In this document: one piece after another, positions 1-64,000 of the stretch
How positions within the stretch are numbered: position 1 is the first letter of the stretch
How the letters are laid out: each line of letters starts with the position of its first letter
From: Frigoriflavimonas asaccharolytica
GTDB taxonomy: Bacteria; Bacteroidota; Bacteroidia; Flavobacteriales; Weeksellaceae
Direction of reading: 5' to 3'
DNA: 64,000 nucleotides
NCBI RefSeq assembly: GCF_013294015.1
Contig: NZ_JABSNO010000005.1
Span: 62,001-126,000 of the forward strand
Position numbers and translations under genes: made by a program
The notes under the pieces: model-generated
The model's input: the letters and a program-made list of their open reading frames with translations, nothing else
Told to the model about the DNA's origin: nothing
Databases searched by the model: none

Positions 1-137
1 TCTGCGCCAAATTTGAAATGATCCATCAACCATTTTGGGAAAACCGTCATCGTATCGGTGGTTAAATCACCGGTAAGAAAGCAGAAGCGCTCATCAAATA
101 TTAAATCTGTGAAAGGATTGTATAATTCTACATTCAT
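1..137 (-). CDS. Unknown protein, N-terminal fragment cut by the window edge
   Basis: An open frame starts at an ATG at 137 and runs off the left edge, giving 45 residues that begin MNVELYNPFTDLIFDE. The visible part has no signal peptide or membrane segment and contains a single Cys in the stretch RFCFLTGDLT. I do not recognise the family. It lies on the same strand as rny and follows it; a strong terminator sits between them, so it probably has its own transcription start. Confidence 0.6.
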   Translation of the reverse strand, partial: MNVELYNPFTDLIFDERFCFLTGDLTTDTMTVFPKWLMDHFKFGA

Positions 138-162
138 TTAACTAAAATTATTGTTAAAAATT

Positions 163-197
163 AAAAAAATGCCTGCAAAAATTACAGGCATTTTTTT
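163..197 (-). terminator. Rho-independent terminator of rny
   Basis: The inverted repeat ATGCCTG/CAGGCAT is flanked by an A-run on the left and a T-run on the right, so it can terminate in both directions. It lies just after the rny stop codon. Confidence 0.85.
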
Positions 198-214
198 ATT
201 AAAATTTAAAAAAT

Positions 215-1786
215 TTATCTCGCGATATTTACAGATCTTGTTTCTCTAATTACTGTAATTCTCACTTGACCAGGATAAGTCATTTCATTTTGAATTTTCT
301 CTGAAATATCATAAGATAGCTGTGCAGCAACGGCATCGTTCACTTTTCCACTTTCTACCATTACGCGTAATTCTCTTCCTGCTTGGATTGCATAAGCGCT
401 AGAAACGCCTTCAAAACTCATAGCTGTGGATTCTAAATCTTTTAATCTTTGAATGTAAGATTCTAGAACTTGTCTTCTAGCTCCTGGTCTTGCACCAGAA
501 ATTCCATCTGCTACTTGAATGATTGGGGACAAAAGTGAAGTCATTTCGATCTCGTCATGATGCGCACCAATTGCATTTACAACTTCTTTATTTTCTCCAT
601 ATTTTTCTGCCCATTGCATCCCTAAAAGTGCATGCGGTAGTTCAGATTCCTCTTCTGGTACTTTTCCAATATCATGTAAAAGACCAGCTCTTTTCGCTAA
701 TTTCACATTCAATCCTAATTCTGCAGCCATTGTAGCAGCTATATTCGCAACTTCTCTAGAGTGTTGCAAAAGATTTTGACCGTAAGAAGATCTGTATTTC
801 ATTCTACCAATCACCTTCACCAATTCAGGATGTACTCCGTGAATTCCTAGATCTATAACGGTTCTTTTCCCTACCTCAATTATTTCTTCGTCTATAGATT
901 TTCTTGTTTTTTCTACAACTTCTTCAATTCTCGCTGGGTGAATTCTACCATCTGTAACCAATCTGTGTAAAGATAATCTCGCAATTTCCCTCCTCACAGG
1001 ATCAAAACAAGAGAGCAAAATAGCTTCTGGTGTATCATCTACTATTATTTCTACTCCTGTTGCAGCTTCTAAAGCACGGATGTTTCTACCCTCTCTACCG
1101 ATTATTCTTCCTTTAACATCATCAGACTCAATATTAAAAACGGATACCGAATTTTCTATTGCTTGCTCTGTACCAATTCTTTGTATGGTTTGTATCACAA
1201 TTTTTTTCGCTTCTGTTTTGGCGTTCAATTGTGCTTCTTCCATTATATTTTGCACGTGAGCTTGCGCCTTGGTTTTTGCTTCAGCTTTTAGCGCATCTAC
1301 CAATTCCGCTTTTGCTTCTTCGGCTGTAAAGTTGGCTACCTTTTCTAAAATTCCTACTTTTTGAGCAATTACAGCATCAAGATCTGTATTCTTTTTATCG
1401 ATAATTTCTTGCTTTCTACTGTAGTCTTCAACTTGTTTTTCTAAGTTAGTCTCAAGCTTTTTTGTTCTGCTTAATTCGTCGTTTAGTTTTTGTTCTTTGT
1501 CCTTTGTACGTTTTTCTATATCTGCAATCTTTTTTTCTCTTAATTGCACATCTTCGTCATGCAAAGATTTTAATTCTAAAAATTTTTCTTTCGCTTGCAA
1601 TTGTTTGTCCTTTCTTACAGATTCTGCTTCTATTTTTGCTTTATCTAGTAGATTATCTGCATTTTTCTTTGCATCTTTTATGATGTATTTTGCTTTAGAA
1701 TTAAGACCACTTCGAGAAAACATCAATCCTGCGACACCTCCAATTATCAAGCAAATAATGCTAATTATTATTCCTATACTATTCAT
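215..1786 (-). CDS. rny: Ribonuclease Y
   Basis: This is a membrane-anchored endoribonuclease that starts mRNA decay. The 523-residue protein has an N-terminal membrane helix (about 4-24, [14 protein letters not shown]), a long Lys/Glu-rich coiled coil (about 30-190), a KH RNA-binding domain with the GREG loop (about 215-280), and an HD phosphohydrolase domain with LLHDIGK and the later AHHDE and [12 protein letters not shown] motifs. The length is normal for the family. An upstream in-frame ATG at 1840 would add 18 residues before the membrane helix and would run into the 3' stem of the 6S RNA gene, so the ATG at 1786 is preferred. The gene follows zapA and the 6S RNA on the same strand. Confidence 0.97.
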
Positions 1787-1825
1787 ATATGTTGAGTTTA
1801 ATTTAATTATTTTAAAATAAAAAAA

Positions 1826-1987
1826 CCTACAATAATCCAATGATATAGAGTAAACCCCGAATCAACACGTTTTGGACTGATTTCTTTGGTCTGTAATCCG
1901 AGCAAATCGGCGCGCCATTCCATAGACTTTTGTCCGGTTATAGTAATAATGTTGAGTTCACCTGTAATGTGTTAGAATTATTGTAGG
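1826..1987 (-). ncRNA. ssrS: 6S RNA (ssrS)
   Basis: The 162-nt stretch between zapA and rny is closed by a perfect 11-bp helix (CCTACAATAAT at the 5' end, ATTATTGTAGG at the 3' end). Its middle contains a GC-rich stretch including GGCGCGCC and partly complementary arms, which fits the rod-with-central-bubble shape of 6S RNA. Length and position just downstream of zapA match 6S RNA genes; in enterobacteria ssrS also lies next to zapA. The RNA mimics an open promoter and sequesters the housekeeping RNA polymerase. No obvious promoter was seen directly upstream, so processing from a zapA transcript is possible. The identification rests on synteny and the closing helix, not on a covariance search. 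Confidence 0.8.
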
Positions 1988-2010
1988 CAATGTTTTCGGA
2001 AAAGAAAAAT

Positions 2011-2298
2011 CTACTTCCCCTCGTTTTGCAATATTTGATTGAGGTTTTTCACTCTATCATTTACCGCGATTATGTTTCTTTCGTTATTTTGAATTGCTAC
2101 TTCCGCGTTGGTTGCTAATTTTAAAGCACACATTGCCAAAGCATCTTGTTTATCTCTTACATCAAAACTATTCTCAAATTCTTTGATCATCGTTTCAATT
2201 TGTTTTCCAACTTTTCTTAATGTATGCTCTTCTGCAACAGGAACATTTAATGGGTAAGATCTTCCAGCTATATTTAGGGTTATTCTTCTTACTTCCAT
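2011..2298 (-). CDS. zapA: Cell division protein ZapA
   Basis: The 95-residue protein has the ZapA layout: an N-terminal globular part with the motif RRITLNIAGRSYPLNVP followed by a helical C-terminus. ZapA binds FtsZ and bundles its filaments at the division septum. The start codon overlaps the stop of the upstream coiled-coil gene (TAATG), so the two are translationally coupled, and the 6S RNA begins 24 nt after the stop. The size is typical for the short Bacteroidota form. Confidence 0.93.
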   Translation of the reverse strand: MEVRRITLNIAGRSYPLNVPVAEEHTLRKVGKQIETMIKEFENSFDVRDKQDALAMCALKLATNAEVAIQNNERNIIAVNDRVKNLNQILQNEGK

Positions 2299-2600
2299 TA
2301 CAATCCACTATTTTGAAGTTGTGCTATACAAAAATCTACTTCTTTCACCAATCTGTTGATGTGGCTCTTCATCAATCTATTGTGTTCTGGATTTCCAGAA
2401 ATAGCTGAATGAAGTTTTACTTTCTTATAATTTTCTGTCAATATTTCATTTTCTTTAGAAATACCTTCATATTTTTCTATTGCTTTTTGATGTTCCTTTT
2501 CTAGTATAAAATAATTCTCTTGAAGTTTTTGGTAACTCTTATTTAGATTTTCAATTTTATTTTCTAATTCCGAAAAATTTTTTTCTAAATCTTGTAACAT
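2298..2600 (-). CDS. Small coiled-coil protein coupled to zapA
   Basis: This 100-residue protein is almost entirely helical and charged (Leu/Glu/Lys heptads in residues 1-70, then a short C-terminal segment with two histidines and one cysteine). No enzyme motif is visible. The start at 2600 is chosen over an ATG at 2624 because a TATTTTTG -7 element at 2637-2630 would place the transcript start at about 2623. It overlaps zapA by one base, and coiled-coil proteins next to zapA are common in Bacteroidota. A role as a ZapB-like partner at the divisome is inferred from position and structure only. Confidence 0.85.
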   Translation of the reverse strand: MLQDLEKNFSELENKIENLNKSYQKLQENYFILEKEHQKAIEKYEGISKENEILTENYKKVKLHSAISGNPEHNRLMKSHINRLVKEVDFCIAQLQNSGL

Positions 2601-2629
2601 CTTCGGCTGTTTAAATTCTAACAATCTAG

Positions 2630-2637
2630 CAAAAATA
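2630..2637 (-). promoter_or_regulatory. -7 element for the coiled-coil/zapA operon
   Basis: On the minus strand this reads TATTTTTG, which matches the Bacteroidota -7 consensus TAnnTTTG. It lies 30 nt before the chosen start codon. No good -33 TTG is visible. Confidence 0.5.
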
Positions 2638-2690
2638 GAAAAATTTAGCTTGATATTAACTATTTAAGTTAATAATTTTATCTAAATAGC

Positions 2691-2722
2691 AAAAAAAAGA
2701 GGGTTTTAAAAAAAACCCTCTT
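2691..2722 (-). terminator. Rho-independent terminator of porT
   Basis: The arms AAGAGGGTTTT/AAAACCCTCTT with a 4-nt loop are followed on the minus strand by a run of eight U residues. It lies 21 nt after the porT stop codon. Confidence 0.9.
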
Positions 2723-2743
2723 CAAATATGCTCACATTTTGTA

Positions 2744-3526
2744 TTATTCAAATTTTAATACAAACATTATTGCTCTAGATTGCGCTGTAGAAAGTGCTGC
2801 TGTCCAGTATGGTGGAGTATTTACATTATCTGCAACAACTTCATTATTCATAAAGAATGTACCTCTAACTCCCGGCGTCAATTTAAATCTTTTGAAGTAT
2901 AATTGAATTCCCATTTCCGCAGACCATGCAAAATTTTGCGTAGTTGAACGAAAAACTTGTTGCTGGTTATCATCATTGCTTGATGAGTTGGATTGCAAAT
3001 TCACAATATAATTTACACCTGCAGCTGCATAAGGTCTAGAATTGTACCATCTATCTCCGTGAATTTCTATCATTACTGGAATATCTAGTAAGGTAGATTT
3101 TATATTTCTTACTTTGTCTTTATCCGTAAGAATTAGTGGTGTAAATGGAAGATTGGTAAGAGATCCTGCAGAATACAAATCATTAGATTGCGTATCAAAA
3201 GTGATTTCTCTCTCTACAAATTGCAAACCTGGCTCTATACGAAGATCAAAATTACTATTTAATTTAATTTTAGCTATCAATCCTGCACCAAAACCTGCTG
3301 TTCCTTTGGATGTGACTAAACTCTTGTTGAGATCTGTACCATATCTTGGATCTAGAACCAAATGATAGTCGTACACAACACCATTCAAATAAAATCCCCA
3401 AGAGAACTTTTGTTCATCTATAGATTCTAATCTATCCATCCTATCTCTGTTTCGGAATTGCGCATCTGCAAATGTTGCGAAACATAAAGAAGCTATCAAA
3501 AATGCTTTTAGTAAATTTTTATTCAT
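2744..3526 (-). CDS. porT: Type IX secretion outer membrane protein PorT/SprT
   Basis: The 260-residue protein has a signal peptide (MNKNLLKAFLIASLCFATFADA), a basic linker, and then repeated amphipathic strands ending in the aromatic-containing strand AIMFVLKFE, the pattern of an outer membrane beta-barrel of the PorT family. PorT (SprT in Flavobacterium) is needed for type IX secretion and gliding-related surface export. The assignment as true PorT rather than a general PorT-family barrel is supported by its position 2 nt after ubiE, an arrangement known in Flavobacterium. It is probably transcribed with the two upstream genes and ends at a strong terminator. Confidence 0.82.
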   Translation of the reverse strand: MNKNLLKAFLIASLCFATFADAQFRNRDRMDRLESIDEQKFSWGFYLNGVVYDYHLVLDPRYGTDLNKSLVTSKGTAGFGAGLIAKIKLNSNFDLRIEPGLQFVEREITFDTQSNDLYSAGSLTNLPFTPLILTDKDKVRNIKSTLLDIPVMIEIHGDRWYNSRPYAAAGVNYIVNLQSNSSSNDDNQQQVFRSTTQNFAWSAEMGIQLYFKRFKLTPGVRGTFFMNNEVVADNVNTPPYWTAALSTAQSRAIMFVLKFE

Positions 3527-3528
3527 AA

Positions 3529-4248
3529 TTATTTAGTTGCTTTATAAATAGTGGCAATGCCCAAACTCAATTTTTTATATTCTACTTTTTTGAAACCAGT
3601 TTCTAAAAGTATAGACTTCATTTTTTCTCCGTATGGAAAAGTATTCACAGAATCTGGTAGATAAGTATACGCTCTATTATCTTTAGATATTAAACTTCCA
3701 ATTTTTGGTAGAATATTCTTGAAATAAAACATATAAAATGATCCTAAAAATCCTTCAACTTTAGAAAATTCTAAAATGAAAATACTTTTATTATCTTTCA
3801 CTACTCTTCTCAATTCCGAAAGTCCTTTTTCTAAATTTCCAAAATTTCTAACACCAAATGAAACCGTAACAGCATCAAAATAATTATCTTCAAAACGTAG
3901 ATTTTCTGCATCTCCCTTTTCCATGGAAATTCTGCCGTCTAAATTAAGTTTTTTTATTTTAATAATGCCAACATTTAACATTTGTTGAGATAAATCTAAA
4001 CCGATAACTTCTGCTTTCGTTCCTTTTTCTACAGCAATTGCGAGATCAGCTGTTCCAGTTGCTACATCTAAGACAAGCTTTGGAGGATCTTGGTTCATCC
4101 ATTTCACAACTTTATTTCTCCACAATACATCTATTTTTAAAGATAGTACTCTGTTTAGAAAATCGTATCGTTCTGCAATGTTATCAAACATTTCTTCTAC
4201 TTGCTCTTTTTTAGAGGTATCAGAATTATAGGGTGTTACTTGTTTCAA
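3529..4248 (-). CDS. ubiE: Demethylmenaquinone methyltransferase
   Basis: A 239-residue class I SAM-dependent methyltransferase. The SAM-binding motif I is seen as VLDVATGTADLA, followed by VIGLDLSQQML and the UbiE/MenG signatures DAVTVSFGVRNF and YTYLPDSVNTFP. It catalyses the last step of menaquinone synthesis, the C-methylation of demethylmenaquinone. Menaquinone is the usual quinone in this group, so the MenG activity is the relevant one. The gene sits 5 nt after the upstream unknown gene and 2 nt before porT, which suggests one operon. Confidence 0.96.
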   Translation of the reverse strand: MKQVTPYNSDTSKKEQVEEMFDNIAERYDFLNRVLSLKIDVLWRNKVVKWMNQDPPKLVLDVATGTADLAIAVEKGTKAEVIGLDLSQQMLNVGIIKIKKLNLDGRISMEKGDAENLRFEDNYFDAVTVSFGVRNFGNLEKGLSELRRVVKDNKSIFILEFSKVEGFLGSFYMFYFKNILPKIGSLISKDNRAYTYLPDSVNTFPYGEKMKSILLETGFKKVEYKKLSLGIATIYKATK

Positions 4249-4253
4249 TTGTA

Positions 4254-4826
4254 TTATTTACTTGGATAATATTCTTTATAATAATTCAAAAAATCTTGTT
4301 TTCTAAAAATTTTAGATCTAGATTCTACTTTTTGTACATTTTTCACAATTGCATCATATTTCTCATCAATATTGTAATAAAATGCTTCTGTGTAAAGTGA
4401 GTTGAATTTTTTGGGAGAACCCAAATACAACTCATTATCAATGTTTGTTTTATCTAGCGTCAAAAGTAAGGAATCTTTCTTAATATTGTACCCGTAATAT
4501 TGAGTATGTACAAAATAATCTTGATGCGTGATATTTATCAAGCCACGATATTTCTTTACTTCAAACGCAGAATCGTACAATAACTTTTTTTGTTTATCAA
4601 AAACTTGGATGTTATTTTTACCTTTATTTAAATCAACTTTAAAATATTGACCAGATGCTATTGTTTGCTCATTGCCATTATTAATTTTAAAATAATACGT
4701 GTCATTCGTTGGGTTATCAATCAAATATTCATTTTTCTTGGCTAAAAATAAAAAATAAATCGCAAATGCTGCGATGCAGACACCAAGAGAAATAAGAAGT
4801 CCTTTTGTAGAAGCAGTGATTTTCAT
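4254..4826 (-). CDS. Unknown membrane-anchored protein
   Basis: The 190-residue protein has one N-terminal transmembrane helix (about residues 9-27, LLISLGVCIAAFAIYFLFL) and then a polar domain rich in Asn, Lys and Tyr with short beta-like segments. The large domain probably lies in the periplasm. I do not recognise the family. It is the first gene of an apparent operon with ubiE and porT. Membership of the operon hints at an envelope role, but nothing in the sequence proves it. Confidence 0.8.
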   Translation of the reverse strand: MKITASTKGLLISLGVCIAAFAIYFLFLAKKNEYLIDNPTNDTYYFKINNGNEQTIASGQYFKVDLNKGKNNIQVFDKQKKLLYDSAFEVKKYRGLINITHQDYFVHTQYYGYNIKKDSLLLTLDKTNIDNELYLGSPKKFNSLYTEAFYYNIDEKYDAIVKNVQKVESRSKIFRKQDFLNYYKEYYPSK

Positions 4827-4841
4827 AATTTTATTCTACTG

Positions 4842-4849
4842 CAAATTTA
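4842..4849 (-). promoter_or_regulatory. -7 element for the ubiE-porT operon
   Basis: On the minus strand this reads TAAATTTG (TAnnTTTG consensus), 16 nt before the ATG at 4826. It is divergent to the promoter at 4866-4894. Confidence 0.5.
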
Positions 4850-4865
4850 AGAATAATTTTACTTT

Positions 4866-4894
4866 TTGCTTATAAATTTTAATGATTAACTTTG
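4866..4894 (+). promoter_or_regulatory. Bacteroidota-type promoter of the FabH-like gene
   Basis: A TTG at 4866-4868 and a TAACTTTG at 4887-4894 are separated by 18 nt, matching the TTG-N17-23-TAnnTTTG consensus. The expected start is near 4901, 17 nt before the ATG. Confidence 0.7.
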
Positions 4895-4917
4895 TGCATA
4901 ATTTTTTAAATTAAAAT

Positions 4918-5988
4918 ATGCCAAATACAATCATAATCGGTTCTGGAAGTTACCTCCCATCTAAAATTATTGGAAGAGATTTTTTTATGAATTCTGAATT
5001 TTATTCTGATGAAGGAGAAAAGCTTACCAAACCGAATGAAGAAATCATCCAAAAATTTGTAGAAATTACAGAAATTGAAAATAGAAGATATGTAGAAGAC
5101 AATCAAAATAATTCTGATATAGCCTACGAAGCTGCGAAAGAAGCAATTGCAGATGCAGGCGTCAACCAAGAGGAATTTGATTATGTGATATTCGCCAGCA
5201 ATTTTGGCGATGTTTCTGCGAAAGGCTACACGGATTTTGTACCTAATATGGCCGCAAGAGTTAAGAATAAATTAGGCATCAAAAATAGAAAGTGTATCGC
5301 TTATGATATGATTTTTGGCTGTCCTGGTTGGGTAGAAGCGATGATTTTAGCAGATCATTTCATAAAAGCGGGCACTGCAAAATTAATTCTAGTAATAGGG
5401 TCCGAAACATTGAGCAGAACCACGGATAAATATGATAGAAATAGCATGATATTCGCAGATGGAGCTGGTGCAGTTGTAGTGAAAGCTACAGAGGAAGAAG
5501 GTGTTGGTATTATCGCGCACAATACAATTTGTGACAATGCTATAGAACTAGACTACCTTATCAATAGTCCATCTGTAAACAAAAATGCAGATCAAGACCC
5601 TATTCATATTACCATGTTGGGTAGAAAAATATATGAATATGCACTTACAAATGTACCTGCAGCTATAAAAGAAACCATAGACGAGGCCGGACTTGGAATT
5701 CAAGATATAAACAAAATTTTGATTCACCAAGCGAATGCAAAAATGGACTATGCTATGATTAGCAGACTTTACAAACTATATAATGTCAAAGATTACGATC
5801 ATGCAATCGCACCAATGACGATTCAAGAATTTGGAAACTCCTCCGTTGCAACCATACCAACAATGTATGATTTGATGAGAAAAGGAAAAATGGAGAATCA
5901 AACGTTTACCAATGATACCAATGTAGTTTTTGCTTCCGTTGGCGCAGGTATGCACATCAATTGTATCATATATAAATTTCCCAAATAA
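4918..5988 (+). CDS. FabH-like beta-ketoacyl-ACP synthase III
   Basis: The 356-residue protein has the thiolase fold of KAS III enzymes. The Cys-His-Asn triad is visible: Cys135 in IFGCPGW, His270 in IHQANAKM and Asn307 in GNSSVATI. Such enzymes condense an acyl-CoA with a malonyl group. It differs from housekeeping FabH in being longer (about 315-335 is usual) and in having an insert at residues 20-45. It stands alone, without acpP, plsX or fabD beside it, so it may serve a special acyl substrate rather than general fatty acid initiation. It has its own consensus promoter and a terminator. Confidence 0.88.
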   Translation: MPNTIIIGSGSYLPSKIIGRDFFMNSEFYSDEGEKLTKPNEEIIQKFVEITEIENRRYVEDNQNNSDIAYEAAKEAIADAGVNQEEFDYVIFASNFGDVSAKGYTDFVPNMAARVKNKLGIKNRKCIAYDMIFGCPGWVEAMILADHFIKAGTAKLILVIGSETLSRTTDKYDRNSMIFADGAGAVVVKATEEEGVGIIAHNTICDNAIELDYLINSPSVNKNADQDPIHITMLGRKIYEYALTNVPAAIKETIDEAGLGIQDINKILIHQANAKMDYAMISRLYKLYNVKDYDHAIAPMTIQEFGNSSVATIPTMYDLMRKGKMENQTFTNDTNVVFASVGAGMHINCIIYKFPK

Positions 5989-6019
5989 AATTTTCAACAA
6001 ATTTTAATTCAAAAATAAC

Positions 6020-6050
6020 AACCTCTTGCTATCATGGTTTGAGGTTTTTT
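6020..6050 (+). terminator. Rho-independent terminator after the FabH-like gene
   Basis: The 6-bp stem AACCTC/GAGGTT is followed by a T-run. It lies 32 nt after the stop codon. An alternative ATG for the next gene (6026) would fall inside it, which argues for the later start at 6065. Confidence 0.75.
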
Positions 6051-6064
6051 ATTCAAAAAAAATA

Positions 6065-7270
6065 ATGCAAAAAAATATATTAATTGTCGCAGGAATTCTA
6101 TTTGTTTTAGAATTTTATGTATACCAAGCATTCAAAACAATCACCGCCAATACCACCTTTCGTATCGCCTATTGGGTGCTAACTATTGGCGTTTATGGCG
6201 TACTTCTATACGAAGTTTTAAATGTGAACAGAGCAGATAGAGATCATCATAGAATACAGATTGTAGCCTCTATTTTTCTAATATTCATGATACCTAAATT
6301 GATGGTAATCTTATTTCTATTTGTAGACGATCTAATAAGATTGCTCAAATATATAACTACCATCTTTGCAAGTTCAGAGACTTATTATCCATCTAGAAGA
6401 AAATTTTTCAGCGTATCAGGTTTGGCAATTGCAGGTGTATTTGCAGCATTGGTGATAGATGGGATTATCTTTGGAAAATACCGCCACTTCGCAAGACAGG
6501 TTAAAATTAAAATACCAAATCTACCAGAAAGTTTTAAAGGATACAAAATTGTGCAAATTTCAGATGTTCATAGCGGAAGTTTTTTTCATCCAGAAAAATT
6601 GCAGCATGCCATAGATTTAATTAATGAACAAAAAGCAGATTTAGTACTTTTCACCGGAGATATGGTAAATAATTTCGCCGAAGAATTTCAACCATTCATC
6701 CCTTTATTTTCTACCATCAAAGCTCCAGATGGAAAACTTTCTGTACTAGGAAATCATGACTATGGAGATTATGCAGACTGGAAATCTCCCGAAGAGAAAG
6801 CCCAAAACATCCCAAAATTGATCCAATTTCAAAAAGAAGCTGGTTTTGAAATGTTGAGAAACGAGCATAGAATCATTGAGAAAAATGGAGAAAAACTCTA
6901 CATTCTTGGTGTAGAAAATTGGGGCGAAAAACCATTTCCACAGTATGGAGATTTAGACAAAGCCTCTGCCGGAATTCCAGTAGAAGCGGCCAAAATATTG
7001 ATGAGCCATGATCCTACACACTTTGATCGCGTGGTGAAAACCCACAAAAGCAACGTGCATCTCACCCTTTCTGGGCATACGCACGGAATGCAATTCGGGA
7101 TAGATTTAAAAAATGTACGTTGGTCTCCAGTGCAGTTTCGCTATAAAAAATGGGCAGATTTATATGAAAGTGAAGGCAAAAACCTCTACGTAAATAGAGG
7201 TTTTGGAGTATTAGGTTTCCCAGGAAGAGTAGGCATTAAGCCAGAAATAACGGTGTTCACTTTGGAATAA
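6065..7270 (+). CDS. Membrane-bound metallophosphoesterase
   Basis: The 401-residue protein has about four N-terminal transmembrane helices (within residues 1-140) and then a calcineurin-like phosphoesterase domain. The metal-binding motifs appear in order: DVHSGSF, FTGDMVN, LGNHDYGDY, MSHDPTH and LSGHTHGMQFG. This arrangement is that of the YkuE-like family of membrane phosphoesterases, whose substrates are mostly unknown (some act on lipid precursors such as UDP-diacylglucosamine). The start at 6065 is chosen because the upstream ATG lies in a terminator hairpin. The gene is monocistronic. Confidence 0.9.
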   Translation: MQKNILIVAGILFVLEFYVYQAFKTITANTTFRIAYWVLTIGVYGVLLYEVLNVNRADRDHHRIQIVASIFLIFMIPKLMVILFLFVDDLIRLLKYITTIFASSETYYPSRRKFFSVSGLAIAGVFAALVIDGIIFGKYRHFARQVKIKIPNLPESFKGYKIVQISDVHSGSFFHPEKLQHAIDLINEQKADLVLFTGDMVNNFAEEFQPFIPLFSTIKAPDGKLSVLGNHDYGDYADWKSPEEKAQNIPKLIQFQKEAGFEMLRNEHRIIEKNGEKLYILGVENWGEKPFPQYGDLDKASAGIPVEAAKILMSHDPTHFDRVVKTHKSNVHLTLSGHTHGMQFGIDLKNVRWSPVQFRYKKWADLYESEGKNLYVNRGFGVLGFPGRVGIKPEITVFTLE

Positions 7271-7286
7271 AGTTTAAAAAATTAGC

Positions 7287-7517
7287 AAGTAGAAGGTTTT
7301 AAAGCTCGTTTAAATTTAATAAAGCCACAAAAGGTACAAGAGTTTAAGCAACTTGTAATCGTTTTAAAGAGAAGATAATCGTGTTTGATCTTATTTTATC
7401 TTTAAAAAGAATTATTTAAGCTCATCCTTTTGTTCCTTCTGTGGTCAAAACTTTTTAATTATAAAATTTAAACAAGCTCTTAATAAATTTAAACTTTCAA
7501 CTTATCACTTCCTACTT
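7287..7517. repeat. Long imperfect inverted repeat in a convergent gap
   Basis: The 254-bp gap between two convergent genes is almost filled by an imperfect palindrome. The outer left arm starts AAGTAGAAGG and the right arm ends CTTCCTACTT. Further inside, GCCACAAAAGGTACAAG opposes CCTTTTGTTCCTTCTGTGG, and in the centre TTTTAAAGAGAAGATAA opposes TTATTTTATCTTTAAAA. It may serve both genes as a transcription end. It resembles the repeat at 34828-34976. Confidence 0.6.
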
Positions 7518-7524
7518 TCTAAAG

Positions 7525-8487
7525 CTACTTCCCCAATTTCACTCTTAGGTTTTTCAGCATATCTTTCGTCATTTCTTCAAGTCCAAAAGTATAATTGAGG
7601 TTCCAATCCATTTTCGCTTTAGAATCATCTATAGAAGCTGGCCAAGAATCTGCAATCTGCTGGCGAAAATCTGGCTGATATTCCACTTCAAACTCAGGAA
7701 TCTCTTTCTTTATTTCTGCCGCCAATTCTTTCGGCGTGAAACTCATGCCTCCCAAATTGTAAGAACTTCTCACCGTTATGTTTTCTTTTGGAGCATCCAT
7801 TATTTGCAAAGTCGCATTGATGGCATCTTCCATATAAAGCATCGGCATTGCCGTATTTTCAGAAATAAAACTGGTGTAGTTTCCTTCTTCCAAAGCATCG
7901 TAGAAAATTTCTACTGCATAGTCTGTAGTTCCACCACCTGCTTCCGTTTTCCAAGATATTAAACCAGGATAGCGGATGCTTCTCACATCTACTCCATGCT
8001 TTTCTGCATAGTATTCGCACCATTTTTCCCCAGCCAATTTAGAAATACCATATACCGTTGTCGGGTTTAGCAATACCTCTTGCCCCACATTATGTTTTGG
8101 GATTCCTTTCCCAAAAACAGCGATAGAACTAGGCCAAAACAATTTCTGAATCATACCATCTTTTGCCATTTCTAGAAATTCCAGCAAAGGTTCTACATTC
8201 AATTTCCAAGCAAAAAGTGGTTGCTTTTCGGATGTTCCCGAGAGTAAAGAAGCGAGATGATAGACGGTTGTTATTTGGTAATCTTTTATTACTTGCTTCA
8301 CCAATTGTGTATTGGTCACGTCCATTCTTTCGTAGAATCCTGCAGAAGTAAGGTTTTTGTCCCAACGATCTAGGCCAGAAGCGATCACATTTTCTGCACC
8401 GTGTATTTCTACCAATTTATTCGTAAGTTCCGTTCCTATTTGCCCTAGAGCACCTGTGATGAGTATTTTCTCCGTAGAATTTGCCAT
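7525..8487 (-). CDS. tdh: L-threonine 3-dehydrogenase, short-chain (SDR) type
   Basis: The 320-residue extended SDR protein has the NAD-binding motif ILITGALGQIGTEL, the HLASLLSG segment, catalytic Ser in WPSSIAVFG, and Tyr-Lys in VYGISKLAGEKW. The segments PGLISW and GGTTDYAVEIFYDAL are typical of the UDP-galactose-epimerase-like threonine dehydrogenases known from Flavobacterium. It oxidises L-threonine to 2-amino-3-ketobutyrate, which Kbl (50780-51976) cleaves to glycine and acetyl-CoA. An ATG at 8514 would add nine residues; the start at 8487 lies directly before the Rossmann fold. It appears monocistronic. Confidence 0.88.
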   Translation of the reverse strand: MANSTEKILITGALGQIGTELTNKLVEIHGAENVIASGLDRWDKNLTSAGFYERMDVTNTQLVKQVIKDYQITTVYHLASLLSGTSEKQPLFAWKLNVEPLLEFLEMAKDGMIQKLFWPSSIAVFGKGIPKHNVGQEVLLNPTTVYGISKLAGEKWCEYYAEKHGVDVRSIRYPGLISWKTEAGGGTTDYAVEIFYDALEEGNYTSFISENTAMPMLYMEDAINATLQIMDAPKENITVRSSYNLGGMSFTPKELAAEIKKEIPEFEVEYQPDFRQQIADSWPASIDDSKAKMDWNLNYTFGLEEMTKDMLKNLRVKLGK

Positions 8488-8636
8488 TGTAACTATTTTA
8501 TTTAAAAGGTTCACAAAAATAGGAAAATAAAGGGGAATCTATGGTATTGATTTTTGGAAAATCAAATGAAATTAAGATTCCCATTTTTGATAAGGCAGCG
8601 TTTATCCTTTTCGTGTGAGTGGCAACTGTAAAAGGT

Positions 8637-9122
8637 TTACTTAGTAAATTTTATTTGAGACTTTTCTATTTCTGTTAAATTCTTTAACCATATTTGCACA
8701 TTGGTATTCGAGAAACTAGCTTCTCCAAACTCAATATAAACATCATTATTAGATGAATTTAAATTTAATCTTGTAGGTGTTGTTATTTTATTTGCGTTAG
8801 CAAAACTCTGCATATAAAATTCTTGTTCTCTAGTCAATATTATTACACTTCGAAAAGCTTTACGTTTAAAAAAATTGTAATATCCCGCAATAATTAATGC
8901 ATCATCAATAAAATAGAGGTCGGCTGTACGAAACAAAAAATTAAGATTTTTTCTTCCAATGGTTAATGAATTACATTGCACATTTTCTTTTTTATTAACT
9001 AATTTAAATTGAATTTTCTTTAATCCACGTAATGCTTCCACAACTTTTTTGTGAGAATAATATCTGTCCAAGAAAATAAGCAGAAAGAAAATGGGAAATA
9101 CAATAAATGGCAAATAATTCAT
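8637..9122 (-). CDS. Unknown membrane-anchored protein
   Basis: The 161-residue protein has one N-terminal hydrophobic helix (about residues 3-19, YLPFIVFPIFFLLIFLD) and then a basic domain of alternating beta-like segments. No motif is recognised. It has no close partner: 149 nt of A/T-rich DNA separate it from tdh and 271 nt from the 42-bp repeat ORF, which is divergent. Base composition is that of the surrounding core genome, which favours an ordinary but poorly conserved gene. Confidence 0.75.
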   Translation of the reverse strand: MNYLPFIVFPIFFLLIFLDRYYSHKKVVEALRGLKKIQFKLVNKKENVQCNSLTIGRKNLNFLFRTADLYFIDDALIIAGYYNFFKRKAFRSVIILTREQEFYMQSFANANKITTPTRLNLNSSNNDVYIEFGEASFSNTNVQIWLKNLTEIEKSQIKFTK

Positions 9123-9342
9123 ACAAACTTTTTTTTAATTACAGTAAAAACATTTTTGAATTAATAAAAAAAATGCAAATTTCCACCACTCTAAAGAAGT
9201 TCGTTTCATATACATCAACCATGTTTTACCCTTGCTAAAATAAATAAATTTACCAGCACACCATCCATCACAATCATTTAATTGCAAATAAACTAACAAA
9301 TCTTCACCTACTTATACATGTACTAAATTATTCTAAAATTTA

Positions 9343-9374
9343 TTGTCAACACATCAATATTTTACCTAATTTTG
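9343..9374 (+). promoter_or_regulatory. Consensus promoter in front of the 42-bp repeat ORF
   Basis: TTG at 9343-9345 and TAATTTTG at 9367-9374 are separated by 21 nt, within the flavobacterial consensus. The predicted start near 9381 lies 13 nt before the ATG at 9394. I saw nothing else notable in the gap 9123-9393. Confidence 0.65.
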
Positions 9375-9393
9375 AGTAAAGCAAAAAGAGAAG

Positions 9394-9627
9394 ATGTGGG
9401 CACTATTCAATTTATTTTTTATAGAATATCGTAAAGATGCCACCAAATTACCCGAAAACTTCAAACACCCTCGCAATAGGTTTTCGGAACTTCCCGAAAA
9501 GTTGTTGCACCCTCGTTTAGACCTTTCGGGAACCTCCGAAAGCTTCTCGCACCCTAGTAAGAGACTTTCGGACACCTCCGAAAACCTCCTTCACCCTAGC
9601 TTGGAACTTTCGGAGGAAAATCTTTAA
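9394..9627 (+). CDS. Small repeat protein, four 14-residue repeats
   Basis: A 77-residue frame begins with a hydrophobic stretch (MWALFNLFFIEY) and then has four tandem 14-residue units (residues 19-74) of the pattern [LT][PS]Ex[FL]xHP[RS]xx[FL]S[EGD]. The first unit is LPENFKHPRNRFSE. A consensus promoter stands 20 nt upstream, and the frame stays open through all units, both of which favour translation. However, the same DNA is also open in other frames and consists of spaced palindromes, so the selected feature may be the DNA or RNA rather than the peptide. I recognise no function. It is followed 49 nt later by the unknown gene at 9677. Confidence 0.45.
   Translation: MWALFNLFFIEYRKDATKLPENFKHPRNRFSELPEKLLHPRLDLSGTSESFSHPSKRLSDTSENLLHPSLELSEENL
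9448..9615 (+). repeat. Four 42-bp tandem repeats with a palindrome at each junction
   Basis: Units start at 9448, 9490, 9532 and 9574, exactly 42 bp apart. Each unit junction is an inverted repeat of the form TTTCGG-N5-CCGAAA (for example TTTCGGGAACCTCCGAAAG), so three hairpins recur every 42 bp. The core CACCCT recurs once per unit. G+C is clearly higher than in flanking DNA. Confidence 0.85.
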
Positions 9628-9676
9628 AAAAAACGTTTTTTCATTTAATAATACATTTAACCTAAGAACAGAGAAT

Positions 9677-10414
9677 ATGAATTCCATTGACTTACCAAAA
9701 CTCCGCAACGCAGAATATCTGCAATACATGAAAGATTTTGCGGGCATCATCAACCTGAATAATCCTGCTGCTTTGCAGATAGATGCCAAACTTTCGGCAT
9801 TTAATGCTAAAACCGTGGAGCTGGAAAATTTATTTAAAAAAGCCCTTGCCAACGATCGCACCAAAGTAATACTCGCATTGGATGAAAGACGAGATGATGC
9901 CATCAACGGTATTTTCTTTTTTCTACAAGGTTATGCCTATCATTTTGAGGAAGATAAAAAGAGAAATGCACAATTGCTGCTCGCCAATATGAACATCTAT
10001 GGCAGTGGTATTGCCCGCCAAAATTATCAATCTGAAACGGCAACGCTCAACAATATGATCCGCGATTGGGAAGAGAAAACCGATTTGAAAGATGCTGTAA
10101 CATCTTTTGCACTGAACGCTTGGGTAGATGAATTGTCGGATGCCAACACGCAATTCAACACCGAATACCTTTCCCGAACACAGGAATACGGCGATGCGAA
10201 CCCAGATACCATCAAATCTAAAAGAGAGGAAACCAATGATGCTTACTATGCGCTTCGGGATCGTATAGATGCGCTGCATACGTTGGTAGAAACCCCACCA
10301 TCGCCTTATGCTACAGTGATTAATCAATTGAATGCTTTGACGGAGCAGTATAATGTGTTGCTGGTGAAGAGAAATGATGGGTTGCCACCGGAAGAGCCAG
10401 AGAATCCTGCTTAA
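9677..10414 (+). CDS. Unknown protein, DUF6261-like
   Basis: The 245-residue protein is predicted to be mostly helical, with no signal peptide or membrane segment. The opening LPKLRNAEYLQYMKDF resembles the start of a Bacteroidota family of unknown function that I recall as DUF6261; this is a memory-based and tentative link. The C-terminus is Pro/Glu-rich (GLPPEEPENPA). G+C is about 42-50% in the stretches I counted, against roughly 25-33% in neighbours, which suggests a different origin or different selection. It lies between the 42-bp repeats and a cluster of palindromes. Confidence 0.75.
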   Translation: MNSIDLPKLRNAEYLQYMKDFAGIINLNNPAALQIDAKLSAFNAKTVELENLFKKALANDRTKVILALDERRDDAINGIFFFLQGYAYHFEEDKKRNAQLLLANMNIYGSGIARQNYQSETATLNNMIRDWEEKTDLKDAVTSFALNAWVDELSDANTQFNTEYLSRTQEYGDANPDTIKSKREETNDAYYALRDRIDALHTLVETPPSPYATVINQLNALTEQYNVLLVKRNDGLPPEEPENPA

Positions 10415-10430
10415 TTCTTTTCAACAATCA

Positions 10431-10624
10431 GTCATTGCGATCCCGATATCTATCGGGAGAAGAAATCCTTCAACGTCCGTCATTGCAATCCCGATAACTA
10501 TCGGGAGAAGCAATCCATACGCACCGTACTACTGCATATAGGGGATTGCTTCGTTCCTCGCAATGACAGTGTGGGTGCAATGACAGTATGTGTATGTATG
10601 GATTGCTTCGTTCTTCGCAATGAC
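10431..10624. repeat. Cluster of GTCATTGCGA-type palindromic repeats
   Basis: Two direct copies (10431-10468 and 10479-10516, GTCATTGC..TCCCGAT..ATCGGGAGAAG.AATCC) are followed by two inverted copies (10543-10567 and 10600-10624, GGATTGCTTCGTTC.TCGCAATGAC). Degenerate fragments continue to about 10660. The ATTGCTTCGTTCCTCGCAATGAC sequence belongs to a widespread class of bacterial intergenic repeats. The cluster fills the 282-bp gap before ggt. Confidence 0.85.
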
Positions 10625-10696
10625 AGTGTGGGGCAATGATAGCGTGGCGCTATGACGGTCGTGCATAACAATTTTTAATTCTAGTAAAACCAAATC

Positions 10697-12385
10697 ATGT
10701 TTAAATCATCCTTCCTATTCCTCTTCCTCTTTTCTCAATTCTGCTTCTCCCAATTCACAGATTTCAATATTACCAAAGAAATTCATGTAAAGAATAAAGG
10801 TGTGGTGGTTTCTGCGCATCCTTTGGCGAGCGAAGTGGGTGCGAAAATTTTGCGCGAAGGCGGAAACGCTTTTGATGCGATGGTGGCAACGCAATTGGCT
10901 TTGGCAGTGGTTTATCCGCAAGCGGGAAATTTGGGCGGTGGTGGTTTTTTGGTGGCATCAAAAAGTGATGGTTCTACTTTTACGCTAGATTATAGAGAAA
11001 CGGCGCCGAAAAATGCGACTAAAGATATGTATCTGGATAAAAATGGAAACGCCAATACCGATCTTTCTCAAGAAGGAAGATTGTCTGTGGGTATTCCAGG
11101 TTCTGTCGCTGGTTTTTTTGAGACTGCAAAAAGCGGAAAACTTCAGATGGAAAAACTTATTCAGCCCGCGATAGATCTTGCTGAAAAGGGTTTTGCCATC
11201 ACAGAAAGGGAAGCGGATTTGCTGAATGCTCATCAAGAGATTTTTAACACAAACAATCCGAAAGGAACGGTTTTCTTTAAAAATGGTGGATGGAAATCTG
11301 GAGATTTTTTAATACAAAAACAATTGGCAGCAACTTTGAAACTCATTCAAAAAAATGGCGCAAGAGGTTTCTACGAGGGTGAAACGGCAAATTTAATTGT
11401 CGCCGAGATGAAACGCGGAAACGGCATCATTACTTTAAATGATTTGAAAGATTATAAAATTGTGAATAGAAAACCCCTCCAATTTAAGTATAAAGGTTTT
11501 GATATCATCTCTATGCCATTGCCTTCTAGCGGCGGAATTCTACTGGCACAAATGCTGAAAATGTCGGCATTTGAAAACCTTGAAAAGCACCAGCACAACT
11601 CTACCGAAGCCGTGCAAATAATGGTGGAAGCAGAAAGAAGAGCGTTTGCAGACCGCGCAGAATATATGGGAGATCCAGATTTCATCAATAATAAAACTGA
11701 AATGTTGATCTCTGATGCTTATCTAAAAAAGCGCTGGGAAAATTTTGATATCAATAAAGCTACTCCTAGTGCAGCAGTTGGGAAAATAGCAACACTTCTT
11801 AGCGAGTCTTTAGAAACCACACATATTTCCATTTTGGATAAAGAAGGAAATGCCGTTTCTGTAACCACAACTTTAAATGGATTGTACGGCAGCAAAGTGG
11901 TCGTTTCTGGTGCAGGATTTTTATTGAATAATGAAATGGACGATTTCTCTGTGAAACCGGGCGTTCCAAATATGTACGGCGCAGTTGGTGGTGAAGCAAA
12001 CTCAATTCAACCTGGGAAAAGAATGCTTTCTTCTATGACGCCAACCATTGTTTTGAAAAATGGAAAGCCTTTTATGGTGGTGGGAACTCCGGGTGGAACT
12101 ACCATTCCTACTTCGGTTTTTCAATCTGTGGTGAATGTGATTGATTTTAAATTTGATGCAAATATGAGCGTGAATGCACCGAAATTTCATCATCAATGGT
12201 TGCCAGAAACGGTAATGGTTGAAACGGGATTTCCAGTAAGTTCTATTAAAAATTTAGAAAAATTGAATTATAAAATTGAACATCGCAATCAAATTGGGAG
12301 AACGGAGATGATATTGGTGCAGAACGATGGTAGTGTGATAGGAGTTGCGGATGGACGTGGAGATGATTCTGTGGCAGCGGAATAG
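10697..12385 (+). CDS. ggt: Gamma-glutamyltransferase
   Basis: The 562-residue precursor has a signal peptide (about residues 1-18, ending CFSQ), so it acts in the periplasm. It hydrolyses glutathione and other gamma-glutamyl compounds or transfers the gamma-glutamyl group. The self-cleavage site and nucleophile are visible as Thr374 in ETTHISILDKEGNAVSVT, which begins the small subunit. The substrate-binding motifs GGGGFLVASK, SSGGILLAQ, MLSSMTPT and TPGGTTIPTSVFQ are intact. The length is normal for the family. It is monocistronic, and no clear promoter is seen because a palindrome cluster occupies the upstream gap. Confidence 0.95.
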   Translation: MFKSSFLFLFLFSQFCFSQFTDFNITKEIHVKNKGVVVSAHPLASEVGAKILREGGNAFDAMVATQLALAVVYPQAGNLGGGGFLVASKSDGSTFTLDYRETAPKNATKDMYLDKNGNANTDLSQEGRLSVGIPGSVAGFFETAKSGKLQMEKLIQPAIDLAEKGFAITEREADLLNAHQEIFNTNNPKGTVFFKNGGWKSGDFLIQKQLAATLKLIQKNGARGFYEGETANLIVAEMKRGNGIITLNDLKDYKIVNRKPLQFKYKGFDIISMPLPSSGGILLAQMLKMSAFENLEKHQHNSTEAVQIMVEAERRAFADRAEYMGDPDFINNKTEMLISDAYLKKRWENFDINKATPSAAVGKIATLLSESLETTHISILDKEGNAVSVTTTLNGLYGSKVVVSGAGFLLNNEMDDFSVKPGVPNMYGAVGGEANSIQPGKRMLSSMTPTIVLKNGKPFMVVGTPGGTTIPTSVFQSVVNVIDFKFDANMSVNAPKFHHQWLPETVMVETGFPVSSIKNLEKLNYKIEHRNQIGRTEMILVQNDGSVIGVADGRGDDSVAAE

Positions 12386-12467
12386 ATTTTAAACATTGAA
12401 TTTTTTCTAAACGCGCAGATTACAAAGAAATATTTTGCCTTCGTGCTTAAATTTAATTATGCATTTT

Positions 12468-12495
12468 ACCATTAAGGAATTAAGAATCATTAAGG
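12468..12495 (+). repeat. Copy of the ACCATTAAGGAATTAAG repeat arm
   Basis: These 28 bases match the left arm of the hairpin at 14609-14665. The right arm here is degenerate. The rest of the 255-bp gap (12386-12640) is A/T-rich and holds nothing else that I recognise. Confidence 0.6.
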
Positions 12496-12640
12496 CGAAT
12501 TTTCTTGTGGTGCTGATGGTCTTAAAGAAAATTTAATTAAAGTAAATTCATTATTACAATGTAATATTTAACCTTTGACAGAAGTTATATAAAAATTAAA
12601 ATATTCGATTTATAATTTCCAATTTCAGACTTTAAAATGC

Positions 12641-14065
12641 TTACTTTTTTGCCAATTTCCGCAACATTCCTTTGAAAATAAATCCGTGAAATGGCAAAAC
12701 CGAATACCAATACAATCTGCCGGATAAACCTAAAGGACGAAAAGTAGCATTTTGATATAAAATTCCATCAATTATTTTAAATTCTAACCAAGCTTCACCG
12801 GGAAGTTTCATTTCTGCAAATAGTAGTAATCGTTTTTCTGCTTTGCTAGAATATAATACGCGCCAGAAATCTATGGAATCTCCAGCTTCTACCTCAGTTT
12901 GGTTTCTTCGGCCTCGTTTTAAGCCTACTCCACCAACTAATTTATCCATATATCCACGGATTTCCCAGAGAAAATCTCCGTAATACCAACCTGTATTGCC
13001 ACCAATACTAAAAATTTTGTTGATGCTTTCTTGCACATCATCTACTTTCATAGATCGAGAATCTTTGAAACAACCCTCATCTGGAACCTCGAGATATTGC
13101 CAAACATTTCTTTGGTGAAATTGGCTTGAAAATTCATCGTACCAACTGGAAAGTACGTTGTTTTGTTTTATTTTATCAAATGCCAAAACGATGGCTTCTT
13201 TATAACTAAATAATTTAATTCCAAAATCTTCTGCAAGCGCATTTGGTGTAGCTACAACATCAATCTTCATACTATCTACCAAGTTTTGTGCAAGAGAATA
13301 TTGCGTAGATGTGATGAAATAGAGCCAATAAGAAGATAATTTTGGCGTCATGATAGGAACGGTGTAAATGTATCTCTTCAATTTTCGAACTTCGGCGTAT
13401 TGCAAAAGCATCTCTTTGTAGGTGAGAATATCGTCTCCGGCTATATCAAAATGTTTGTTGTAGGTTTTTTCTACGCCCAAAACTTTTATTAAAAATTGCA
13501 GAACGTTGCGAATTGCAATTGGCTGGCACTTTGTTTTCAACCATTTTGGGGCGACCATTATTGGCAATTTCTCTACCAAATCTCGCACAATCTCGAAAGA
13601 TGCGGAGCCAGAACCAACGATGATGCCTGCGCGAAGGCAGGTTAATGCATACTTTTCACTGGCTAATTTTTGTTCTACATTTTTTCTGGATTGCAGATGG
13701 TCTGATAAGATTTCTTCATTGATGATTCCCGTGAGAAAAACGACTTGTTTGACGTCTGTTTTTTCTATTGCTATTCTAAAATTTTGAGCAGACACGCTTT
13801 CCTTTTCCATAAAATCTGAGGAAGTAGCCATGGAATGGATCAGATAATAAGCAAAATCTATATCTTTCGGAAAATTTTGCAGTGTAGATTCATCCAAAAA
13901 ATCATTTTCTATGATTTCTATTTGTCCTAAATTTTCCTCATATAGTTTTGTGCCAAATCTTCTTTTGTCTCGTACGGAACAAATAACGTGATGACCTTCT
14001 TTTAAAAGTTGGATGAGCACTCTTTTACCAATATATCCGGTTGCTCCTGTTAATAAAATTCTCAT
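12641..14065 (-). CDS. SDR-fold protein with C-terminal DUF2867 domain
   Basis: The 474-residue protein has an N-terminal NAD(P)-binding Rossmann domain (ILLTGATGYIGKRVLIQLL, residues 2-20), resembling NmrA/YbjT proteins, and a C-terminal part (about 330-474) with the GGNTGWYYGDFLWEIRGYMDKLVGG segment typical of DUF2867. The cellular role is unknown. Its start overlaps the stop of the SRPBCC gene by four bases, so the two are coupled. Related SDR and SRPBCC genes occur in light-induced photolyase and carotenoid clusters of other bacteria, and here they flank carotenoid genes; a link to light or oxidative stress is inferred. Confidence 0.85.
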   Translation of the reverse strand: MRILLTGATGYIGKRVLIQLLKEGHHVICSVRDKRRFGTKLYEENLGQIEIIENDFLDESTLQNFPKDIDFAYYLIHSMATSSDFMEKESVSAQNFRIAIEKTDVKQVVFLTGIINEEILSDHLQSRKNVEQKLASEKYALTCLRAGIIVGSGSASFEIVRDLVEKLPIMVAPKWLKTKCQPIAIRNVLQFLIKVLGVEKTYNKHFDIAGDDILTYKEMLLQYAEVRKLKRYIYTVPIMTPKLSSYWLYFITSTQYSLAQNLVDSMKIDVVATPNALAEDFGIKLFSYKEAIVLAFDKIKQNNVLSSWYDEFSSQFHQRNVWQYLEVPDEGCFKDSRSMKVDDVQESINKIFSIGGNTGWYYGDFLWEIRGYMDKLVGGVGLKRGRRNQTEVEAGDSIDFWRVLYSSKAEKRLLLFAEMKLPGEAWLEFKIIDGILYQNATFRPLGLSGRLYWYSVLPFHGFIFKGMLRKLAKK

Positions 14066-14547
14066 GATGGAAAAAGTTTATCCAAGATAGAAAATCTACC
14101 TTGGAAAATAGATTGAACTTTATTTTTGACAATTGCACCGCCAAATAAATCTCCTAGCAAACCTAAGGGCAATTTATAATTCACAATGTCCGTCATTTTT
14201 ACTTTATCTTCTCCCACTTTTTCAAAATGATGCTCGTGGTGCCACATTGCATACGGACCAAAACGCTGCTCATCTACAAAATATTTTTTGTGTACTAAAT
14301 GGGTAATTTCTGTAATCCAGTTGGCTTTAATCATGGGTAAAATACCAATTTCATAGGTGATTATTTGCCCCAGATATGTTTCGTTGGGAGGATTGTTGGT
14401 GATGGTGAAACCCATTTCTTCTGGAGTAATCTTATCTAAATTGGTTGGTTTTGAAAAAAAATCCCAAGCTTTATCTAGTGAAATTGGAAGAATTTGTTCG
14501 GAAGTTAAGGTGTAAATTCCAGATTGTTTGGTGATATTGAGTTTCAT
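14062..14547 (-). CDS. SRPBCC-family ligand-binding protein
   Basis: The 161-residue protein has the START/Bet v1-like (SRPBCC) layout: an N-terminal SEQILPISLDKAWDFFSKPTNLDKITP motif region, beta strands, and a C-terminal helix. Members are often labelled cell division inhibitor by distant similarity, without proof. The fold binds hydrophobic ligands. It overlaps the next gene (ATGA) and probably acts with it. It is separated from crtZ by a 306-bp gap rich in repeats, so it may have its own promoter. Confidence 0.85.
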   Translation of the reverse strand: MKLNITKQSGIYTLTSEQILPISLDKAWDFFSKPTNLDKITPEEMGFTITNNPPNETYLGQIITYEIGILPMIKANWITEITHLVHKKYFVDEQRFGPYAMWHHEHHFEKVGEDKVKMTDIVNYKLPLGLLGDLFGGAIVKNKVQSIFQGRFSILDKLFPS

Positions 14548-14608
14548 GAATTTCTAATTTTTATAAAATTATACCATTTATAATTTTAAAATTGTTAAAT
14601 ATTTTTTA

Positions 14609-14665
14609 AACCATTAAGGAATTAAGAATCATTAAGGTTTAATGATTCTTAAACTCTTAATGGTT
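14609..14665. repeat. Hairpin-forming inverted repeat in a 306-bp gap
   Basis: The arms AACCATTAAGGAATTAAG.. and ..CTCTTAATGGTT pair over about 26 positions with few mismatches. The gap 14548-14853 holds this hairpin, the 3'-end element at 14755-14831 and otherwise A/T-rich sequence. I see no gene in it. Confidence 0.8.
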
Positions 14666-14754
14666 AAATTCATTTAAGGTTAAAATATTGAATTATTAAT
14701 TAATACTATTAATCTTTGCTATTTCAACTGGAAATATCTTTTAATTTATATATA

Positions 14755-14831
14755 CTTTGCGCCCCGACTTGAGTGGAATTCCTTTTTTTTTCAAAAAAAA
14801 TAATGGGAACGGAAGGCGGAATATGGCGCCC
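14755..14831 (-). repeat. 3'-end interspersed element, copy A (after crtZ)
   Basis: On the minus strand it reads GGGCGCC..TTCCGCCTTCCGTTCCC..T-rich..ACTCAAGTCGGGGCGCAAAG. It lies about 22 nt after the crtZ stop. Copies B, C and D are at 34707, 41501 and 58302. The central hairpin here is short. Confidence 0.8.
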
Positions 14832-14853
14832 AAAAAATTTGCTTAAAAAAATA

Positions 14854-15306
14854 TTACATTCTGAAATATTTGATTGGAACGTATAACATTCCAAAACATT
14901 CTCCCTCTTCTTTTCCTAAATGTTTGTGGTGTATTTTGTGTGCTTTTCTTAGACCTCGCAGATATTTGTTGTTGGTTTTATCAAACCATTTGAATCTTCT
15001 GTGAATGAGCACATCGTGAATGAAAAAATAGGCCATTCCGTAGAATAATATTCCTAAACCTATAAAAAACAGGTAATTGATGCCATACCAAGTTCCGAAA
15101 TAAAATAACGTTATACTTGGAATTGCTCCGAAAACGAAGAACCAATCGTTTTTTTCGAAGACGTGAGGATAACCAGGTTGGTGGTGATCTTCGTGAAAAT
15201 ACCAGCCAAAACCATGCATGATGTATTTGTGTATGAGCCAAGTTGCGCATTCCATAAGTACAAATGAGACAATCGTAATTGAAATATAAAATAATATCAA
15301 CATCAT
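14854..15306 (-). CDS. crtZ: Beta-carotene hydroxylase
   Basis: The 150-residue membrane protein belongs to the fatty acid hydroxylase superfamily. The di-iron histidine motifs are all present: HKYIMH, HEDHH, HDVLIH and HKIHH. Four hydrophobic helices are visible. CrtZ adds hydroxyl groups to the beta-ionone rings, turning beta-carotene into zeaxanthin. The start ATG overlaps the stop of the preceding gene by one base, and an in-frame ATG directly follows (MM). It is the last gene of the carotenoid operon. No lycopene cyclase is present in this window. Confidence 0.93.
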   Translation of the reverse strand: MMLILFYISITIVSFVLMECATWLIHKYIMHGFGWYFHEDHHQPGYPHVFEKNDWFFVFGAIPSITLFYFGTWYGINYLFFIGLGILFYGMAYFFIHDVLIHRRFKWFDKTNNKYLRGLRKAHKIHHKHLGKEEGECFGMLYVPIKYFRM

Positions 15307-15758
15307 TATAACTTTAAATAATTTTTAATTTCTTTTTTTAATACTTCATCATTCCAATCTTGGAAATTATTTTTGATGAACGTTTTGTCTTCTTCTATAT
15401 TTTCGTAATATCCGAGAAGTTTCGGCATTTCTGATTGTGATAATAATCGGAAAAATCTTATTTCTACATTTTTTGGTTGCAATTGTATGGCTTTATCTAA
15501 TTCTGTTTTGCCTTTTTTAAAATAAGACATTTTGGATATCGGATTGAAGACGTGCTTTGCCATAAATAAATTTCCTACACCAGAAAAAGCAAGATAAATA
15601 GGCTGTTGCGTATTTGCAAAGTCTTTGGTTGCATTTTTAATTAATTCTTTTGCTGCGGAAGTAGAATTTTCTGCTTTTGCGCATTGCTCTTTATATTGCA
15701 TAGTAGATTGTGCGTTTATAAAAGTTGAAAACAAAAGAAAAAATAGTAGATTTTTCAT
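15306..15758 (-). CDS. Unknown exported protein in the carotenoid operon
   Basis: The 150-residue protein has a signal peptide (MKNLLFFLLFSTFINAQ) and a helical, Lys/Glu-rich mature part. The segment KGKTELDKAIQLQPKNVEIRFFRLLSQ looks like a single TPR-like helical pair. No enzymatic motif is seen. It is translationally coupled to crtZ and lies 123 nt after crtB. The mature protein should be periplasmic, which is unexpected for a gene placed between two membrane or cytosolic pigment enzymes. Its function is unknown. Confidence 0.82.
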   Translation of the reverse strand: MKNLLFFLLFSTFINAQSTMQYKEQCAKAENSTSAAKELIKNATKDFANTQQPIYLAFSGVGNLFMAKHVFNPISKMSYFKKGKTELDKAIQLQPKNVEIRFFRLLSQSEMPKLLGYYENIEEDKTFIKNNFQDWNDEVLKKEIKNYLKL

Positions 15759-15881
15759 ATGTACATTTTACTTAATGGTCATATAAAATCGCCCTACTTA
15801 AATTTCTATTTATTTCACAAACCATATTTTTATCCAATTTGACAGATTTTATTTTTTTTTGCAAAATTTCTAGGGCCGATT

Positions 15882-16724
15882 TCAAACCAATTTGAGGTTT
15901 TTATTCAAAATCATTTCCCCCAAAAGGTATGCCTTTCTTGCGTTTGAAACTCTAATTCTTTTTGATAATAATATTTCTGGTTCCGTATTGCGAATTTTTT
16001 TGAATAAATTGATGTAATATTTGTACGCCATATAAACCGCAAATTTACTGGTGACAGGCAATAATTTGATCCCGATTAACGCATTTTCAAAATCTTTTGC
16101 AATATCTAATTCTATTTCTTGTTTATCTCTTAAACTGAATTTTTGAAAATCAACTTTTGGAAAATAAGTTCTGTTTAAAACGTGAAAATCTGCACGGATA
16201 TCTCTCAAAAAATTAATTTTTTGGAACGCCGCACCCAAACTTTTTGCGTAAGGTTCTAATTCTTCATATCTCTTTGGATCTGCGTTCACAAAAACTTTTA
16301 GACACATCAAACCTACCACTTCTGCGCTTCCATAGATATATTCTTCGTATTGTTCTACGGTTTCATATTTAATATCTTCCAAATCCTTGTACATAGAATC
16401 CAAAAAAGCATCTATATATTGTCTCTCAATATTGTATTTTTTCACTGTATAAGCGAATGAATGAAGAATCGGATTCAGGGAAATTCCTTTTGCTAAAGCA
16501 TCGTTTAATTGCAAAACGAAATCATCCAAAAGTTCTTTCTTTGGATAGTCGTGAAAACTATCTACAATTTCGTCCGCAAAACGAACGAACCCATAAATAT
16601 TATAAATTCCCTCACGAATATCTGTAGGAAAAAGTAAAATTGCACGCGAAAATGAACTACTATAAGCTTGTGTTACGAGTTTGCTACAATTAAAACTTAC
16701 TGAATTATGAAGATTTTGAACCAT
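15882..16724 (-). CDS. crtB: Phytoene synthase
   Basis: The 280-residue protein belongs to the squalene/phytoene synthase family. Both Asp-rich, Mg-diphosphate-binding motifs are visible: DEIVD in YGFVRFADEIVDSFHD, and RDIRAD in NFLRDIRADFHVL. It would join two geranylgeranyl diphosphates into phytoene. The assignment to phytoene rather than squalene synthase comes from its position 49 nt after crtI. No GGPP synthase lies in the window, so the precursor must come from elsewhere. Confidence 0.93.
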   Translation of the reverse strand: MVQNLHNSVSFNCSKLVTQAYSSSFSRAILLFPTDIREGIYNIYGFVRFADEIVDSFHDYPKKELLDDFVLQLNDALAKGISLNPILHSFAYTVKKYNIERQYIDAFLDSMYKDLEDIKYETVEQYEEYIYGSAEVVGLMCLKVFVNADPKRYEELEPYAKSLGAAFQKINFLRDIRADFHVLNRTYFPKVDFQKFSLRDKQEIELDIAKDFENALIGIKLLPVTSKFAVYMAYKYYINLFKKIRNTEPEILLSKRIRVSNARKAYLLGEMILNKNLKLV

Positions 16725-16773
16725 GCATTATGTTATATTTCTACTAAATTTATATAAAAGTACTTTTTAACTT

Positions 16774-18249
16774 CTAATTTTGAAAACTATTTGCTTTAAT
16801 TTTTTTTAAAATATAATCTGTTACTACTTTTCCAGATATTAAAGCGGGTGGAACTCCAGGACCAGGAACAGTAAGCTGTCCTGTGTAAAATAAATTCTTA
16901 ATTTTTTTATTATCTATTTGTGGTCTTAAAATGGATGTTTGTAATAGCGTATTTGCAAGTCCATAAGCATTTCCACGGCAAGAATTATATCTATCTTTAA
17001 AATCCTGTACTCCGAAACTTTTCTTAAAGATAATGGAATTTCTCAAATTTTCGCCAGTATTTTTTTCAAATCTTTCTAAAATTTTCTCAAAATACTCGTC
17101 ATGAATTTCTGGAGAATCTACTAAATCTACCGCGACTGGAATTAAAAAAAATCCAACGTCTTTACCTTCTGGTGCTAATGTATCGTCTGTTTTTCCAGAA
17201 AAATTTGCGTAAAACAAAGGTGCTTTTGGTAGTTTAGGATGATCATAGATTTCTTCTGCGTGTGCTTCAAAATCTGTATCAAAGAAAAGATTGTGATGTA
17301 ATGCGCTTTTTATTTTTTTATCAAAAGCTACGTAATATAAAAAAGAAGATGGTGCAAATGTTTTCTTTTGCCAATAATTCTCGGAATAATTTTTCTCCTC
17401 TTGCTTCAACAATTTTTCTGTGTGCGCATAATCCGCACCAGAAATTACAATATCCGCCTTATAAGAATTTTTTGAAGTAATAACATTTGTCACCACTCCA
17501 TTTTCAGTTTGAAGTTTTTTCACTTCTTCTTCAATCACAAATTCAACACCCAATTCTTTCGCTAAATTAAAAATACCTTTTGCAACAGCATTAAAACCAC
17601 CTTTCGGATACCAAGTTCCCATACCAAAATCAGCAAAGTTCATAAAATTATAAAAAGCGGGAGTATCTGAAGGTTTTGCACCCAAAAATAAAACTGGAAA
17701 TTCTAAAATACTGCGAAGTTTGCTATTCTTAATATTTTTTCTCACAGATTGTGAAATATTTTGTACAAATAAAGGTAAGCGAATGGCAGTATCCCAAGAA
17801 ACAAGCTCTAACAAAGATTTCCCTGGATTATAAACCACATCTTGCATTGCAATCTTATAGTTTGCTTCAGATTTTTTCAAAAAATTTCTTAAATGCTTGC
17901 CACTCCCCGTTTCAATATTTTCAAAAGTTTGAATTATTTTTTCTGGTTCATCTTCAATATCTATATAATCTTGCTCTCCAAAATAAACTCTATAAGCTGG
18001 CGATAATTTTTCCAAGTGATAATAATCTGTAACTTTCTTACCAAAATCACTGAAAAATTTCTCAAAAACATCTGGCATCCAATACCAACTTGGACCCATA
18101 TCAAAATGAAAACCTTCTATTTCTAGCATCGATGCTCTACCACCAATTTGTTCATTTTTCTCTAGAACAAGCACTTTGTGTCCAGCTTTTGCCATGTAAC
18201 AAGCAGATGCTAAAGAAGAAAAACCAGAACCAATAATAATAACATTCAT
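16774..18249 (-). CDS. crtI: Phytoene desaturase
   Basis: The 491-residue FAD-dependent enzyme has the N-terminal dinucleotide fold IIGSGFSSLASACYMAKAG followed by LEKNEQIGGRA, and the CrtI C-terminal signature with FYTGQLTVPGPGVPPALISG. It introduces double bonds into phytoene to give lycopene. Length and motifs are normal. It is the first gene of the minus-strand carotenoid operon and shares an 89-bp divergent control region with the TetR-like gene. Confidence 0.96.
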   Translation of the reverse strand: MNVIIIGSGFSSLASACYMAKAGHKVLVLEKNEQIGGRASMLEIEGFHFDMGPSWYWMPDVFEKFFSDFGKKVTDYYHLEKLSPAYRVYFGEQDYIDIEDEPEKIIQTFENIETGSGKHLRNFLKKSEANYKIAMQDVVYNPGKSLLELVSWDTAIRLPLFVQNISQSVRKNIKNSKLRSILEFPVLFLGAKPSDTPAFYNFMNFADFGMGTWYPKGGFNAVAKGIFNLAKELGVEFVIEEEVKKLQTENGVVTNVITSKNSYKADIVISGADYAHTEKLLKQEEKNYSENYWQKKTFAPSSFLYYVAFDKKIKSALHHNLFFDTDFEAHAEEIYDHPKLPKAPLFYANFSGKTDDTLAPEGKDVGFFLIPVAVDLVDSPEIHDEYFEKILERFEKNTGENLRNSIIFKKSFGVQDFKDRYNSCRGNAYGLANTLLQTSILRPQIDNKKIKNLFYTGQLTVPGPGVPPALISGKVVTDYILKKIKANSFQN

Positions 18250-18270
18250 ACGTCTCAGAAAATATTAGCA

Positions 18271-18278
18271 CAAAAATA
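18271..18278 (-). promoter_or_regulatory. -7 element of the crtI operon
   Basis: On the minus strand this reads TATTTTTG (TAnnTTTG), 22 nt before the crtI start. It is divergent to the element at 18312-18319. Confidence 0.6.
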
Positions 18279-18311
18279 TACTTTTTTTTTAAAATTAGAA
18301 AATATTTTTAC

Positions 18312-18319
18312 TACTTTTG
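18312..18319 (+). promoter_or_regulatory. -7 element of the TetR-like gene
   Basis: Reads TACTTTTG (TAnnTTTG), 20 nt before the ATG at 18339. No convincing -33 TTG is visible. The two -7 elements are only 33 bp apart, so one bound regulator could control both directions. Confidence 0.6.
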
Positions 18320-18338
18320 TATCATAAAATTTATACTT

Positions 18339-19019
18339 ATGGAAGAAACGAATATAAAAAAAATAATATTAGAAAGCTATTCAAATTTTATTTTAGAAAA
18401 CAATCATCCACCAAAAAATGTTTTTATTTTTTGCAACCATATTGATTTAACGGAAAAAGAATTTTATCAATATTTTGCAAACTTCGAGGAAATAGAAAAG
18501 GAATATCTTATTTATTTTTTTGAGGAAAGCAAAACCTTAATCATCGGAGATGAAAATTATTTACAAATTGAGGGTAATGACAAACTACTTTCCCTTTACT
18601 ATACTTTTTTCGAACAATTGACTTTGAATAGAAGTTTAGTTCTTTATCTATTTAATAAACATAAAAGTCCTTTGAAACAGTTCGTCTTGTTTTCAAAGTT
18701 AAAGTCTTCATTTTTACATTTTGTAGAAGGTTTGAATCTGCAATCGTTTGATATGAATGCAACAATGCAAGATGTAGAAAAACTAGCAAAATTACAAAAG
18801 AAAGGTGTAGAAGAAATTTTTTGGGGAAATTTTGCTGCCACTTTTAAATTCTGGATGGAAGATAAATCTCCATCTTTTGAAAAAACAGATTTATTTATAG
18901 AAAAATCAATAGCTGCAAGTTTAGAATTAACAGAAGCTGAACCTTTCAAAAAATTAGTCGATTTTGGCAAATTTATTTTGAAAGAACAAATAACAAAATA
19001 TAAAGCATGCAAACCTTAG
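18339..19019 (+). CDS. TetR-like regulator, divergent from crtI
   Basis: The 226-residue protein is all-helical. Its N-terminus ends with LTEKEFYQYFANFEEIEKEYL, which matches the end of the TetR DNA-binding domain (FYxYFxxxEEL). The preceding helix-turn-helix region is more divergent than usual, so DNA binding is likely but not certain. The C-terminal part should form the ligand and dimer domain. The gene overlaps the AarF kinase gene by 13 nt. Its divergent placement suggests that it controls the crtI operon and its own operon. Confidence 0.8.
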   Translation: MEETNIKKIILESYSNFILENNHPPKNVFIFCNHIDLTEKEFYQYFANFEEIEKEYLIYFFEESKTLIIGDENYLQIEGNDKLLSLYYTFFEQLTLNRSLVLYLFNKHKSPLKQFVLFSKLKSSFLHFVEGLNLQSFDMNATMQDVEKLAKLQKKGVEEIFWGNFAATFKFWMEDKSPSFEKTDLFIEKSIAASLELTEAEPFKKLVDFGKFILKEQITKYKACKP

Positions 19020-20323
19020 ATAAAATACCAACATCAAAAATACAGAGAGCTAGTAAATTAATTACAACTGGTGCAAAACTAGGCGTAAATTATTTAAAAT
19101 ATTATGGCGAAAAAATAACAAAAACTGAAGAAGAAGCCAAAAGTAATTTAGATAAAAACAACGCAGAAGATATCTACGACAGTTTGAAGGAATTGAAAGG
19201 AAGTGCGTTGAAAGTTGCTCAAATGCTAAGCATGGAGAAAAACATATTGCCAGAAGCTTATGTAGAAAAATTTTCGCTCTCTCAATTTTCTGTACCGCCA
19301 CTATCTGCGCCACTAGTACAAAAAACTTTTAGAAAATATTTTGGAAAAAATCCTAGCGAAATTTTTGACGAGTTTGATCTAAATTCTGTGAATGCTGCAA
19401 GTATTGGCCAAGTGCACAAAGCTAAAAAAGATGGTAAAAACTTAGCCGTAAAAATTCAATATCCTGGAGTTTCGGATAGTATTTCCTCAGATTTGACAAT
19501 GGTAAAACCTATTGCCATCAAAATGTTTAATATTCGAGGGAAAGATTCTGATCAATATTTCAAAGAGGTTGAAAATAAATTGTTGGAAGAAACGGATTAC
19601 ATTTTAGAATTAAAACAAAGTAGAGAAGTTGCAGAAAATTGCAAGAATATTCCCAATCTTCTATTTCCAGAATACTATCCAGAATTTTCTACAGATCGCA
19701 TCATCACGATGGATTGGATGAATGGAGTTCCACTTTCAGAATTTTCTAAATCCAATGCTTCTCAAGAAAATCGTCAAAAAATTGGGCAAACATTTTGGGA
19801 TTTTTACATGTATCAGCTTCATATCTTAAAAAAAGTACATGCAGATCCTCATCCAGGAAATTTTTTGGTTTCAGAGAATTCTGAATTAATAGCGATAGAT
19901 TTTGGATGTATGAAAAATATTCCGATGGAATTTTACACTCCTTATTTTGAATTATCAGACAGATCAAATTTGAATAATCCAGAAATTTTTCAACAAAAAC
20001 TTTTTGCTTTAGAAATATTACGAGAAGACGACTCTGCAGAAGAACGCGCTTTCTTCTCCGAAATTTTCAAAGAATTATTATTTTTATTCACACAACCTTT
20101 ACAAGATGAATATTTTGATTTTTCTAACGAAAAATTCTTCCAAGACATTGCAGATCTTGGTCAGAAATATGCGAAAAATACACAACTGAAAAAAATGAAT
20201 GGAAATAGAGGAAGCAAACATTTCATTTATATCAACAGAACTTTTTTTGGTCTGTATAGTTTAATGCATGATATTGGTGCAAAAAATATAGAAATCAATC
20301 ATTATTTGAAATACATTTCTTAA
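19007..20323 (+). CDS. AarF/ABC1 (UbiB-like) atypical kinase
   Basis: The 438-residue protein has the UbiB-family features in order: GSALKVAQMLS (the KxGQ motif region, here KVAQ), the Ala-rich loop NAASIGQVHKA, the lysine in LAVKIQYPG, the catalytic loop KVHADPHPGNFLV, and AIDFGCMKN. These proteins act as ATPases or kinases linked to quinone and isoprenoid lipid metabolism. No C-terminal membrane helices are evident. It begins inside the TetR-like gene and is followed 22 nt later by an SDR gene. A role in isoprenoid or pigment lipid handling is inferred. Confidence 0.9.
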   Translation: MQTLDKIPTSKIQRASKLITTGAKLGVNYLKYYGEKITKTEEEAKSNLDKNNAEDIYDSLKELKGSALKVAQMLSMEKNILPEAYVEKFSLSQFSVPPLSAPLVQKTFRKYFGKNPSEIFDEFDLNSVNAASIGQVHKAKKDGKNLAVKIQYPGVSDSISSDLTMVKPIAIKMFNIRGKDSDQYFKEVENKLLEETDYILELKQSREVAENCKNIPNLLFPEYYPEFSTDRIITMDWMNGVPLSEFSKSNASQENRQKIGQTFWDFYMYQLHILKKVHADPHPGNFLVSENSELIAIDFGCMKNIPMEFYTPYFELSDRSNLNNPEIFQQKLFALEILREDDSAEERAFFSEIFKELLFLFTQPLQDEYFDFSNEKFFQDIADLGQKYAKNTQLKKMNGNRGSKHFIYINRTFFGLYSLMHDIGAKNIEINHYLKYIS

Positions 20324-20345
20324 ATATAATCTAAACTAAATATTG

Positions 20346-21056
20346 ATGAACGAATCTAAAAAAAATATAATAGTAATAGGAGCTGGAAAAGGAATAGGAT
20401 TAAAAATTGTAGAAAATTTAGCTTTACAAAATTCTGTTTATGCGCTCTCAAGAACTTCTACAGAAGAAATTAAAAATCTAAATGTAAATTTTCATCAATT
20501 TGATGTCTTATCAGATACCTATGATCAATTTGAATTTCCAGAAGAAATTCATGGATTGGTATATTGTCCAGGAAGTATTAATTTAAAGCCTTTCAACAGA
20601 TTGTCTGAATCAGATTTTATAGAAGATTTTCAAATAAATTTTTTGGGAGCTGTAAAAGCCGTTCAGCACTTTTTGCCAGCTTTAAAAAAATCTAGAAATG
20701 CAAGTATTGTATTTTTTAGTACAGTTGCTGCAAAAATTGGAATGCCATTTCACGCTTCTATTGCAAGCAGCAAAGGTGCAATAGAAGGATTGACCATAAG
20801 TTTGGCTGCAGAATTATCAAATTTTAATATTCGGGTGAATGCAATTGCACCTTCGTTAACAAACACTACATTAGCGGAAAAATTACTATCATCTCCGGAA
20901 AAAATGGAAGCTTCTGCAAACAGACATCCATTGAAAAGAGTAGGCAATCCAGGAGAAATGGCAAAAATTGCAAGTTTTCTTTTATCTGAAAATGCATCTT
21001 GGATTACAGGACAAGTAATTGCTGTTGATGGTGGAATGGGAAGTATTAAAAATTAA
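20346..21056 (+). CDS. SDR-family protein lacking the catalytic tyrosine
   Basis: The 236-residue protein has a Rossmann motif (IIVIGAGKGIGLKI), a VYCPGS segment in place of NNAG, and the active-site Ser125 in FFSTVA. Lys143 is present in IASSKGAIEG, but the residue four positions before it, normally Tyr, is Ile139. The usual SDR proton donor is therefore missing, and the protein may have a different mechanism or only bind a cofactor. The C-terminal segment GQVIAVDGGMGSI is typical of SDRs. A TTG at 20343 is an alternative start. It belongs to the plus-strand operon that ends with photolyase. Confidence 0.9.
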   Translation: MNESKKNIIVIGAGKGIGLKIVENLALQNSVYALSRTSTEEIKNLNVNFHQFDVLSDTYDQFEFPEEIHGLVYCPGSINLKPFNRLSESDFIEDFQINFLGAVKAVQHFLPALKKSRNASIVFFSTVAAKIGMPFHASIASSKGAIEGLTISLAAELSNFNIRVNAIAPSLTNTTLAEKLLSSPEKMEASANRHPLKRVGNPGEMAKIASFLLSENASWITGQVIAVDGGMGSIKN

Positions 21057-21068
21057 AAAAAATACAAT

Positions 21069-21710
21069 ATGGAAATAGATTTAGCAATAGACGTACTGAA
21101 TGAGGTAAAAGCTTTTCAGTCGAAAAACCACAAGAGCAACCTTTCTATAGAAGATTTTAGAAATTTTTTGAATGAAAAAGCTTACGAGAAAGAAACACCA
21201 AAACGCCTTACCGATAAATATAATATTGTTGCGAATGACGTAGAAAACGAAATAGCAAAACAGACTATTTTGTTGAATAGATATGCAAAATTATTGATGA
21301 AAAAGGCATTGCATGACTTTCCAGATTTAGTGAATGAGGATTTCACCTATCTTTTTCGTTTAATGGATTTTGATTCTCTTACGAAAACCCAATTGGTAGA
21401 AAAAAATGGTCACGAAAAACAAACAGGTATAGAAATTATCAAAAGATTGGTGAAAAATAATTTAATAGAAGAATTTCCAGATCTTGAAGATAAGCGCAGC
21501 GTGAGGATTTCTGTAACAGCAAAAGGAAAAGCAATTTTTGCAGAAAGTATGGACAAAATAACTTTGGCTTCTAAAATTATTTGCGGCGATTTTGATATTA
21601 AGGAAAAAGAAACATTTTTGAATTTATTAAAAAAATTAAATCTGTTTCATCATACTTTATACAGTACGATGCGAAATGAAAATATACACGAATTGGAAAA
21701 AATGGTATGA
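21069..21710 (+). CDS. MarR-like winged-helix regulator
   Basis: The 213-residue protein has a C-terminal half with a MarR-type winged helix: TKTQLVEKNGHEKQTGIEIIKRLVKNNLIEEFPDLEDKRSVRISVTAKG, ending in the KRS..I.VT.KG wing. The N-terminal 70 residues are helical and not recognised. It overlaps the photolyase gene by four bases (ATGA), so both are made together. It may sense oxidants or small aromatics as other MarR proteins do, but no sensing cysteine pattern is evident. Confidence 0.85.
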   Translation: MEIDLAIDVLNEVKAFQSKNHKSNLSIEDFRNFLNEKAYEKETPKRLTDKYNIVANDVENEIAKQTILLNRYAKLLMKKALHDFPDLVNEDFTYLFRLMDFDSLTKTQLVEKNGHEKQTGIEIIKRLVKNNLIEEFPDLEDKRSVRISVTAKGKAIFAESMDKITLASKIICGDFDIKEKETFLNLLKKLNLFHHTLYSTMRNENIHELEKMV

Positions 21711-23005
21711 AAGATATAAATATTTTTTGGTTTCGAAGAGATTTGAGATTAGATGATAATCATGGATTTTATCAAGCTTTGAAGGGCAAATTACCCGTTT
21801 TACCAATTTTTATTTTTGATGAAACTATACTTGAATTATTGCCAAATAAAAAAGATGCCCGTGTAGAATTTATCTACAATTCTTTGGAAGAAATGAATAA
21901 AATTCTTGAAACTGATGGACATCAGATTCAGTATTTTCTTGGGAAACCTGAAGAAATATTTGAAGAATTAAACAAAAAATATAATCTTAAATGTGTTTTC
22001 GCTAATGAAGATTATGAACCTCAAGCAATAGCAAGAGATGTAAGGATTAAAGAACTTTTAGAACATCATCAATCTGATTTTCAATTATTTAAAGATCAAG
22101 TTATCTTTCATAAAGATGAAGTGATGAAAGCTGATGGAAAACCTTATACAATCTACACCCCATATTCAAAAATTTGGCTAAAACTTTTCAAAGAATCGAA
22201 TTTAGAGGAATTTCCTTCGATAAAATTACTTGAAAATTTACTTCCATTTTTTAATAAGAATATGACTCTTCAAGATATTGGTTTTGAAGAAACTAGCATT
22301 CCTTTTCCTGAGGGTAATGTGACTAAAAAACAAATACAAACTTACGACGAAAATAGAAATTTGCCCGCAAAAGATGCAACTACAAGGTTATCTCTTCATT
22401 TAAGATTCGGTACTAAAAGCATACGGAAAATAATAAAAGAAACTAAAGATTTAAACGAAGTATTCTTAAAAGAATTAATCTGGCGAGAATTCTTTATGCA
22501 GATTTTATATCATTTTCCAAAAGTGGTCCATAATAATTTTAAATCTAAGTACGATGGAATTGAGTGGAAAGAAAACGCAGAAGATTTAAAAAAATGGTGC
22601 GAAGGAAAAACAGGTTTTCCTATTGTAGATGCGGGTATGCGAGAACTGAACACAACGGGATTTATGCACAATAGAGTACGTATGATCACTGCAAGTTTTC
22701 TGGTAAAAGATCTTCTGATAGATTGGCGAGTTGGGGAAGCTTATTTTGCAGAAAAATTATTAGATTACGAACTTTCTTCTAACAACGGAAATTGGCAATG
22801 GGCAGCTGGAACTGGTTGCGATTCAGCACCCTATTTTAGAATTTTCAATCCAACATCCCAACAAGAAAAATTTGATCCAGATTTTAAATATATTAAAAAG
22901 TGGGTTCCAGAATTTGGAACAGATTTGTACCCAAAACCTATCGTAGATCACAAAGAAGCGAGATTGCGAACATTGGACGCTTATAAAAAAGGTCTGCAAG
23001 ATTAG
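21707..23005 (+). CDS. phrB: Deoxyribodipyrimidine photolyase
   Basis: The 432-residue protein has the N-terminal antenna domain (IFWFRRDLRLDDNHGF) and the FAD-binding helical domain with TTRLSLHLRFG, ELIWREFF, GKTGFPIVDAGMRELN, GFMHNRVRMITASFL and NNGNWQWAAGTGCD. It uses blue light to split UV-induced cyclobutane pyrimidine dimers. A cryptochrome function cannot be excluded from sequence alone, but the motifs are those of class I CPD photolyases. It is coupled to the MarR-like gene and ends nine bases before the convergent M28 peptidase gene. Confidence 0.94.
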   Translation: MKDINIFWFRRDLRLDDNHGFYQALKGKLPVLPIFIFDETILELLPNKKDARVEFIYNSLEEMNKILETDGHQIQYFLGKPEEIFEELNKKYNLKCVFANEDYEPQAIARDVRIKELLEHHQSDFQLFKDQVIFHKDEVMKADGKPYTIYTPYSKIWLKLFKESNLEEFPSIKLLENLLPFFNKNMTLQDIGFEETSIPFPEGNVTKKQIQTYDENRNLPAKDATTRLSLHLRFGTKSIRKIIKETKDLNEVFLKELIWREFFMQILYHFPKVVHNNFKSKYDGIEWKENAEDLKKWCEGKTGFPIVDAGMRELNTTGFMHNRVRMITASFLVKDLLIDWRVGEAYFAEKLLDYELSSNNGNWQWAAGTGCDSAPYFRIFNPTSQQEKFDPDFKYIKKWVPEFGTDLYPKPIVDHKEARLRTLDAYKKGLQD

Positions 23006-23014
23006 GAATTAGCA

Positions 23015-24355
23015 TTATCTTTCAACTTCAGGAACTACCGGTAAGCTTTCATTGCCACTTTCAGAAACACTTTGAACCGCAAAGAAATAATTGTCTTTTG
23101 AATACGGAATTTTAATTGCTAAATCTTTGGTGAAAATTTTCTTTTGCCACATAGACTGGTCGGTTTCCCTTATCAAAATATAGTATCCATTTACCTTTCC
23201 AACTTCAGGTGAAGTCCATTTTAAGCTCGTAAAATTTGATAATTCTTTCACTTCCATTTTTACGTTTTCTGGTGCAGAAGGTGCTTTTGCAAGATTGGAA
23301 AGTATAGAAACATTGACGGCGGTATTTTTTCGTAAATATTCAAAATCCATAAATTTTGTTAAATCACCCAATTCTACATTTTTTTCTGTGCGTAAATCTT
23401 GATGTTGATGGTCAAAATTTTCATTAAAATCTGTAAAACGAATTGCAGCAAAACCCGCTTCCACAAAAGGAGTATGATCGCCACCTCTTAAAAAACGGTC
23501 GTTTCTATAGATCAATTTCATTTCTAAATTATCAATATATCTTTCGCCTATTTCTTTGGAATATCTTGCCAATTGCCTTGGGTTTCCGTCATTTTCCAAA
23601 CCATAAGCACGAATTGTTTTTGCTTTTTTGTCTAAGTCTACAAACGGCAAACCTTCGCTGAAAATTCTTAGTTGGGTATTGGTTATATTCTTTGTGTCAG
23701 AAGCTTCATTGTTGCCAATCATATCATTGTTCAGCATTGCAACTACATTCCATTTTTCTTTTAAGGCTCTATCAGAAAGCATTTTTGCTCCTAAAAGTCC
23801 TTGTTCTTCGCCGGAAACAGCTACAAAAACAATAGTTGCAGGAAAATTTGATTGAGATAAGATTCGTGCAGATTCAATAACAGCAGCTACTCCACTTGCA
23901 TCGTCATTTGCGCCGGGAGCATCATCTTTAAAATTTAAAATATCTGAAACTCTAGAATCTAAATGCCCAGAAATAATGAAAACACGATTATCATTTGGGT
24001 CGGTTCCTTTCAATATTGCTGTAGGATTTCCAAGATTTGTCAATTTTGTAATTCTTTTACCATCTGCTTGCAAATCTTCGTTTTGAAGTTCTACAACCAT
24101 TCTTCCGCCAGAATTTTTCGCATAATTTTTAAATTGAGAAAGTACCCAATTTCTTGCAGCGCCAATTCCACGTTTTTTATCTGTAGTAGAACTCATGGTG
24201 TGTCTTGTACCGAAACTCACCAATTTTTCTACATGAGATTGTAAAGAATCAGCATTTACTTGAGATGTATAAATTGAAATCTCAGGATCTTTTTTTACTA
24301 TAGTTTGTCCAGAATAAAAACTAGCTGCTAATATAAAAAGGAAATATTTTTTCAT
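23015..24355 (-). CDS. Secreted M28-family metallopeptidase
   Basis: The 446-residue protein has a signal peptide (MKKYFLFILAASFYSGQT). The zinc ligands of M28 aminopeptidases are visible in SGHLDS, DDASG, SGEEQGLLG, LNNDMIG and GGDHTPF. After the peptidase domain comes a fibronectin type III-like domain (about 355-446, APENVKMEVKELSNF..). No type IX sorting tail is seen, so it is likely periplasmic. It is monocistronic and meets photolyase tail to tail. Confidence 0.92.
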   Translation of the reverse strand: MKKYFLFILAASFYSGQTIVKKDPEISIYTSQVNADSLQSHVEKLVSFGTRHTMSSTTDKKRGIGAARNWVLSQFKNYAKNSGGRMVVELQNEDLQADGKRITKLTNLGNPTAILKGTDPNDNRVFIISGHLDSRVSDILNFKDDAPGANDDASGVAAVIESARILSQSNFPATIVFVAVSGEEQGLLGAKMLSDRALKEKWNVVAMLNNDMIGNNEASDTKNITNTQLRIFSEGLPFVDLDKKAKTIRAYGLENDGNPRQLARYSKEIGERYIDNLEMKLIYRNDRFLRGGDHTPFVEAGFAAIRFTDFNENFDHQHQDLRTEKNVELGDLTKFMDFEYLRKNTAVNVSILSNLAKAPSAPENVKMEVKELSNFTSLKWTSPEVGKVNGYYILIRETDQSMWQKKIFTKDLAIKIPYSKDNYFFAVQSVSESGNESLPVVPEVER

Positions 24356-24469
24356 TTCGAATTATTTAATATAGAAAATTGGATTGAATATTATTGTAAA
24401 ACTACTGAGTTAAGAATTAATTGGATTTTTTTTAAAATTAGAAAGTCTGATTACTTTCCTGATTAGTTT

Positions 24470-24700
24470 TTATAAATTTTTCTGTCTCAAAACATAAAGA
24501 TACAAACTTTCTACTTTGGTTCTTGCCCAATCTGTTTTTCTTAAAAATTTTAAGGAAGATTTTATGCTTGGATTTTCATTAAAACATTTAATGTTAATCT
24601 GTTTTCCCAATTCTTCAAAACCATTGTAATAATCTACTAATTCCTCCAAAATAGTATCTAGTCTTTTTCCGTGTAATGGATCTTCTAATTTTTGATGCAT
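24470..24700 (-). CDS. VF530-like (DUF2132) DNA-binding protein
   Basis: The 76-residue protein matches the VF530 family: [19 protein letters not shown], then [39 protein letters not shown]. The fold is a small helical bundle that has been linked to DNA binding; its role is unclear. An ATG at 24754 would add 18 residues and overlap the lipid kinase gene; family members normally start just before the DPLHG segment, so 24700 is preferred. Confidence 0.88.
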
Positions 24701-24740
24701 ATATAAAAATAAATGGTGATTGGTGCTGATGTTTTGATAA

Positions 24741-25589
24741 TTAAACCAAAACACGCAAGCTTTTCGGTACTATTTTGATGTGAACTGGTGAAGAAATTTG
24801 ATTATATTCTCCATCTAAATGCCAGTTTTGGGTATTTATTTTAAAAGAAATTTCCGATGTTGAAATGTAGGTTAAAAACTTGTTGGATTGCAGGGTTTTG
24901 TTAAACAATTGATATCCAAACTTTGCAAAATAGTAGAAAGGAAATTTTTTCACCAAAGCAATTTCTAATATCCCGTCTGTGTAATCTGCCTTTGGTGCGA
25001 TGAACGCATTATTTCCAAATTGTTTGGTATTCGCAAGATTAATCATCAAATATTTACCATTAAAACTTTTATATTTTGTTTCAAATTCAACCTCAATTGG
25101 TTTAAAACTTAAATAATTTTTAAGAGAAATTTTAGCATAATTAAATAGACCTCGATTTGTTTTCTCAAAGTCCTTCACCACTGCACCATCAAAACCAACA
25201 CCAGAAACGTTGATGGAAAGCCTTTCATTGATGGTAAAAGTATCTATTTGTATGCTCTTTTTTACTTTAATTTTTTGTAAAAGTAAATCTAAGTCTTTTG
25301 TAAAATTTAACTCTCTCGCAAATCCATTTCCAGAACCGGCGGGAAAAGCTGCAAGAATTTTATCTGTATTGATAAGCTCTTTTGCAATGGTAGAAATGGT
25401 ACCATCTCCACCCACAGCTACAAATATATCTACATTATCCCAATTTTTTTTAATAAAACTTTGAGAATCTTTTATTGATTTTGAAATTGAAACTAATGGA
25501 TTTTCAACCTTATCCTCCAGTAATTTTACGAAACTATGATATTCTTTTTTTGCCGAAAATGGATTGATAATGAATGCTACATTTTTCAT
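24741..25589 (-). CDS. Diacylglycerol/lipid kinase family protein
   Basis: The 282-residue protein has the DAGK catalytic domain: FIINPFSA at the N-terminus, the nucleotide loop [16 protein letters not shown], and [14 protein letters not shown], followed by the beta-sandwich domain with [13 protein letters not shown] and [12 protein letters not shown]. It is of the YegS/DgkB type and would phosphorylate a lipid such as diacylglycerol or a sphingoid base. Bacteroidota make sphingolipids, so a sphingoid substrate is possible. The gene runs just ahead of the VF530-like gene. Confidence 0.9.
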
Positions 25590-25604
25590 AATTTAAAATA
25601 TTTT

Positions 25605-25634
25605 AAAAAAAAACCGCCCAAAAAATTGAACGGT
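25605..25634 (-). terminator. Rho-independent terminator of gyrB
   Basis: On the minus strand ACCGTTCAA-TTTT-TTGGGCGGT (9 bp including G-U pairs) is followed by a U-run. It starts 20 nt after the gyrB stop. Confidence 0.85.
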
Positions 25635-25653
25635 CTATATATTTTAAAAAAAA

Positions 25654-27651
<1,998 letters not shown>

Positions 27652-27779
27652 TTACAAATATCGTCTTTTTTATTGGATTGTGAAAGGAATACTAGCCCTA
27701 ATTGTCCGCGAATTGCCAGAAAATTCTTTAAATATTATACGATATTTTGAAGAATTTAATGTTAATGAAATTCCACCAA

Positions 27780-28604
27780 TCATTTATCAATCAGCATAAT
27801 TTCTACTCGCCTATTTCGGGTCATATCCATTTCTGTAACTTCTGGATAAACCACCGGATTGAGATGTCCGAGACCAATAATTTGAATTCTATTTTCCGCA
27901 ATACCTTGTTTTAAAAGAAAATCTTGGATGGCTTTTGCTCTAGTCCAAGATAGGTTGAATGTGCCGAGATCCAAATCTTCACCATCAAAATTATCATATT
28001 CACAGCAGATATGACCTTGTAATTCTACGATTAAACTGGGATTGTCTCTTAATTTTTTGTACAATTCTCCCAATTGATAATAACTTTGTGGCAACCAAAC
28101 ATGGCGACCTCCAATAAAATTGACATCTGGAAGCGAAAATGTATCCTTCACTTTCATCAATGCTACTTTTACATTCAAAAAATTGGGCAAATCTTTGCGC
28201 GATATTTTTTCGCCAGGTTCAAATTTTCTTTCGATAAAAATATCTACTCTTCTATTTTTCTGTTTTAGACCTTCTGTAGAATTATCGTTAATTTGTTTGG
28301 TTTCACCTAAACCAATTGTATTTCCGATACTTAAATTTTCGCCAATTCTGGCTTGTAAATAATCTTGCACTGCTTTCGCTCTTCTATCAGACAAGACTTT
28401 GTTTGCTTCTGCAGAACCTGTAAAATCTGCGTTTCCGAAAATTCTAAATGTCAAGGAAGCTTTTAAATTGGCTAAACTATCTAATTTTGATTTTGAAATT
28501 GGGTTTAAATCTGCTTTGTTGGTTTGGAAATAGAGGGATTGTATTGTTTGGGCAGAAACAAAACTACTTAAAAAAAATAAAAATTTCAGAATTATATTTT
28601 TCAT
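27780..28604 (-). CDS. Protein with two OmpA-like peptidoglycan-binding domains
   Basis: The 274-residue protein has a signal peptide (MKNIILKFLFFLSSFVSAQ) and two OmpA-C-like domains in tandem: about residues 20-130 (FQTNKADLNPISKSKLDSL..SDRRAKAVQDYL..NRRVDIFIE) and about 165-274 (LIVELQGHICCEY..SWTRAKAIQDFLL..MTRNRRVEIML). No beta-barrel or lipobox is present. OmpA domains bind diaminopimelate in peptidoglycan, so a soluble periplasmic double-binder is expected. The second domain carries an unusual Cys-Cys pair. It follows a lipoprotein gene by 31 nt, probably as one operon. Confidence 0.88.
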   Translation of the reverse strand: MKNIILKFLFFLSSFVSAQTIQSLYFQTNKADLNPISKSKLDSLANLKASLTFRIFGNADFTGSAEANKVLSDRRAKAVQDYLQARIGENLSIGNTIGLGETKQINDNSTEGLKQKNRRVDIFIERKFEPGEKISRKDLPNFLNVKVALMKVKDTFSLPDVNFIGGRHVWLPQSYYQLGELYKKLRDNPSLIVELQGHICCEYDNFDGEDLDLGTFNLSWTRAKAIQDFLLKQGIAENRIQIIGLGHLNPVVYPEVTEMDMTRNRRVEIMLIDK

Positions 28605-28635
28605 ATTTAAAAATAGTTAAATTTTAAAATAAAAT

Positions 28636-29097
28636 TTATTCACCCCAAATATTGAACATTTTCAATTTTGAATTTTCTTTATTGATGAATAGAAAAGCAT
28701 TATTTTCGGTACTTATTTCGGTGTCGGCTTTTAATTTTAATAAATCGGTCTGAAAAATATAAATCGTGGCATCTTTGAAATCAGAATTAATCAAATTATT
28801 TTGATTTATTAACTGGAACGAAAAATCAGAACTGTTCTCATTTAAAATTCCATTTTTTACTTTCAAACTATCTTTTAAATTCCAACCATTTTCAAAAGCA
28901 AATTTTAAAAAATCTGATTTATCAATATTCTGCAGATTATTATCCCAAATAATTTCCGCAGTTCCACCAAAAGGTCCTTGATCAGAATTTTCAGTTATAA
29001 TTAAATCTGAATGAAAATCTTGCCAAAACTTTGCAGGACTTATTTTTGAACAAGAAATTAAAATACAAAAAATGGATAATACAAAAACTTTTTTCAT
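28636..29097 (-). CDS. Unknown lipoprotein
   Basis: The 153-residue protein has a lipoprotein signal ending in a lipobox (FCILISCSK, lipidated Cys16). The mature domain is polar and Asn/Asp-rich with no recognised motif. A -7 element TAAATTTG lies 17 nt before the start. It probably forms an operon with the tandem OmpA protein, which suggests a shared envelope role. Confidence 0.8.
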   Translation of the reverse strand: MKKVFVLSIFCILISCSKISPAKFWQDFHSDLIITENSDQGPFGGTAEIIWDNNLQNIDKSDFLKFAFENGWNLKDSLKVKNGILNENSSDFSFQLINQNNLINSDFKDATIYIFQTDLLKLKADTEISTENNAFLFINKENSKLKMFNIWGE

Positions 29098-29113
29098 TTG
29101 TGAAAATTGTCCT

Positions 29114-29121
29114 CAAATTTA
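29114..29121 (-). promoter_or_regulatory. -7 element of the lipoprotein/OmpA operon
   Basis: On the minus strand this reads TAAATTTG (TAnnTTTG), between lysS and the lipoprotein gene, 17 nt before the latter's ATG. Confidence 0.5.
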
Positions 29122-29127
29122 TTTTCC

Positions 29128-30825
29128 TTACACCAACTTCATCCAAACCACATCATCAATCTTCTCCACTTTCACCAAATTTCCTTTTGTTAAAATTTTA
29201 GAAGATTTATCCCATTTTTTACCAGAAAGTTTAGATTGTTCTTTCACTTCAGAAAGCATCATTGCTTCGCCAGATTTCAATATTTCGAGGATTAATTTTT
29301 CATCTTCTTCTAAAACAATGCTTTGAACCACCTTTTCCGGACGCATTTGTGGGAAGAATAACACTTCTTGAATGGATGGATTGTTTGTCAAAAACATGAT
29401 TAATCTATCCATTCCAATTCCTAAACCAGAAGTTGGCGGCATTCCGTATTCCAAAGCACGAAGGAAATCTTCGTCAATAAAGCCAGTTGCTTCATCGTCG
29501 CCTTTTTCGGCTAATTTTAATTGCTCTTCAAATCGCTCCCTTTGGTCGATAGGATCATTTAATTCTGAATATGCATTGGCTATTTCTTTTCCACAAACCA
29601 TGAGTTCAAAACGCTCTGTCAATCCTTCTTTGCTTCTATGTTTTTTGGTTAAAGGCGACATTTCTATCGGGTAATCTGTGATAAAAGTTGGTTGAATGAA
29701 GTTACCTTCGCATTTCTCACCAAAAATTTCATCAATTAATTTTCCTTTACCCATCGTTTCATTTACCTCAATTCCAGCAGATTTAGCAAATTCGAAAAGT
29801 TCTTGTTCAGATTTTCCGGTAATATCAAAACCTGTAAATTTAATAATTGCATCCGTCATAGAAACTCTTGGATACGGCGCTTTCCAACTGATTGTATGTT
29901 CGCAGAAAGTAGATTCGGATTGTCCATTTACTTCATTTGCGCAGAATTCTAACAATTTCTCGGTGAAATCCATCATCCAGTTGTAATCTTTGTAGGCTAC
30001 GTAAATTTCCATCGCCGTAAATTCTGGATTGTGGGTTCTATCCATTCCTTCATTTCTAAAGTTTTTGGAAAATTCGTAAACACCATCAAAACCTCCAACA
30101 ATCAATCTTTTTAGATATAATTCATTCGCAATTCTTAAATACAAAGGAATATCTAACGCGTTGTGATGCGTCATGAAAGGTCTTGCTGCAGCTCCACCAG
30201 GAATGGATTGTAGAATAGGTGTTTCAACCTCAAAATAACCAGCCTCATTGAAAAAATTTCGCATTGCATTGAACAATTTTGTTCTTTTTACAAAAATTTC
30301 TTTCACTTGCGGATTCACAATTAAATCTACATAACGCTGTCTGTAGCGTAATTCTGCATCATTAAAAGCATCGTAAACTTTTCCATTTTCATCGGTTTTA
30401 GCTTGCGGAAGCGGACGTAAAGTTTTGGTTAGAAGTGTGAAATTCGTCACTTTTACCGTCATTTCTCCAACTTGCGTGTTGAACAATTCTCCTTCAATTC
30501 CGATAATGTCACCAATATCTAAAAGATGCTTGTAGACATCGTTATAAAGCGATTTATCTTCGCCAGTACAAATTTCGTCTCTATTGAAATATACTTGAAT
30601 TTTTCCGTCTGAATCTTGTAATTCTGCAAAACTTGCTTTTCCTTGTATTCTTCGGCTCATCAATCTACCTGCAATCTTCACCTTTTTCCCTTCGGAAAAT
30701 TGTTCTTTTATAGATTTTGTAGAATCGGTGATTGTATATTCTTCCGCCGGAAAAGCGTTGATGCCCAATTCATTTAGTTTAGATAATTTTTCTCTACGGA
30801 TAATTTCTTGTTCGGATAACTGCAT
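29128..30825 (-). CDS. lysS: Lysyl-tRNA synthetase, class II
   Basis: The 565-residue enzyme charges tRNA-Lys. It has the N-terminal OB-fold anticodon-binding domain (KVKIAGRLMSRRIQGKASFAEL), class II motif 2 (FRNEGMDRTHNPEFTAMEIY) and motif 3 (GLGIGMDRLIMFLT). The protein continues about 69 residues beyond the usual end (about residues 497-565), with a small helix-rich, winged-helix-like extension (LILEILKSGEAMMLSEVKEQ..). The extension is absent from E. coli LysS; I have the impression that it is usual in this bacterial group. A TAAATTTG element lies 24 nt upstream. Confidence 0.97.
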   Translation of the reverse strand: MQLSEQEIIRREKLSKLNELGINAFPAEEYTITDSTKSIKEQFSEGKKVKIAGRLMSRRIQGKASFAELQDSDGKIQVYFNRDEICTGEDKSLYNDVYKHLLDIGDIIGIEGELFNTQVGEMTVKVTNFTLLTKTLRPLPQAKTDENGKVYDAFNDAELRYRQRYVDLIVNPQVKEIFVKRTKLFNAMRNFFNEAGYFEVETPILQSIPGGAAARPFMTHHNALDIPLYLRIANELYLKRLIVGGFDGVYEFSKNFRNEGMDRTHNPEFTAMEIYVAYKDYNWMMDFTEKLLEFCANEVNGQSESTFCEHTISWKAPYPRVSMTDAIIKFTGFDITGKSEQELFEFAKSAGIEVNETMGKGKLIDEIFGEKCEGNFIQPTFITDYPIEMSPLTKKHRSKEGLTERFELMVCGKEIANAYSELNDPIDQRERFEEQLKLAEKGDDEATGFIDEDFLRALEYGMPPTSGLGIGMDRLIMFLTNNPSIQEVLFFPQMRPEKVVQSIVLEEDEKLILEILKSGEAMMLSEVKEQSKLSGKKWDKSSKILTKGNLVKVEKIDDVVWMKLV

Positions 30826-30848
30826 ATTGCTTGCTAATTTTAAGACTG

Positions 30849-30856
30849 CAAATTTA
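30849..30856 (-). promoter_or_regulatory. -7 element of lysS
   Basis: On the minus strand this reads TAAATTTG, 24 nt before the ATG of lysS. Confidence 0.5.
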
Positions 30857-30967
30857 GTGATTTTTTAGCAAAAAACTGCAGGCTTAATTTCCATTAAAAA
30901 CGGGTTTTAATTTTTTCAATGGGACTTTCATCTAAATTTTAAACCAAAAGCCATTTTTCTATTTAAA

Positions 30968-30998
30968 TTGATTACAAATTAAGTGATTTCTATTTTTG
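30968..30998 (+). promoter_or_regulatory. Promoter of the RND efflux operon
   Basis: TTG (30968-30970), a 20-nt spacer, and TATTTTTG (30991-30998) match the flavobacterial consensus. The expected start near 31005 gives a leader of about 20 nt before the GTG at 31026. A second -7-like TAATTTTG at 31014-31021 is too close to the start codon. Confidence 0.65.
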
Positions 30999-31025
30999 AA
31001 TTAAAATTTTTAATAATTTTGTGTT

Positions 31026-31409
31026 GTGAAAAAATGGCTAATTTATTTTATGATGTTCACGTATCTTACTTCCTTTAGTGAATTGCGTCAGCTTGTGAAA
31101 TTGCCAAATCTTATCGAACATTACATTCAACATAAAAATGCGAACGTAAACTTATCTGCTTACGATTTTTTTAAAATGCATTATCTTGATGAACAGAAAA
31201 AAGATAAAGATTATAATCAAGATATGCAATTGCCCTTCAAAAAGCATGATTTTTCCAGTATTTCCATCGCATTAAATATTCCCCCAGAAAAACAATATTA
31301 TCAAATACAACTGCATTCTATTTATGTAGATGATTCTTCTAACTTCCCTTATTCTGAGAAATTTTATCCTTCTATTTTCCAAACAATTTGGGAACCTCCT
31401 AAAATTTAA
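31026..31409 (+). CDS. Small exported protein leading the RND efflux operon
   Basis: The 127-residue protein starts with GTG and has an N-terminal hydrophobic segment (KKWLIYFMMFTYLTSFS) that looks like a signal peptide. The mature part has two histidines in NLIEHYIQHKNAN and one in FKMHYLDE, and a Pro/Tyr-rich end. It lies 121 nt before the pump gene. I know similar small proteins ahead of CzcA/CusA-type pumps in flavobacteria but no established function. The histidines would allow metal binding; this is inference. An internal ATG at 31050 would shorten the signal peptide. Confidence 0.75.
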   Translation: MKKWLIYFMMFTYLTSFSELRQLVKLPNLIEHYIQHKNANVNLSAYDFFKMHYLDEQKKDKDYNQDMQLPFKKHDFSSISIALNIPPEKQYYQIQLHSIYVDDSSNFPYSEKFYPSIFQTIWEPPKI

Positions 31410-31530
31410 TTGATCAACTTATCGTGTTTCATTGTGTCAAAATTTAATAAATTTTGATCAAAGCAAGTTATCTTTAACTTAAGCATTTTCGGGTTTTAAA
31501 CTCAAAAATTGCGCACAAATACTTTACAAA

Positions 31531-34500
31531 ATGCTCAATAAAATTATAGAATTTTCTATAAAAAATAAACTGATTATCATATTAATGACGCTTGGTTTAA
31601 TTATTTATGGACTCTTCGAACTCAAAAAATTACCCATAGATGCGGTTCCAGATATTACGGACAATCAAGTTCAAATCATCACGGTTTCCCCAAGTTTGGG
31701 TGCTCCAGATATCGAAAGATTCATCACTTTCCCACTAGAACAAATTAACAATAACATCCAAGGAATCAAAGAAATGCGAAGTTTTTCGCGCTTTGGTCTT
31801 TCGGTAATTACCATTGTTTTCAAAGATGACGTAGATTTATATTTGGCTCGTCAACAAGTTGCAGAACGGCTTCAGCAAGTTTCAAAAGATATTCCTACCA
31901 ATTTGGGTGTTCCACAAATGGCGCCAATTTCCACAGGTTTAGGCGAAATTTATCAATACGTTGTTCGGCCGAAAATCGGTTTTGAACACCGTTACAATGC
32001 AATGGAATTACGCACCATTCAAGATTGGATTGTTCGCAGACAATTACTCGGAACACCAGGTGTGGCAGATGTTGCCAGTTTTGGGGGAAATTTAAAACAA
32101 TATGAAGTTGCCGTAAATCCCGCCATTTTAAAATCAATGGGTGTTACGATAACGGAAGTTTTCGCCGCTCTTCAAAAAAATAATCAAAATACTGGTGGCG
32201 CTTATATCGAAAAAGGACCAAGTGTTTTATTTATTAGAACGGAAGGTATGATGAGTAAAATTCCTGATATTGAAAACACGGTTGTTAAAAATCTTCCAGA
32301 TGGAACGCCAATTCTCATCAAAAACATTGGAAAAGTGCAATATGGAAAAGCAATTCGCTATGGTGCAATGACTTACAACGGAAAAGGCGAAGTTGCAGGT
32401 GCAGTGGTAATGATGATGAAAGGTGCTAATTCTAACGAAGTTATTGCCGACGTAAAAGAAAGGATTGCAGAAATTCAAAAAACCCTACCAGAAGGTGTGA
32501 AAATAGAACCTTTTCTAGACCGTACAAAAATGGTGAATAATGCCATCGGAACCGTGAGTAAAAATTTATTAGAAGGCGCATTAATCGTGGTTTTCGTCTT
32601 GGTTTTGTTTCTTGGGAATTTCCGAGCAGGTTTGTTGGTGGCTTCCGTAATTCCATTAGCAATGCTTTTTGCCATTATTATGATGAATATTTTCGGCGTT
32701 TCTGGTAATTTAATGAGTTTAGGAGCTTTAGATTTCGGGCTAATTGTAGATGGAGCCGTCATTATTGTCGAAGCCATTTTACACAGATTCAAACATTTAA
32801 ATAAATTTCAAGATCAAAAAATTTCTCAAGAAATGATGGATAATGAAGTCTATACTTCTTCTAGTACCATGATGAATTCTGCGGTTTTTGGGCAAATAAT
32901 TATTTTAATCGTTTACTTACCGATTCTTACTTTGCAAGGCATCGAAGGAAAAATGTTTAAACCAATGGCGCAAACCGTAATTTTCGCTTTGTTGGGCGCA
33001 TTTATTCTATCGCTTACATATATTCCGATGATGAGTTCTATCTTCTTGTCTAAAAAAATAGATTTGAAGAAAAACTTTTCAGATAAAATGATGGAAAAAG
33101 TAGAATCTTTTTACCACAAAACCCTACAAAAAGTTCTGAAAATTCCTAATATAATATTCTTTTGCGTTGTTGGTTTATTTTTCGTCTCTCTCTTCGTGAT
33201 GTCCAGATTAGGTGGTGAATTTATTCCATCACTTCAAGAAGGAGATTTTGCCGTCGATACGAGAGTTTTGCCCGGCAGTAATTTAAAAACTTCTACGGAA
33301 GCGGTTCTAAAATCACAGCGAATTTTACTCAAAAAATTCCCAGAAATAGAAAAAATTGTGGGAAAAACAGGAAGCAGCGAAATCCCAACCGATCCGATGC
33401 CAATTGATGCAAGTGATTTGATGATTATCTTAAAACCTCGTGCAGAATGGACTTCCGCAAAAACCTACGACGAACTCGCAGAAAAAATGTCGGCAGAACT
33501 AAAGAAAAATCTAGTTGGTGTTACGTATTCCTTCCAATATCCCGTTGCAATGCGCTTCAACGAATTGATGACCGGAGCAAGACAAGATGTGGTTTGCAAA
33601 ATTTATGGCGAAAATTTAGATACATTAAAACTATATTCCGAAAAATTAGGAGAGATTTCTAAAAAAATAGAGGGCGCACAAAACATTTATGTAGAACCCA
33701 TTTCGGGAATGCCGCAAATCGTAATTTCTTACAAAAGAGATGCACTTTCGCAATTTGGTTTAAATGTAGAAGACGTGAATAACATTGTAAACACAGCATT
33801 TGCAGGGCAATCTACAGGTTCAGTTTTCGAAGGCGAGAAAAAATTCGATTTGGTGGTTCGTTTAGATGGCGAACAAAGAAAAAATGTGGAAGATGTGAAC
33901 AATTTACTTATTTCCACACCTTCAGGTATAGAAATTCCTTTAAGTTCGGTCGCTTCGGTTGAACTAAAAGAAAGCGTCAACCAAATTCAACGAGAAAATG
34001 CGCAACGCAGAATTATTGTAGGTTTTAATGTGAGAAATCGCGATATACAGTCTACTGTAGAAGATTTGCAAAAAGTGGTAGAAAAAGATTTCAAACTTCC
34101 ACCTGGCTATTCCATTACATATGGAGGAACTTTTGAAAATCTACAACAAGCCAATTCTAGACTAATGATCGCAGTTCCCATCAGTTTATTGCTTATTTTA
34201 TTGATGTTGTATTTCGCTTTCAAATCTGTAAAATATGGTTTGCTCATTTTCTCGGCAATTCCACTTTCTATGATTGGCGGAATTCTCTCGCTTTGGATTC
34301 GAGATATGAATTTCAGTATTTCTGCAGGAGTTGGCTTTATTGCGCTTTTCGGTGTAGCTGTTTTAAATGGAATCGTTTTAATCGCAGAATTCAACCGTCA
34401 AAAAGAAACAAATTCAGACCTAAAAGAAGTCGTGAAAATTGGTGGAAAAACCAGATTAAGACCAGTTTTAATGACTGCTCTAGTTGCTTCACTCGGTTTT

Positions 34501-34701
34501 TTACCAATGGCAATCAGCACTGGAGAAGGCGCAGAAGTTCAAAGACCTTTAGCAACTGTAGTTATAGGTGGTTTACTTTTAGCAACTTTCCTCACGCTCT
34601 ATTTACTGCCAATCATGTACATCTGGTTTGAAGAACATTTCTCAAATAAAAGTGAAAAAATTGTAGCAGTAACGAACGAAGAAGATGGGTATGATGAGTA
34701 G
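31531..34701 (+). CDS. Heavy-metal type (CzcA/CusA) RND efflux pump
   Basis: The 1056-residue inner membrane protein has the RND layout of 12 transmembrane helices and two large periplasmic loops. N-terminal IIEFSIKNKLIIILMTLGLIIYG and the helix 4 motif LGALDFGLIVDGAVIIVE, with the DFG...D residues used in proton relay by the heavy metal efflux (HME) subgroup, are visible. It exports divalent or monovalent metal ions (Co/Zn/Cd or Cu/Ag) driven by protons. The exact metal cannot be told from sequence. It is followed by TolC and adaptor genes; the pump-first order differs from the usual adaptor-first order. A 3'-end repeat element begins 6 nt after the stop. Confidence 0.95.
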   Translation: MLNKIIEFSIKNKLIIILMTLGLIIYGLFELKKLPIDAVPDITDNQVQIITVSPSLGAPDIERFITFPLEQINNNIQGIKEMRSFSRFGLSVITIVFKDDVDLYLARQQVAERLQQVSKDIPTNLGVPQMAPISTGLGEIYQYVVRPKIGFEHRYNAMELRTIQDWIVRRQLLGTPGVADVASFGGNLKQYEVAVNPAILKSMGVTITEVFAALQKNNQNTGGAYIEKGPSVLFIRTEGMMSKIPDIENTVVKNLPDGTPILIKNIGKVQYGKAIRYGAMTYNGKGEVAGAVVMMMKGANSNEVIADVKERIAEIQKTLPEGVKIEPFLDRTKMVNNAIGTVSKNLLEGALIVVFVLVLFLGNFRAGLLVASVIPLAMLFAIIMMNIFGVSGNLMSLGALDFGLIVDGAVIIVEAILHRFKHLNKFQDQKISQEMMDNEVYTSSSTMMNSAVFGQIIILIVYLPILTLQGIEGKMFKPMAQTVIFALLGAFILSLTYIPMMSSIFLSKKIDLKKNFSDKMMEKVESFYHKTLQKVLKIPNIIFFCVVGLFFVSLFVMSRLGGEFIPSLQEGDFAVDTRVLPGSNLKTSTEAVLKSQRILLKKFPEIEKIVGKTGSSEIPTDPMPIDASDLMIILKPRAEWTSAKTYDELAEKMSAELKKNLVGVTYSFQYPVAMRFNELMTGARQDVVCKIYGENLDTLKLYSEKLGEISKKIEGAQNIYVEPISGMPQIVISYKRDALSQFGLNVEDVNNIVNTAFAGQSTGSVFEGEKKFDLVVRLDGEQRKNVEDVNNLLISTPSGIEIPLSSVASVELKESVNQIQRENAQRRIIVGFNVRNRDIQSTVEDLQKVVEKDFKLPPGYSITYGGTFENLQQANSRLMIAVPISLLLILLMLYFAFKSVKYGLLIFSAIPLSMIGGILSLWIRDMNFSISAGVGFIALFGVAVLNGIVLIAEFNRQKETNSDLKEVVKIGGKTRLRPVLMTALVASLGFLPMAISTGEGAEVQRPLATVVIGGLLLATFLTLYLLPIMYIWFEEHFSNKSEKIVAVTNEEDGYDE

Positions 34702-34706
34702 TTTTT

Positions 34707-34806
34707 GGGCAGCAATTTCCGCCTTCCGTTCCCGCTTTTTTTATTGGTAGCTTCGACAAGCTCAGCCACCAATAAAAAAGAGCTTCACTCAAGTCGGGCT
34801 GCAAAG
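34707..34806 (+). repeat. 3'-end interspersed element, copy B (after the RND pump)
   Basis: Reads GGGCAGCAATTTCCGCC..GTTCCCGC, a T-run, ATTGGTAGC..GCCACCAAT hairpin arms, then AAAAAAGAGC..TCAAGTCGGGCTGCAAAG. Ends GGGCAGC/GGGCTGC can pair as GCAGCCC/GGGCTGC. It lies six bases after the pump gene stop. Confidence 0.85.
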
Positions 34807-34827
34807 TATCGCTAAATAGAAACATTA

Positions 34828-34976
34828 TTTAAACCCACGAAATCACAAATTAAATAAAAAAAAGAGTAATTAATAAATTCAAAAAATAACACAAAGTTTT
34901 TAAAATCTGTAGATTTTCACTCTATGAACTCTCATTTTTGGCTTAATACAATACTTCTTTGTGACTTTGTGGTTAA
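34828..34976. repeat. Imperfect inverted repeat with CACAAAG-type arms
   Basis: The left arm (34828-34850, TTTAAACCCACGAAATCACAAAT) opposes the right arm (34957-34976, CTTTGTGACTTTGTGGTTAA). The inner part contains a second small palindrome, AAAATCTGTAGATTTT. It fills the rest of the gap before the TolC gene and resembles the element at 7287-7517. Confidence 0.7.
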
Positions 34977-34997
34977 AAAAAATTTAAATAAATAAAA

Positions 34998-36221
34998 ATG
35001 AAACAACATATAAAAATAATAGCAATCTTTTCCGTTTTAATCGGAATCCATGCAAAATCGCAAACGCCTATTTCCTTAGAAAATGCCTACGGAAAAGCAT
35101 TTAAAAATAATTTAAATCTAAAAAACGGACAACTGCGAATAGATTATCAAGACAAAATAAAAAATTCTCACGCCGTTATCGAACCACTAAATATTTCTGG
35201 CGAAATCGGGCAATTCGTTTCTGCTTATACAGATACCAAATTTTCGGTAAATCAAGCTTTAAAATTACCCGGGTTTTATAAAACTCAAAAACAAGTTTTA
35301 ATAGAAGAATGGAAAAATTCTATGTTAAATTTAGATGTTCAAAAATGGCAATTGAAAAGAGAAATCGCTTTGGTTTGCAATGAACTCAACTATATCAATG
35401 AAAAAGAAAAACTACTTATAAAAGCCGATTCCATTTATACCAATTATTACAAACGTGCTGAACTTCGTTTGAAAAAAGGAGAAAGCAATATATTGGAAAA
35501 AACCACGGCAGAAAATTATAGAAGTCAAGCAGAAATTCAATTATCAAATTTGAAAAAGGATAGAGAAATTGCTCTTTATCAATTTAATTATTTAATAAAT
35601 GATGAAACAATTTACACCAATCAAAATTCCAATTTCTATCTATTAAATATAGAAAATTTTGATTTGAATTATGCAGGAAATCCTAATATATTAAAACAAT
35701 TAGAGCAGCAAAAAGCAATAGAACTCGCTAAATTGCAGGCTGAAAAATCTAAACTTTTGCCGACTTTCAATATTGGTTACAACAATTCTAGCATGTTCGG
35801 AACTGGTGCAGACAATCAATTTTACGAGAGATCCGCACGTTTTCATTCTGGAATCCTTGGCGTTGGAATCCCAATTTTTAATGGCGCTCAAAAATCAATG
35901 ATTGAAGGTCAGAAAATTAATCAACTCATCGCCGAAAACAATTATGAAATCGGATCTAAAAATTTGAAAAACCAATATGTAATGCTTTTTGGAGAATATG
36001 AAAAATTAAAAACCGAAACCGATTATTATAAAACTAATGGTCTGAAAAACGCCGAAACCATTATGAAAACAGCGAACCGTTTGTATTACGAAGGCGAAAT
36101 CAACTATTTAGAATGGTCTATTTTAATCAACCAAAGTTTAGAAATTGAAAATAAATTCATCGATTCTCAAAAATTGCTGAATGAAAAAACAATTCAACTC
36201 AATAATTTAACTCAATTATAA
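34998..36221 (+). CDS. TolC-family outer membrane efflux protein
   Basis: The 407-residue protein has a signal peptide (MKQHIKIIAIFSVLIGIHAKSQ) and long heptad-rich helices (about 120-200 and 320-400) of the TolC/OEP fold. It forms the outer membrane channel for the RND pump. The repeated pairs of beta strands (about 200-300, including LGVGIPIFNGAQKS) are as expected. It starts 296 nt after the pump gene and ends 4 nt before the adaptor gene. Confidence 0.9.
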   Translation: MKQHIKIIAIFSVLIGIHAKSQTPISLENAYGKAFKNNLNLKNGQLRIDYQDKIKNSHAVIEPLNISGEIGQFVSAYTDTKFSVNQALKLPGFYKTQKQVLIEEWKNSMLNLDVQKWQLKREIALVCNELNYINEKEKLLIKADSIYTNYYKRAELRLKKGESNILEKTTAENYRSQAEIQLSNLKKDREIALYQFNYLINDETIYTNQNSNFYLLNIENFDLNYAGNPNILKQLEQQKAIELAKLQAEKSKLLPTFNIGYNNSSMFGTGADNQFYERSARFHSGILGVGIPIFNGAQKSMIEGQKINQLIAENNYEIGSKNLKNQYVMLFGEYEKLKTETDYYKTNGLKNAETIMKTANRLYYEGEINYLEWSILINQSLEIENKFIDSQKLLNEKTIQLNNLTQL

Positions 36222-36225
36222 AAAA

Positions 36226-37356
36226 ATGAAAACAAAATATATAAAAATTCTAGTCGCACTTTTGATTCTTAATTCTTGTTCCGAAGAAAAAACCACTGAA
36301 AAGGAGGTGTTTGCTGTAGTTGAAAATCAGGTAAGTCTTACAGATTTACAAATAAAAAATGCCGCAATAGAAACCAATTTTTTAAATAAGCTAGATATTG
36401 CCAATAAAATTTTGGTGAACGGCCAAATAGACGTTCCACCACAAGGAATGGCAAGCGTTTCGGCGCCAAGTGGCGGATACGTGAAGGTTTCTAAATTTAT
36501 GCCCGGAAATTTTGTGCAAAAAGGGCAAACTCTTGCAATTCTAGAAAATCCAGAATTGGTGCAACTGCAACAAGATTATATGCTGGCAAAATCTAATCTA
36601 CAATATGCTCAACAAGATTTTTCTCGCCAAAAAGATTTGAATGCAAACAAAGCGAGCTCTGATAAAGTAACCCAAAAAGCTTTTAATGAAAATAAAAATC
36701 AGAACATCATCATGAAAAGTACAGCTCAAAATTTATCAGCAATGGGCATTAACCCAAGTTCTATAACGCCAAATAATATTCGCCGAACGTTCGCAGTAGT
36801 ATCACCAATATCTGGTTATATTTCTACTGTAAACGTAAATATCGGACAATACGTTTCGCCGATGGATAAAATGTTTGACGTTGTAAATACGGGAGATATT
36901 CACCTAGCATTAAAGGTTTTCGAGAAAGATTTGGCAAAGATAAAGCCAGGTCAGAAAGTATTTGGTTTCACCAACCAAGATCCTTCCAAAAAGTATGAGG
37001 GTCGTGTATTCATTATCGGGAAAGATTTTTCTGCAGATAGAAGTGTTTTGGTTCATTGCCATTTTGTAGATGAAAATTTAGGTTTGTTGCCAGGTACTTT
37101 TATGAATGCAGAAATAGAATCAGATTCAGAAAATGGCATCGTGATTCCAGAAGATGCTATCGTAACTTGGGAAGAAAAACAATATATTTTTGAAGAAGTG
37201 AAGCCAAAAACCTACAAAATGTTTCCCGTTCAGATAGGAAATTCTGAAAATGGTAATGTAGAAATTTTGAATTTCAAACCAGAATTCAAAAGCAAAAAAT
37301 TTGTGACAAAAGGTGCTTATCAATTGCTGATGGCACTAAAAAATGTAGAAGAATAA
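36226..37356 (+). CDS. RND periplasmic adaptor lipoprotein (CusB/CzcB type)
   Basis: The 376-residue protein has a lipoprotein signal (LLILNSCSEEK). It contains the membrane fusion protein domains: barrel-sandwich hybrid halves (VSAPSGGYVKVSKFMPGNFVQKGQTLAILENPEL and FAVVSPISGYISTVNVNIGQYV), a helical hairpin between them, and a beta-barrel domain. It links pump and outer membrane channel. No His-rich metal-binding tail is visible. It completes the efflux operon and is followed by a bidirectional terminator. Confidence 0.92.
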   Translation: MKTKYIKILVALLILNSCSEEKTTEKEVFAVVENQVSLTDLQIKNAAIETNFLNKLDIANKILVNGQIDVPPQGMASVSAPSGGYVKVSKFMPGNFVQKGQTLAILENPELVQLQQDYMLAKSNLQYAQQDFSRQKDLNANKASSDKVTQKAFNENKNQNIIMKSTAQNLSAMGINPSSITPNNIRRTFAVVSPISGYISTVNVNIGQYVSPMDKMFDVVNTGDIHLALKVFEKDLAKIKPGQKVFGFTNQDPSKKYEGRVFIIGKDFSADRSVLVHCHFVDENLGLLPGTFMNAEIESDSENGIVIPEDAIVTWEEKQYIFEEVKPKTYKMFPVQIGNSENGNVEILNFKPEFKSKKFVTKGAYQLLMALKNVEE

Positions 37357-37363
37357 AAAATTA

Positions 37364-37397
37364 AAAAACCCTTTTAGCATAAACTAAAAGGGTTTTT
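37364..37397. terminator. Bidirectional terminator between the efflux operon and cytochrome gene
   Basis: The arms AAACCCTTTTAG/CTAAAAGGGTTT are perfectly complementary, with A- and T-runs on either side, so it serves the plus-strand efflux operon and the minus-strand cytochrome gene. Confidence 0.92.
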
Positions 37398-37418
37398 ATA
37401 AATCAATTTAGATAAAAA

Positions 37419-37829
37419 CTATTTCTTAGTACTCAAAATATAGTAAACCATTTTCTGTGAATTTTCTTGAGACAATCCATTATGTGCTGCCATTGGAACA
37501 GCTCCCCAAACTCCACTTCCACCATCTACAATTTTTTTAGCAAGATAATTTAAATCTTTGTAGTCGTATTTCTTAGCAACATCTACATAAGACGGGCCAA
37601 TCATTGTTTCATTTAATTTATGACAACCCAAACAATCTGCCTTTTCTATTAAAACTTTACCTTCGGCTGCTAATTTTAGCGTATCAATCGGTTTTGCTAC
37701 TTCTTGAATTTTAGGAGCTTCCGTATAAGTATCAAAAGTTGGTGCTCCTTGAATACTAACATTTTCTTTTTCAGAACATGCCATAATCAAAGGTAAAATA
37801 CAGATACATTTTAAAATTTTATACGTCAT
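37419..37829 (-). CDS. c-type cytochrome, lipoprotein
   Basis: The 136-residue protein has a lipoprotein signal (LPLIMACSEKE, lipidated Cys18) and a single-heme class I cytochrome c domain with CLGCH and an axial methionine in GAVPMAAH. The domain resembles the cytochrome domain fused to respiratory or PQQ enzymes. It should sit on the periplasmic face of a membrane and carry electrons. It follows a small lipoprotein gene by 18 nt. Confidence 0.92.
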   Translation of the reverse strand: MTYKILKCICILPLIMACSEKENVSIQGAPTFDTYTEAPKIQEVAKPIDTLKLAAEGKVLIEKADCLGCHKLNETMIGPSYVDVAKKYDYKDLNYLAKKIVDGGSGVWGAVPMAAHNGLSQENSQKMVYYILSTKK

Positions 37830-37847
37830 GATTATTAATATTAGTTT

Positions 37848-38051
37848 TTATTTTGCAGAATCTACTTTCACTGCAGTAGAATCTTGCGCTACTACTACTC
37901 CATCAGAAGGTTTTGCAGTCGCTGTAGAATCCATTGTTTCTACTTTTGGTTCTGGTAGCATCACATTAGATTCTACACCATCATCCGTTTTATTACCACA
38001 ACTAACTACTGCTAAACTTGCTACAAAGGCAATTGCCAACATTTTTTTCAT
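37848..38051 (-). CDS. Small lipoprotein
   Basis: The 67-residue protein has a lipoprotein signal (IAFVASLAVVSCGNK) and a 48-residue low-complexity tail rich in Val, Ser, Thr and Asp (repeated DSTA: MDSTATAK, AQDSTAVK). Nothing suggests an enzyme. It is the first gene of a two-gene unit with the cytochrome c gene. Confidence 0.8.
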   Translation of the reverse strand: MKKMLAIAFVASLAVVSCGNKTDDGVESNVMLPEPKVETMDSTATAKPSDGVVVAQDSTAVKVDSAK

Positions 38052-38191
38052 TTTTAATTTATTTTACAACAAAAATGCCGCTTTTATTTTATAAAATCAA
38101 ATTATAACAAGAAAAATTTTAAAATTTTACAACGTAAATCATTTTTTTAAAATTAATTCAAATATGTATTAGAATAATTCAAAAACATTTA

Positions 38192-38199
38192 TATATTTG
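38192..38199 (+). promoter_or_regulatory. -7 element of the trp operon
   Basis: Reads TATATTTG (TAnnTTTG). The expected start near 38206 gives a leader of about 188 nt up to the attenuator. No TTG stands at the right distance upstream. Confidence 0.55.
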
Positions 38200-38266
38200 T
38201 CGCTAGAAAAAAAGAATCAGATAATTTAAAATTCCCATTTCTTTTTTTTTACAATATTTTATACTC

Positions 38267-38323
38267 ATGAATTTATTAACAAACAATACTTGGTGGTGGC
38301 ATTCAAACTTTTATAGAGTCTGA
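38267..38323 (+). CDS. trpL: trp leader peptide with three consecutive Trp codons
   Basis: An 18-residue frame, MNLLTNNTWWWHSNFYRV, begins at ATG 38267 and ends at TGA 38321-38323. Three TGG codons lie in a row at 38291-38299. It is followed by a terminator hairpin and then trpE, the classic design of ribosome-stalling attenuation. When Trp-tRNA is scarce, a ribosome halted at the Trp codons would leave the segment around the stop codon (AGAGTCT, 38315-38321) free to pair with downstream sequence and prevent terminator formation. The peptide has no other known role. Confidence 0.92.
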   Translation: MNLLTNNTWWWHSNFYRV

Positions 38324-38356
38324 ATAAAATCTTGTATGCTGTTTGTAAAAACATAT

Positions 38357-38393
38357 AAAAGACTTTGACGAGACTCGTTGAAGTCTTTTTTTT
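38357..38393 (+). terminator. trp operon attenuator
   Basis: A strong hairpin, AAAAGACTT-(tgacg..cgttg)-AAGTCTTTT, with 9 perfect plus 5 further pairs, ends in a run of T. The left arm region AGACTTT can instead pair with AGAGTCT at 38315-38321, giving an antiterminator. It lies 21 nt before trpE. Confidence 0.92.
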
Positions 38394-38414
38394 ATCCAAA
38401 ATTTAAAAATAATT

Positions 38415-39836
38415 ATGCAATTTAACACTACTATAAATATAAAAACTACCGTAAAATCAGTAATGAGCGATCTTTTCACGCCTATTGGCATTTATCTAAG
38501 ACTTAGGGATAAATACCGAGATACAATTCTGCTAGAAAGTGCTGGAAACCAAAACACAGACAACAATTTTTCTTTTATCGCTATCAACGCAATTGCTGGT
38601 ATAGAAATTAGAAATCATGATGAAGCAGAAGTTAAATTTCCGCTCGATCATCCAAAAAAAATTGCTTTAAAAAATGAAAAATTAAGCGAAATTCTGCGAA
38701 ATTTCTCTAATTGTTTTATTTGTGAAGAACCTTCTAAAGAAATTGGAAAATCTGCGCAAGGTTTTTTTGGGTACACCAGTTATGATGCCATTCCTTTCTT
38801 TGAAAATATTCAATTTAAAGAGCAATCTGAGGAAAATATAATTCCACTTTTGCGCTATCGTTTATATCAATATGTAATTGCTATCAACCATCACAACGAT
38901 GAGATGTTCATCATTGAAAATAGAATTGAAGGTTTAAAATCCAACATTTATGAAATTGAAAACCTTATCAATCAAAAAAACGCACCCATTTTTCCATTTG
39001 AAAAAATAGACAATGAAACTTCTAATCTCGAAGATGAAGAATACCGAGAATTGGTAGAAATTGCGAAGAAACACTGTTTCCGTGGAGATGTTTTTCAAAT
39101 GGTGTTAAGCAGAAGATTTGAACAAAAATTTAATGGAGATGAATTTAATGTTTATCGCGCTTTACGTCATATCAATCCTTCACCTTATTTATTTTATTTC
39201 GATTATGGCGATTATAAATTAATGGGTTCTAGTCCAGAAAGTCAATTGATTATTAAAAACGGAAAAGCCATCATACATCCAATTGCAGGAACTTTTAAAA
39301 GAACGGGCGAAATTCAAAAAGATTTAGAAGCTGCGGAAGAATTGAAAAAAGATGCAAAAGAAAATGCCGAACATACGATGCTTGTAGATTTGGCAAGAAA
39401 CGATTTGAGTATTTGCGGAAAAAACACCACCGTTACAAAACTGAAAGAAGTTCAATTTTTTTCTCACGTCATCCATTTAGTGAGCGAAGTAACTGCAGAT
39501 GTTCAAGAGAATCAAAATCCATATGAGATGATTGCAACCACCTTTCCACAAGGAACTTTAAGTGGCGCACCAAAATACAAAGCAATGCAATTGATAGATG
39601 GTTACGAAAAAACTTCGCGTTCCTATTATGGAGGAAGCATCGGTTTTGTAGGTTTTGATGGAAGTTGCAACCAAGCGATTATGATTCGCACTTTCTTAAG
39701 CAAAAACAACACACTTTATTACCAAGCTGGTGCAGGAATTGTGGCAAAATCTACGGCAGAAAACGAATTGCAAGAAGTAAATAATAAACTGAATGCTTTG
39801 AAAATGGCCATTAAAAAAGCCGAAACAATATATTAA
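38415..39836 (+). CDS. trpE: Anthranilate synthase component I
   Basis: The 473-residue chorismate-binding enzyme converts chorismate and ammonia to anthranilate, together with TrpG. The conserved C-terminal blocks are present: GDVFQMVLSRRF, NPSPYLFYFDYGDYKLMGSSPE, HPIAGTFKRTG, DLARNDLSICG and FPQGTLSGAPKYKAM. It is the first gene after the attenuator. The start at 38415 gives about 20 more N-terminal residues than needed; an ATG at 38463 (MSDLFTPIG) is an alternative. Confidence 0.96.
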   Translation: MQFNTTINIKTTVKSVMSDLFTPIGIYLRLRDKYRDTILLESAGNQNTDNNFSFIAINAIAGIEIRNHDEAEVKFPLDHPKKIALKNEKLSEILRNFSNCFICEEPSKEIGKSAQGFFGYTSYDAIPFFENIQFKEQSEENIIPLLRYRLYQYVIAINHHNDEMFIIENRIEGLKSNIYEIENLINQKNAPIFPFEKIDNETSNLEDEEYRELVEIAKKHCFRGDVFQMVLSRRFEQKFNGDEFNVYRALRHINPSPYLFYFDYGDYKLMGSSPESQLIIKNGKAIIHPIAGTFKRTGEIQKDLEAAEELKKDAKENAEHTMLVDLARNDLSICGKNTTVTKLKEVQFFSHVIHLVSEVTADVQENQNPYEMIATTFPQGTLSGAPKYKAMQLIDGYEKTSRSYYGGSIGFVGFDGSCNQAIMIRTFLSKNNTLYYQAGAGIVAKSTAENELQEVNNKLNALKMAIKKAETIY

Positions 39837-39920
39837 TGTACCAGTATAACAATGTAACAGTGCAGCAATTTGCTCTATTAAATTAATTGGTAAACTGTTC
39901 AACTATTACATTGTTACATT
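39835..39920 (+). repeat. Inverted repeat between trpE and trpG
   Basis: The arms AATGTACCAGTATAACAATG.. (39835-39861) and ..CATTGTTACATT (39894-39920) oppose each other over about 27 positions with some mismatches. The left arm begins in the trpE stop codon. Confidence 0.75.
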
Positions 39921-39933
39921 AAAAAAAAAATTT

Positions 39934-40503
39934 ATGAAAATATTAGTCCTAGATAATTACGATAGCTTCACCTATAATTTAGTTCAAATGATTGAGCAAA
40001 TTTTGGGCGAAAAAGTGGATGTTTTCCGAAATGATCAAATTAGTTTGGAGGAAATTGAAAAGTACGATAAAATAATACTTTCGCCCGGTCCTGGAATTCC
40101 AGAAGAAGCTGGAATTTTAATTGAATTAATTAAAAAATACGCAGCTACAAAATCTATATTAGGTGTTTGCCTTGGTCAACAAGCAATAGCAGAAGCGTTT
40201 GGCGGAAGTTTAATCAATCTTTCCGAAATTTTCCACGGTGTTGCAACCAATGCAAAAGCTACCAAATCCGAAGCTAAACTTCTTCGGAATTTACCCGAAA
40301 ATCTGGAAGTTGGAAGATACCATAGTTGGGCTGTAAATCCGGAAGGTTTTCCCGCAGAACTTGAAATCACTTCAATAGATTCCAGCGGAATGATCATGTC
40401 TTTGCAGCATAAAACTTACGATGTTCATGCAGTTCAATACCATCCAGAAAGTATTTTAACACCGAAGGGAAAGCAGATTATAGAAAATTTTTTACAAGAT
40501 TAA
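39934..40503 (+). CDS. trpG: Anthranilate synthase component II (glutamine amidotransferase)
   Basis: The 189-residue class I glutamine amidotransferase supplies ammonia to TrpE. The catalytic Cys is in GVCLGQQAIAEAFGG, and the His-Glu pair in VQYHPESILT. Other TrpG signatures (DNYDSFTYNLVQ, LSPGPGIPEEAG, GRYHSWAV) are clear. It is separated from trpE by a 97-bp gap occupied by an inverted repeat, and from trpD by only one base. Confidence 0.97.
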   Translation: MKILVLDNYDSFTYNLVQMIEQILGEKVDVFRNDQISLEEIEKYDKIILSPGPGIPEEAGILIELIKKYAATKSILGVCLGQQAIAEAFGGSLINLSEIFHGVATNAKATKSEAKLLRNLPENLEVGRYHSWAVNPEGFPAELEITSIDSSGMIMSLQHKTYDVHAVQYHPESILTPKGKQIIENFLQD

Positions 40504-40504
40504 A

Positions 40505-41491
40505 ATGAAAGAAATATTACAATACTTATTTGATCATCAAACGTTGAGCAAAGCAGAAGCAAAATCAATTTTGTTTGAAATTTCCAAAAATATTTTTAAT
40601 GAAATAGAAGTAACCTCATTCGTTTCTGTATTTCTAATGCGAAGTATTACGCTTCCAGAATTAGAAGGTTTCACCGAAGCTCTCATTCAATTGGCACCAA
40701 AAATAGATCTCGGAACAGACGATTTGGTAGATATTGTGGGAACTGGCGGAGATGGAAAAAACTCTTTCAACATCTCAACTTTAGCAAGTCTAGTTGTTGC
40801 AGGAACAGGTCAGAAAGTGGCTAAACACGGCAATTATGCAGCTTCTGCAATTAGCGGAGCGTCTAATGTACTAGAAAATTTGGGCTATCAGTTCAAAGAA
40901 ACGGAAGAAGATTTGAAAAAAGATTTAGAAAAAGGAAATTTTTGCTATTTGCACGCGCCAATTTTCCACACTTCTTTAAAATCTATTGCACCAATGCGAA
41001 AAAATATAGGTTTAAAGACTTTTTTCAACTTATTGGGACCGCTAATTAATCCTGCGCATCCAAAATACACCATGATTGGCGTTGCAAATCTAGAAATTGC
41101 CAGAATTTATCAATATTTGCTTCAAAAGAAGAAATCTGAGTTTTTGTTGGTGCATTCTTTAGATGGTTACGATGAAATTAGCTTAACAAGCGACACCAAA
41201 ATTATAGACAGACGCGGCGAAAAAATATTTTCTGCAGAAGAATTAATGTTCAAAAATATAGAGCCAGAAACTATATTTGGTGGCGAAAATACCAACGAAG
41301 CAGCAAAAATTTTCAAAAATATTTTGGAAGGTAAAGGTACTTACGAGCAAAACGCTGTAGTTTTAGCAAATGCAGCCATGGCTTTAAAAAATACCAGAAA
41401 ATATGGTGAATATGAAGATTGTTTGATGATCGCAAAAGCAAGTTTGACGGAAGGAAAAGCACTGGAATGTTTGCAAAACATTAGTAATTAA
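40505..41491 (+). CDS. trpD: Anthranilate phosphoribosyltransferase
   Basis: The 328-residue enzyme joins anthranilate and PRPP. The PRPP-binding motif GTGGDGKNSFNIST, KHGNYAASAISGASNVLENLGY, and RKNIGLKTFFNLLGPLINPAHP are all in place. It follows trpG by one base, so translation is probably coupled. A 137-bp gap with a repeat element separates it from trpC. Confidence 0.97.
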   Translation: MKEILQYLFDHQTLSKAEAKSILFEISKNIFNEIEVTSFVSVFLMRSITLPELEGFTEALIQLAPKIDLGTDDLVDIVGTGGDGKNSFNISTLASLVVAGTGQKVAKHGNYAASAISGASNVLENLGYQFKETEEDLKKDLEKGNFCYLHAPIFHTSLKSIAPMRKNIGLKTFFNLLGPLINPAHPKYTMIGVANLEIARIYQYLLQKKKSEFLLVHSLDGYDEISLTSDTKIIDRRGEKIFSAEELMFKNIEPETIFGGENTNEAAKIFKNILEGKGTYEQNAVVLANAAMALKNTRKYGEYEDCLMIAKASLTEGKALECLQNISN

Positions 41492-41500
41492 TTTACTTAT

Positions 41501-41598
41501 GGCGCCAATTCCCGCCCTCCATTCCCGCTTTTTTTATTGCCGACTTCGGCAAGCTCAGTCACCAATTAAAAAGAGCTTCATTCAGGTCGGGGCGCAAA
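41501..41598 (+). repeat. 3'-end interspersed element, copy C (after trpD)
   Basis: Reads GGCGCCAATTCCCGCCCTCCATTCCCGC in pieces, a T-run, GCCGACTTCGGC hairpin, then AGAGC..TTCAGGTCGGGGCGCAAA. It starts nine bases after the trpD stop, inside the trp operon. Confidence 0.85.
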
Positions 41599-41628
41599 CT
41601 CTTTATCAATAAAAGATCATATATAAAA

Positions 41629-42408
41629 ATGAATATTCTAGACAAAATAATTGACAATAAAAAACAAGAAATTTCAAAATTAAAAAAGGAAATTTCTCTA
41701 CAAGAACTCAAAGATTCCGTTTATTTCGAACGAAATACCTTCTCTTTAAAAGAAACTTTGAAATCCAAAACAGGAATTATTGCAGAATTTAAACGCCAAT
41801 CGCCAAGCAAAGGAATCATCAATGAAAAAGCAGACGTTTTGGATGTAGCAAAAGCTTACGAAAAGTTTGGAGCCAGCGCAATTTCCATCTTAACCGATGA
41901 ACAATTTTTTGGTGGAAATTTAGAAGATATCTTAAAAGTAAGAAATGAAATTTCAATTCCCATCTTGAGAAAAGATTTCATGGTAGACGAATACCAATTT
42001 TATGAAGCAAAAGCAAATGGTGCAGATGTAATTTTATTAATAGCAAGTTGCCTTTCCGTTGCACAAGTTGAAGAATTTACAGAACTTTCTCACGAACTTG
42101 GCTTGGAGGTTTTACTAGAAATACATACAGAAGATGAGTTGAATCATTTTAATATAAATGTAGATTTAGTAGGAATTAACAATCGAAATTTGAAAGATTT
42201 TAAGGTAGATTTGCAGCATTCTGTCAATTTAAAAAACCTTCTACCAAAGGAAACTTTAGCTATCGCAGAAAGTGGAATTTATTCTTTAGACGATTTCAAT
42301 TTTTTAAAGGAAAAAGGATTTGACGGCTTTTTAATGGGTGAATATTTTATGAGAAATGAAAAACCAGCTGCCGCTTTTGACGAATTTATTTTAAATATTT
42401 CCAATTAA
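41629..42408 (+). CDS. trpC: Indole-3-glycerol phosphate synthase
   Basis: The 259-residue TIM-barrel enzyme closes the indole ring. Motifs: IIAEFKRQSPSKGIINE, SAISILTDEQFFGG, LRKDFMVDEYQ, GINNRNLKDFKVDL, AIAESGIYSLDD and GFLMGEYFMRNEKP. The length is normal and the enzyme is monofunctional, with trpF as a separate gene 9 nt downstream. Confidence 0.97.
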   Translation: MNILDKIIDNKKQEISKLKKEISLQELKDSVYFERNTFSLKETLKSKTGIIAEFKRQSPSKGIINEKADVLDVAKAYEKFGASAISILTDEQFFGGNLEDILKVRNEISIPILRKDFMVDEYQFYEAKANGADVILLIASCLSVAQVEEFTELSHELGLEVLLEIHTEDELNHFNINVDLVGINNRNLKDFKVDLQHSVNLKNLLPKETLAIAESGIYSLDDFNFLKEKGFDGFLMGEYFMRNEKPAAAFDEFILNISN

Positions 42409-42417
42409 TATATCGCT

Positions 42418-43059
42418 ATGAATTCTATAAAATTAAAAGTATGCGGTCTAACGAAACTCGATCAAATAGAAAAATTAATTGCTATGAAAATCGATTTTTT
42501 AGGCTTTATTTTTTATGAAAAATCACCACGTTATGTTTTGGCTCATTTAAATTTAGAAGAAATTAAATCCATTGAACACAAAGGAAAAGTGGGCGTTTTC
42601 GTGAATGAAAGTATTTCAAAAATATTAGAAATTTCGGAGAAAGCGAGTCTTAATTATATTCAACTTCATGGCGATGAAACCGATGATTTCATTTCAGAAT
42701 TACGAGATGAACTAGATGAAAAAGTTGGAATTATAAAGGTTTTTAGAATCGGAAAAAATGCAGAAGGTTTGACTGATAAAATTAATAATTTAAAATTAGA
42801 TACCGATTTTTATCTTTTTGATACCGATTCAAAATCTTTTGGTGGAACAGGAACATCTTTTGATTGGCAACTTCTGAACGAAGAAAGAATATATAAACCG
42901 TACTTTTTAAGTGGAGGAATTTCCCTAGAAAATGCAGAAAACATTAATAAATTAAATCAAAAACCTTTTGCAATAGACATCAATTCAAAATTTGAAACAG
43001 AACCCGGAAATAAAGATTTAGAAAAAATAAAAGCATTAATCAGCGTTGTTAGAGCTTGA
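42418..43059 (+). CDS. trpF: Phosphoribosylanthranilate isomerase
   Basis: The 213-residue TIM-barrel isomerase carries KVCGLTKLDQIE (catalytic Cys), FVNES, YIQLHGDE, FLFDTDSKSFGGTGTSFDW and LSGGISLENA. The catalytic Cys8 and the Asp in LFDTDS are present. The last residues, SVVRA, and the stop codon are encoded inside a perfect 15-bp palindrome (43042-43074), so the natural C-terminus may have been extended by insertion of a repeat. The enzyme core ends before it. Confidence 0.96.
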   Translation: MNSIKLKVCGLTKLDQIEKLIAMKIDFLGFIFYEKSPRYVLAHLNLEEIKSIEHKGKVGVFVNESISKILEISEKASLNYIQLHGDETDDFISELRDELDEKVGIIKVFRIGKNAEGLTDKINNLKLDTDFYLFDTDSKSFGGTGTSFDWQLLNEERIYKPYFLSGGISLENAENINKLNQKPFAIDINSKFETEPGNKDLEKIKALISVVRA

Positions 43060-43074
43060 AGCTCTAACAACGCT
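43042..43074 (+). repeat. Perfect 15-bp hairpin with the trpF stop codon as loop
   Basis: AGCGTTGTTAGAGCT and AGCTCTAACAACGCT are exact reverse complements. The three unpaired bases are TGA, the trpF stop codon. No U-run follows, so it is not a typical terminator. trpB starts 17 nt further on. Confidence 0.95.
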
Positions 43075-43091
43075 CACTATAAACAAAAATA

Positions 43092-44273
43092 ATGACAACA
43101 TTTAGAAACCCAGACAAAAACGGTTATTATGGAGAATTTGGAGGAGCATTCGTACCAGAAATGTTATATCCAAATGTTGCCGAACTGCAAGAAAAATACA
43201 TCCAAATCATAGAATCTAAAGAATTTCAAATTGAATTTCAAGATTTATTGAAAAACTATGTAGGACGAGCTACCCCACTCTATTTTGCGAAAAATTTGAG
43301 CGAAAAATTTCAAACGCAAGTCTATCTAAAACGAGAAGACCTTAATCATACCGGAGCACATAAAATAAATAATGCTCTCGGACAAGCCTTGCTCGCAAAA
43401 AAATTGGGCAAAAAACGCATCATTGCAGAAACTGGAGCAGGACAACATGGCGTTGCAACCGCTACTGCATGTGCATTACTCGGTTTAGAATGCATCGTTT
43501 ATATGGGTGAAATCGATATCGCAAGACAAGCCCCAAATGTTGGACGCATGAAACTCTTGGGTGCAACAATAATTCCTGCAACTTCGGGCTCTAAAACTTT
43601 GAAAGATGCCGTGAATGAAGCGCTAAGAGATTGGATTAATAATGCTTCTACAACCCATTATATTATAGGAAGTGTGGTTGGTCCACATCCATTTCCAGAT
43701 TTGGTAGCACGTTTTCAAAGCGTAATTTCTGAAGAAATAAAATGGCAATTAAACGAAAAAATTGGTAGAGAAAATCCAGATTATGTAATCGCTTGTGTAG
43801 GAGGTGGAAGCAATGCTGCTGGTACATTTTATCACTTTGTAGATGAAGCAGATGTAAAAATAATTGCTGCAGAAGCTGGCGGTTTTGGCGTAGAATCTGG
43901 AAAATCTGCAGCCACTACCTATTTGGGAACTACCGGTGTTTTGCATGGCAGCAAAAGTCTTGTGATGCAAACAGATGACGGACAAGTGATAGAACCACAT
44001 TCCATTTCCGCAGGTTTAGATTACCCCGGAATTGGGCCTTTTCACGCTAATTTATATACGCAAAAAAGAGCAGAATTTTATAGCATTACAGATGATGAAG
44101 CGCTAAAATCTGCTTTTGAATTCACAAAATTAGAAGGAATAATTCCTGCGCTAGAAACTGCACATGCACTAACAATTTTGGAGAAGAAAACTTTCAAAAA
44201 AGAAGATGTTGTGGTAATTTGCTTGAGCGGAAGAGGAGATAAAGATCTAGAAACCTATTTAAACAATTTCTAA
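43092..44273 (+). CDS. trpB: Tryptophan synthase beta chain
   Basis: The 393-residue PLP enzyme joins indole and serine. The PLP lysine is in [13 protein letters not shown], and [27 protein letters not shown] (phosphate-binding loop) and LSGRGDKD are present. It is the long-established TrpB1 type. It lies directly before trpA (stop followed at once by ATG), as expected for partners of an alpha2-beta2 complex. Confidence 0.98.
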
Positions 44274-45008
44274 ATGAAAAAACTAAACATATACTTCACC
44301 GCTGGAATTCCAGAATTGAATGATGTACCATCAATAATGAGAATTATTCAAAATTCTGGCGCAAAAATGATGGAAATTGGAATGCCCTATTCAGATCCTG
44401 TTGCAGACGGACCAGTAATTCAAGGAGCGCACGAATTGGCATTAAAAAATGGAATGTCTATAGAAAATCTTTTTCAACAATTTGAATCTGTGAAAAATGA
44501 AATAGAAATCCCGGTAATTTTAATGGGCTACATCAATCCTGTTTTAAGCTATGGATTTGAGAAATTTTGCCAAAATTGTGAAAAATCTGGTATTTCTGGT
44601 TTAATAATTCCTGATTTACCACCCATAGAATTTGAAAATAATTATCAGAAAATTTTAGAAAAATACAATCTTAATTTCACCTTTTTGGTAACGCCAGAAA
44701 CATCTGATGAAAGAATAAAATACTTAGATTCCTTAAGTTCCGGGTTTTTGTACGCAGTTTCTAGCTCTTCTACAACTGGAAATGATGCTAAAGAAATAAA
44801 TAACGAAGATTATCTACAAAGATTGGCCAATTTACCCTTAAAAAATCCTGTGATGATCGGTTTTGGAATTAAAAATAAAACGGATTTTGAAAAAGTAACC
44901 GAAAAAGCAGATGGAGGAATTATAGGAACCGCATTTGTGAATATTCTCTTACAAGAACAAGATTGGAAGACAAAATGTGAAGCATTTATTCATAGCATAA
45001 CAGATTGA
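44274..45008 (+). CDS. trpA: Tryptophan synthase alpha chain
   Basis: The 244-residue TIM-barrel subunit cleaves indole-3-glycerol phosphate to indole. The catalytic Glu is in MMEIGMPYSDPVADGPVIQ, the Asp in GLIIPDLPPIEFEN, and the phosphate site in GFGIKNKTDFEK and GGIIGTAFV. Slightly shorter than E. coli TrpA (268) but complete. It abuts trpB and is the last gene of the operon. Confidence 0.97.
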   Translation: MKKLNIYFTAGIPELNDVPSIMRIIQNSGAKMMEIGMPYSDPVADGPVIQGAHELALKNGMSIENLFQQFESVKNEIEIPVILMGYINPVLSYGFEKFCQNCEKSGISGLIIPDLPPIEFENNYQKILEKYNLNFTFLVTPETSDERIKYLDSLSSGFLYAVSSSSTTGNDAKEINNEDYLQRLANLPLKNPVMIGFGIKNKTDFEKVTEKADGGIIGTAFVNILLQEQDWKTKCEAFIHSITD

Positions 45009-45013
45009 TTTCG

Positions 45014-45021
45014 TAAATTTG
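45014..45021 (+). promoter_or_regulatory. -7 element of lipB
   Basis: Reads TAAATTTG (TAnnTTTG), 17 nt before the lipB ATG and just after the trpA stop. It suggests that lipB is not wholly dependent on the trp promoter. No clear -33 element. Confidence 0.45.
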
Positions 45022-45038
45022 AATTTCAATTTAAAATT

Positions 45039-45761
45039 ATGACCATTATTCAAAATAAAAAACTGCATTTTCAAGATTTAGGTTTGATGAATTATGTGGA
45101 TGCATTCCAATTTCAAGAGGAAAAAATGCAAAGCATCATCACTAAAAAAATTGAAAATAGAGACCGAACAGATGAAATTTACGAAGAAACACCGAATTAT
45201 TTTTTCTTTGTAGAACATCCTCACGTGTATACTTTGGGAAAATCTGGCGATGAAAAAAACATGCTTGCAAATCAAGATTTTTTAGATAAAATAGAAGCAA
45301 CTTTTGTGAAAACCAATCGTGGTGGAGATATTACCTATCATGGTTTTGGGCAAATTGTGGGCTATCCAATCCTAGATTTAGACAATTTCAAAAGCGACAT
45401 TCATTTGTATATGAGAAATCTGGAAGAAGTGATGATTCGTGTTTTGGCAGAATATAATTTAGTAGGAGAAAGAAGCGAAGGCGAAACTGGAGTTTGGCTA
45501 GATGTAGGAAAACCGTATGCCAGAAAGATTTGTGCGATGGGTGTAAAAACTTCGAAATGGGTAACCATGCACGGTTTTGCATTGAATGTGAACACAGATT
45601 TAAAATATTTTGAATACATTATTCCGTGCGGAATAAAAGATAAAACGGTGACATCTTTAGCAAGAGAATTGGAAAGAAAATTTTCTGACGAGGAAGTCGC
45701 AGAAGTGAAATCTAAAATTAAACATCATTTCACAAAGGTTTTTGAAGCGGAGTTTTTGTAA
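45039..45761 (+). CDS. lipB: Octanoyltransferase
   Basis: The 240-residue enzyme moves octanoyl groups from acyl carrier protein to lipoate-dependent enzymes. Motifs: VEHPHVYTLGKSG, NRGGDITYHGFGQIVGYPILDL, ARKICAMGVKTSKWVTMHGFALNV and the catalytic Cys in IIPCGIKDKTVTSL; the lysine in RKICAMG is the partner residue. Length and motifs are normal. It lies 30 nt after trpA but has its own -7 element. Confidence 0.96.
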   Translation: MTIIQNKKLHFQDLGLMNYVDAFQFQEEKMQSIITKKIENRDRTDEIYEETPNYFFFVEHPHVYTLGKSGDEKNMLANQDFLDKIEATFVKTNRGGDITYHGFGQIVGYPILDLDNFKSDIHLYMRNLEEVMIRVLAEYNLVGERSEGETGVWLDVGKPYARKICAMGVKTSKWVTMHGFALNVNTDLKYFEYIIPCGIKDKTVTSLARELERKFSDEEVAEVKSKIKHHFTKVFEAEFL

Positions 45762-45787
45762 CAAACCTTAGGAACCACTAATTTTTC

Positions 45788-46287
45788 AACACATAAGTCA
45801 CATTAGATTAGTTTTATTTGCTATGTTTATATTTTAGAAAAAATAAGCATTAGACAAAAAAATCTTTGATTTTTAAAACTAATGTGAACTAATGAAAACA
45901 AAAATAAAGCGTATAACAAAAAAAATAATGTGTTAAAATTAAATGTTAAACAAATTTTTTTAACACATAAGTCACATTAGATTAGTTTTATTTGCTATGT
46001 TTATATATCAGAAAACATAAGCAATTCGCAAAAAATTCTTTGATTTTTAAAACTCATGTGAACTAATGAAAACTAAAATATAGCGTTTAGAAAAAAAACT
46101 AATGTGTTAAAATTAAATGTTTAACAAAATTTTTTAACACATAAGTCACATTAGATTAGTTTTATTTGCTATGTTTATATATCAGAAAACATAAGCAATT
46201 CGCAAAAAAATCTTTGATTTTTAAGACTTATGTGAACTAATGAAAACTAAAATAAAGCGTATAACAAAAAAAACTAATGTGTTAAAA
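45788..46287. repeat. Three tandem inverted repeats, 174-bp period
   Basis: Three copies start at 45788, 45962 and 46136, exactly 174 bp apart. Each is about 151 bp, opens with AACACATAAGTCACATTAGA and closes with CTAATGTGAACTAATGAAAA.. ..AATGTGTTAAAA, so the copy can fold on itself. A/T-rich spacers of about 22 bp (TTAAATGTT.AACAAA.TTTTTT) separate them. The gap 45762-46293 (532 bp) contains nothing else recognisable and ends six bases before the next gene. Confidence 0.9.
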
Positions 46288-46293
46288 TAAAAT

Positions 46294-46722
46294 ATGTTCA
46301 CCAAAAAAGAAGCACAACTATTAACAACAGAATTTTGGACCGTTTTCGGGAAATCTTTTCCGAGGAAATGGATTTTGTATGATACAAAAATTAAAGATTT
46401 TTCCTTTAAATTTACCGCAGATTCCAAAAAAGCAATCGTTTCTTTAGATATAGAAATGAAAGATGAAAATTTGCGCTTACTATATTTGGAAAAATTAACT
46501 TCTTTAGAAAATTTTTTAATAGAAAATATTGGCGAATTTGAAGTAGAAGAAAATTTCTATCTAGAAAATGGAAAATGTATTTCCAGAATTTGGGTTGAAA
46601 AATCAGAAGTTTCGGTTTTTAATAAAAACACGTGGCGAGAAATTTTTGAATTTTTTGTGGAAAAAATGGGAGGTTTTGAAATGGTGTTTTTAGAATTTGA
46701 AGATTATATAAAAGATGTTTAA
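46294..46722 (+). CDS. DUF4268 protein
   Basis: The 142-residue protein matches the DUF4268 family of Bacteroidota: FTKKEAQLLTTEFWTVFGKS at the start, KWILYDTKIKDFSFKF, and the end segment NTWREIFEFFVEKMGGFE. Some family members are domains of larger nuclease-like proteins, but the function of the stand-alone form is unknown. The start codon lies six bases after the tandem inverted repeats. It is probably co-transcribed with the CPBP gene 12 nt downstream. Confidence 0.85.
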   Translation: MFTKKEAQLLTTEFWTVFGKSFPRKWILYDTKIKDFSFKFTADSKKAIVSLDIEMKDENLRLLYLEKLTSLENFLIENIGEFEVEENFYLENGKCISRIWVEKSEVSVFNKNTWREIFEFFVEKMGGFEMVFLEFEDYIKDV

Positions 46723-46734
46723 AGTGCTTAAAAT

Positions 46735-47565
46735 ATGAAAGGTTGGCTGAAAAATTTATTACTGATCATTCCTTATTTCCTAGTAGTAGGTACTTTCCAA
46801 TATTTGGGTGGCCTAGTTGCGGATAGAAATATACTTAAAAATAATGGCGAAGAAACTTCCATTCAACTATTGAGCGTTAGCACTTTTGGATTAATAGGAA
46901 CATTTCTTTTGATCTGGGTTTTCATGAAGTTTTTAGATAAACAAAAATTTCAAAATCTCGGTTTTGAGATTAAAAATAGACTTTCGGATATTCTGACCGG
47001 ATTTTTAATAGGGTTTTTCGTGATGTTGATCGCTTGGCTATTTTTAATTTATTTAAAAGAAATAGAATTCTACCGAACTGATTTTGATTGGGAAGAATTG
47101 ACGATTTCCGTTTTAATTTTCATAGTTGTTGCAGTCGTAGAAGAGACACTTTTCCGCGGTTATATTTTGAAAAACTTTATGGAATCTTACAACAAATACA
47201 TTGCTTTGCTATTATCTTCCATTATTTTTTCGCTTGCACATGGTTTAAATCCTAATGTAGATTTATTTTCGCTTTTCAATATATCTCTGGCAGGTATATT
47301 TTTGGGCTTATCTTATATTTACACCAAGAATTTATGGTTTCCTATTGCCTTGCACTTCAGCTGGAATTTCTTTCAATCTTTTCTAGGATTCAACGTGAGT
47401 GGACAAGATATCTATTCTGTAATTGAATTTAAGATAACCAAAGGAAACACCTTAAACGGTGGGAATTTCGGGTTTGAAGGTTCTTATCTATCGATAATCG
47501 CAATGTTGCTAATTATCTTTAGTGTGGGAATTTATTATAATAGAAACCGTTTAGTTAGAAAATAA
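46735..47565 (+). CDS. CPBP-family intramembrane protease
   Basis: The 276-residue protein has seven or eight hydrophobic helices. The conserved motifs of the CPBP (Abi, Rce1-like) family are visible: EETLFRGY, FSLAHGLNP, and ALHFSWNF. Members cleave prenylated or other short peptides in the membrane, or act in peptide maturation and bacteriocin immunity. The substrate here is unknown. It follows DUF4268 by 12 nt. Confidence 0.92.
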   Translation: MKGWLKNLLLIIPYFLVVGTFQYLGGLVADRNILKNNGEETSIQLLSVSTFGLIGTFLLIWVFMKFLDKQKFQNLGFEIKNRLSDILTGFLIGFFVMLIAWLFLIYLKEIEFYRTDFDWEELTISVLIFIVVAVVEETLFRGYILKNFMESYNKYIALLLSSIIFSLAHGLNPNVDLFSLFNISLAGIFLGLSYIYTKNLWFPIALHFSWNFFQSFLGFNVSGQDIYSVIEFKITKGNTLNGGNFGFEGSYLSIIAMLLIIFSVGIYYNRNRLVRK

Positions 47566-47601
47566 AATGTAATTTTAAATATATATTTTTTAACCAACTA
47601 A

Positions 47602-47666
47602 TTTTGTCATTCCGCAGGAATCCCAACCGGATATTTATTACACGAGATGCTTTCAGCGTGACAAAA
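47602..47666. repeat. Inverted repeat in the gap between convergent genes
   Basis: TTTTGTCA at one end and TGACAAAA at the other are exact inverted copies; inside are CATTCCGCAGGAATCCC and GAGATGCTTTCAGCG. This matches a class of short repeat common in Bacteroidota and lies between the convergent CPBP and gldG genes. Confidence 0.75.
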
Positions 47667-47683
47667 AGTAATCTGAAATAATG

Positions 47684-49342
47684 TTATTCAAATTTTCTCT
47701 TACGAATAAAGTAAAATAAGCCCGCGAAAATCCCGATTATGAATAGTGGTAATAACATATTGAACCATTGCCAATAGCTTTTATTTTCTTCTATCGTTTG
47801 TCTATCTAGCAGACGCACGGCAATTTCCCGGTTTTTAAGTTCCATTATATTGGTATCATCTAGCAAATAAGAAAGTGCATTTTGTAGAAATTCCCCGTTT
47901 CCGTATTGCTCTTGGGTTAGCAAATCTACACCCAAAGGTAAAGCTTGGCCTTTCAAAATCTGATTTCTACCAATGTCGCCATCTGCAATTACAATCATTT
48001 TTCCATTATTATTTTCACTTTTAAAATTTGGAAAATCGTTTTTTTCACTACGGTTTGCATATGCAGATTGAAATGTACCTTCTAACAAAACTGCCAGATT
48101 TTGCTGTTTGGTTTTCTGTTCAAATGGTGAAATACTATCTTCCTTCACAATTTCTGAAAGTTGGATGTAATTTGGTACTGAATTGATCAAAGTATTCTGA
48201 GAAGATTCAAACAGAACAGTAGGTTTGATGCCTGGTCTTTTGAGAATATCAATAGAAGTAGGAAATTCAAATTTTACAGGATTGATATTTTTGGTTATCG
48301 GGTTGTTTTTATCTGAAATTCCCAAAGGAAAATACGGCCAAAGAAAAGAACTGTATTGCGGATTTCCCGCCACTTCGCCAGATACAATGCGCAGCAAGGC
48401 AGATTTTTGCATGTCTTTCACCAAACCAGTATTGATGCGGATTCCATAATTAAAAAAGAAATCGTTCAAGTTGGTTTCATACGGAAATGCCATTATTTTT
48501 TTGGCTTGATATAGAGAATCCATTTCTGCGTTCACAGCATCTATCATCCATAATGTTTTTCCGCCATTCATGATGTATTGATCGAGAATCACCTTTTCTT
48601 TATCTGTAAAAGCTTTCCGAGGTTTTGCAATAAGAAGGGCATCCATCTGCTTTAATTTTGGAAAATCTTTCAAAGAAAGTTCATCATTTTCTACAGGAAT
48701 GATGGGTTCGGTTTTATAAGTTGCCAATAGATATTTGGTGAAACTGCGAAATTCTTCCGGACGAAGTTCATCTTGATTTATTAAAATCCCAACGTTTTTT
48801 CTACTATTTACCGTAATATCTTTTATATTTGAAATAAGATTATACTCCAAACCTTCTACAGATTTGTACAACTGTTGATCTTGATCCAAACCATTTTGCT
48901 GAACAATGAGCGGAATAGAAACACCCAAATCTTGGTATTTTAGCACTGCATAAGGATACAATTCTATCTGGCTCACTTTTCCATCTGTTCTACTTGCCAA
49001 CATAGAAGCTTCTAAACCCATTGCTGCAAGGGAATCTTTGGAAACCTTGGATTTTATGGGATCTATAAATTTAAAATCTACCTTTGGATTTATTTTTTTA
49101 AACTCTTCCAACATAAATTTTGTTTCGCTTTGCAATTGTTTAAAATTTGCCGGAAAATCTCCATCTAGATAAACCTCAACCATCAATGGTTTTTGCACAG
49201 ATTTCAAAACTTCTTTGGTAGAATTTGTAAGCGTATATCTTTGGTCTTGCGTAAGATCTACTCTGGTAGAAAATACACCAACTGCTCCCATTATAAAAAA
49301 TAGGCCTATAATACTATAGATAAAAATGGACTTATTTTTCAT
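47684..49342 (-). CDS. gldG: Gliding motility ABC transporter component GldG
   Basis: The 552-residue protein has an N-terminal transmembrane helix (IYSIIGLFFIMGAVG), a large periplasmic region with an ABC-type_uncharacterised (GldG-like) domain, and a C-terminal helix (WFNMLLPLFIIGIFAGLFYFI). GldA, GldF and GldG form an ABC complex linked to gliding in Flavobacterium. It overlaps gldF by one base (TAATG). The ATPase gldA is not in this window. Whether the organism glides cannot be told. Confidence 0.93.
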   Translation of the reverse strand: MKNKSIFIYSIIGLFFIMGAVGVFSTRVDLTQDQRYTLTNSTKEVLKSVQKPLMVEVYLDGDFPANFKQLQSETKFMLEEFKKINPKVDFKFIDPIKSKVSKDSLAAMGLEASMLASRTDGKVSQIELYPYAVLKYQDLGVSIPLIVQQNGLDQDQQLYKSVEGLEYNLISNIKDITVNSRKNVGILINQDELRPEEFRSFTKYLLATYKTEPIIPVENDELSLKDFPKLKQMDALLIAKPRKAFTDKEKVILDQYIMNGGKTLWMIDAVNAEMDSLYQAKKIMAFPYETNLNDFFFNYGIRINTGLVKDMQKSALLRIVSGEVAGNPQYSSFLWPYFPLGISDKNNPITKNINPVKFEFPTSIDILKRPGIKPTVLFESSQNTLINSVPNYIQLSEIVKEDSISPFEQKTKQQNLAVLLEGTFQSAYANRSEKNDFPNFKSENNNGKMIVIADGDIGRNQILKGQALPLGVDLLTQEQYGNGEFLQNALSYLLDDTNIMELKNREIAVRLLDRQTIEENKSYWQWFNMLLPLFIIGIFAGLFYFIRKRKFE

Positions 49343-50070
49343 TATTTTTTCTTTTCTAAAGATAATTTAGCTAAAAACAAAGCGAGAGAAATGACGATTA
49401 AAAAATAGAAAATATCTTTGCTATCTATCAATCCGCGAGAGAAAGAATTGTAGTGATAAGAAATTCCTAAATTTTGTAGAAAATAATCTGCACCTCCTAA
49501 TAGTTTGTAACTCGCCAATTGTTCTATCCCAAAATACATGATGAAACAGATGAAAACGCCTATCAAATAAGCCATAATCTGATTATTAGAAATAGTAGAA
49601 GAAAAAATTCCGATTGCGGAAAATGCAGCTATTAATAAAATTAATCCAAAATAACTACCCAAAGTTGCTCCAAAATCTAAATTTCCGGCGGGAATTCCCA
49701 ATACATAAATGCTATACAAATAGACCAGAGAGGGAATAATACACAAAATTCCTAAAAACCAAACCGCCAAAAATTTTCCTACAATTAAATCTGAAAATTT
49801 TAAAGGCAAAGAAAACAACCAAGAAAGTGTTCCGCTTTGTTGCTCTTCTGCGAAGGATCTCATAGAAAGTGCGGGTATTAAAAATAACAAAAGCCAAGGT
49901 GCTAATTGAAAATAACTTTGTAAAGAAGCTGTCCCAATTTCGAAAATATTAGAATTATTATCAAAAAAGAAAAGGAATAAACCTCCTAAAATAGAGAAAA
50001 TAGCGATGATAATCCAAGCACTCCAATTTCCAAAGTAGCTCCAAATTTCTTTTTTAAAAATTGCTAGCAT
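49342..50070 (-). CDS. gldF: Gliding motility ABC transporter permease GldF
   Basis: The 242-residue membrane protein has six hydrophobic helices and the GldF/ABC-2 permease features MLAIFKKEIWSYFGNWSAWIII, LLFLIPALSMRSFAEEQQSGTLSWLFSLP and LIVGKFLAVWFLG. It is the permease partner of GldG, which it precedes with a one-base overlap. The ABC exporter would need GldA for ATP hydrolysis. Confidence 0.94.
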   Translation of the reverse strand: MLAIFKKEIWSYFGNWSAWIIIAIFSILGGLFLFFFDNNSNIFEIGTASLQSYFQLAPWLLLFLIPALSMRSFAEEQQSGTLSWLFSLPLKFSDLIVGKFLAVWFLGILCIIPSLVYLYSIYVLGIPAGNLDFGATLGSYFGLILLIAAFSAIGIFSSTISNNQIMAYLIGVFICFIMYFGIEQLASYKLLGGADYFLQNLGISYHYNSFSRGLIDSKDIFYFLIVISLALFLAKLSLEKKK

Positions 50071-50121
50071 AAATTATTAAGTTTAAAATCCGAAGCCGAA
50101 AGTCGGAAGTTTATAGCTGTT

Positions 50122-50676
50122 CTATTTTTTCTTTTTACTTGCATTGTTTACCAATTTCACAGTGCCCATTATTAATATTACAAAGGCGAGAAATCCTAAA
50201 ATCAATTGCCACCAATATTCTATCACCCCAGCTTTTAAAATGACGGTAAAAATAACTAAAAATAAAATTAAAGTCGCAATTTCATTGGCTTGTCTCAATT
50301 TTAAATTTTCTATAGGCAAAGATTGAAAACTCAAAGCTTTTATTTGCAAAACTTTTTTCCAAGACCAATAATGATAGCCTAAAAGTGCGAGTAAAAATGT
50401 CAATTTTAAATGAAACCAAGGTGTTTTGAGCAATCCTGTATTCAAAATAATTAAAATTATTCCAGTGGCTAACATGATAGAACCTGCAGGAACAGTGATG
50501 ATATTCCACAATCTTCTCGCCATGAAAACATATTGCTCCCGAAGAATCATTTTTTTTTGTTCCTCAAATTCATCCGTATCTTTATAGTACACAAAAATTC
50601 TTACCAAGTAAAAAATCCCTGCAAAATAACTCACCATAAAAATGATGTGAATGGCTTTTATTATGGTGTAAAGCAT
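50122..50676 (-). CDS. hemJ: Protoporphyrinogen IX oxidase, HemJ type
   Basis: The 184-residue membrane protein has four or five helices. The conserved residues of HemJ are visible: His10 in IKAIHIIFMVSYFAGIFYLVR, the segment LWNIITVPAG, and Lys87 in WFHLKLTFLLALLGYHYW, followed by LRQANEIATL. HemJ oxidises protoporphyrinogen IX to protoporphyrin IX in heme synthesis. It is shorter than in some relatives but complete. A gap of 103 bp with an inverted repeat lies before it. Confidence 0.92.
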   Translation of the reverse strand: MLYTIIKAIHIIFMVSYFAGIFYLVRIFVYYKDTDEFEEQKKMILREQYVFMARRLWNIITVPAGSIMLATGIILIILNTGLLKTPWFHLKLTFLLALLGYHYWSWKKVLQIKALSFQSLPIENLKLRQANEIATLILFLVIFTVILKAGVIEYWWQLILGFLAFVILIMGTVKLVNNASKKKK

Positions 50677-50690
50677 ATTTTAAATTTGAG

Positions 50691-50781
50691 AATTTGAAAA
50701 TTAATTAATTTGAAAATGAAGAATACTTATAATATTTTTAGAATGTACCATTTGATTTTCAAATTAGCATATTTTCAAATT
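50691..50781. repeat. Inverted repeat of AATTTGAAAAT arms
   Basis: AATTTGAAAATTAATTAATTTGAAAAT on the left and its near reverse complement on the right oppose each other across a 30-bp centre. It fills the gap between kbl and hemJ and overlaps the kbl stop codon. Confidence 0.7.
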
Positions 50782-51976
50782 ATTTAATAACTTCTAACTC
50801 TTTCCCCACTTTCTCGAAAGCTGCAATTGCTTTATCTAAATTTTCTCTAGAATGTGCTGCAGAAAGCTGTACACGAATTCTTGCTTTGCCTTTTGGAACT
50901 ACCGGATAGAAAAATCCAATAACGTAAATGCCTTCGTCCATTAGTTTTTCTGCCATTTTTTGAGCTAATGGTGCATCATACAACATCACAGGAACTATCG
51001 CCGCATCTCCATCTGGAACATCAAAACCTTTGGCTTTCATTTCAGTTCGGAAATATTCTGCATTTTCCATTACTTGATCTCGAAGTGAAGTATCGTCGGA
51101 AATCATTTCTAAAACTTTCAAACTTGCGCCTACAATTCCTGGTGCTAAAGAATTTGAAAATAAATAAGGTCGAGATCTTTGGCGAAGCATATCTATAATT
51201 TCTTTTTTGCCAGAAGTAAAACCTCCCATTGCTCCACCTAAAGCTTTGCCTAGCGTAGAAGTGATGATATCTACTCTCCCCATAACATCATTTGCTTCAT
51301 GAGTTCCACGTCCGGTTTTCCCGATGAAACCTGTTGCGTGGCAATCATCTACCATCACCAAAGCATCATATTTATCTGCAAGATCACAAATTCCGGCAAG
51401 GTTTGCAACAATGCCATCCATAGAAAACACACCATCTGTAACGATGATTTTTGAACGATGATTTTGTTTAGAAGCTTCTATCAATTGCGCTTCCAAATCT
51501 TGCATATCATTATTATTATATCTGTATCTTGCTGCTTTGCAAAGTCTTACCCCATCAATAATAGAAGCATGATTTAATGAATCTGAAATAATACAATCTT
51601 CTGCTGTAAACAATGGCTCAAAAACACCACCATTCGCATCAAAACAAGCGGCATACAAAATGGTATCTTCCATTCCCAAAAATTCAGAAATTTTTGCTTC
51701 CAAAGTTTTGTGTATGTCCTGCGTTCCACAAATGAAACGTACTGAAGATAATCCAAAACCATGAGAATCCATCATATTTTTTGAGGCTTCTACTACGTCT
51801 GCATTATTAGATAATCCCAAATAATTATTTGCGCAAAAATTTAATAATTGTTTTCCGTTCGCAACAATTTCTGCAGATTGGGAAGAAGTGATGATTCTTT
51901 CTTTTTTGAAAAGGCCATCATTTTCTATTTCTTGCAATTCGTTTTGAAGATTTTCTAAAAATTTTTGTGAGATCAT
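50780..51976 (-). CDS. kbl: 2-amino-3-ketobutyrate CoA ligase (glycine C-acetyltransferase)
   Basis: The 398-residue PLP enzyme of the alpha-oxoamine synthase family has [44 protein letters not shown], the cofactor Asp in [17 protein letters not shown], and the PLP lysine in [17 protein letters not shown]. It cleaves 2-amino-3-ketobutyrate with CoA to glycine and acetyl-CoA, completing threonine breakdown begun by Tdh (7525-8487). It resembles E. coli Kbl in size. A TAAATTTG element lies upstream. Confidence 0.95.
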
Positions 51977-51999
51977 AGTTTTATTTATTTCTGTATTTG

Positions 52000-52007
52000 C
52001 AAATTTA
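52000..52007 (-). promoter_or_regulatory. -7 element of kbl
   Basis: On the minus strand this reads TAAATTTG, 24 nt before the kbl start and directly downstream of the terminator of the M1 peptidase gene. Confidence 0.5.
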
Positions 52008-52035
52008 AAAAAAGCCCTTCAGTTTTGAAGGACTT
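52007..52035 (-). terminator. Rho-independent terminator of the M1 peptidase gene
   Basis: On the minus strand AAGTCCTTCA-N4-TGAAGGGCTT (one mismatch) is followed by a U-run. It lies seven bases after the stop codon. Confidence 0.88.
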
Positions 52036-52041
52036 TTGAAG

Positions 52042-53979
52042 CTATTTTTTAATAAATTTAAAATTTCTATCTGCGATGGAAATAATATACGTTCCTGGTA
52101 TAAAATTAGAAATATTTATGCTTTTTTCTGGCTGGTATAGATCAGATTTAACTAATTTTCCATCGGTGAAATAAATTTTATAAGGAGATACTTTATCTAC
52201 ACCTTTAAAATTGATTTCATTTGTGGCAAAACTTGGATACAATACGATATCTGATTTAATAATTTCAATAGGTTCTATGGTTTGCAGATTGGTATCAAAA
52301 GCAACAGTGCTGTTTCTTTCTAGCATTTGAAAATCATAATTAAAATCTACTGAAGTTACTGTAAATGTACAAGGTATATTGAAAAATTGATTGTTCGTCG
52401 TATTTTCTAATCTTACTAATAGAGTTTCTCCATTTGCTCCATTTAACCTAATTGGAAGTGGCATTTCGAAAAAGGAAACAGAAGAATTACTTTGTGTTTG
52501 TGAAACTTTGAAAGTAACAGACTGATTTGCAGTAGATTGCTTGTATTTGATATCATAAGTTGGATAACCTTGACCGTACAACCAATCATTAAAAAATTCT
52601 GTAAAATTTATATTTGTACTTAACTGCAATGAATTCGTAAGGTCGGCTGTTCTTGCGTAATTGTAGGCTAAATTTGGCCTATTATGATAATCTTGCAAAG
52701 CCTGATAAAAAGCGGTATCGCCCAAAACCCATTTTAGCATTCTTAGAATGTAGCCACCTTTTGCATAAGATAATCTTCCACTGAAAATAGCACCTATATT
52801 ACTTAAATTAGAATCTGCAACGTAGGTACTTCCACCGGTAGAACTTGTAATATACGATTTTTGCCCAGATAAATAATTCAAAAATTCTGCGTTGGTCATT
52901 AATAATTTTTCATTAACCAAATGCTCCCCAAAAGTAGCAAAGCCTTCATTCAACCATATATCATTCCACGCACCGCAAGTTACTTTGTCGCCAAACCATT
53001 GATGGGCCAACTCGTGCGCAATCACTGATTTTCCCCAACTACTCATAGAAGACATGGTCTGATGTTCCATACAAACGCCACCGTAGTTATATTCCATGTG
53101 TCCGTATTTTTCGTTCCGGAAAGGATAAGCTCCAAAATAAGTTTCAAATGTTGTCATCGCTTGTTTTGTCCATTCAATATTACTCATTACTGAAGAATTA
53201 TTGATCGTAGAAGGATATACATAATTCACGAATGGAAATGGCGGATTACCAATTACATCATTCAATTTTGTGAAATTTGTAATAGAAAATGCTGCAAGAT
53301 AAGCAGGCATGGGATATTGCGTTCTCCAAAAGGTTCTTTTTTTATTTCCAACTACAGCGGTTTCATTCATAAATTTACCATTAGCAGCAACACTATAGAT
53401 GTTTGGAGTTGTGATCTTAAAATCCATCTTATCTATCTTATCATCCATACTTTGCTTAGTGGGAAACCATTCTTGAGCTCCGTATGGTTCTGATAGCGTA
53501 GAAGACACAGCAACAGAACTCTGACTACCAGTTCTGAAAGCATCTGCAGATGGATTTGGTGCTCCACTATAATTGATGGTTAGAGAATCTAAAACATTGG
53601 CAGCAAGTGCTGATGCAAAATTTATTTTCAACTCCTTAGTTGGCAATTGTTGAAATGTAAGATTATTACCATGAAAACTAACTTGTGACACAACCATATC
53701 AGTAGATAAATCAAAATAAATATTAGACATACTTTGATTGGGCAAAAAATGAGAAGTTACAGATCCGCTTATTTGATAGAGCGCAGGATCTAAATCCAAA
53801 TCTAATCTTTGGTACTTCAAATCGTAATTTGTCGTATTTGGATTATTATTGAAAGTTGTCATTTTGTTGTAATTAGCAGCTTCTCTTTTCAATAGACCTT
53901 CTTTATCTATAGCATTTTCTTGAGCGGAAAACGAATTACAAATAATTAAAAAAAGAATAAAAATATAGTTGTTTTTCAT
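52042..53979 (-). CDS. Secreted M1-family metallopeptidase with type IX sorting tail
   Basis: The 645-residue protein has a signal peptide (MKNNYIFILFLIICNSFSAQ), an aminopeptidase N-like N-domain, and the catalytic zinc site HELAHQWFGDKVTCGAWNDIWLNEGFATFGE (His, His, Glu) with GGVCMEHQT upstream. The last 80 residues (SDIVLYPSFATNEINF..KIYFTDGKLVKSD..GTYIISIADRNFKFIKK) have the pattern of a type A C-terminal sorting domain. The protein should thus be exported by the type IX system, to which PorT belongs, and be anchored or released at the surface. It has its own terminator. Confidence 0.95.
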   Translation of the reverse strand: MKNNYIFILFLIICNSFSAQENAIDKEGLLKREAANYNKMTTFNNNPNTTNYDLKYQRLDLDLDPALYQISGSVTSHFLPNQSMSNIYFDLSTDMVVSQVSFHGNNLTFQQLPTKELKINFASALAANVLDSLTINYSGAPNPSADAFRTGSQSSVAVSSTLSEPYGAQEWFPTKQSMDDKIDKMDFKITTPNIYSVAANGKFMNETAVVGNKKRTFWRTQYPMPAYLAAFSITNFTKLNDVIGNPPFPFVNYVYPSTINNSSVMSNIEWTKQAMTTFETYFGAYPFRNEKYGHMEYNYGGVCMEHQTMSSMSSWGKSVIAHELAHQWFGDKVTCGAWNDIWLNEGFATFGEHLVNEKLLMTNAEFLNYLSGQKSYITSSTGGSTYVADSNLSNIGAIFSGRLSYAKGGYILRMLKWVLGDTAFYQALQDYHNRPNLAYNYARTADLTNSLQLSTNINFTEFFNDWLYGQGYPTYDIKYKQSTANQSVTFKVSQTQSNSSVSFFEMPLPIRLNGANGETLLVRLENTTNNQFFNIPCTFTVTSVDFNYDFQMLERNSTVAFDTNLQTIEPIEIIKSDIVLYPSFATNEINFKGVDKVSPYKIYFTDGKLVKSDLYQPEKSINISNFIPGTYIISIADRNFKFIKK

Positions 53980-53990
53980 AAGATTGTGAT

Positions 53991-53998
53991 CAAAATTA
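53991..53998 (-). promoter_or_regulatory. -7 element of the M1 peptidase gene
   Basis: On the minus strand this reads TAATTTTG (TAnnTTTG), 12 nt before the start codon. Confidence 0.45.
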
Positions 53999-54024
53999 GA
54001 CTTTTATATATTGTATAAATATAC

Positions 54025-54056
54025 GAAAAAAACCTCTCAAACGATTGAAAGGTTTT
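54025..54056 (-). terminator. Rho-independent terminator of dacB
   Basis: AACCTCTCAA and TTGAAAGGTT (one mismatch) form a hairpin with A- and T-runs on both sides. It lies 26 nt after the dacB stop codon. Confidence 0.85.
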
Positions 54057-54081
54057 TCTACAAGAAATTTTATTTAATTTT

Positions 54082-55542
54082 TTAAAGTTTAAGAACTGGC
54101 TCTAGTAATTCTTCCATTTTACTTTTTACTTGGCTCACAGAACCAGAATAATTATTGACTAAAATAGAAAAAACCAAAGTTTTTCCAGAATCTGTTTTTA
54201 TAAAACCTGTTAAAGCTTTTACCTTATTTAATGTGCCCGTTTTGGCAAATACTTGGCCAGAAGCTGGACTATCATTGAACATTCTTTTCAAAGTTCCATC
54301 TTCCCCACCAATTGGCAAAGATGCAAAAAAGCTTTTGTAATATTTAGAAGACATCAATGAAGTTAAAAATTTAACCTGCGAAATTGTGGAAACCTTATTA
54401 TTTCTTGAAAGTCCACTTCCATCATAATAGCTCAAACCTTCCATATCAAAACCTGACTTTGCTAAATGTTCTGTAACTACCGCTCTTCCAGATTCTAAAG
54501 ATTGGTCTCCCTTTTTCTGAAAACCTACCATTCTCAAAAGAGCTTCCGCAGAGGCATTATCACTTCTTTTATTTGTATCATAAATAATCGCACCCAAAGT
54601 TGGAGATCTATAAGCCGTGATAATTTTTCTTGGTTCTGCATCTAAATCTGCTAATTTAGATATTACTTTACCAGAAACTGGAATTTTGGATTTAGTAAGC
54701 GTACTTCTTAATGAATTTGCTAAGTAGTATGGTGCATCTGGTAGTTTGGTAGTATAAATGCTACCGATAAACTCGTTTGCAAATACCATTTTATCAACAT
54801 AAGGAGAAATGTAGAAGAATTTCTTTTGTTTTTCTACCGGATTTTTAGATGCGCTCAACAATTTTTCATTTCTCGGCTCAATATCTTTTGTGCTTCCCAC
54901 TGGTAAATAATAATTATTCTGCTCCATCCAAACAATATTCTCTGGCAAGAAAGGAGTTTTATTTTCTTTGAAAATAGCGTTTTGAATGATAATATCTCCA
55001 TTTATTTTTTTTATGCCTTTTTCTTGAGAGATCGCGTAAATATAATCGCTAACGATGGAAGCATACCTAGAAGAACCCGCTTTTCCAGTACCCAAAGTTG
55101 GATCTCCACTTCCTACGATGTACAAATTCCCGTTCAAAACTCCATCAGCATCTATTTCTCCTGAATATTCTAATTGGGTAATCCATCTGAAATTTTCTCC
55201 CAAAAGATTCATTGCTGTTTCTGTAGTCAAAAGTTTTGTTGTAGATGCAGGAACTAAAGGCGTTGTTTCATTGTAAGAACTTACAATTTTATTTGTTTTT
55301 GGATCATAAACCACAAAACCCCAATCTGCATTTCTCAAAACAGGATCGCTCATCATTCCATTAATGTTGATATCTACTAATTCTTTTGGGGTAAGTAGTT
55401 TTTCTACTACTACTGCATTCGATGTAGAAATTTGATTTTCTAGTAATTGAGGATATTGTTTTACACCAATGTTGGTTTGCGCAAATATAAAAACGGAGTA
55501 AAATATAGATAAAAAGAAAGTGAACGTAAATGTTTTTTTCAT
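54082..55542 (-). CDS. dacB: D-alanyl-D-alanine carboxypeptidase/endopeptidase (PBP4)
   Basis: The 486-residue protein has a signal peptide (MKKTFTFTFFLSIFYSVFIFAQ) and the three serine beta-lactam-type motifs: SxxK in VPASTTKLLTTETA, SxN in YDGSGLSRNN, and KTG in FAKTGTLNKVKALTGF. This is the S13 family, periplasmic, which removes the terminal D-Ala and cuts peptidoglycan cross-links. Its length is typical for the class C low-molecular PBPs. A weak -7 element lies about 78 nt upstream. Confidence 0.95.
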   Translation of the reverse strand: MKKTFTFTFFLSIFYSVFIFAQTNIGVKQYPQLLENQISTSNAVVVEKLLTPKELVDININGMMSDPVLRNADWGFVVYDPKTNKIVSSYNETTPLVPASTTKLLTTETAMNLLGENFRWITQLEYSGEIDADGVLNGNLYIVGSGDPTLGTGKAGSSRYASIVSDYIYAISQEKGIKKINGDIIIQNAIFKENKTPFLPENIVWMEQNNYYLPVGSTKDIEPRNEKLLSASKNPVEKQKKFFYISPYVDKMVFANEFIGSIYTTKLPDAPYYLANSLRSTLTKSKIPVSGKVISKLADLDAEPRKIITAYRSPTLGAIIYDTNKRSDNASAEALLRMVGFQKKGDQSLESGRAVVTEHLAKSGFDMEGLSYYDGSGLSRNNKVSTISQVKFLTSLMSSKYYKSFFASLPIGGEDGTLKRMFNDSPASGQVFAKTGTLNKVKALTGFIKTDSGKTLVFSILVNNYSGSVSQVKSKMEELLEPVLKL

Positions 55543-55691
55543 AAAAATTGATTAGTAATAAATTAATGATAAAATAATTTAATCATTGGTCTTTATTAGT
55601 TATAGTTATCAAGACTTGTCAAAAGTATTGATTATTGAATGAAATATAGCGAATAGAAAGCTAATTTACTCCAAATATTTGTTAAACTTTG

Positions 55692-58139
55692 TTAAAAATC
55701 AACATATATTTCTTTTTTGATAGTTTTGTAGGAAGTAATTTCATCAAATTCTTCTAAACTCTTCTTTACAAAATTTTTGTACGTCGTATAATCTTTACTT
55801 CTTGGCAGTTTTAATAAAATTTGATATTGATACAAAGTATTAATTTTCGCGATTGGAGATTTTTCTGGACCTAAAATACAAACTTCTGGAATATACTTCC
55901 GTAAAACTGAGCCCAAAAATCTTGCCGAACGTTCAACTTTATCTTCTTTTCTATGTTTTAATTCTATAAAAATAGTTTTTACAAATGGTGGATATTTGAA
56001 TTTTTTGCGCTCTTCCAAAAGATAATCATAGATGATTTTCGGGTTCTCTTCCTGGATCATTTGGAAAATTTGATGTTGCGGATTGTAGGTTTGAATATAA
56101 ACTTTTCCTTTACCAGATACTCTACCTGCTCTACCTGCAACTTGTAATATCAATTGATAGGCTCTTTCTTCTGCCCGAAAATTTTGAATATGCAGCAAAG
56201 AATCTGCTTTTGGAATGGCTACAATATCTACATTTTCAAAATCTAAACCTTTAGAAATCATTTGTGTTCCTACAATTATATTGGTTTCTTCAGCTTCTAT
56301 CTTTTCATACAATTTTTCGTAAGCAAATTTTTTGCGCATAGAATCTACATCCATTCTATCAATTTCCAAATTGGGCAGCAAAACTTTTAATTCATCATGA
56401 ATTTGTTCTACGCCAACTCCTCTTTCATTTAATTTTTGGCCGTGGCATTTTGGACAAAACTGAGGTTTAGAAGCTTTTTGTCCACAATAATGGCATTTCA
56501 TTTCGTGCGCAGATTTGTGATACGTCATTACAACATCACAATTACTACAGTAGTTTACGTAGCCACAAGTTTCGCATTCCAACACGTTTGAAAATCCTCT
56601 TCTATTATGCAAAATCATGGCTTGTTTGCCAGAATCTGCATTTTTTTGTAATTCCGTAATTAAAAAATTAGAAAAATTACCTTTTACTTTTTTAAAATCT
56701 TGCTCTTCTTTAAAATTAATCAATTCAAAAGTGGGAAGCTTTACGTTTCCAAATCTCTCAGAGAGGTAAATATATTTTAATTTTCCAGAGGTTGCAAGAT
56801 GGTAAGATTCTACAGAAGGTGTTGCCGAACCCAAAATTACATTTGCATTATGGAATTTTGCCAAAACCAATGCACTGTCTTTTCCGTTATAGAAAAAATT
56901 ATTTTCAAATTTTCGGTATTGCGTGTCGTGCTCTTCATCAACAACTATCAAACCTAAATTTTTGAAAGGGAGAAACAATGAATTCCTTGTACCTATTAAA
57001 ATTTGAATTTCATTATTTTTAATTTTTCTCCAAACTTCTACCCGCTCAAAATCCGTTAATTTCTGATGATAAAATCCCAATTTCTTACCATATTTTTTTT
57101 CCAAACGTTGGCTTATTTGTTTGGTAATGGCAATTTCTGGCAACAAGAACAATACATTTTTCCCTTGATTGATTGTGGTTTCTATTTGTTCTAAATAAAG
57201 ATGCGTTTTCCCGGAAGATGTAACACCGTGAAGCAATACATTTTCATTTTTTGAAAAGGCTTCCTCTATTTCTTCATTAATTAAATTTTGAGCGTCTGAA
57301 AGGCTATCAATCTCTTCAATCTCGCCTTCATAGCTTTGCAATCTATCTTTTTCTAAAAAATATTCTTCCACAAAACCTTTATCTATCAAAGATTTCACTT
57401 GCGAAACTCCAAACAATCCATCATTTAATAAGGTGGATTTCCGCAAAGGTTTTTCAGGATGATCTGTTTGATGTTCGAGAATTGACAAAAATAATTCTTG
57501 TTGTTTCTTCGCTCTCTTCAATTCATTGATGATGTTAGAAAGTTCCAAATTTTTCAATAAATCTGGTTTGATTTTCACGTAAGAAACTTCTTTTATTTTA
57601 TATTTCTCTGCAATTTTTTCATCAATTTCTATATACTGCAATTCTAGAAGTCCATGGATGGTTTTTACGATTTCCTTTTTTGGAATAAATGCTTCTACAT
57701 CGGTTAAATTGATGAGTTGCCGAACTTCCAAAGCTTGAATTAAATACATTTCGTTGCTATCTAGATTTTGAAAATCTATGGTAACGTGCGGTTTTAATTT
57801 AAGGTACGTTTCGCTTTCTAATTTTAAGGACGACGGAAAAGAATAACGATAGATATCTCCTAAAAAACAGAGATAATAATCTGAAACCCATTCCCAAAAT
57901 TGCAACTGTTCTTTCGGCAATATTGCCACTTCATCTAATAAACTGATGATTTCTTTGGCAATAAAAGCCGTTGGTTCTTCTTGATGAATTTTAAAAATAA
58001 TTCCGGTATAGATTTTTTTTCCGCGAAATGGAACCAAAACGCGCATTCCAGCTTCAGATTTTTCTACCAAATCTTCGGGAATTTTGTAGGTAAAAGTTCC
58101 TTTTAGATGCAGCGGTAAAATGATTTCAGCGAAGGTCAA
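55692..58139 (-). CDS. priA: Primosomal replication restart helicase PriA
   Basis: The 815-residue protein has an N-terminal DNA-binding domain (LPLHLKGTFTYKIPEDL), helicase motifs VLLHGVTSSGKTHLYLEQI (Walker A), VVDEEHD (DEEH) and LGSATPSVESYHLA, and QVAGRAGR. The zinc cysteines occur in CETCGYVNYCSNCD and CHYCGQKASKPQFCPKCHG. PriA restarts stalled replication forks. It is complete and longer than E. coli PriA (732) in the N-terminal region. Single gene, followed downstream by a 149-bp gap. Confidence 0.96.
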   Translation of the reverse strand: MTFAEIILPLHLKGTFTYKIPEDLVEKSEAGMRVLVPFRGKKIYTGIIFKIHQEEPTAFIAKEIISLLDEVAILPKEQLQFWEWVSDYYLCFLGDIYRYSFPSSLKLESETYLKLKPHVTIDFQNLDSNEMYLIQALEVRQLINLTDVEAFIPKKEIVKTIHGLLELQYIEIDEKIAEKYKIKEVSYVKIKPDLLKNLELSNIINELKRAKKQQELFLSILEHQTDHPEKPLRKSTLLNDGLFGVSQVKSLIDKGFVEEYFLEKDRLQSYEGEIEEIDSLSDAQNLINEEIEEAFSKNENVLLHGVTSSGKTHLYLEQIETTINQGKNVLFLLPEIAITKQISQRLEKKYGKKLGFYHQKLTDFERVEVWRKIKNNEIQILIGTRNSLFLPFKNLGLIVVDEEHDTQYRKFENNFFYNGKDSALVLAKFHNANVILGSATPSVESYHLATSGKLKYIYLSERFGNVKLPTFELINFKEEQDFKKVKGNFSNFLITELQKNADSGKQAMILHNRRGFSNVLECETCGYVNYCSNCDVVMTYHKSAHEMKCHYCGQKASKPQFCPKCHGQKLNERGVGVEQIHDELKVLLPNLEIDRMDVDSMRKKFAYEKLYEKIEAEETNIIVGTQMISKGLDFENVDIVAIPKADSLLHIQNFRAEERAYQLILQVAGRAGRVSGKGKVYIQTYNPQHQIFQMIQEENPKIIYDYLLEERKKFKYPPFVKTIFIELKHRKEDKVERSARFLGSVLRKYIPEVCILGPEKSPIAKINTLYQYQILLKLPRSKDYTTYKNFVKKSLEEFDEITSYKTIKKEIYVDF

Positions 58140-58301
58140 ATTTGGAATTATTTATTTTTTATTTAAAAATTATTTAATTGTGTTTCCGCAAAATGAAAAG
58201 TTGATTTTGCAGATGAATTTAATGTAAAATATCAAAATACAATATAAAAGTATTGGAAAAAACTTTAATCTTATCTAAATTTACAAATTATCTAAAACTT
58301 A

Positions 58302-58496
58302 CAGCCCGACTTGAGTGGAAATCTTTTTTATTTGTGGTTGAGAGAAGCCGAAACCAACAATAAAAAGATTGATTCATAATTTTTATTATTTTTAATTGAA
58401 TCATCGAAACTCGTTCTTCGTTTCGGGAACGGAAGGCATAAACAATATTAAAGCGAAGGCTTTAATTGAAGTTTACGAACGCAGTTCAAGCTGCCC
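58302..58496 (-). repeat. 3'-end interspersed element, copy D (after proline dehydrogenase)
   Basis: On the minus strand it reads GGGCAGC..GCCTTCCGTTCCC..ATAAAAAAGATTTCCACTCAAGTCGGGCTG. It starts 9 nt after the stop codon. It is longer than the other copies (195 bp) owing to an inserted hairpin GAACTGCGTTC..AAAGCC..GGCTTT. The gap 58140-58505 (366 bp) holds this element plus A/T-rich DNA without a gene. Confidence 0.85.
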
Positions 58497-58505
58497 AAAA
58501 AAATC

Positions 58506-59681
58506 CTACAGAACAGACTTTCTACGCTCCAATTCAGCTCCAATCAAAGCCAATTCTCTTCCGGTTTGTCCTTTCACAGAGGTATTTTCTTTGGCTCTTC
58601 TCGTTAAATAAGGAACCACGTCTGCTATAGAACCATAAGGCAAATATTTTGAAGCGTTATAATTTTCGCTGCCCAATTTGTAGGTAATATTATCGCTCAT
58701 TCCATACAATTGCCCAAAATGAATTTGATGATAATCGTTATTTAGATTTTTTTCTTTCATTTTTTGCAAAACCAAAGCCGTAGAATCTTCATTATGTGTA
58801 CCAAAATAACCAGAAACTCTATCTAAATTATTGAAAATAAACTCAATTCCATCATTATAATTCTTATCAGACGCTTCTTTATTTGGTTGAATTGGACTTG
58901 GATAATTTTTCTCTTTTGCTCTTGCTCTTTCCTTCTCCATGTATGCACCACGAACCATTTTGTAGCCCAGAAAATAATTATTTTCTTTTGCAAGCGCCGT
59001 TTTTTTCGCCAAATATTCCAATTGATTGGTTTTATACATTTGGATGGTATTCCAAATTCTTGCTTTTTCTTTGCTAAAAATGGGCATCAAATTTTCCAAG
59101 ATTCCATCAATCGCTGGTTGAATCCAGGATTCTTCTGCGTCTACCAAAAGTAAAACGTCTTTGGTCTCTGCCAATTCGCACACAACTTTATATCTGTGGA
59201 TAATTCTATTCCATTCTTCTTTTTCATCATCTGTCAAAGATTCTCCTTCGCTTATTTTTGTGTAAAGCGCAATTCTACCAAAACCTGTTGGTTTAAAAAC
59301 CACAAAAGGAACCGCAGGATTATCTGCAGAAAATAGTATATTTTGTCGAATTTCTTCGCAAGTAGAATCGAAAGAACCTTCTGCTTCTGCACCTTCTACA
59401 GAATAATCGAATATGCTACCGATGTGTCGAGAATACATTGTTTGCACTACAACACTACTTTCTTCCCGTGTTTCTCCGCCAACAAATTGTTGAAAAAGCG
59501 TATTTTTCACAATTGTTTTCACGAATGGAAATTTATTCTTCACCGTAAAGTTGAGCATTGAAATACCTACAGAAGTGAGCGACGGCATTTCCATAGATTT
59601 GAAAAGCCAATATGCTTTTTTTAGTTGTGCGGTAGATTTATCTGCAAAAGCAATCTTGGTATCATTAAAAATTGACGACAT
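58506..59681 (-). CDS. Proline dehydrogenase
   Basis: The 391-residue FAD enzyme oxidises proline to pyrroline-5-carboxylate. It has the TIM-barrel signatures FVVFKPTGFGRIALY, LLVDAEESWIQPAIDGI, YKMVRGAYMEKERA, GYFGTHNEDSTALVL and QIHFGQLYGMSDNITY, then YNASKYLPYGSIADVVPYLTRRAKEN. It is the monofunctional form; the dehydrogenase for the next step is not fused and is not in the window. It lies after the UbiA gene by 187 nt. Confidence 0.93.
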   Translation of the reverse strand: MSSIFNDTKIAFADKSTAQLKKAYWLFKSMEMPSLTSVGISMLNFTVKNKFPFVKTIVKNTLFQQFVGGETREESSVVVQTMYSRHIGSIFDYSVEGAEAEGSFDSTCEEIRQNILFSADNPAVPFVVFKPTGFGRIALYTKISEGESLTDDEKEEWNRIIHRYKVVCELAETKDVLLLVDAEESWIQPAIDGILENLMPIFSKEKARIWNTIQMYKTNQLEYLAKKTALAKENNYFLGYKMVRGAYMEKERARAKEKNYPSPIQPNKEASDKNYNDGIEFIFNNLDRVSGYFGTHNEDSTALVLQKMKEKNLNNDYHQIHFGQLYGMSDNITYKLGSENYNASKYLPYGSIADVVPYLTRRAKENTSVKGQTGRELALIGAELERRKSVL

Positions 59682-59868
59682 AAATTGTAATAAATTAAGT
59701 GGGTAAATTTAAGAATTGTTTGCGGTACTTTTTGAATTAATGATAAAAATTTGGTGCTGAATAATATTACCAATTATGAAATATTATTTCTCACTTTATT
59801 TTAAAACTGAAATCTTGACTTGTTTAATTCAAAAAATATAAAAAATTTTCACAAAGCTTATAATTCCA

Positions 59869-60795
59869 CTAGTATTTCGTTATAATTCCATCAGTCAACA
59901 TTGATAATATTCCTATAAAAATCCAAATTCTGAAGAGATTTAAACTGATGAAATTACTATTTTTTTTATTTAATATTAAAATAAAAATTATCAATAAATG
60001 TATTACCAAACTCCCGATAAAATAGTAACTCATCACAGAATTTGCACCAATGCTAATAATTATTAATGAAGAAATTATACTATTAAAAATCATCAGCAAA
60101 ATTAAAATCTGTTTATTTATTTTTGAAGAAATATCTGTAGCCAAAGTGTGATAATTGAAAAGTAAGTCCGCCTTTTTTGTGAGTTGATCTTTCAAAATAT
60201 CCATGATTAATAATACTAAAAAAAGAAAAACTGCCATCAAAAATACTTTATCAGAGAAGGTTTGATAATAAACCAACATTCCGAAGAATGGATAGAGTGC
60301 CAAACTTACAAATGTTAAATTATTAATAATCAGCATTTTAGCTAATTTATGGCTGTAAAACCACATCAGGAATTGATAAAATAAAAAGAAACCAAAAACT
60401 CTCGGTGAAATTAAAAAAGCTATCGTAAGTGAAACTGAATTTAAAACGATGTAAGAATATAAATAATATTTCTGACGAATAAAGCTTTGGATTCTACTTC
60501 TAAAAGGTTTTGTAAGCTTATCTTTTTCGCGATCGTAAAATTGATTGATAATTCCGCCAGCGGAAATAGTGAGAATTGTGCAAAAAATGATCCCGTGAAC
60601 TTTAAAATCAAATACGAAAGCGCGCAAACTTTCCATCTGATTGAATAAGAAAAACGTGGAAACATAGAGCGCAAAAGTGAGCAAAACCGTCATGAAAATT
60701 CGTGCACCAAGCAAAAATCCGACGATTTTATAAATGAATGTAAAAATTTTTGAGGAAAATGATTTAGAATTTTTTGGCGAATTTTGAGAATCCAT
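59869..60795 (-). CDS. UbiA-family prenyltransferase
   Basis: The 308-residue membrane protein has eight or nine helices and the first Asp-rich motif NQFYDREKDKLTKP (NxxxDxxxD); the second (MDILKDQLTKKAD) is visible but divergent. An ATG at 60834 is also in frame, but the start at 60795 avoids overlap with mvk and precedes the first helix by about 20 residues. Relatives in Bacteroidota are annotated as geranylgeranylglyceryl-phosphate geranylgeranyltransferase-like. It stands 10 nt after mvk, suggesting isoprenoid lipid synthesis. The substrate is not known. Confidence 0.82.
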   Translation of the reverse strand: MDSQNSPKNSKSFSSKIFTFIYKIVGFLLGARIFMTVLLTFALYVSTFFLFNQMESLRAFVFDFKVHGIIFCTILTISAGGIINQFYDREKDKLTKPFRSRIQSFIRQKYYLYSYIVLNSVSLTIAFLISPRVFGFFLFYQFLMWFYSHKLAKMLIINNLTFVSLALYPFFGMLVYYQTFSDKVFLMAVFLFLVLLIMDILKDQLTKKADLLFNYHTLATDISSKINKQILILLMIFNSIISSLIIISIGANSVMSYYFIGSLVIHLLIIFILILNKKNSNFISLNLFRIWIFIGILSMLTDGIITKY

Positions 60796-60805
60796 TTTGG
60801 TGGTT

Positions 60806-61732
60806 TTAGAAGCGATAAATAACTTCTTTATCAAATCCTTTTAACATTTTTTCTGCTTTTGCATAGTCTTTTGTGAATCCTAAAATATAACCTCCACCTC
60901 CACTTCCGCAGAGTTTTAGATAATATGCATTGGTATCCAATCCTTTTTTCCAGATTTTATAAATACTTTCTGGGATCATTGGTTTGAAATGTTCATAAGC
61001 CCAGACAGACAGACTTTTTAAATTTTTGAAGAAAGGCGTCATTTCTTTTTTCAAAAACGCATCTATACAAGCATTGTTGTACCGAATAAATTCTTCTTTC
61101 ATGGTTTTACGGAAACCTTCTGTCTTCATTTTTTCGAAGAAAATCTGTACCATTGGTCCTGTTTCTCCTACGCTTCCAGAATCTATCAAAAATATAGCGC
61201 CTTTGCCAATGTGCTCTGCTGGAATAGAAACTTTGTCTACACTTTCTTTATTCTCTATTAAAATAGGTAAATTCATATAGCAAATAAGTGGATCGATACC
61301 AGAACTTTTGCCATGAAAATAGCTTTCTAAAATACCGAAAACAACCTTCAAAGATTTTAACTGATCTTTAGAAATTAACTCTGCAGGAAATTTTTCTACC
61401 GAATATTTTTCAAAAATTGCAGCAACCAGAGCTCCAGAACTTCCTACTCCATAACCTTGTGGAATGGTACTTTCAAAAAATAGCCCTTTTGCAATATCCT
61501 TTTGGAAATCTTCTACGTTTATTTCAAAACCATTGGGAACATCTAAATTGAGTAGGTAATCTGAATATTTCTTTAAAGATTCATTAGATTTTTTCTCGAA
61601 TTCTGTAGATAGATCAGAAAATTTAAGAGATCCTTTGTAAAAACTATAAGGCAAAGTAAGACCTTGAGAATCTTCTATAATTCCATATTCTCCGAAGAGT
61701 AATATTTTGGCATAAAATAGAGGATTGTTCAT
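60806..61732 (-). CDS. mvk: Mevalonate kinase-like GHMP kinase
   Basis: The 308-residue protein has the GHMP kinase layout: KILLFGEYGIIEDSQGL at the N-terminus, the ATP loop IPQGYGVGSSGALVAAI (GVGSS), and KLCGSGGGGYILGF near the C-terminus. The central HGKSSGIDPL segment is typical of mevalonate kinase. It phosphorylates mevalonate on the way to isopentenyl diphosphate. Bacteroidota can use either the MEP or the mevalonate route; this gene argues for the latter here. It is coupled to the UbiA gene. Confidence 0.9.
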   Translation of the reverse strand: MNNPLFYAKILLFGEYGIIEDSQGLTLPYSFYKGSLKFSDLSTEFEKKSNESLKKYSDYLLNLDVPNGFEINVEDFQKDIAKGLFFESTIPQGYGVGSSGALVAAIFEKYSVEKFPAELISKDQLKSLKVVFGILESYFHGKSSGIDPLICYMNLPILIENKESVDKVSIPAEHIGKGAIFLIDSGSVGETGPMVQIFFEKMKTEGFRKTMKEEFIRYNNACIDAFLKKEMTPFFKNLKSLSVWAYEHFKPMIPESIYKIWKKGLDTNAYYLKLCGSGGGGYILGFTKDYAKAEKMLKGFDKEVIYRF

Positions 61733-61755
61733 AAATTTCGATTGTGTTTTCTATG

Positions 61756-61782
61756 CAAAGATACGCTTTTTAACAATATCAA
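61756..61782 (-). promoter_or_regulatory. Promoter of the mvk-UbiA operon
   Basis: On the minus strand TTG (61782-61780), a 16-nt spacer and TATCTTTG (61763-61756) approximate the flavobacterial consensus. Expected start is near 61749, 17 nt before the mvk ATG. Confidence 0.55.
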
Positions 61783-61791
61783 AATATTTTG

Positions 61792-63264
61792 TTAATTTTT
61801 ATCTGAATTGTAAGGTGCTAACTTCAAAAATCTTATTAAAATTAAGCCTATTGCAAAAAACAAAGACATGGCTACAAAAGCATAACGCATATTGTGAAAA
61901 TATTGAATCACTAAACCAAATATTACACTTCCTAAGATGATAGCCAACTTTTCTAGCACATCGTAAAAACTGAAATAAGTAGTATTATCCATAGAATTTT
62001 CTGGTAATAATTTCGAGTATGTAGAGCGAGACATTGCTTGCAAACCACCCATTACCAAACCAATAATAGCAGCTAAAACATAAAATTGCATTTCTACATG
62101 TGGATTTTCTTTATTTAATAAAAACGCAGAAAGACAACATATAATCCAGATAAAAACCGCAATACTGATTACATTTTTATTACCAATAGATTTTGATAAT
62201 TTTGAAAAAGCTAAAGCACCAAAAATTGCAACAATCTGTATTACTAGAATTGTGACGATTAGTTTATATTGATCTTCCTCTTTTGTGAAAATTTCTGAGG
62301 TTCCAAACAAAGTTGCCATCAAGAAAATTGTCTGCATACCGATGCTATAAAAAAAGAAGGACGAAAGAAAAAATTTCAAATTTCGATCTGCAAATAAATT
62401 TCTGCCAACTTTAAATAATTCTCGAAAACTTTGCTTGGCAACATCTTTATAAAAAGAAACATTGTCTTTCAAAACTTCCCAAAAACCACCTTGTTCTTCG
62501 TGTTTTTGGAATATGTTTTTATAATTTAATAATACCAAATCCTTCGGCAATTTATCTTTTATCAAGCCAAATCTAGGCAAATGTCTGAAAGTATATTGAG
62601 AAAATCCAAACCACCAAGCACCTGTAATTAAAAAGGTAATTCTGGTATACATTTTAATTTCTTCGGGTGTATTTGCAACCACTTGTATTAATAATAGACA
62701 GATAATTAATAATACTACAGAACCAATATAACCGTATACATAGCCTCTTGCAGATAATGCATCTTGCTTATCTGGTGTTGCAATATCTGGTAAAAAGGAA
62801 TTGTAGAAAACCAAACTACCCCAAAATCCTACGCTTGCAGATACGCTAAAAAGCAAACCGAGAAATACATTTTGCATTCCTGTAAACATGGCCAAACCCA
62901 TACAGGAAGTTGCTCCCAAATAACAGAAAAATTGTAAGAATGATTTCTTATTTCCAATAGTATCTGCCAAAGAAGATAAAATTGGGGAAATAATTACAAC
63001 TATTAAAAAAGATAATGTGAGGGAAAAACTAAATAATGCGGCAGGTTCATAAGATGTTCCTAAAATATTAATCATGTGTGGCACCACCTCTTCTCGCACA
63101 ATTCCTGTACCTTCTATTACTATTTCTTTTTTAGAAGCTGTCGTTAATGTGGTATAATATATCGGGAAAATGGTGGAAGTAATCACCAAAGAATAAACGG
63201 AATTTGCCCAATCATAAACAGCCCAAGCTTTCATGATTTTTGGATTATTTTTTATTGCTTTCAT
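61792..63264 (-). CDS. MFS transporter, UMF1 (Atg22-like) family
   Basis: The 490-residue protein has about 12 transmembrane helices. The N-terminal segment MKAWAVYDWANSVYSLVITSTIFPIYY and the YGYIGSVVLLI region are typical of the UMF1/BtlA family, bacterial relatives of the vacuolar amino acid exporter Atg22. The substrate is unknown. The C-terminal QAMSRSTYSKLLPENSMDNTTYFSFYDVLEK segment is intact. It lies on the same strand between thiolase and mvk, with its own spacing on each side. Confidence 0.92.
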   Translation of the reverse strand: MKAIKNNPKIMKAWAVYDWANSVYSLVITSTIFPIYYTTLTTASKKEIVIEGTGIVREEVVPHMINILGTSYEPAALFSFSLTLSFLIVVIISPILSSLADTIGNKKSFLQFFCYLGATSCMGLAMFTGMQNVFLGLLFSVSASVGFWGSLVFYNSFLPDIATPDKQDALSARGYVYGYIGSVVLLIICLLLIQVVANTPEEIKMYTRITFLITGAWWFGFSQYTFRHLPRFGLIKDKLPKDLVLLNYKNIFQKHEEQGGFWEVLKDNVSFYKDVAKQSFRELFKVGRNLFADRNLKFFLSSFFFYSIGMQTIFLMATLFGTSEIFTKEEDQYKLIVTILVIQIVAIFGALAFSKLSKSIGNKNVISIAVFIWIICCLSAFLLNKENPHVEMQFYVLAAIIGLVMGGLQAMSRSTYSKLLPENSMDNTTYFSFYDVLEKLAIILGSVIFGLVIQYFHNMRYAFVAMSLFFAIGLILIRFLKLAPYNSDKN

Positions 63265-63333
63265 TAATTAAAATGGGTTTTTTGTGCTTTTTAAATATAT
63301 TAATACAAATAAACGATATTATTTTTGAATAGA

Positions 63334-63368
63334 TAAAAAAAAGCCAATCTTCAAATTGAAAATTGGCT
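63334..63368 (-). terminator. Rho-independent terminator of the thiolase gene
   Basis: On the minus strand AGCCAATTTTCAA-TT-TGAAGATTGGCT is followed by a run of U. It starts about 27 nt after the stop codon. Confidence 0.9.
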
Positions 63369-63395
63369 AAATTAATTTAAAAAACAACTACTGTT

Positions 63396-64000
63396 TTACA
63401 TCATATTTTCTAAAACCATGGCACTTGCTCCACCACCACCGTTGCAAATTGCAGCAGCACCGTATTTTGCGTTGTTTTGTTTTAAAACATTGATCAAGGT
63501 TACTAAAATTCTAGAACCTGAACTTCCAAGCGGATGTCCCAAAGAAACTGCACCACCGTTTACATTTACTTTTGCAGCATCTAAGCCTAAAATTTTATTA
63601 TTCGCTAAACCTACAACCGCGAAAGCTTCATTAAATTCGAAAAAATCTATATCAGAAATTTCTAAATTTGCTTTTTTCAAAGCGATTGGTAAAGCTTTGG
63701 AAGGTGCTGTAGTGAAGAATAATGGATCATGTGCAGCATCTGCGTAAGAAATTATTTTCGCCAAAGGTTTTAAACCTAATTCTTCCATTTTTTCTTTCGA
63801 CATTAGTATTAATGCAGAAGCACCATCATTTAATGTTGAAGCATTTGCAGCAGTTACCGTTCCATTTTCTTTTTGAAAAACGGTAGATAATTTCCCCATT
63901 TTTTCAAAATTTACCGCTTTATATTCTTCATCTTCAGAAAATAAAATTGGATCTCCTTTTCTTTGTGGAATTGAAACAGGTATAACTTCTTCGGTGAAAT
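63396..64000 (-). CDS. Acetyl-CoA acyltransferase (thiolase), C-terminal part
   Basis: The frame continues beyond the right edge; about 201 residues are seen. The C-terminal thiolase motifs are present: NASTLNDGASALILMS, NEAFAVVGLANNK, NVNGGAVSLGHPLGSSGSRI (His) and AICNGGGGASAMVLE (Cys). It would condense or cleave acetyl-CoA and acyl-CoA. Both acetyl-CoA acetyltransferase and 3-ketoacyl-CoA thiolase (fadA-like) are possible. The nearby mevalonate kinase would fit acetoacetyl-CoA supply, but this is inference. A terminator follows. Confidence 0.93.
   Translation of the reverse strand, partial: FTEEVIPVSIPQRKGDPILFSEDEEYKAVNFEKMGKLSTVFQKENGTVTAANASTLNDGASALILMSKEKMEELGLKPLAKIISYADAAHDPLFFTTAPSKALPIALKKANLEISDIDFFEFNEAFAVVGLANNKILGLDAAKVNVNGGAVSLGHPLGSSGSRILVTLINVLKQNNAKYGAAAICNGGGGASAMVLENMM

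Follow-up and report, generated by a model that had tools for sequence, protein, structure and literature searches.

The window, by which we mean the whole 64,000-nt stretch of DNA analysed here, carries a trpEGDCFBA operon (38415-45008) preceded by a compact leader region (Table 1). The matches of trpF, like that of trpE, lie below their curated cut-offs, and trpG, trpD, trpC, trpB and trpA each pass one. Among the named genomes, the most similar TrpE is that of Kaistella antarctica (90% identical). A preliminary description of this DNA had reported a promoter element, an 18-codon leader with three TGG codons, and a terminator with a U-run standing in this order before trpE, and we find all of them at or very near the places it gave.

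Table 1 Features of the trp leader region and the operon behind it
Feature	Position	Strand	Basis
-7 promoter box TATATTTG	38192..38199	+	Bacteroidota consensus TAnnTTTG (PMC6847099)
Inferred transcription start, 4-5 nt past the -7 box	38204..38205	+	F. johnsoniae spacing (PMC6847099)
Predicted A/U-rich hairpin at the 5' end of the 5' UTR	38204..38251	+	fold -8.2 kcal/mol, z -2.62
trpL leader ORF MNLLTNNTWWWHSNFYRV, 18 codons and stop TGA	38267..38323	+	Trp-run leader in 165/174 distinct trpE loci
Region 1:2 hairpin, predicted for the ribosome-free leader	38279..38346	+	-15.3 kcal/mol, z -2.16
TGG TGG TGG, adjacent Trp codons (sensor)	38291..38299	+	WWW is the Trp run in 141/165 leaders
Region 2, TAGAGTCT around the leader stop	38314..38321	+	clade covariation
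Terminator hairpin (region 3:4)	38357..38389	+	-15.4 kcal/mol, z -4.78; covariation
U-run of intrinsic terminator	38386..38393	+	sequence
trpE, first gene under putative control	38415..39836	+	TIGR00564 best match, 406 bits, below curated cut-off 517.7
trpG, trpD, trpC, trpF, trpB, trpA in that order	39934..45008	+	profile matches

Anatomy of the leader region

The TAnnTTTG motif is common in the window by itself (127 found vs 106 expected). We call the promoter because K. antarctica has the same sequence, acatttatatatttg, before its leader and because the leaders of other relatives have boxes as well. Both the consensus and the box-to-start spacing seen in Flavobacterium johnsoniae are taken from the promoter data given in PMC6847099. 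The three adjacent Trp codons lie within TGGTGGTGG, which occurs three times in the window against 0.05 expected, the other two copies being inside long ORFs; as a genome-wide marker of further Trp leaders it proved useless, with 130 matches against 106 for a reversed control. No Shine-Dalgarno site was seen before the window leader.

Three hairpins are predicted along this RNA. For the A/U-rich 5' hairpin and for the region 1:2 hairpin, 4 of 200 shuffled sequences each fold as well, and for the terminator stretch none of 200 does. Taken as one piece, 38206-38393 folds at -37 kcal/mol (z -3.38; 1/200 shuffles as good). Region 2 can pair with the terminator left arm, AGACTTTG (38360-38367). As an alternative, GAGTCT (38316-38321) within it can pair with AGACTC (38371-38376) in the apical part of the same hairpin.

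Conservation among relatives

We collected trpE loci from relatives (30 best), named genomes (80 best) and a phylum sample (all 56 nearer places and 14 of the 37 outside the class), in which a TrpE match at E 1e-80 was present in 93 of 247 genomes; the sampling is thus skewed toward TrpE relatives of the window. Final counts leave out L044, which lies on the contig of L014, and L114, which equals L050. On the basis of position, unrelated ORFs were removed from L009, L030, L058, L115 and L177; if a leader had several in-frame ATGs, one close to a promoter box was preferred. The group labels "window-like" and "Chitinophagaceae" were assigned by us from named neighbours; the window-like set includes one Capnocytophaga, and L023, L024, L027 and L028 of the window's own family (f1) stand outside it.

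The preliminary description had made its reading depend on recurrence of the leader frame or the stems in relatives, and a Trp-run leader precedes 165 of 174 distinct trpE loci, with a terminator in 159 of those 165. Of the 14 loci sampled outside the class, 13 also show such a leader. Among genomes whose TrpE is similar, the attenuator thus appears to be ancient and to occur widely across the phylum. Outside the Trp run the peptide differs greatly between genera. Nine loci are without a Trp-run leader: contig ends truncate two of these, L046 and L070; in L027 and L162, read by eye, trpE seems to stand behind another trp gene, and the L027 genome has a match to the Rfam family RF01692 about 1.3 kb upstream; L054, L056 and L060 seem by eye to have a single-Trp leader; and a Trp leader was looked for in L063 and L170 and none was found. 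By the rule used, no terminator was found in 6 of 166 leaders (L082, L085, L086, L102, L118 and L160). Two genomes of one genus have tandem Trp attenuators before trpE (L025, at 102-384, and L022), consisting of two WWW leaders, each with its own terminator behind it.

Relation to known leaders

RF01692 (Bacteroid-trp, "Bacteroidete tryptophan peptide leader RNA"), a family that Weinberg et al. 2010 list (PMC2864571), matches 38244-38369 with 35.5 bits against a cut-off of 49. The window leader is most plausibly a diverged relative of this family that scores below threshold. It shares with the model the position before trpE and the Trp codons and can be aligned over the whole model; unlike the window element, the aligned model stops inside the terminator left arm and so is without the loop and the right arm. 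A search of the window's genome gave no RF01692 match at E 0.001. Within the taxonomic family of the window it exceeds its cut-off in 26 of 148 genomes, where 148 counts all genomes, with or without a trp operon. Among 20 leader loci tried, RF01692 passes in 5, including the window-like L004 (49.8 bits; TrpE 82% identical), and misses 15, so the element is wider than current annotation shows. A second sub-threshold match, to the trpB motif RF04312, covers the inner hairpin and the terminator (38298-38396; 32.7 bits, cut-off 59). Elsewhere in the window, a Flavo-1 RNA (RF01705) matches 14756-14827 (+) with 42.4 bits, just over the cut-off of 42.

The Rfam matches also bear on whether the terminator might be governed by a protein or small-molecule sensor (TRAP, trp repressor, T-box or riboswitch) in place of the ribosome. 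No T-box or riboswitch family reaches its gathering threshold in the window, and the conserved element is a run of Trp codons in a short ORF; we saw nothing that speaks for such control and regard it as very improbable. No proteobacterial Trp leader family is among the Rfam matches of the window.

In the E. coli trp attenuator, 1:2, 2:3 and 3:4 pairings alternate and the leader stop codon lies in region 2. The window leader would work in the same manner, resembling it in its Trp-codon run, in the alternatives predicted for it and in the place of the stop codon, but it differs in sequence and promoter type and in having no Shine-Dalgarno site that we could see. Its novelty for Bacteroidota, as implied in the preliminary description, is smaller than it appeared: besides the weak RF01692 match, attenuation in Flavobacterium psychrophilum had already been suggested, in a 2019 paper that places an RF01692 element before the trp operon and draws the E. 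coli parallel (PMC6414381) and in a 2021 transcriptome paper that mentions clues to leader-peptide attenuation before amino-acid operons (PMC9723704). Within the top-ranked open-licence literature, including passages of PMC4833913 and PMC2965389, we found no report of leaderless starts or of loop pairing in Bacteroidota trp leaders.

Initiation of the leader peptide

The preliminary description asked how the leader peptide is initiated; comparison of the loci gives an answer, from which the window, with its predicted 5' UTR, deviates. In 66 of 165 loci the leader ATG follows an exact -7 box at 3-9 nt, a count for which the choice of start favoured promoters, and in 38 more it follows a one-mismatch box at this distance. 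Under neutral start rules the exact box is at this distance in 52/166 (nearest ATG) or 59/166 (5'-most ATG), and in leaders with a single possible ATG in 46/122. Shuffled upstream sequence gives 0.6% for an exact and 10.6% for a one-mismatch box. In the window-like set the box is exactly 4-5 nt before the ATG in 29 of 37 leaders (18 or 24 of 37 under the neutral rules; 15 of 21 leaders with one ATG), which would put the AUG at or almost at the 5' end of the transcript. These distances suggest that in many relatives the leader AUG lies at or near the predicted transcription start, giving leaderless or nearly leaderless leader mRNAs. In family f3, with Flavobacterium-type leaders, the box is 15-20 nt away in 18 of 26 loci and 3-9 nt away in 8.

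The trpE ATGs of the same loci have an exact box at 3-9 nt in 0/165 and a one-mismatch box in 10/165. This comparison bears on an alternative in which the terminator works constitutively or serves the upstream side, the Trp-rich ORF has arisen by chance and trpE is transcribed from a separate promoter downstream of the terminator. A -7-like box can arise by chance, and five exact boxes do lie 15-73 nt before trpE ATGs among the loci; against this stand the absence of the exact motif close to the trpE ATG and the presence of the leader in 165 and of the terminator in 159 of the 174 distinct loci, which make the alternative exceedingly improbable.

In the window itself the exact box is 67 nt from the leader ATG, with a predicted 5' UTR of 62-63 nt, and no box, exact or with one mismatch, occurs within 29 nt of that ATG; by promoter prediction, then, the window leader mRNA is not leaderless. 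A second promoter directly before 38267 that would also make the window leader leaderless is suggested by the window-like loci, of which 18-29 of 37, depending on the start rule, have an exact box 4-5 nt before the leader ATG. We think it unlikely, given the empty 29 nt before the window ATG and the resemblance of the distant exact box to that of K. antarctica.

Several features of the extra upstream sequence deserve mention. In K. antarctica an additional small ORF, MKRWVDLFKNKNHISKRCI, lies before the Trp leader, 5 nt behind the window-like promoter box; the window has TAG 4 nt behind its own box. Extra sequence between box and leader is also present in several window-like loci (e.g. L032 and L081), where a 5' hairpin seems possible by eye, that of the window being the one folded.

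A leaderless start as a general rule for attenuators was considered and is not supported by hisG and ilvD loci. Seven of 11 hisG loci have His-run leaders, and an exact box lies at 3-9 nt in none and at 19-20 nt in three. Among the 11 ilvD loci, of which two are truncated and one yielded no start, five have leaders rich in branched-chain codons, with a box at 8 nt in one. In two genomes (G008 and G010) the box is 5 nt from the Trp leader and 20 and 19 nt, respectively, from the His leader, so that proximity of the box is no general habit of attenuators there. At hisG in the window's own genome we found a terminator and no His-run leader; 7 of the 10 other hisG loci have one. For comparison, 5.5% of F. 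psychrophilum mRNAs are given as leaderless in PMC9723704, and about 3.7% of Bacteroides thetaiotaomicron 5' UTRs as shorter than 10 nt in PMC7366714.

The Sinorhizobium meliloti trpL RNA starts at the ATG of its leader ORF, as described in PMC7298713. Many relatives of the window, with a predicted start at the leader AUG, are like it in this respect; the window belongs to a different phylum and is itself predicted to be leadered. S. meliloti also offers a precedent for a terminated leader RNA or peptide that acts in trans (rnTrpL and peTrpL; PMC7298713). A terminated leader RNA is expected here too, but the peptide outside the Trp run varies much between genera, and an additional trans action seems unlikely.

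Proposed antiterminator pairing

The preliminary description had proposed AGAGTCT, around the leader stop, and AGACTTT, in the terminator left arm, as an antiterminator. The complementarity exists, but taken from the window alone the helix (38315-38321 with 38360-38366) is at chance level (p 0.36 when tested on the whole hairpin, p 0.15 on the left arm). Across all loci, this single-sequence helix test reaches p<=0.05 in 58 of 156; an initial swap test by RNAduplex energies was weak (either pairing at p<=0.05 in 59/156), and a contiguous-helix permutation test was used instead. It is comparison within the clade that supports the proposal. In an alignment of 25 window-like loci, 88.1% of cells in the region 2:left-arm pairing are paired, and its covariation score is matched by none of 500 shuffles and by none of the slid versions, for a structure that was drawn up with these same sequences in view. 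Two of five measures fall within the shuffles, namely pairs changed on both sides (235/500) and further pair types (341/500). The terminator in the same alignment is 97.8% paired, with a score matched by 0/500 shuffles. Against the 10 clade pairs the window has three broken and a fourth gapped. Alignments A2 and A3 include 25 of the 34 and 26 of the 32 loci listed for them.

When partners were swapped between 22 window-like loci, region 2 preferred the left arm of its own locus (z 3.9, p 1e-4), with nothing for the apex and z -0.5 for the right arm, the negative control. The left arm is likewise preferred in 33 Chitinophagaceae loci (z 6.8). In the 42 loci that remain, Flavobacterium and Polaribacter among them, z is 8.5 for the apical loop and its flanks and 3.9 for the left arm, and after limitation to hairpins below 75% identity (21 loci) the values are z 5.5 and z 4.4. 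The right-arm control is significant in no set, its lowest p being 0.059 (7 window-like loci below 75% identity). In an alignment of 26 mostly Flavobacterium-type loci, a loop pairing of GTCGTGA with TCACGAC is 90.9% paired, and its covariation score is matched by 0/500 shuffles. These results suggest that the apical loop of the terminator is a further pairing partner of the stop-codon region in loci outside the window's clade and the Chitinophagaceae. Counted from the end of the leader stop codon, the best-pairing segments fall between about 35 nt upstream and 12 nt downstream, the same limits within which they were searched for; their position at the leader stop would suit masking by a ribosome finishing the leader.

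Predicted folding with a ribosome on the leader

Partner swapping for the region 1:2 hairpin gave p 0.13 in the window clade (28 loci), p 0.36 in Chitinophagaceae and z 8.1 in the other loci, and so supports this hairpin in the last group alone. Folding the window RNA with the leader blocked at the Trp codons was a check proposed in the preliminary description. With a ribosome at the first Trp codon the best full-length structure is an antiterminator (-21.1 kcal/mol), and with one at the third it is the terminator. With a ribosome at the stop the best structure is the terminator (-18.4 kcal/mol). The left-arm pairing appears in window folds with RNA to 38372, and the apical GAGUCU:AGACUC pairing with RNA to 38375 and 38380.

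With a stalled ribosome and RNA reaching 4 nt beyond the loop, at least 5 region 2:hairpin pairs are expected in 36/36 window-like, 37/38 Chitinophagaceae and 80/82 other loci, as against 23/36, 11/38 and 27/82 with no ribosome. Shuffling region 2 lowers the mean number of pairs from 11.4 to 7.4, from 10.0 to 6.1 and from 12.2 to 5.8, respectively. For the window, this intermediate has 14.3 expected pairs both with the stalled ribosome and with none, so the predicted protection of region 2 by the 1:2 hairpin is not visible there; the full transcript has 11.5 pairs stalled vs 0.0 with no ribosome. Once the full hairpin is present, region 2 keeps at least 5 pairs in only 1/36 window-like, 4/38 Chitinophagaceae and 2/82 other loci. 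The terminator is thus dominant in nearly all loci when the hairpin is complete, and antitermination must be kinetic. The E. coli trp switch is generally held to be kinetic as well.

Proposed function

We conclude with high confidence that the window holds a ribosome-mediated transcription attenuator of trpEGDCFBA, a reading put forward in the preliminary description and upheld by the elements, their conservation and the clade covariation. What is observed is the anatomy, its conservation and, in the clade, covariation within the terminator and between region 2 and the left arm; the start site, the ribosome positions and the regulatory outcome are inferred. Transcription would start about 4-5 nt past 38199, and a ribosome would translate the 18-codon leader with no visible Shine-Dalgarno site. 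When Trp-tRNA is ample, the ribosome would reach the TGA (38321-38323) and cover region 2, and the terminator hairpin with its U-run would end transcription. When Trp-tRNA is scarce, it would stall at the three Trp codons and cover region 1 (~38301-38311); the freed region 2 could then pair with the left arm, with the apical part, or with both, before the right arm is made, and RNA polymerase would continue into trpE once this antiterminator had formed. If the leader is not translated, the 1:2 hairpin and the terminator would form.

On a wider view, we lean, with little more than even confidence, toward an ancestral attenuator spread across the Bacteroidota whose transcripts often begin with the leader AUG or a few bases ahead of it, allowing initiation free of a Shine-Dalgarno site. 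It would come in two antiterminator geometries, one using the left arm (the window's clade and Chitinophagaceae) and one in which the stop-codon segment captures the apical loop (Flavobacterium-like and several other lineages), and the 5' UTR with its terminal hairpin would have been gained secondarily in the window lineage. The initiation mode and the two geometries are predictions from sequence comparison, and it is they that go beyond the known kind. The locus offers a sequence-defined, testable trp attenuator from a phylum in which most mRNAs have no Shine-Dalgarno site, and it suggests that many such leaders are translated from the very 5' end. If true, the loop pairing would explain the conservation of the terminator loop in Flavobacterium-type leaders.

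At the far end of the operon, a lipB-like gene (lipoyl(octanoyl) transferase; 45039-45761, +) follows 30 nt behind trpA. It may be co-transcribed with the trp operon and hence share the control of the attenuator.
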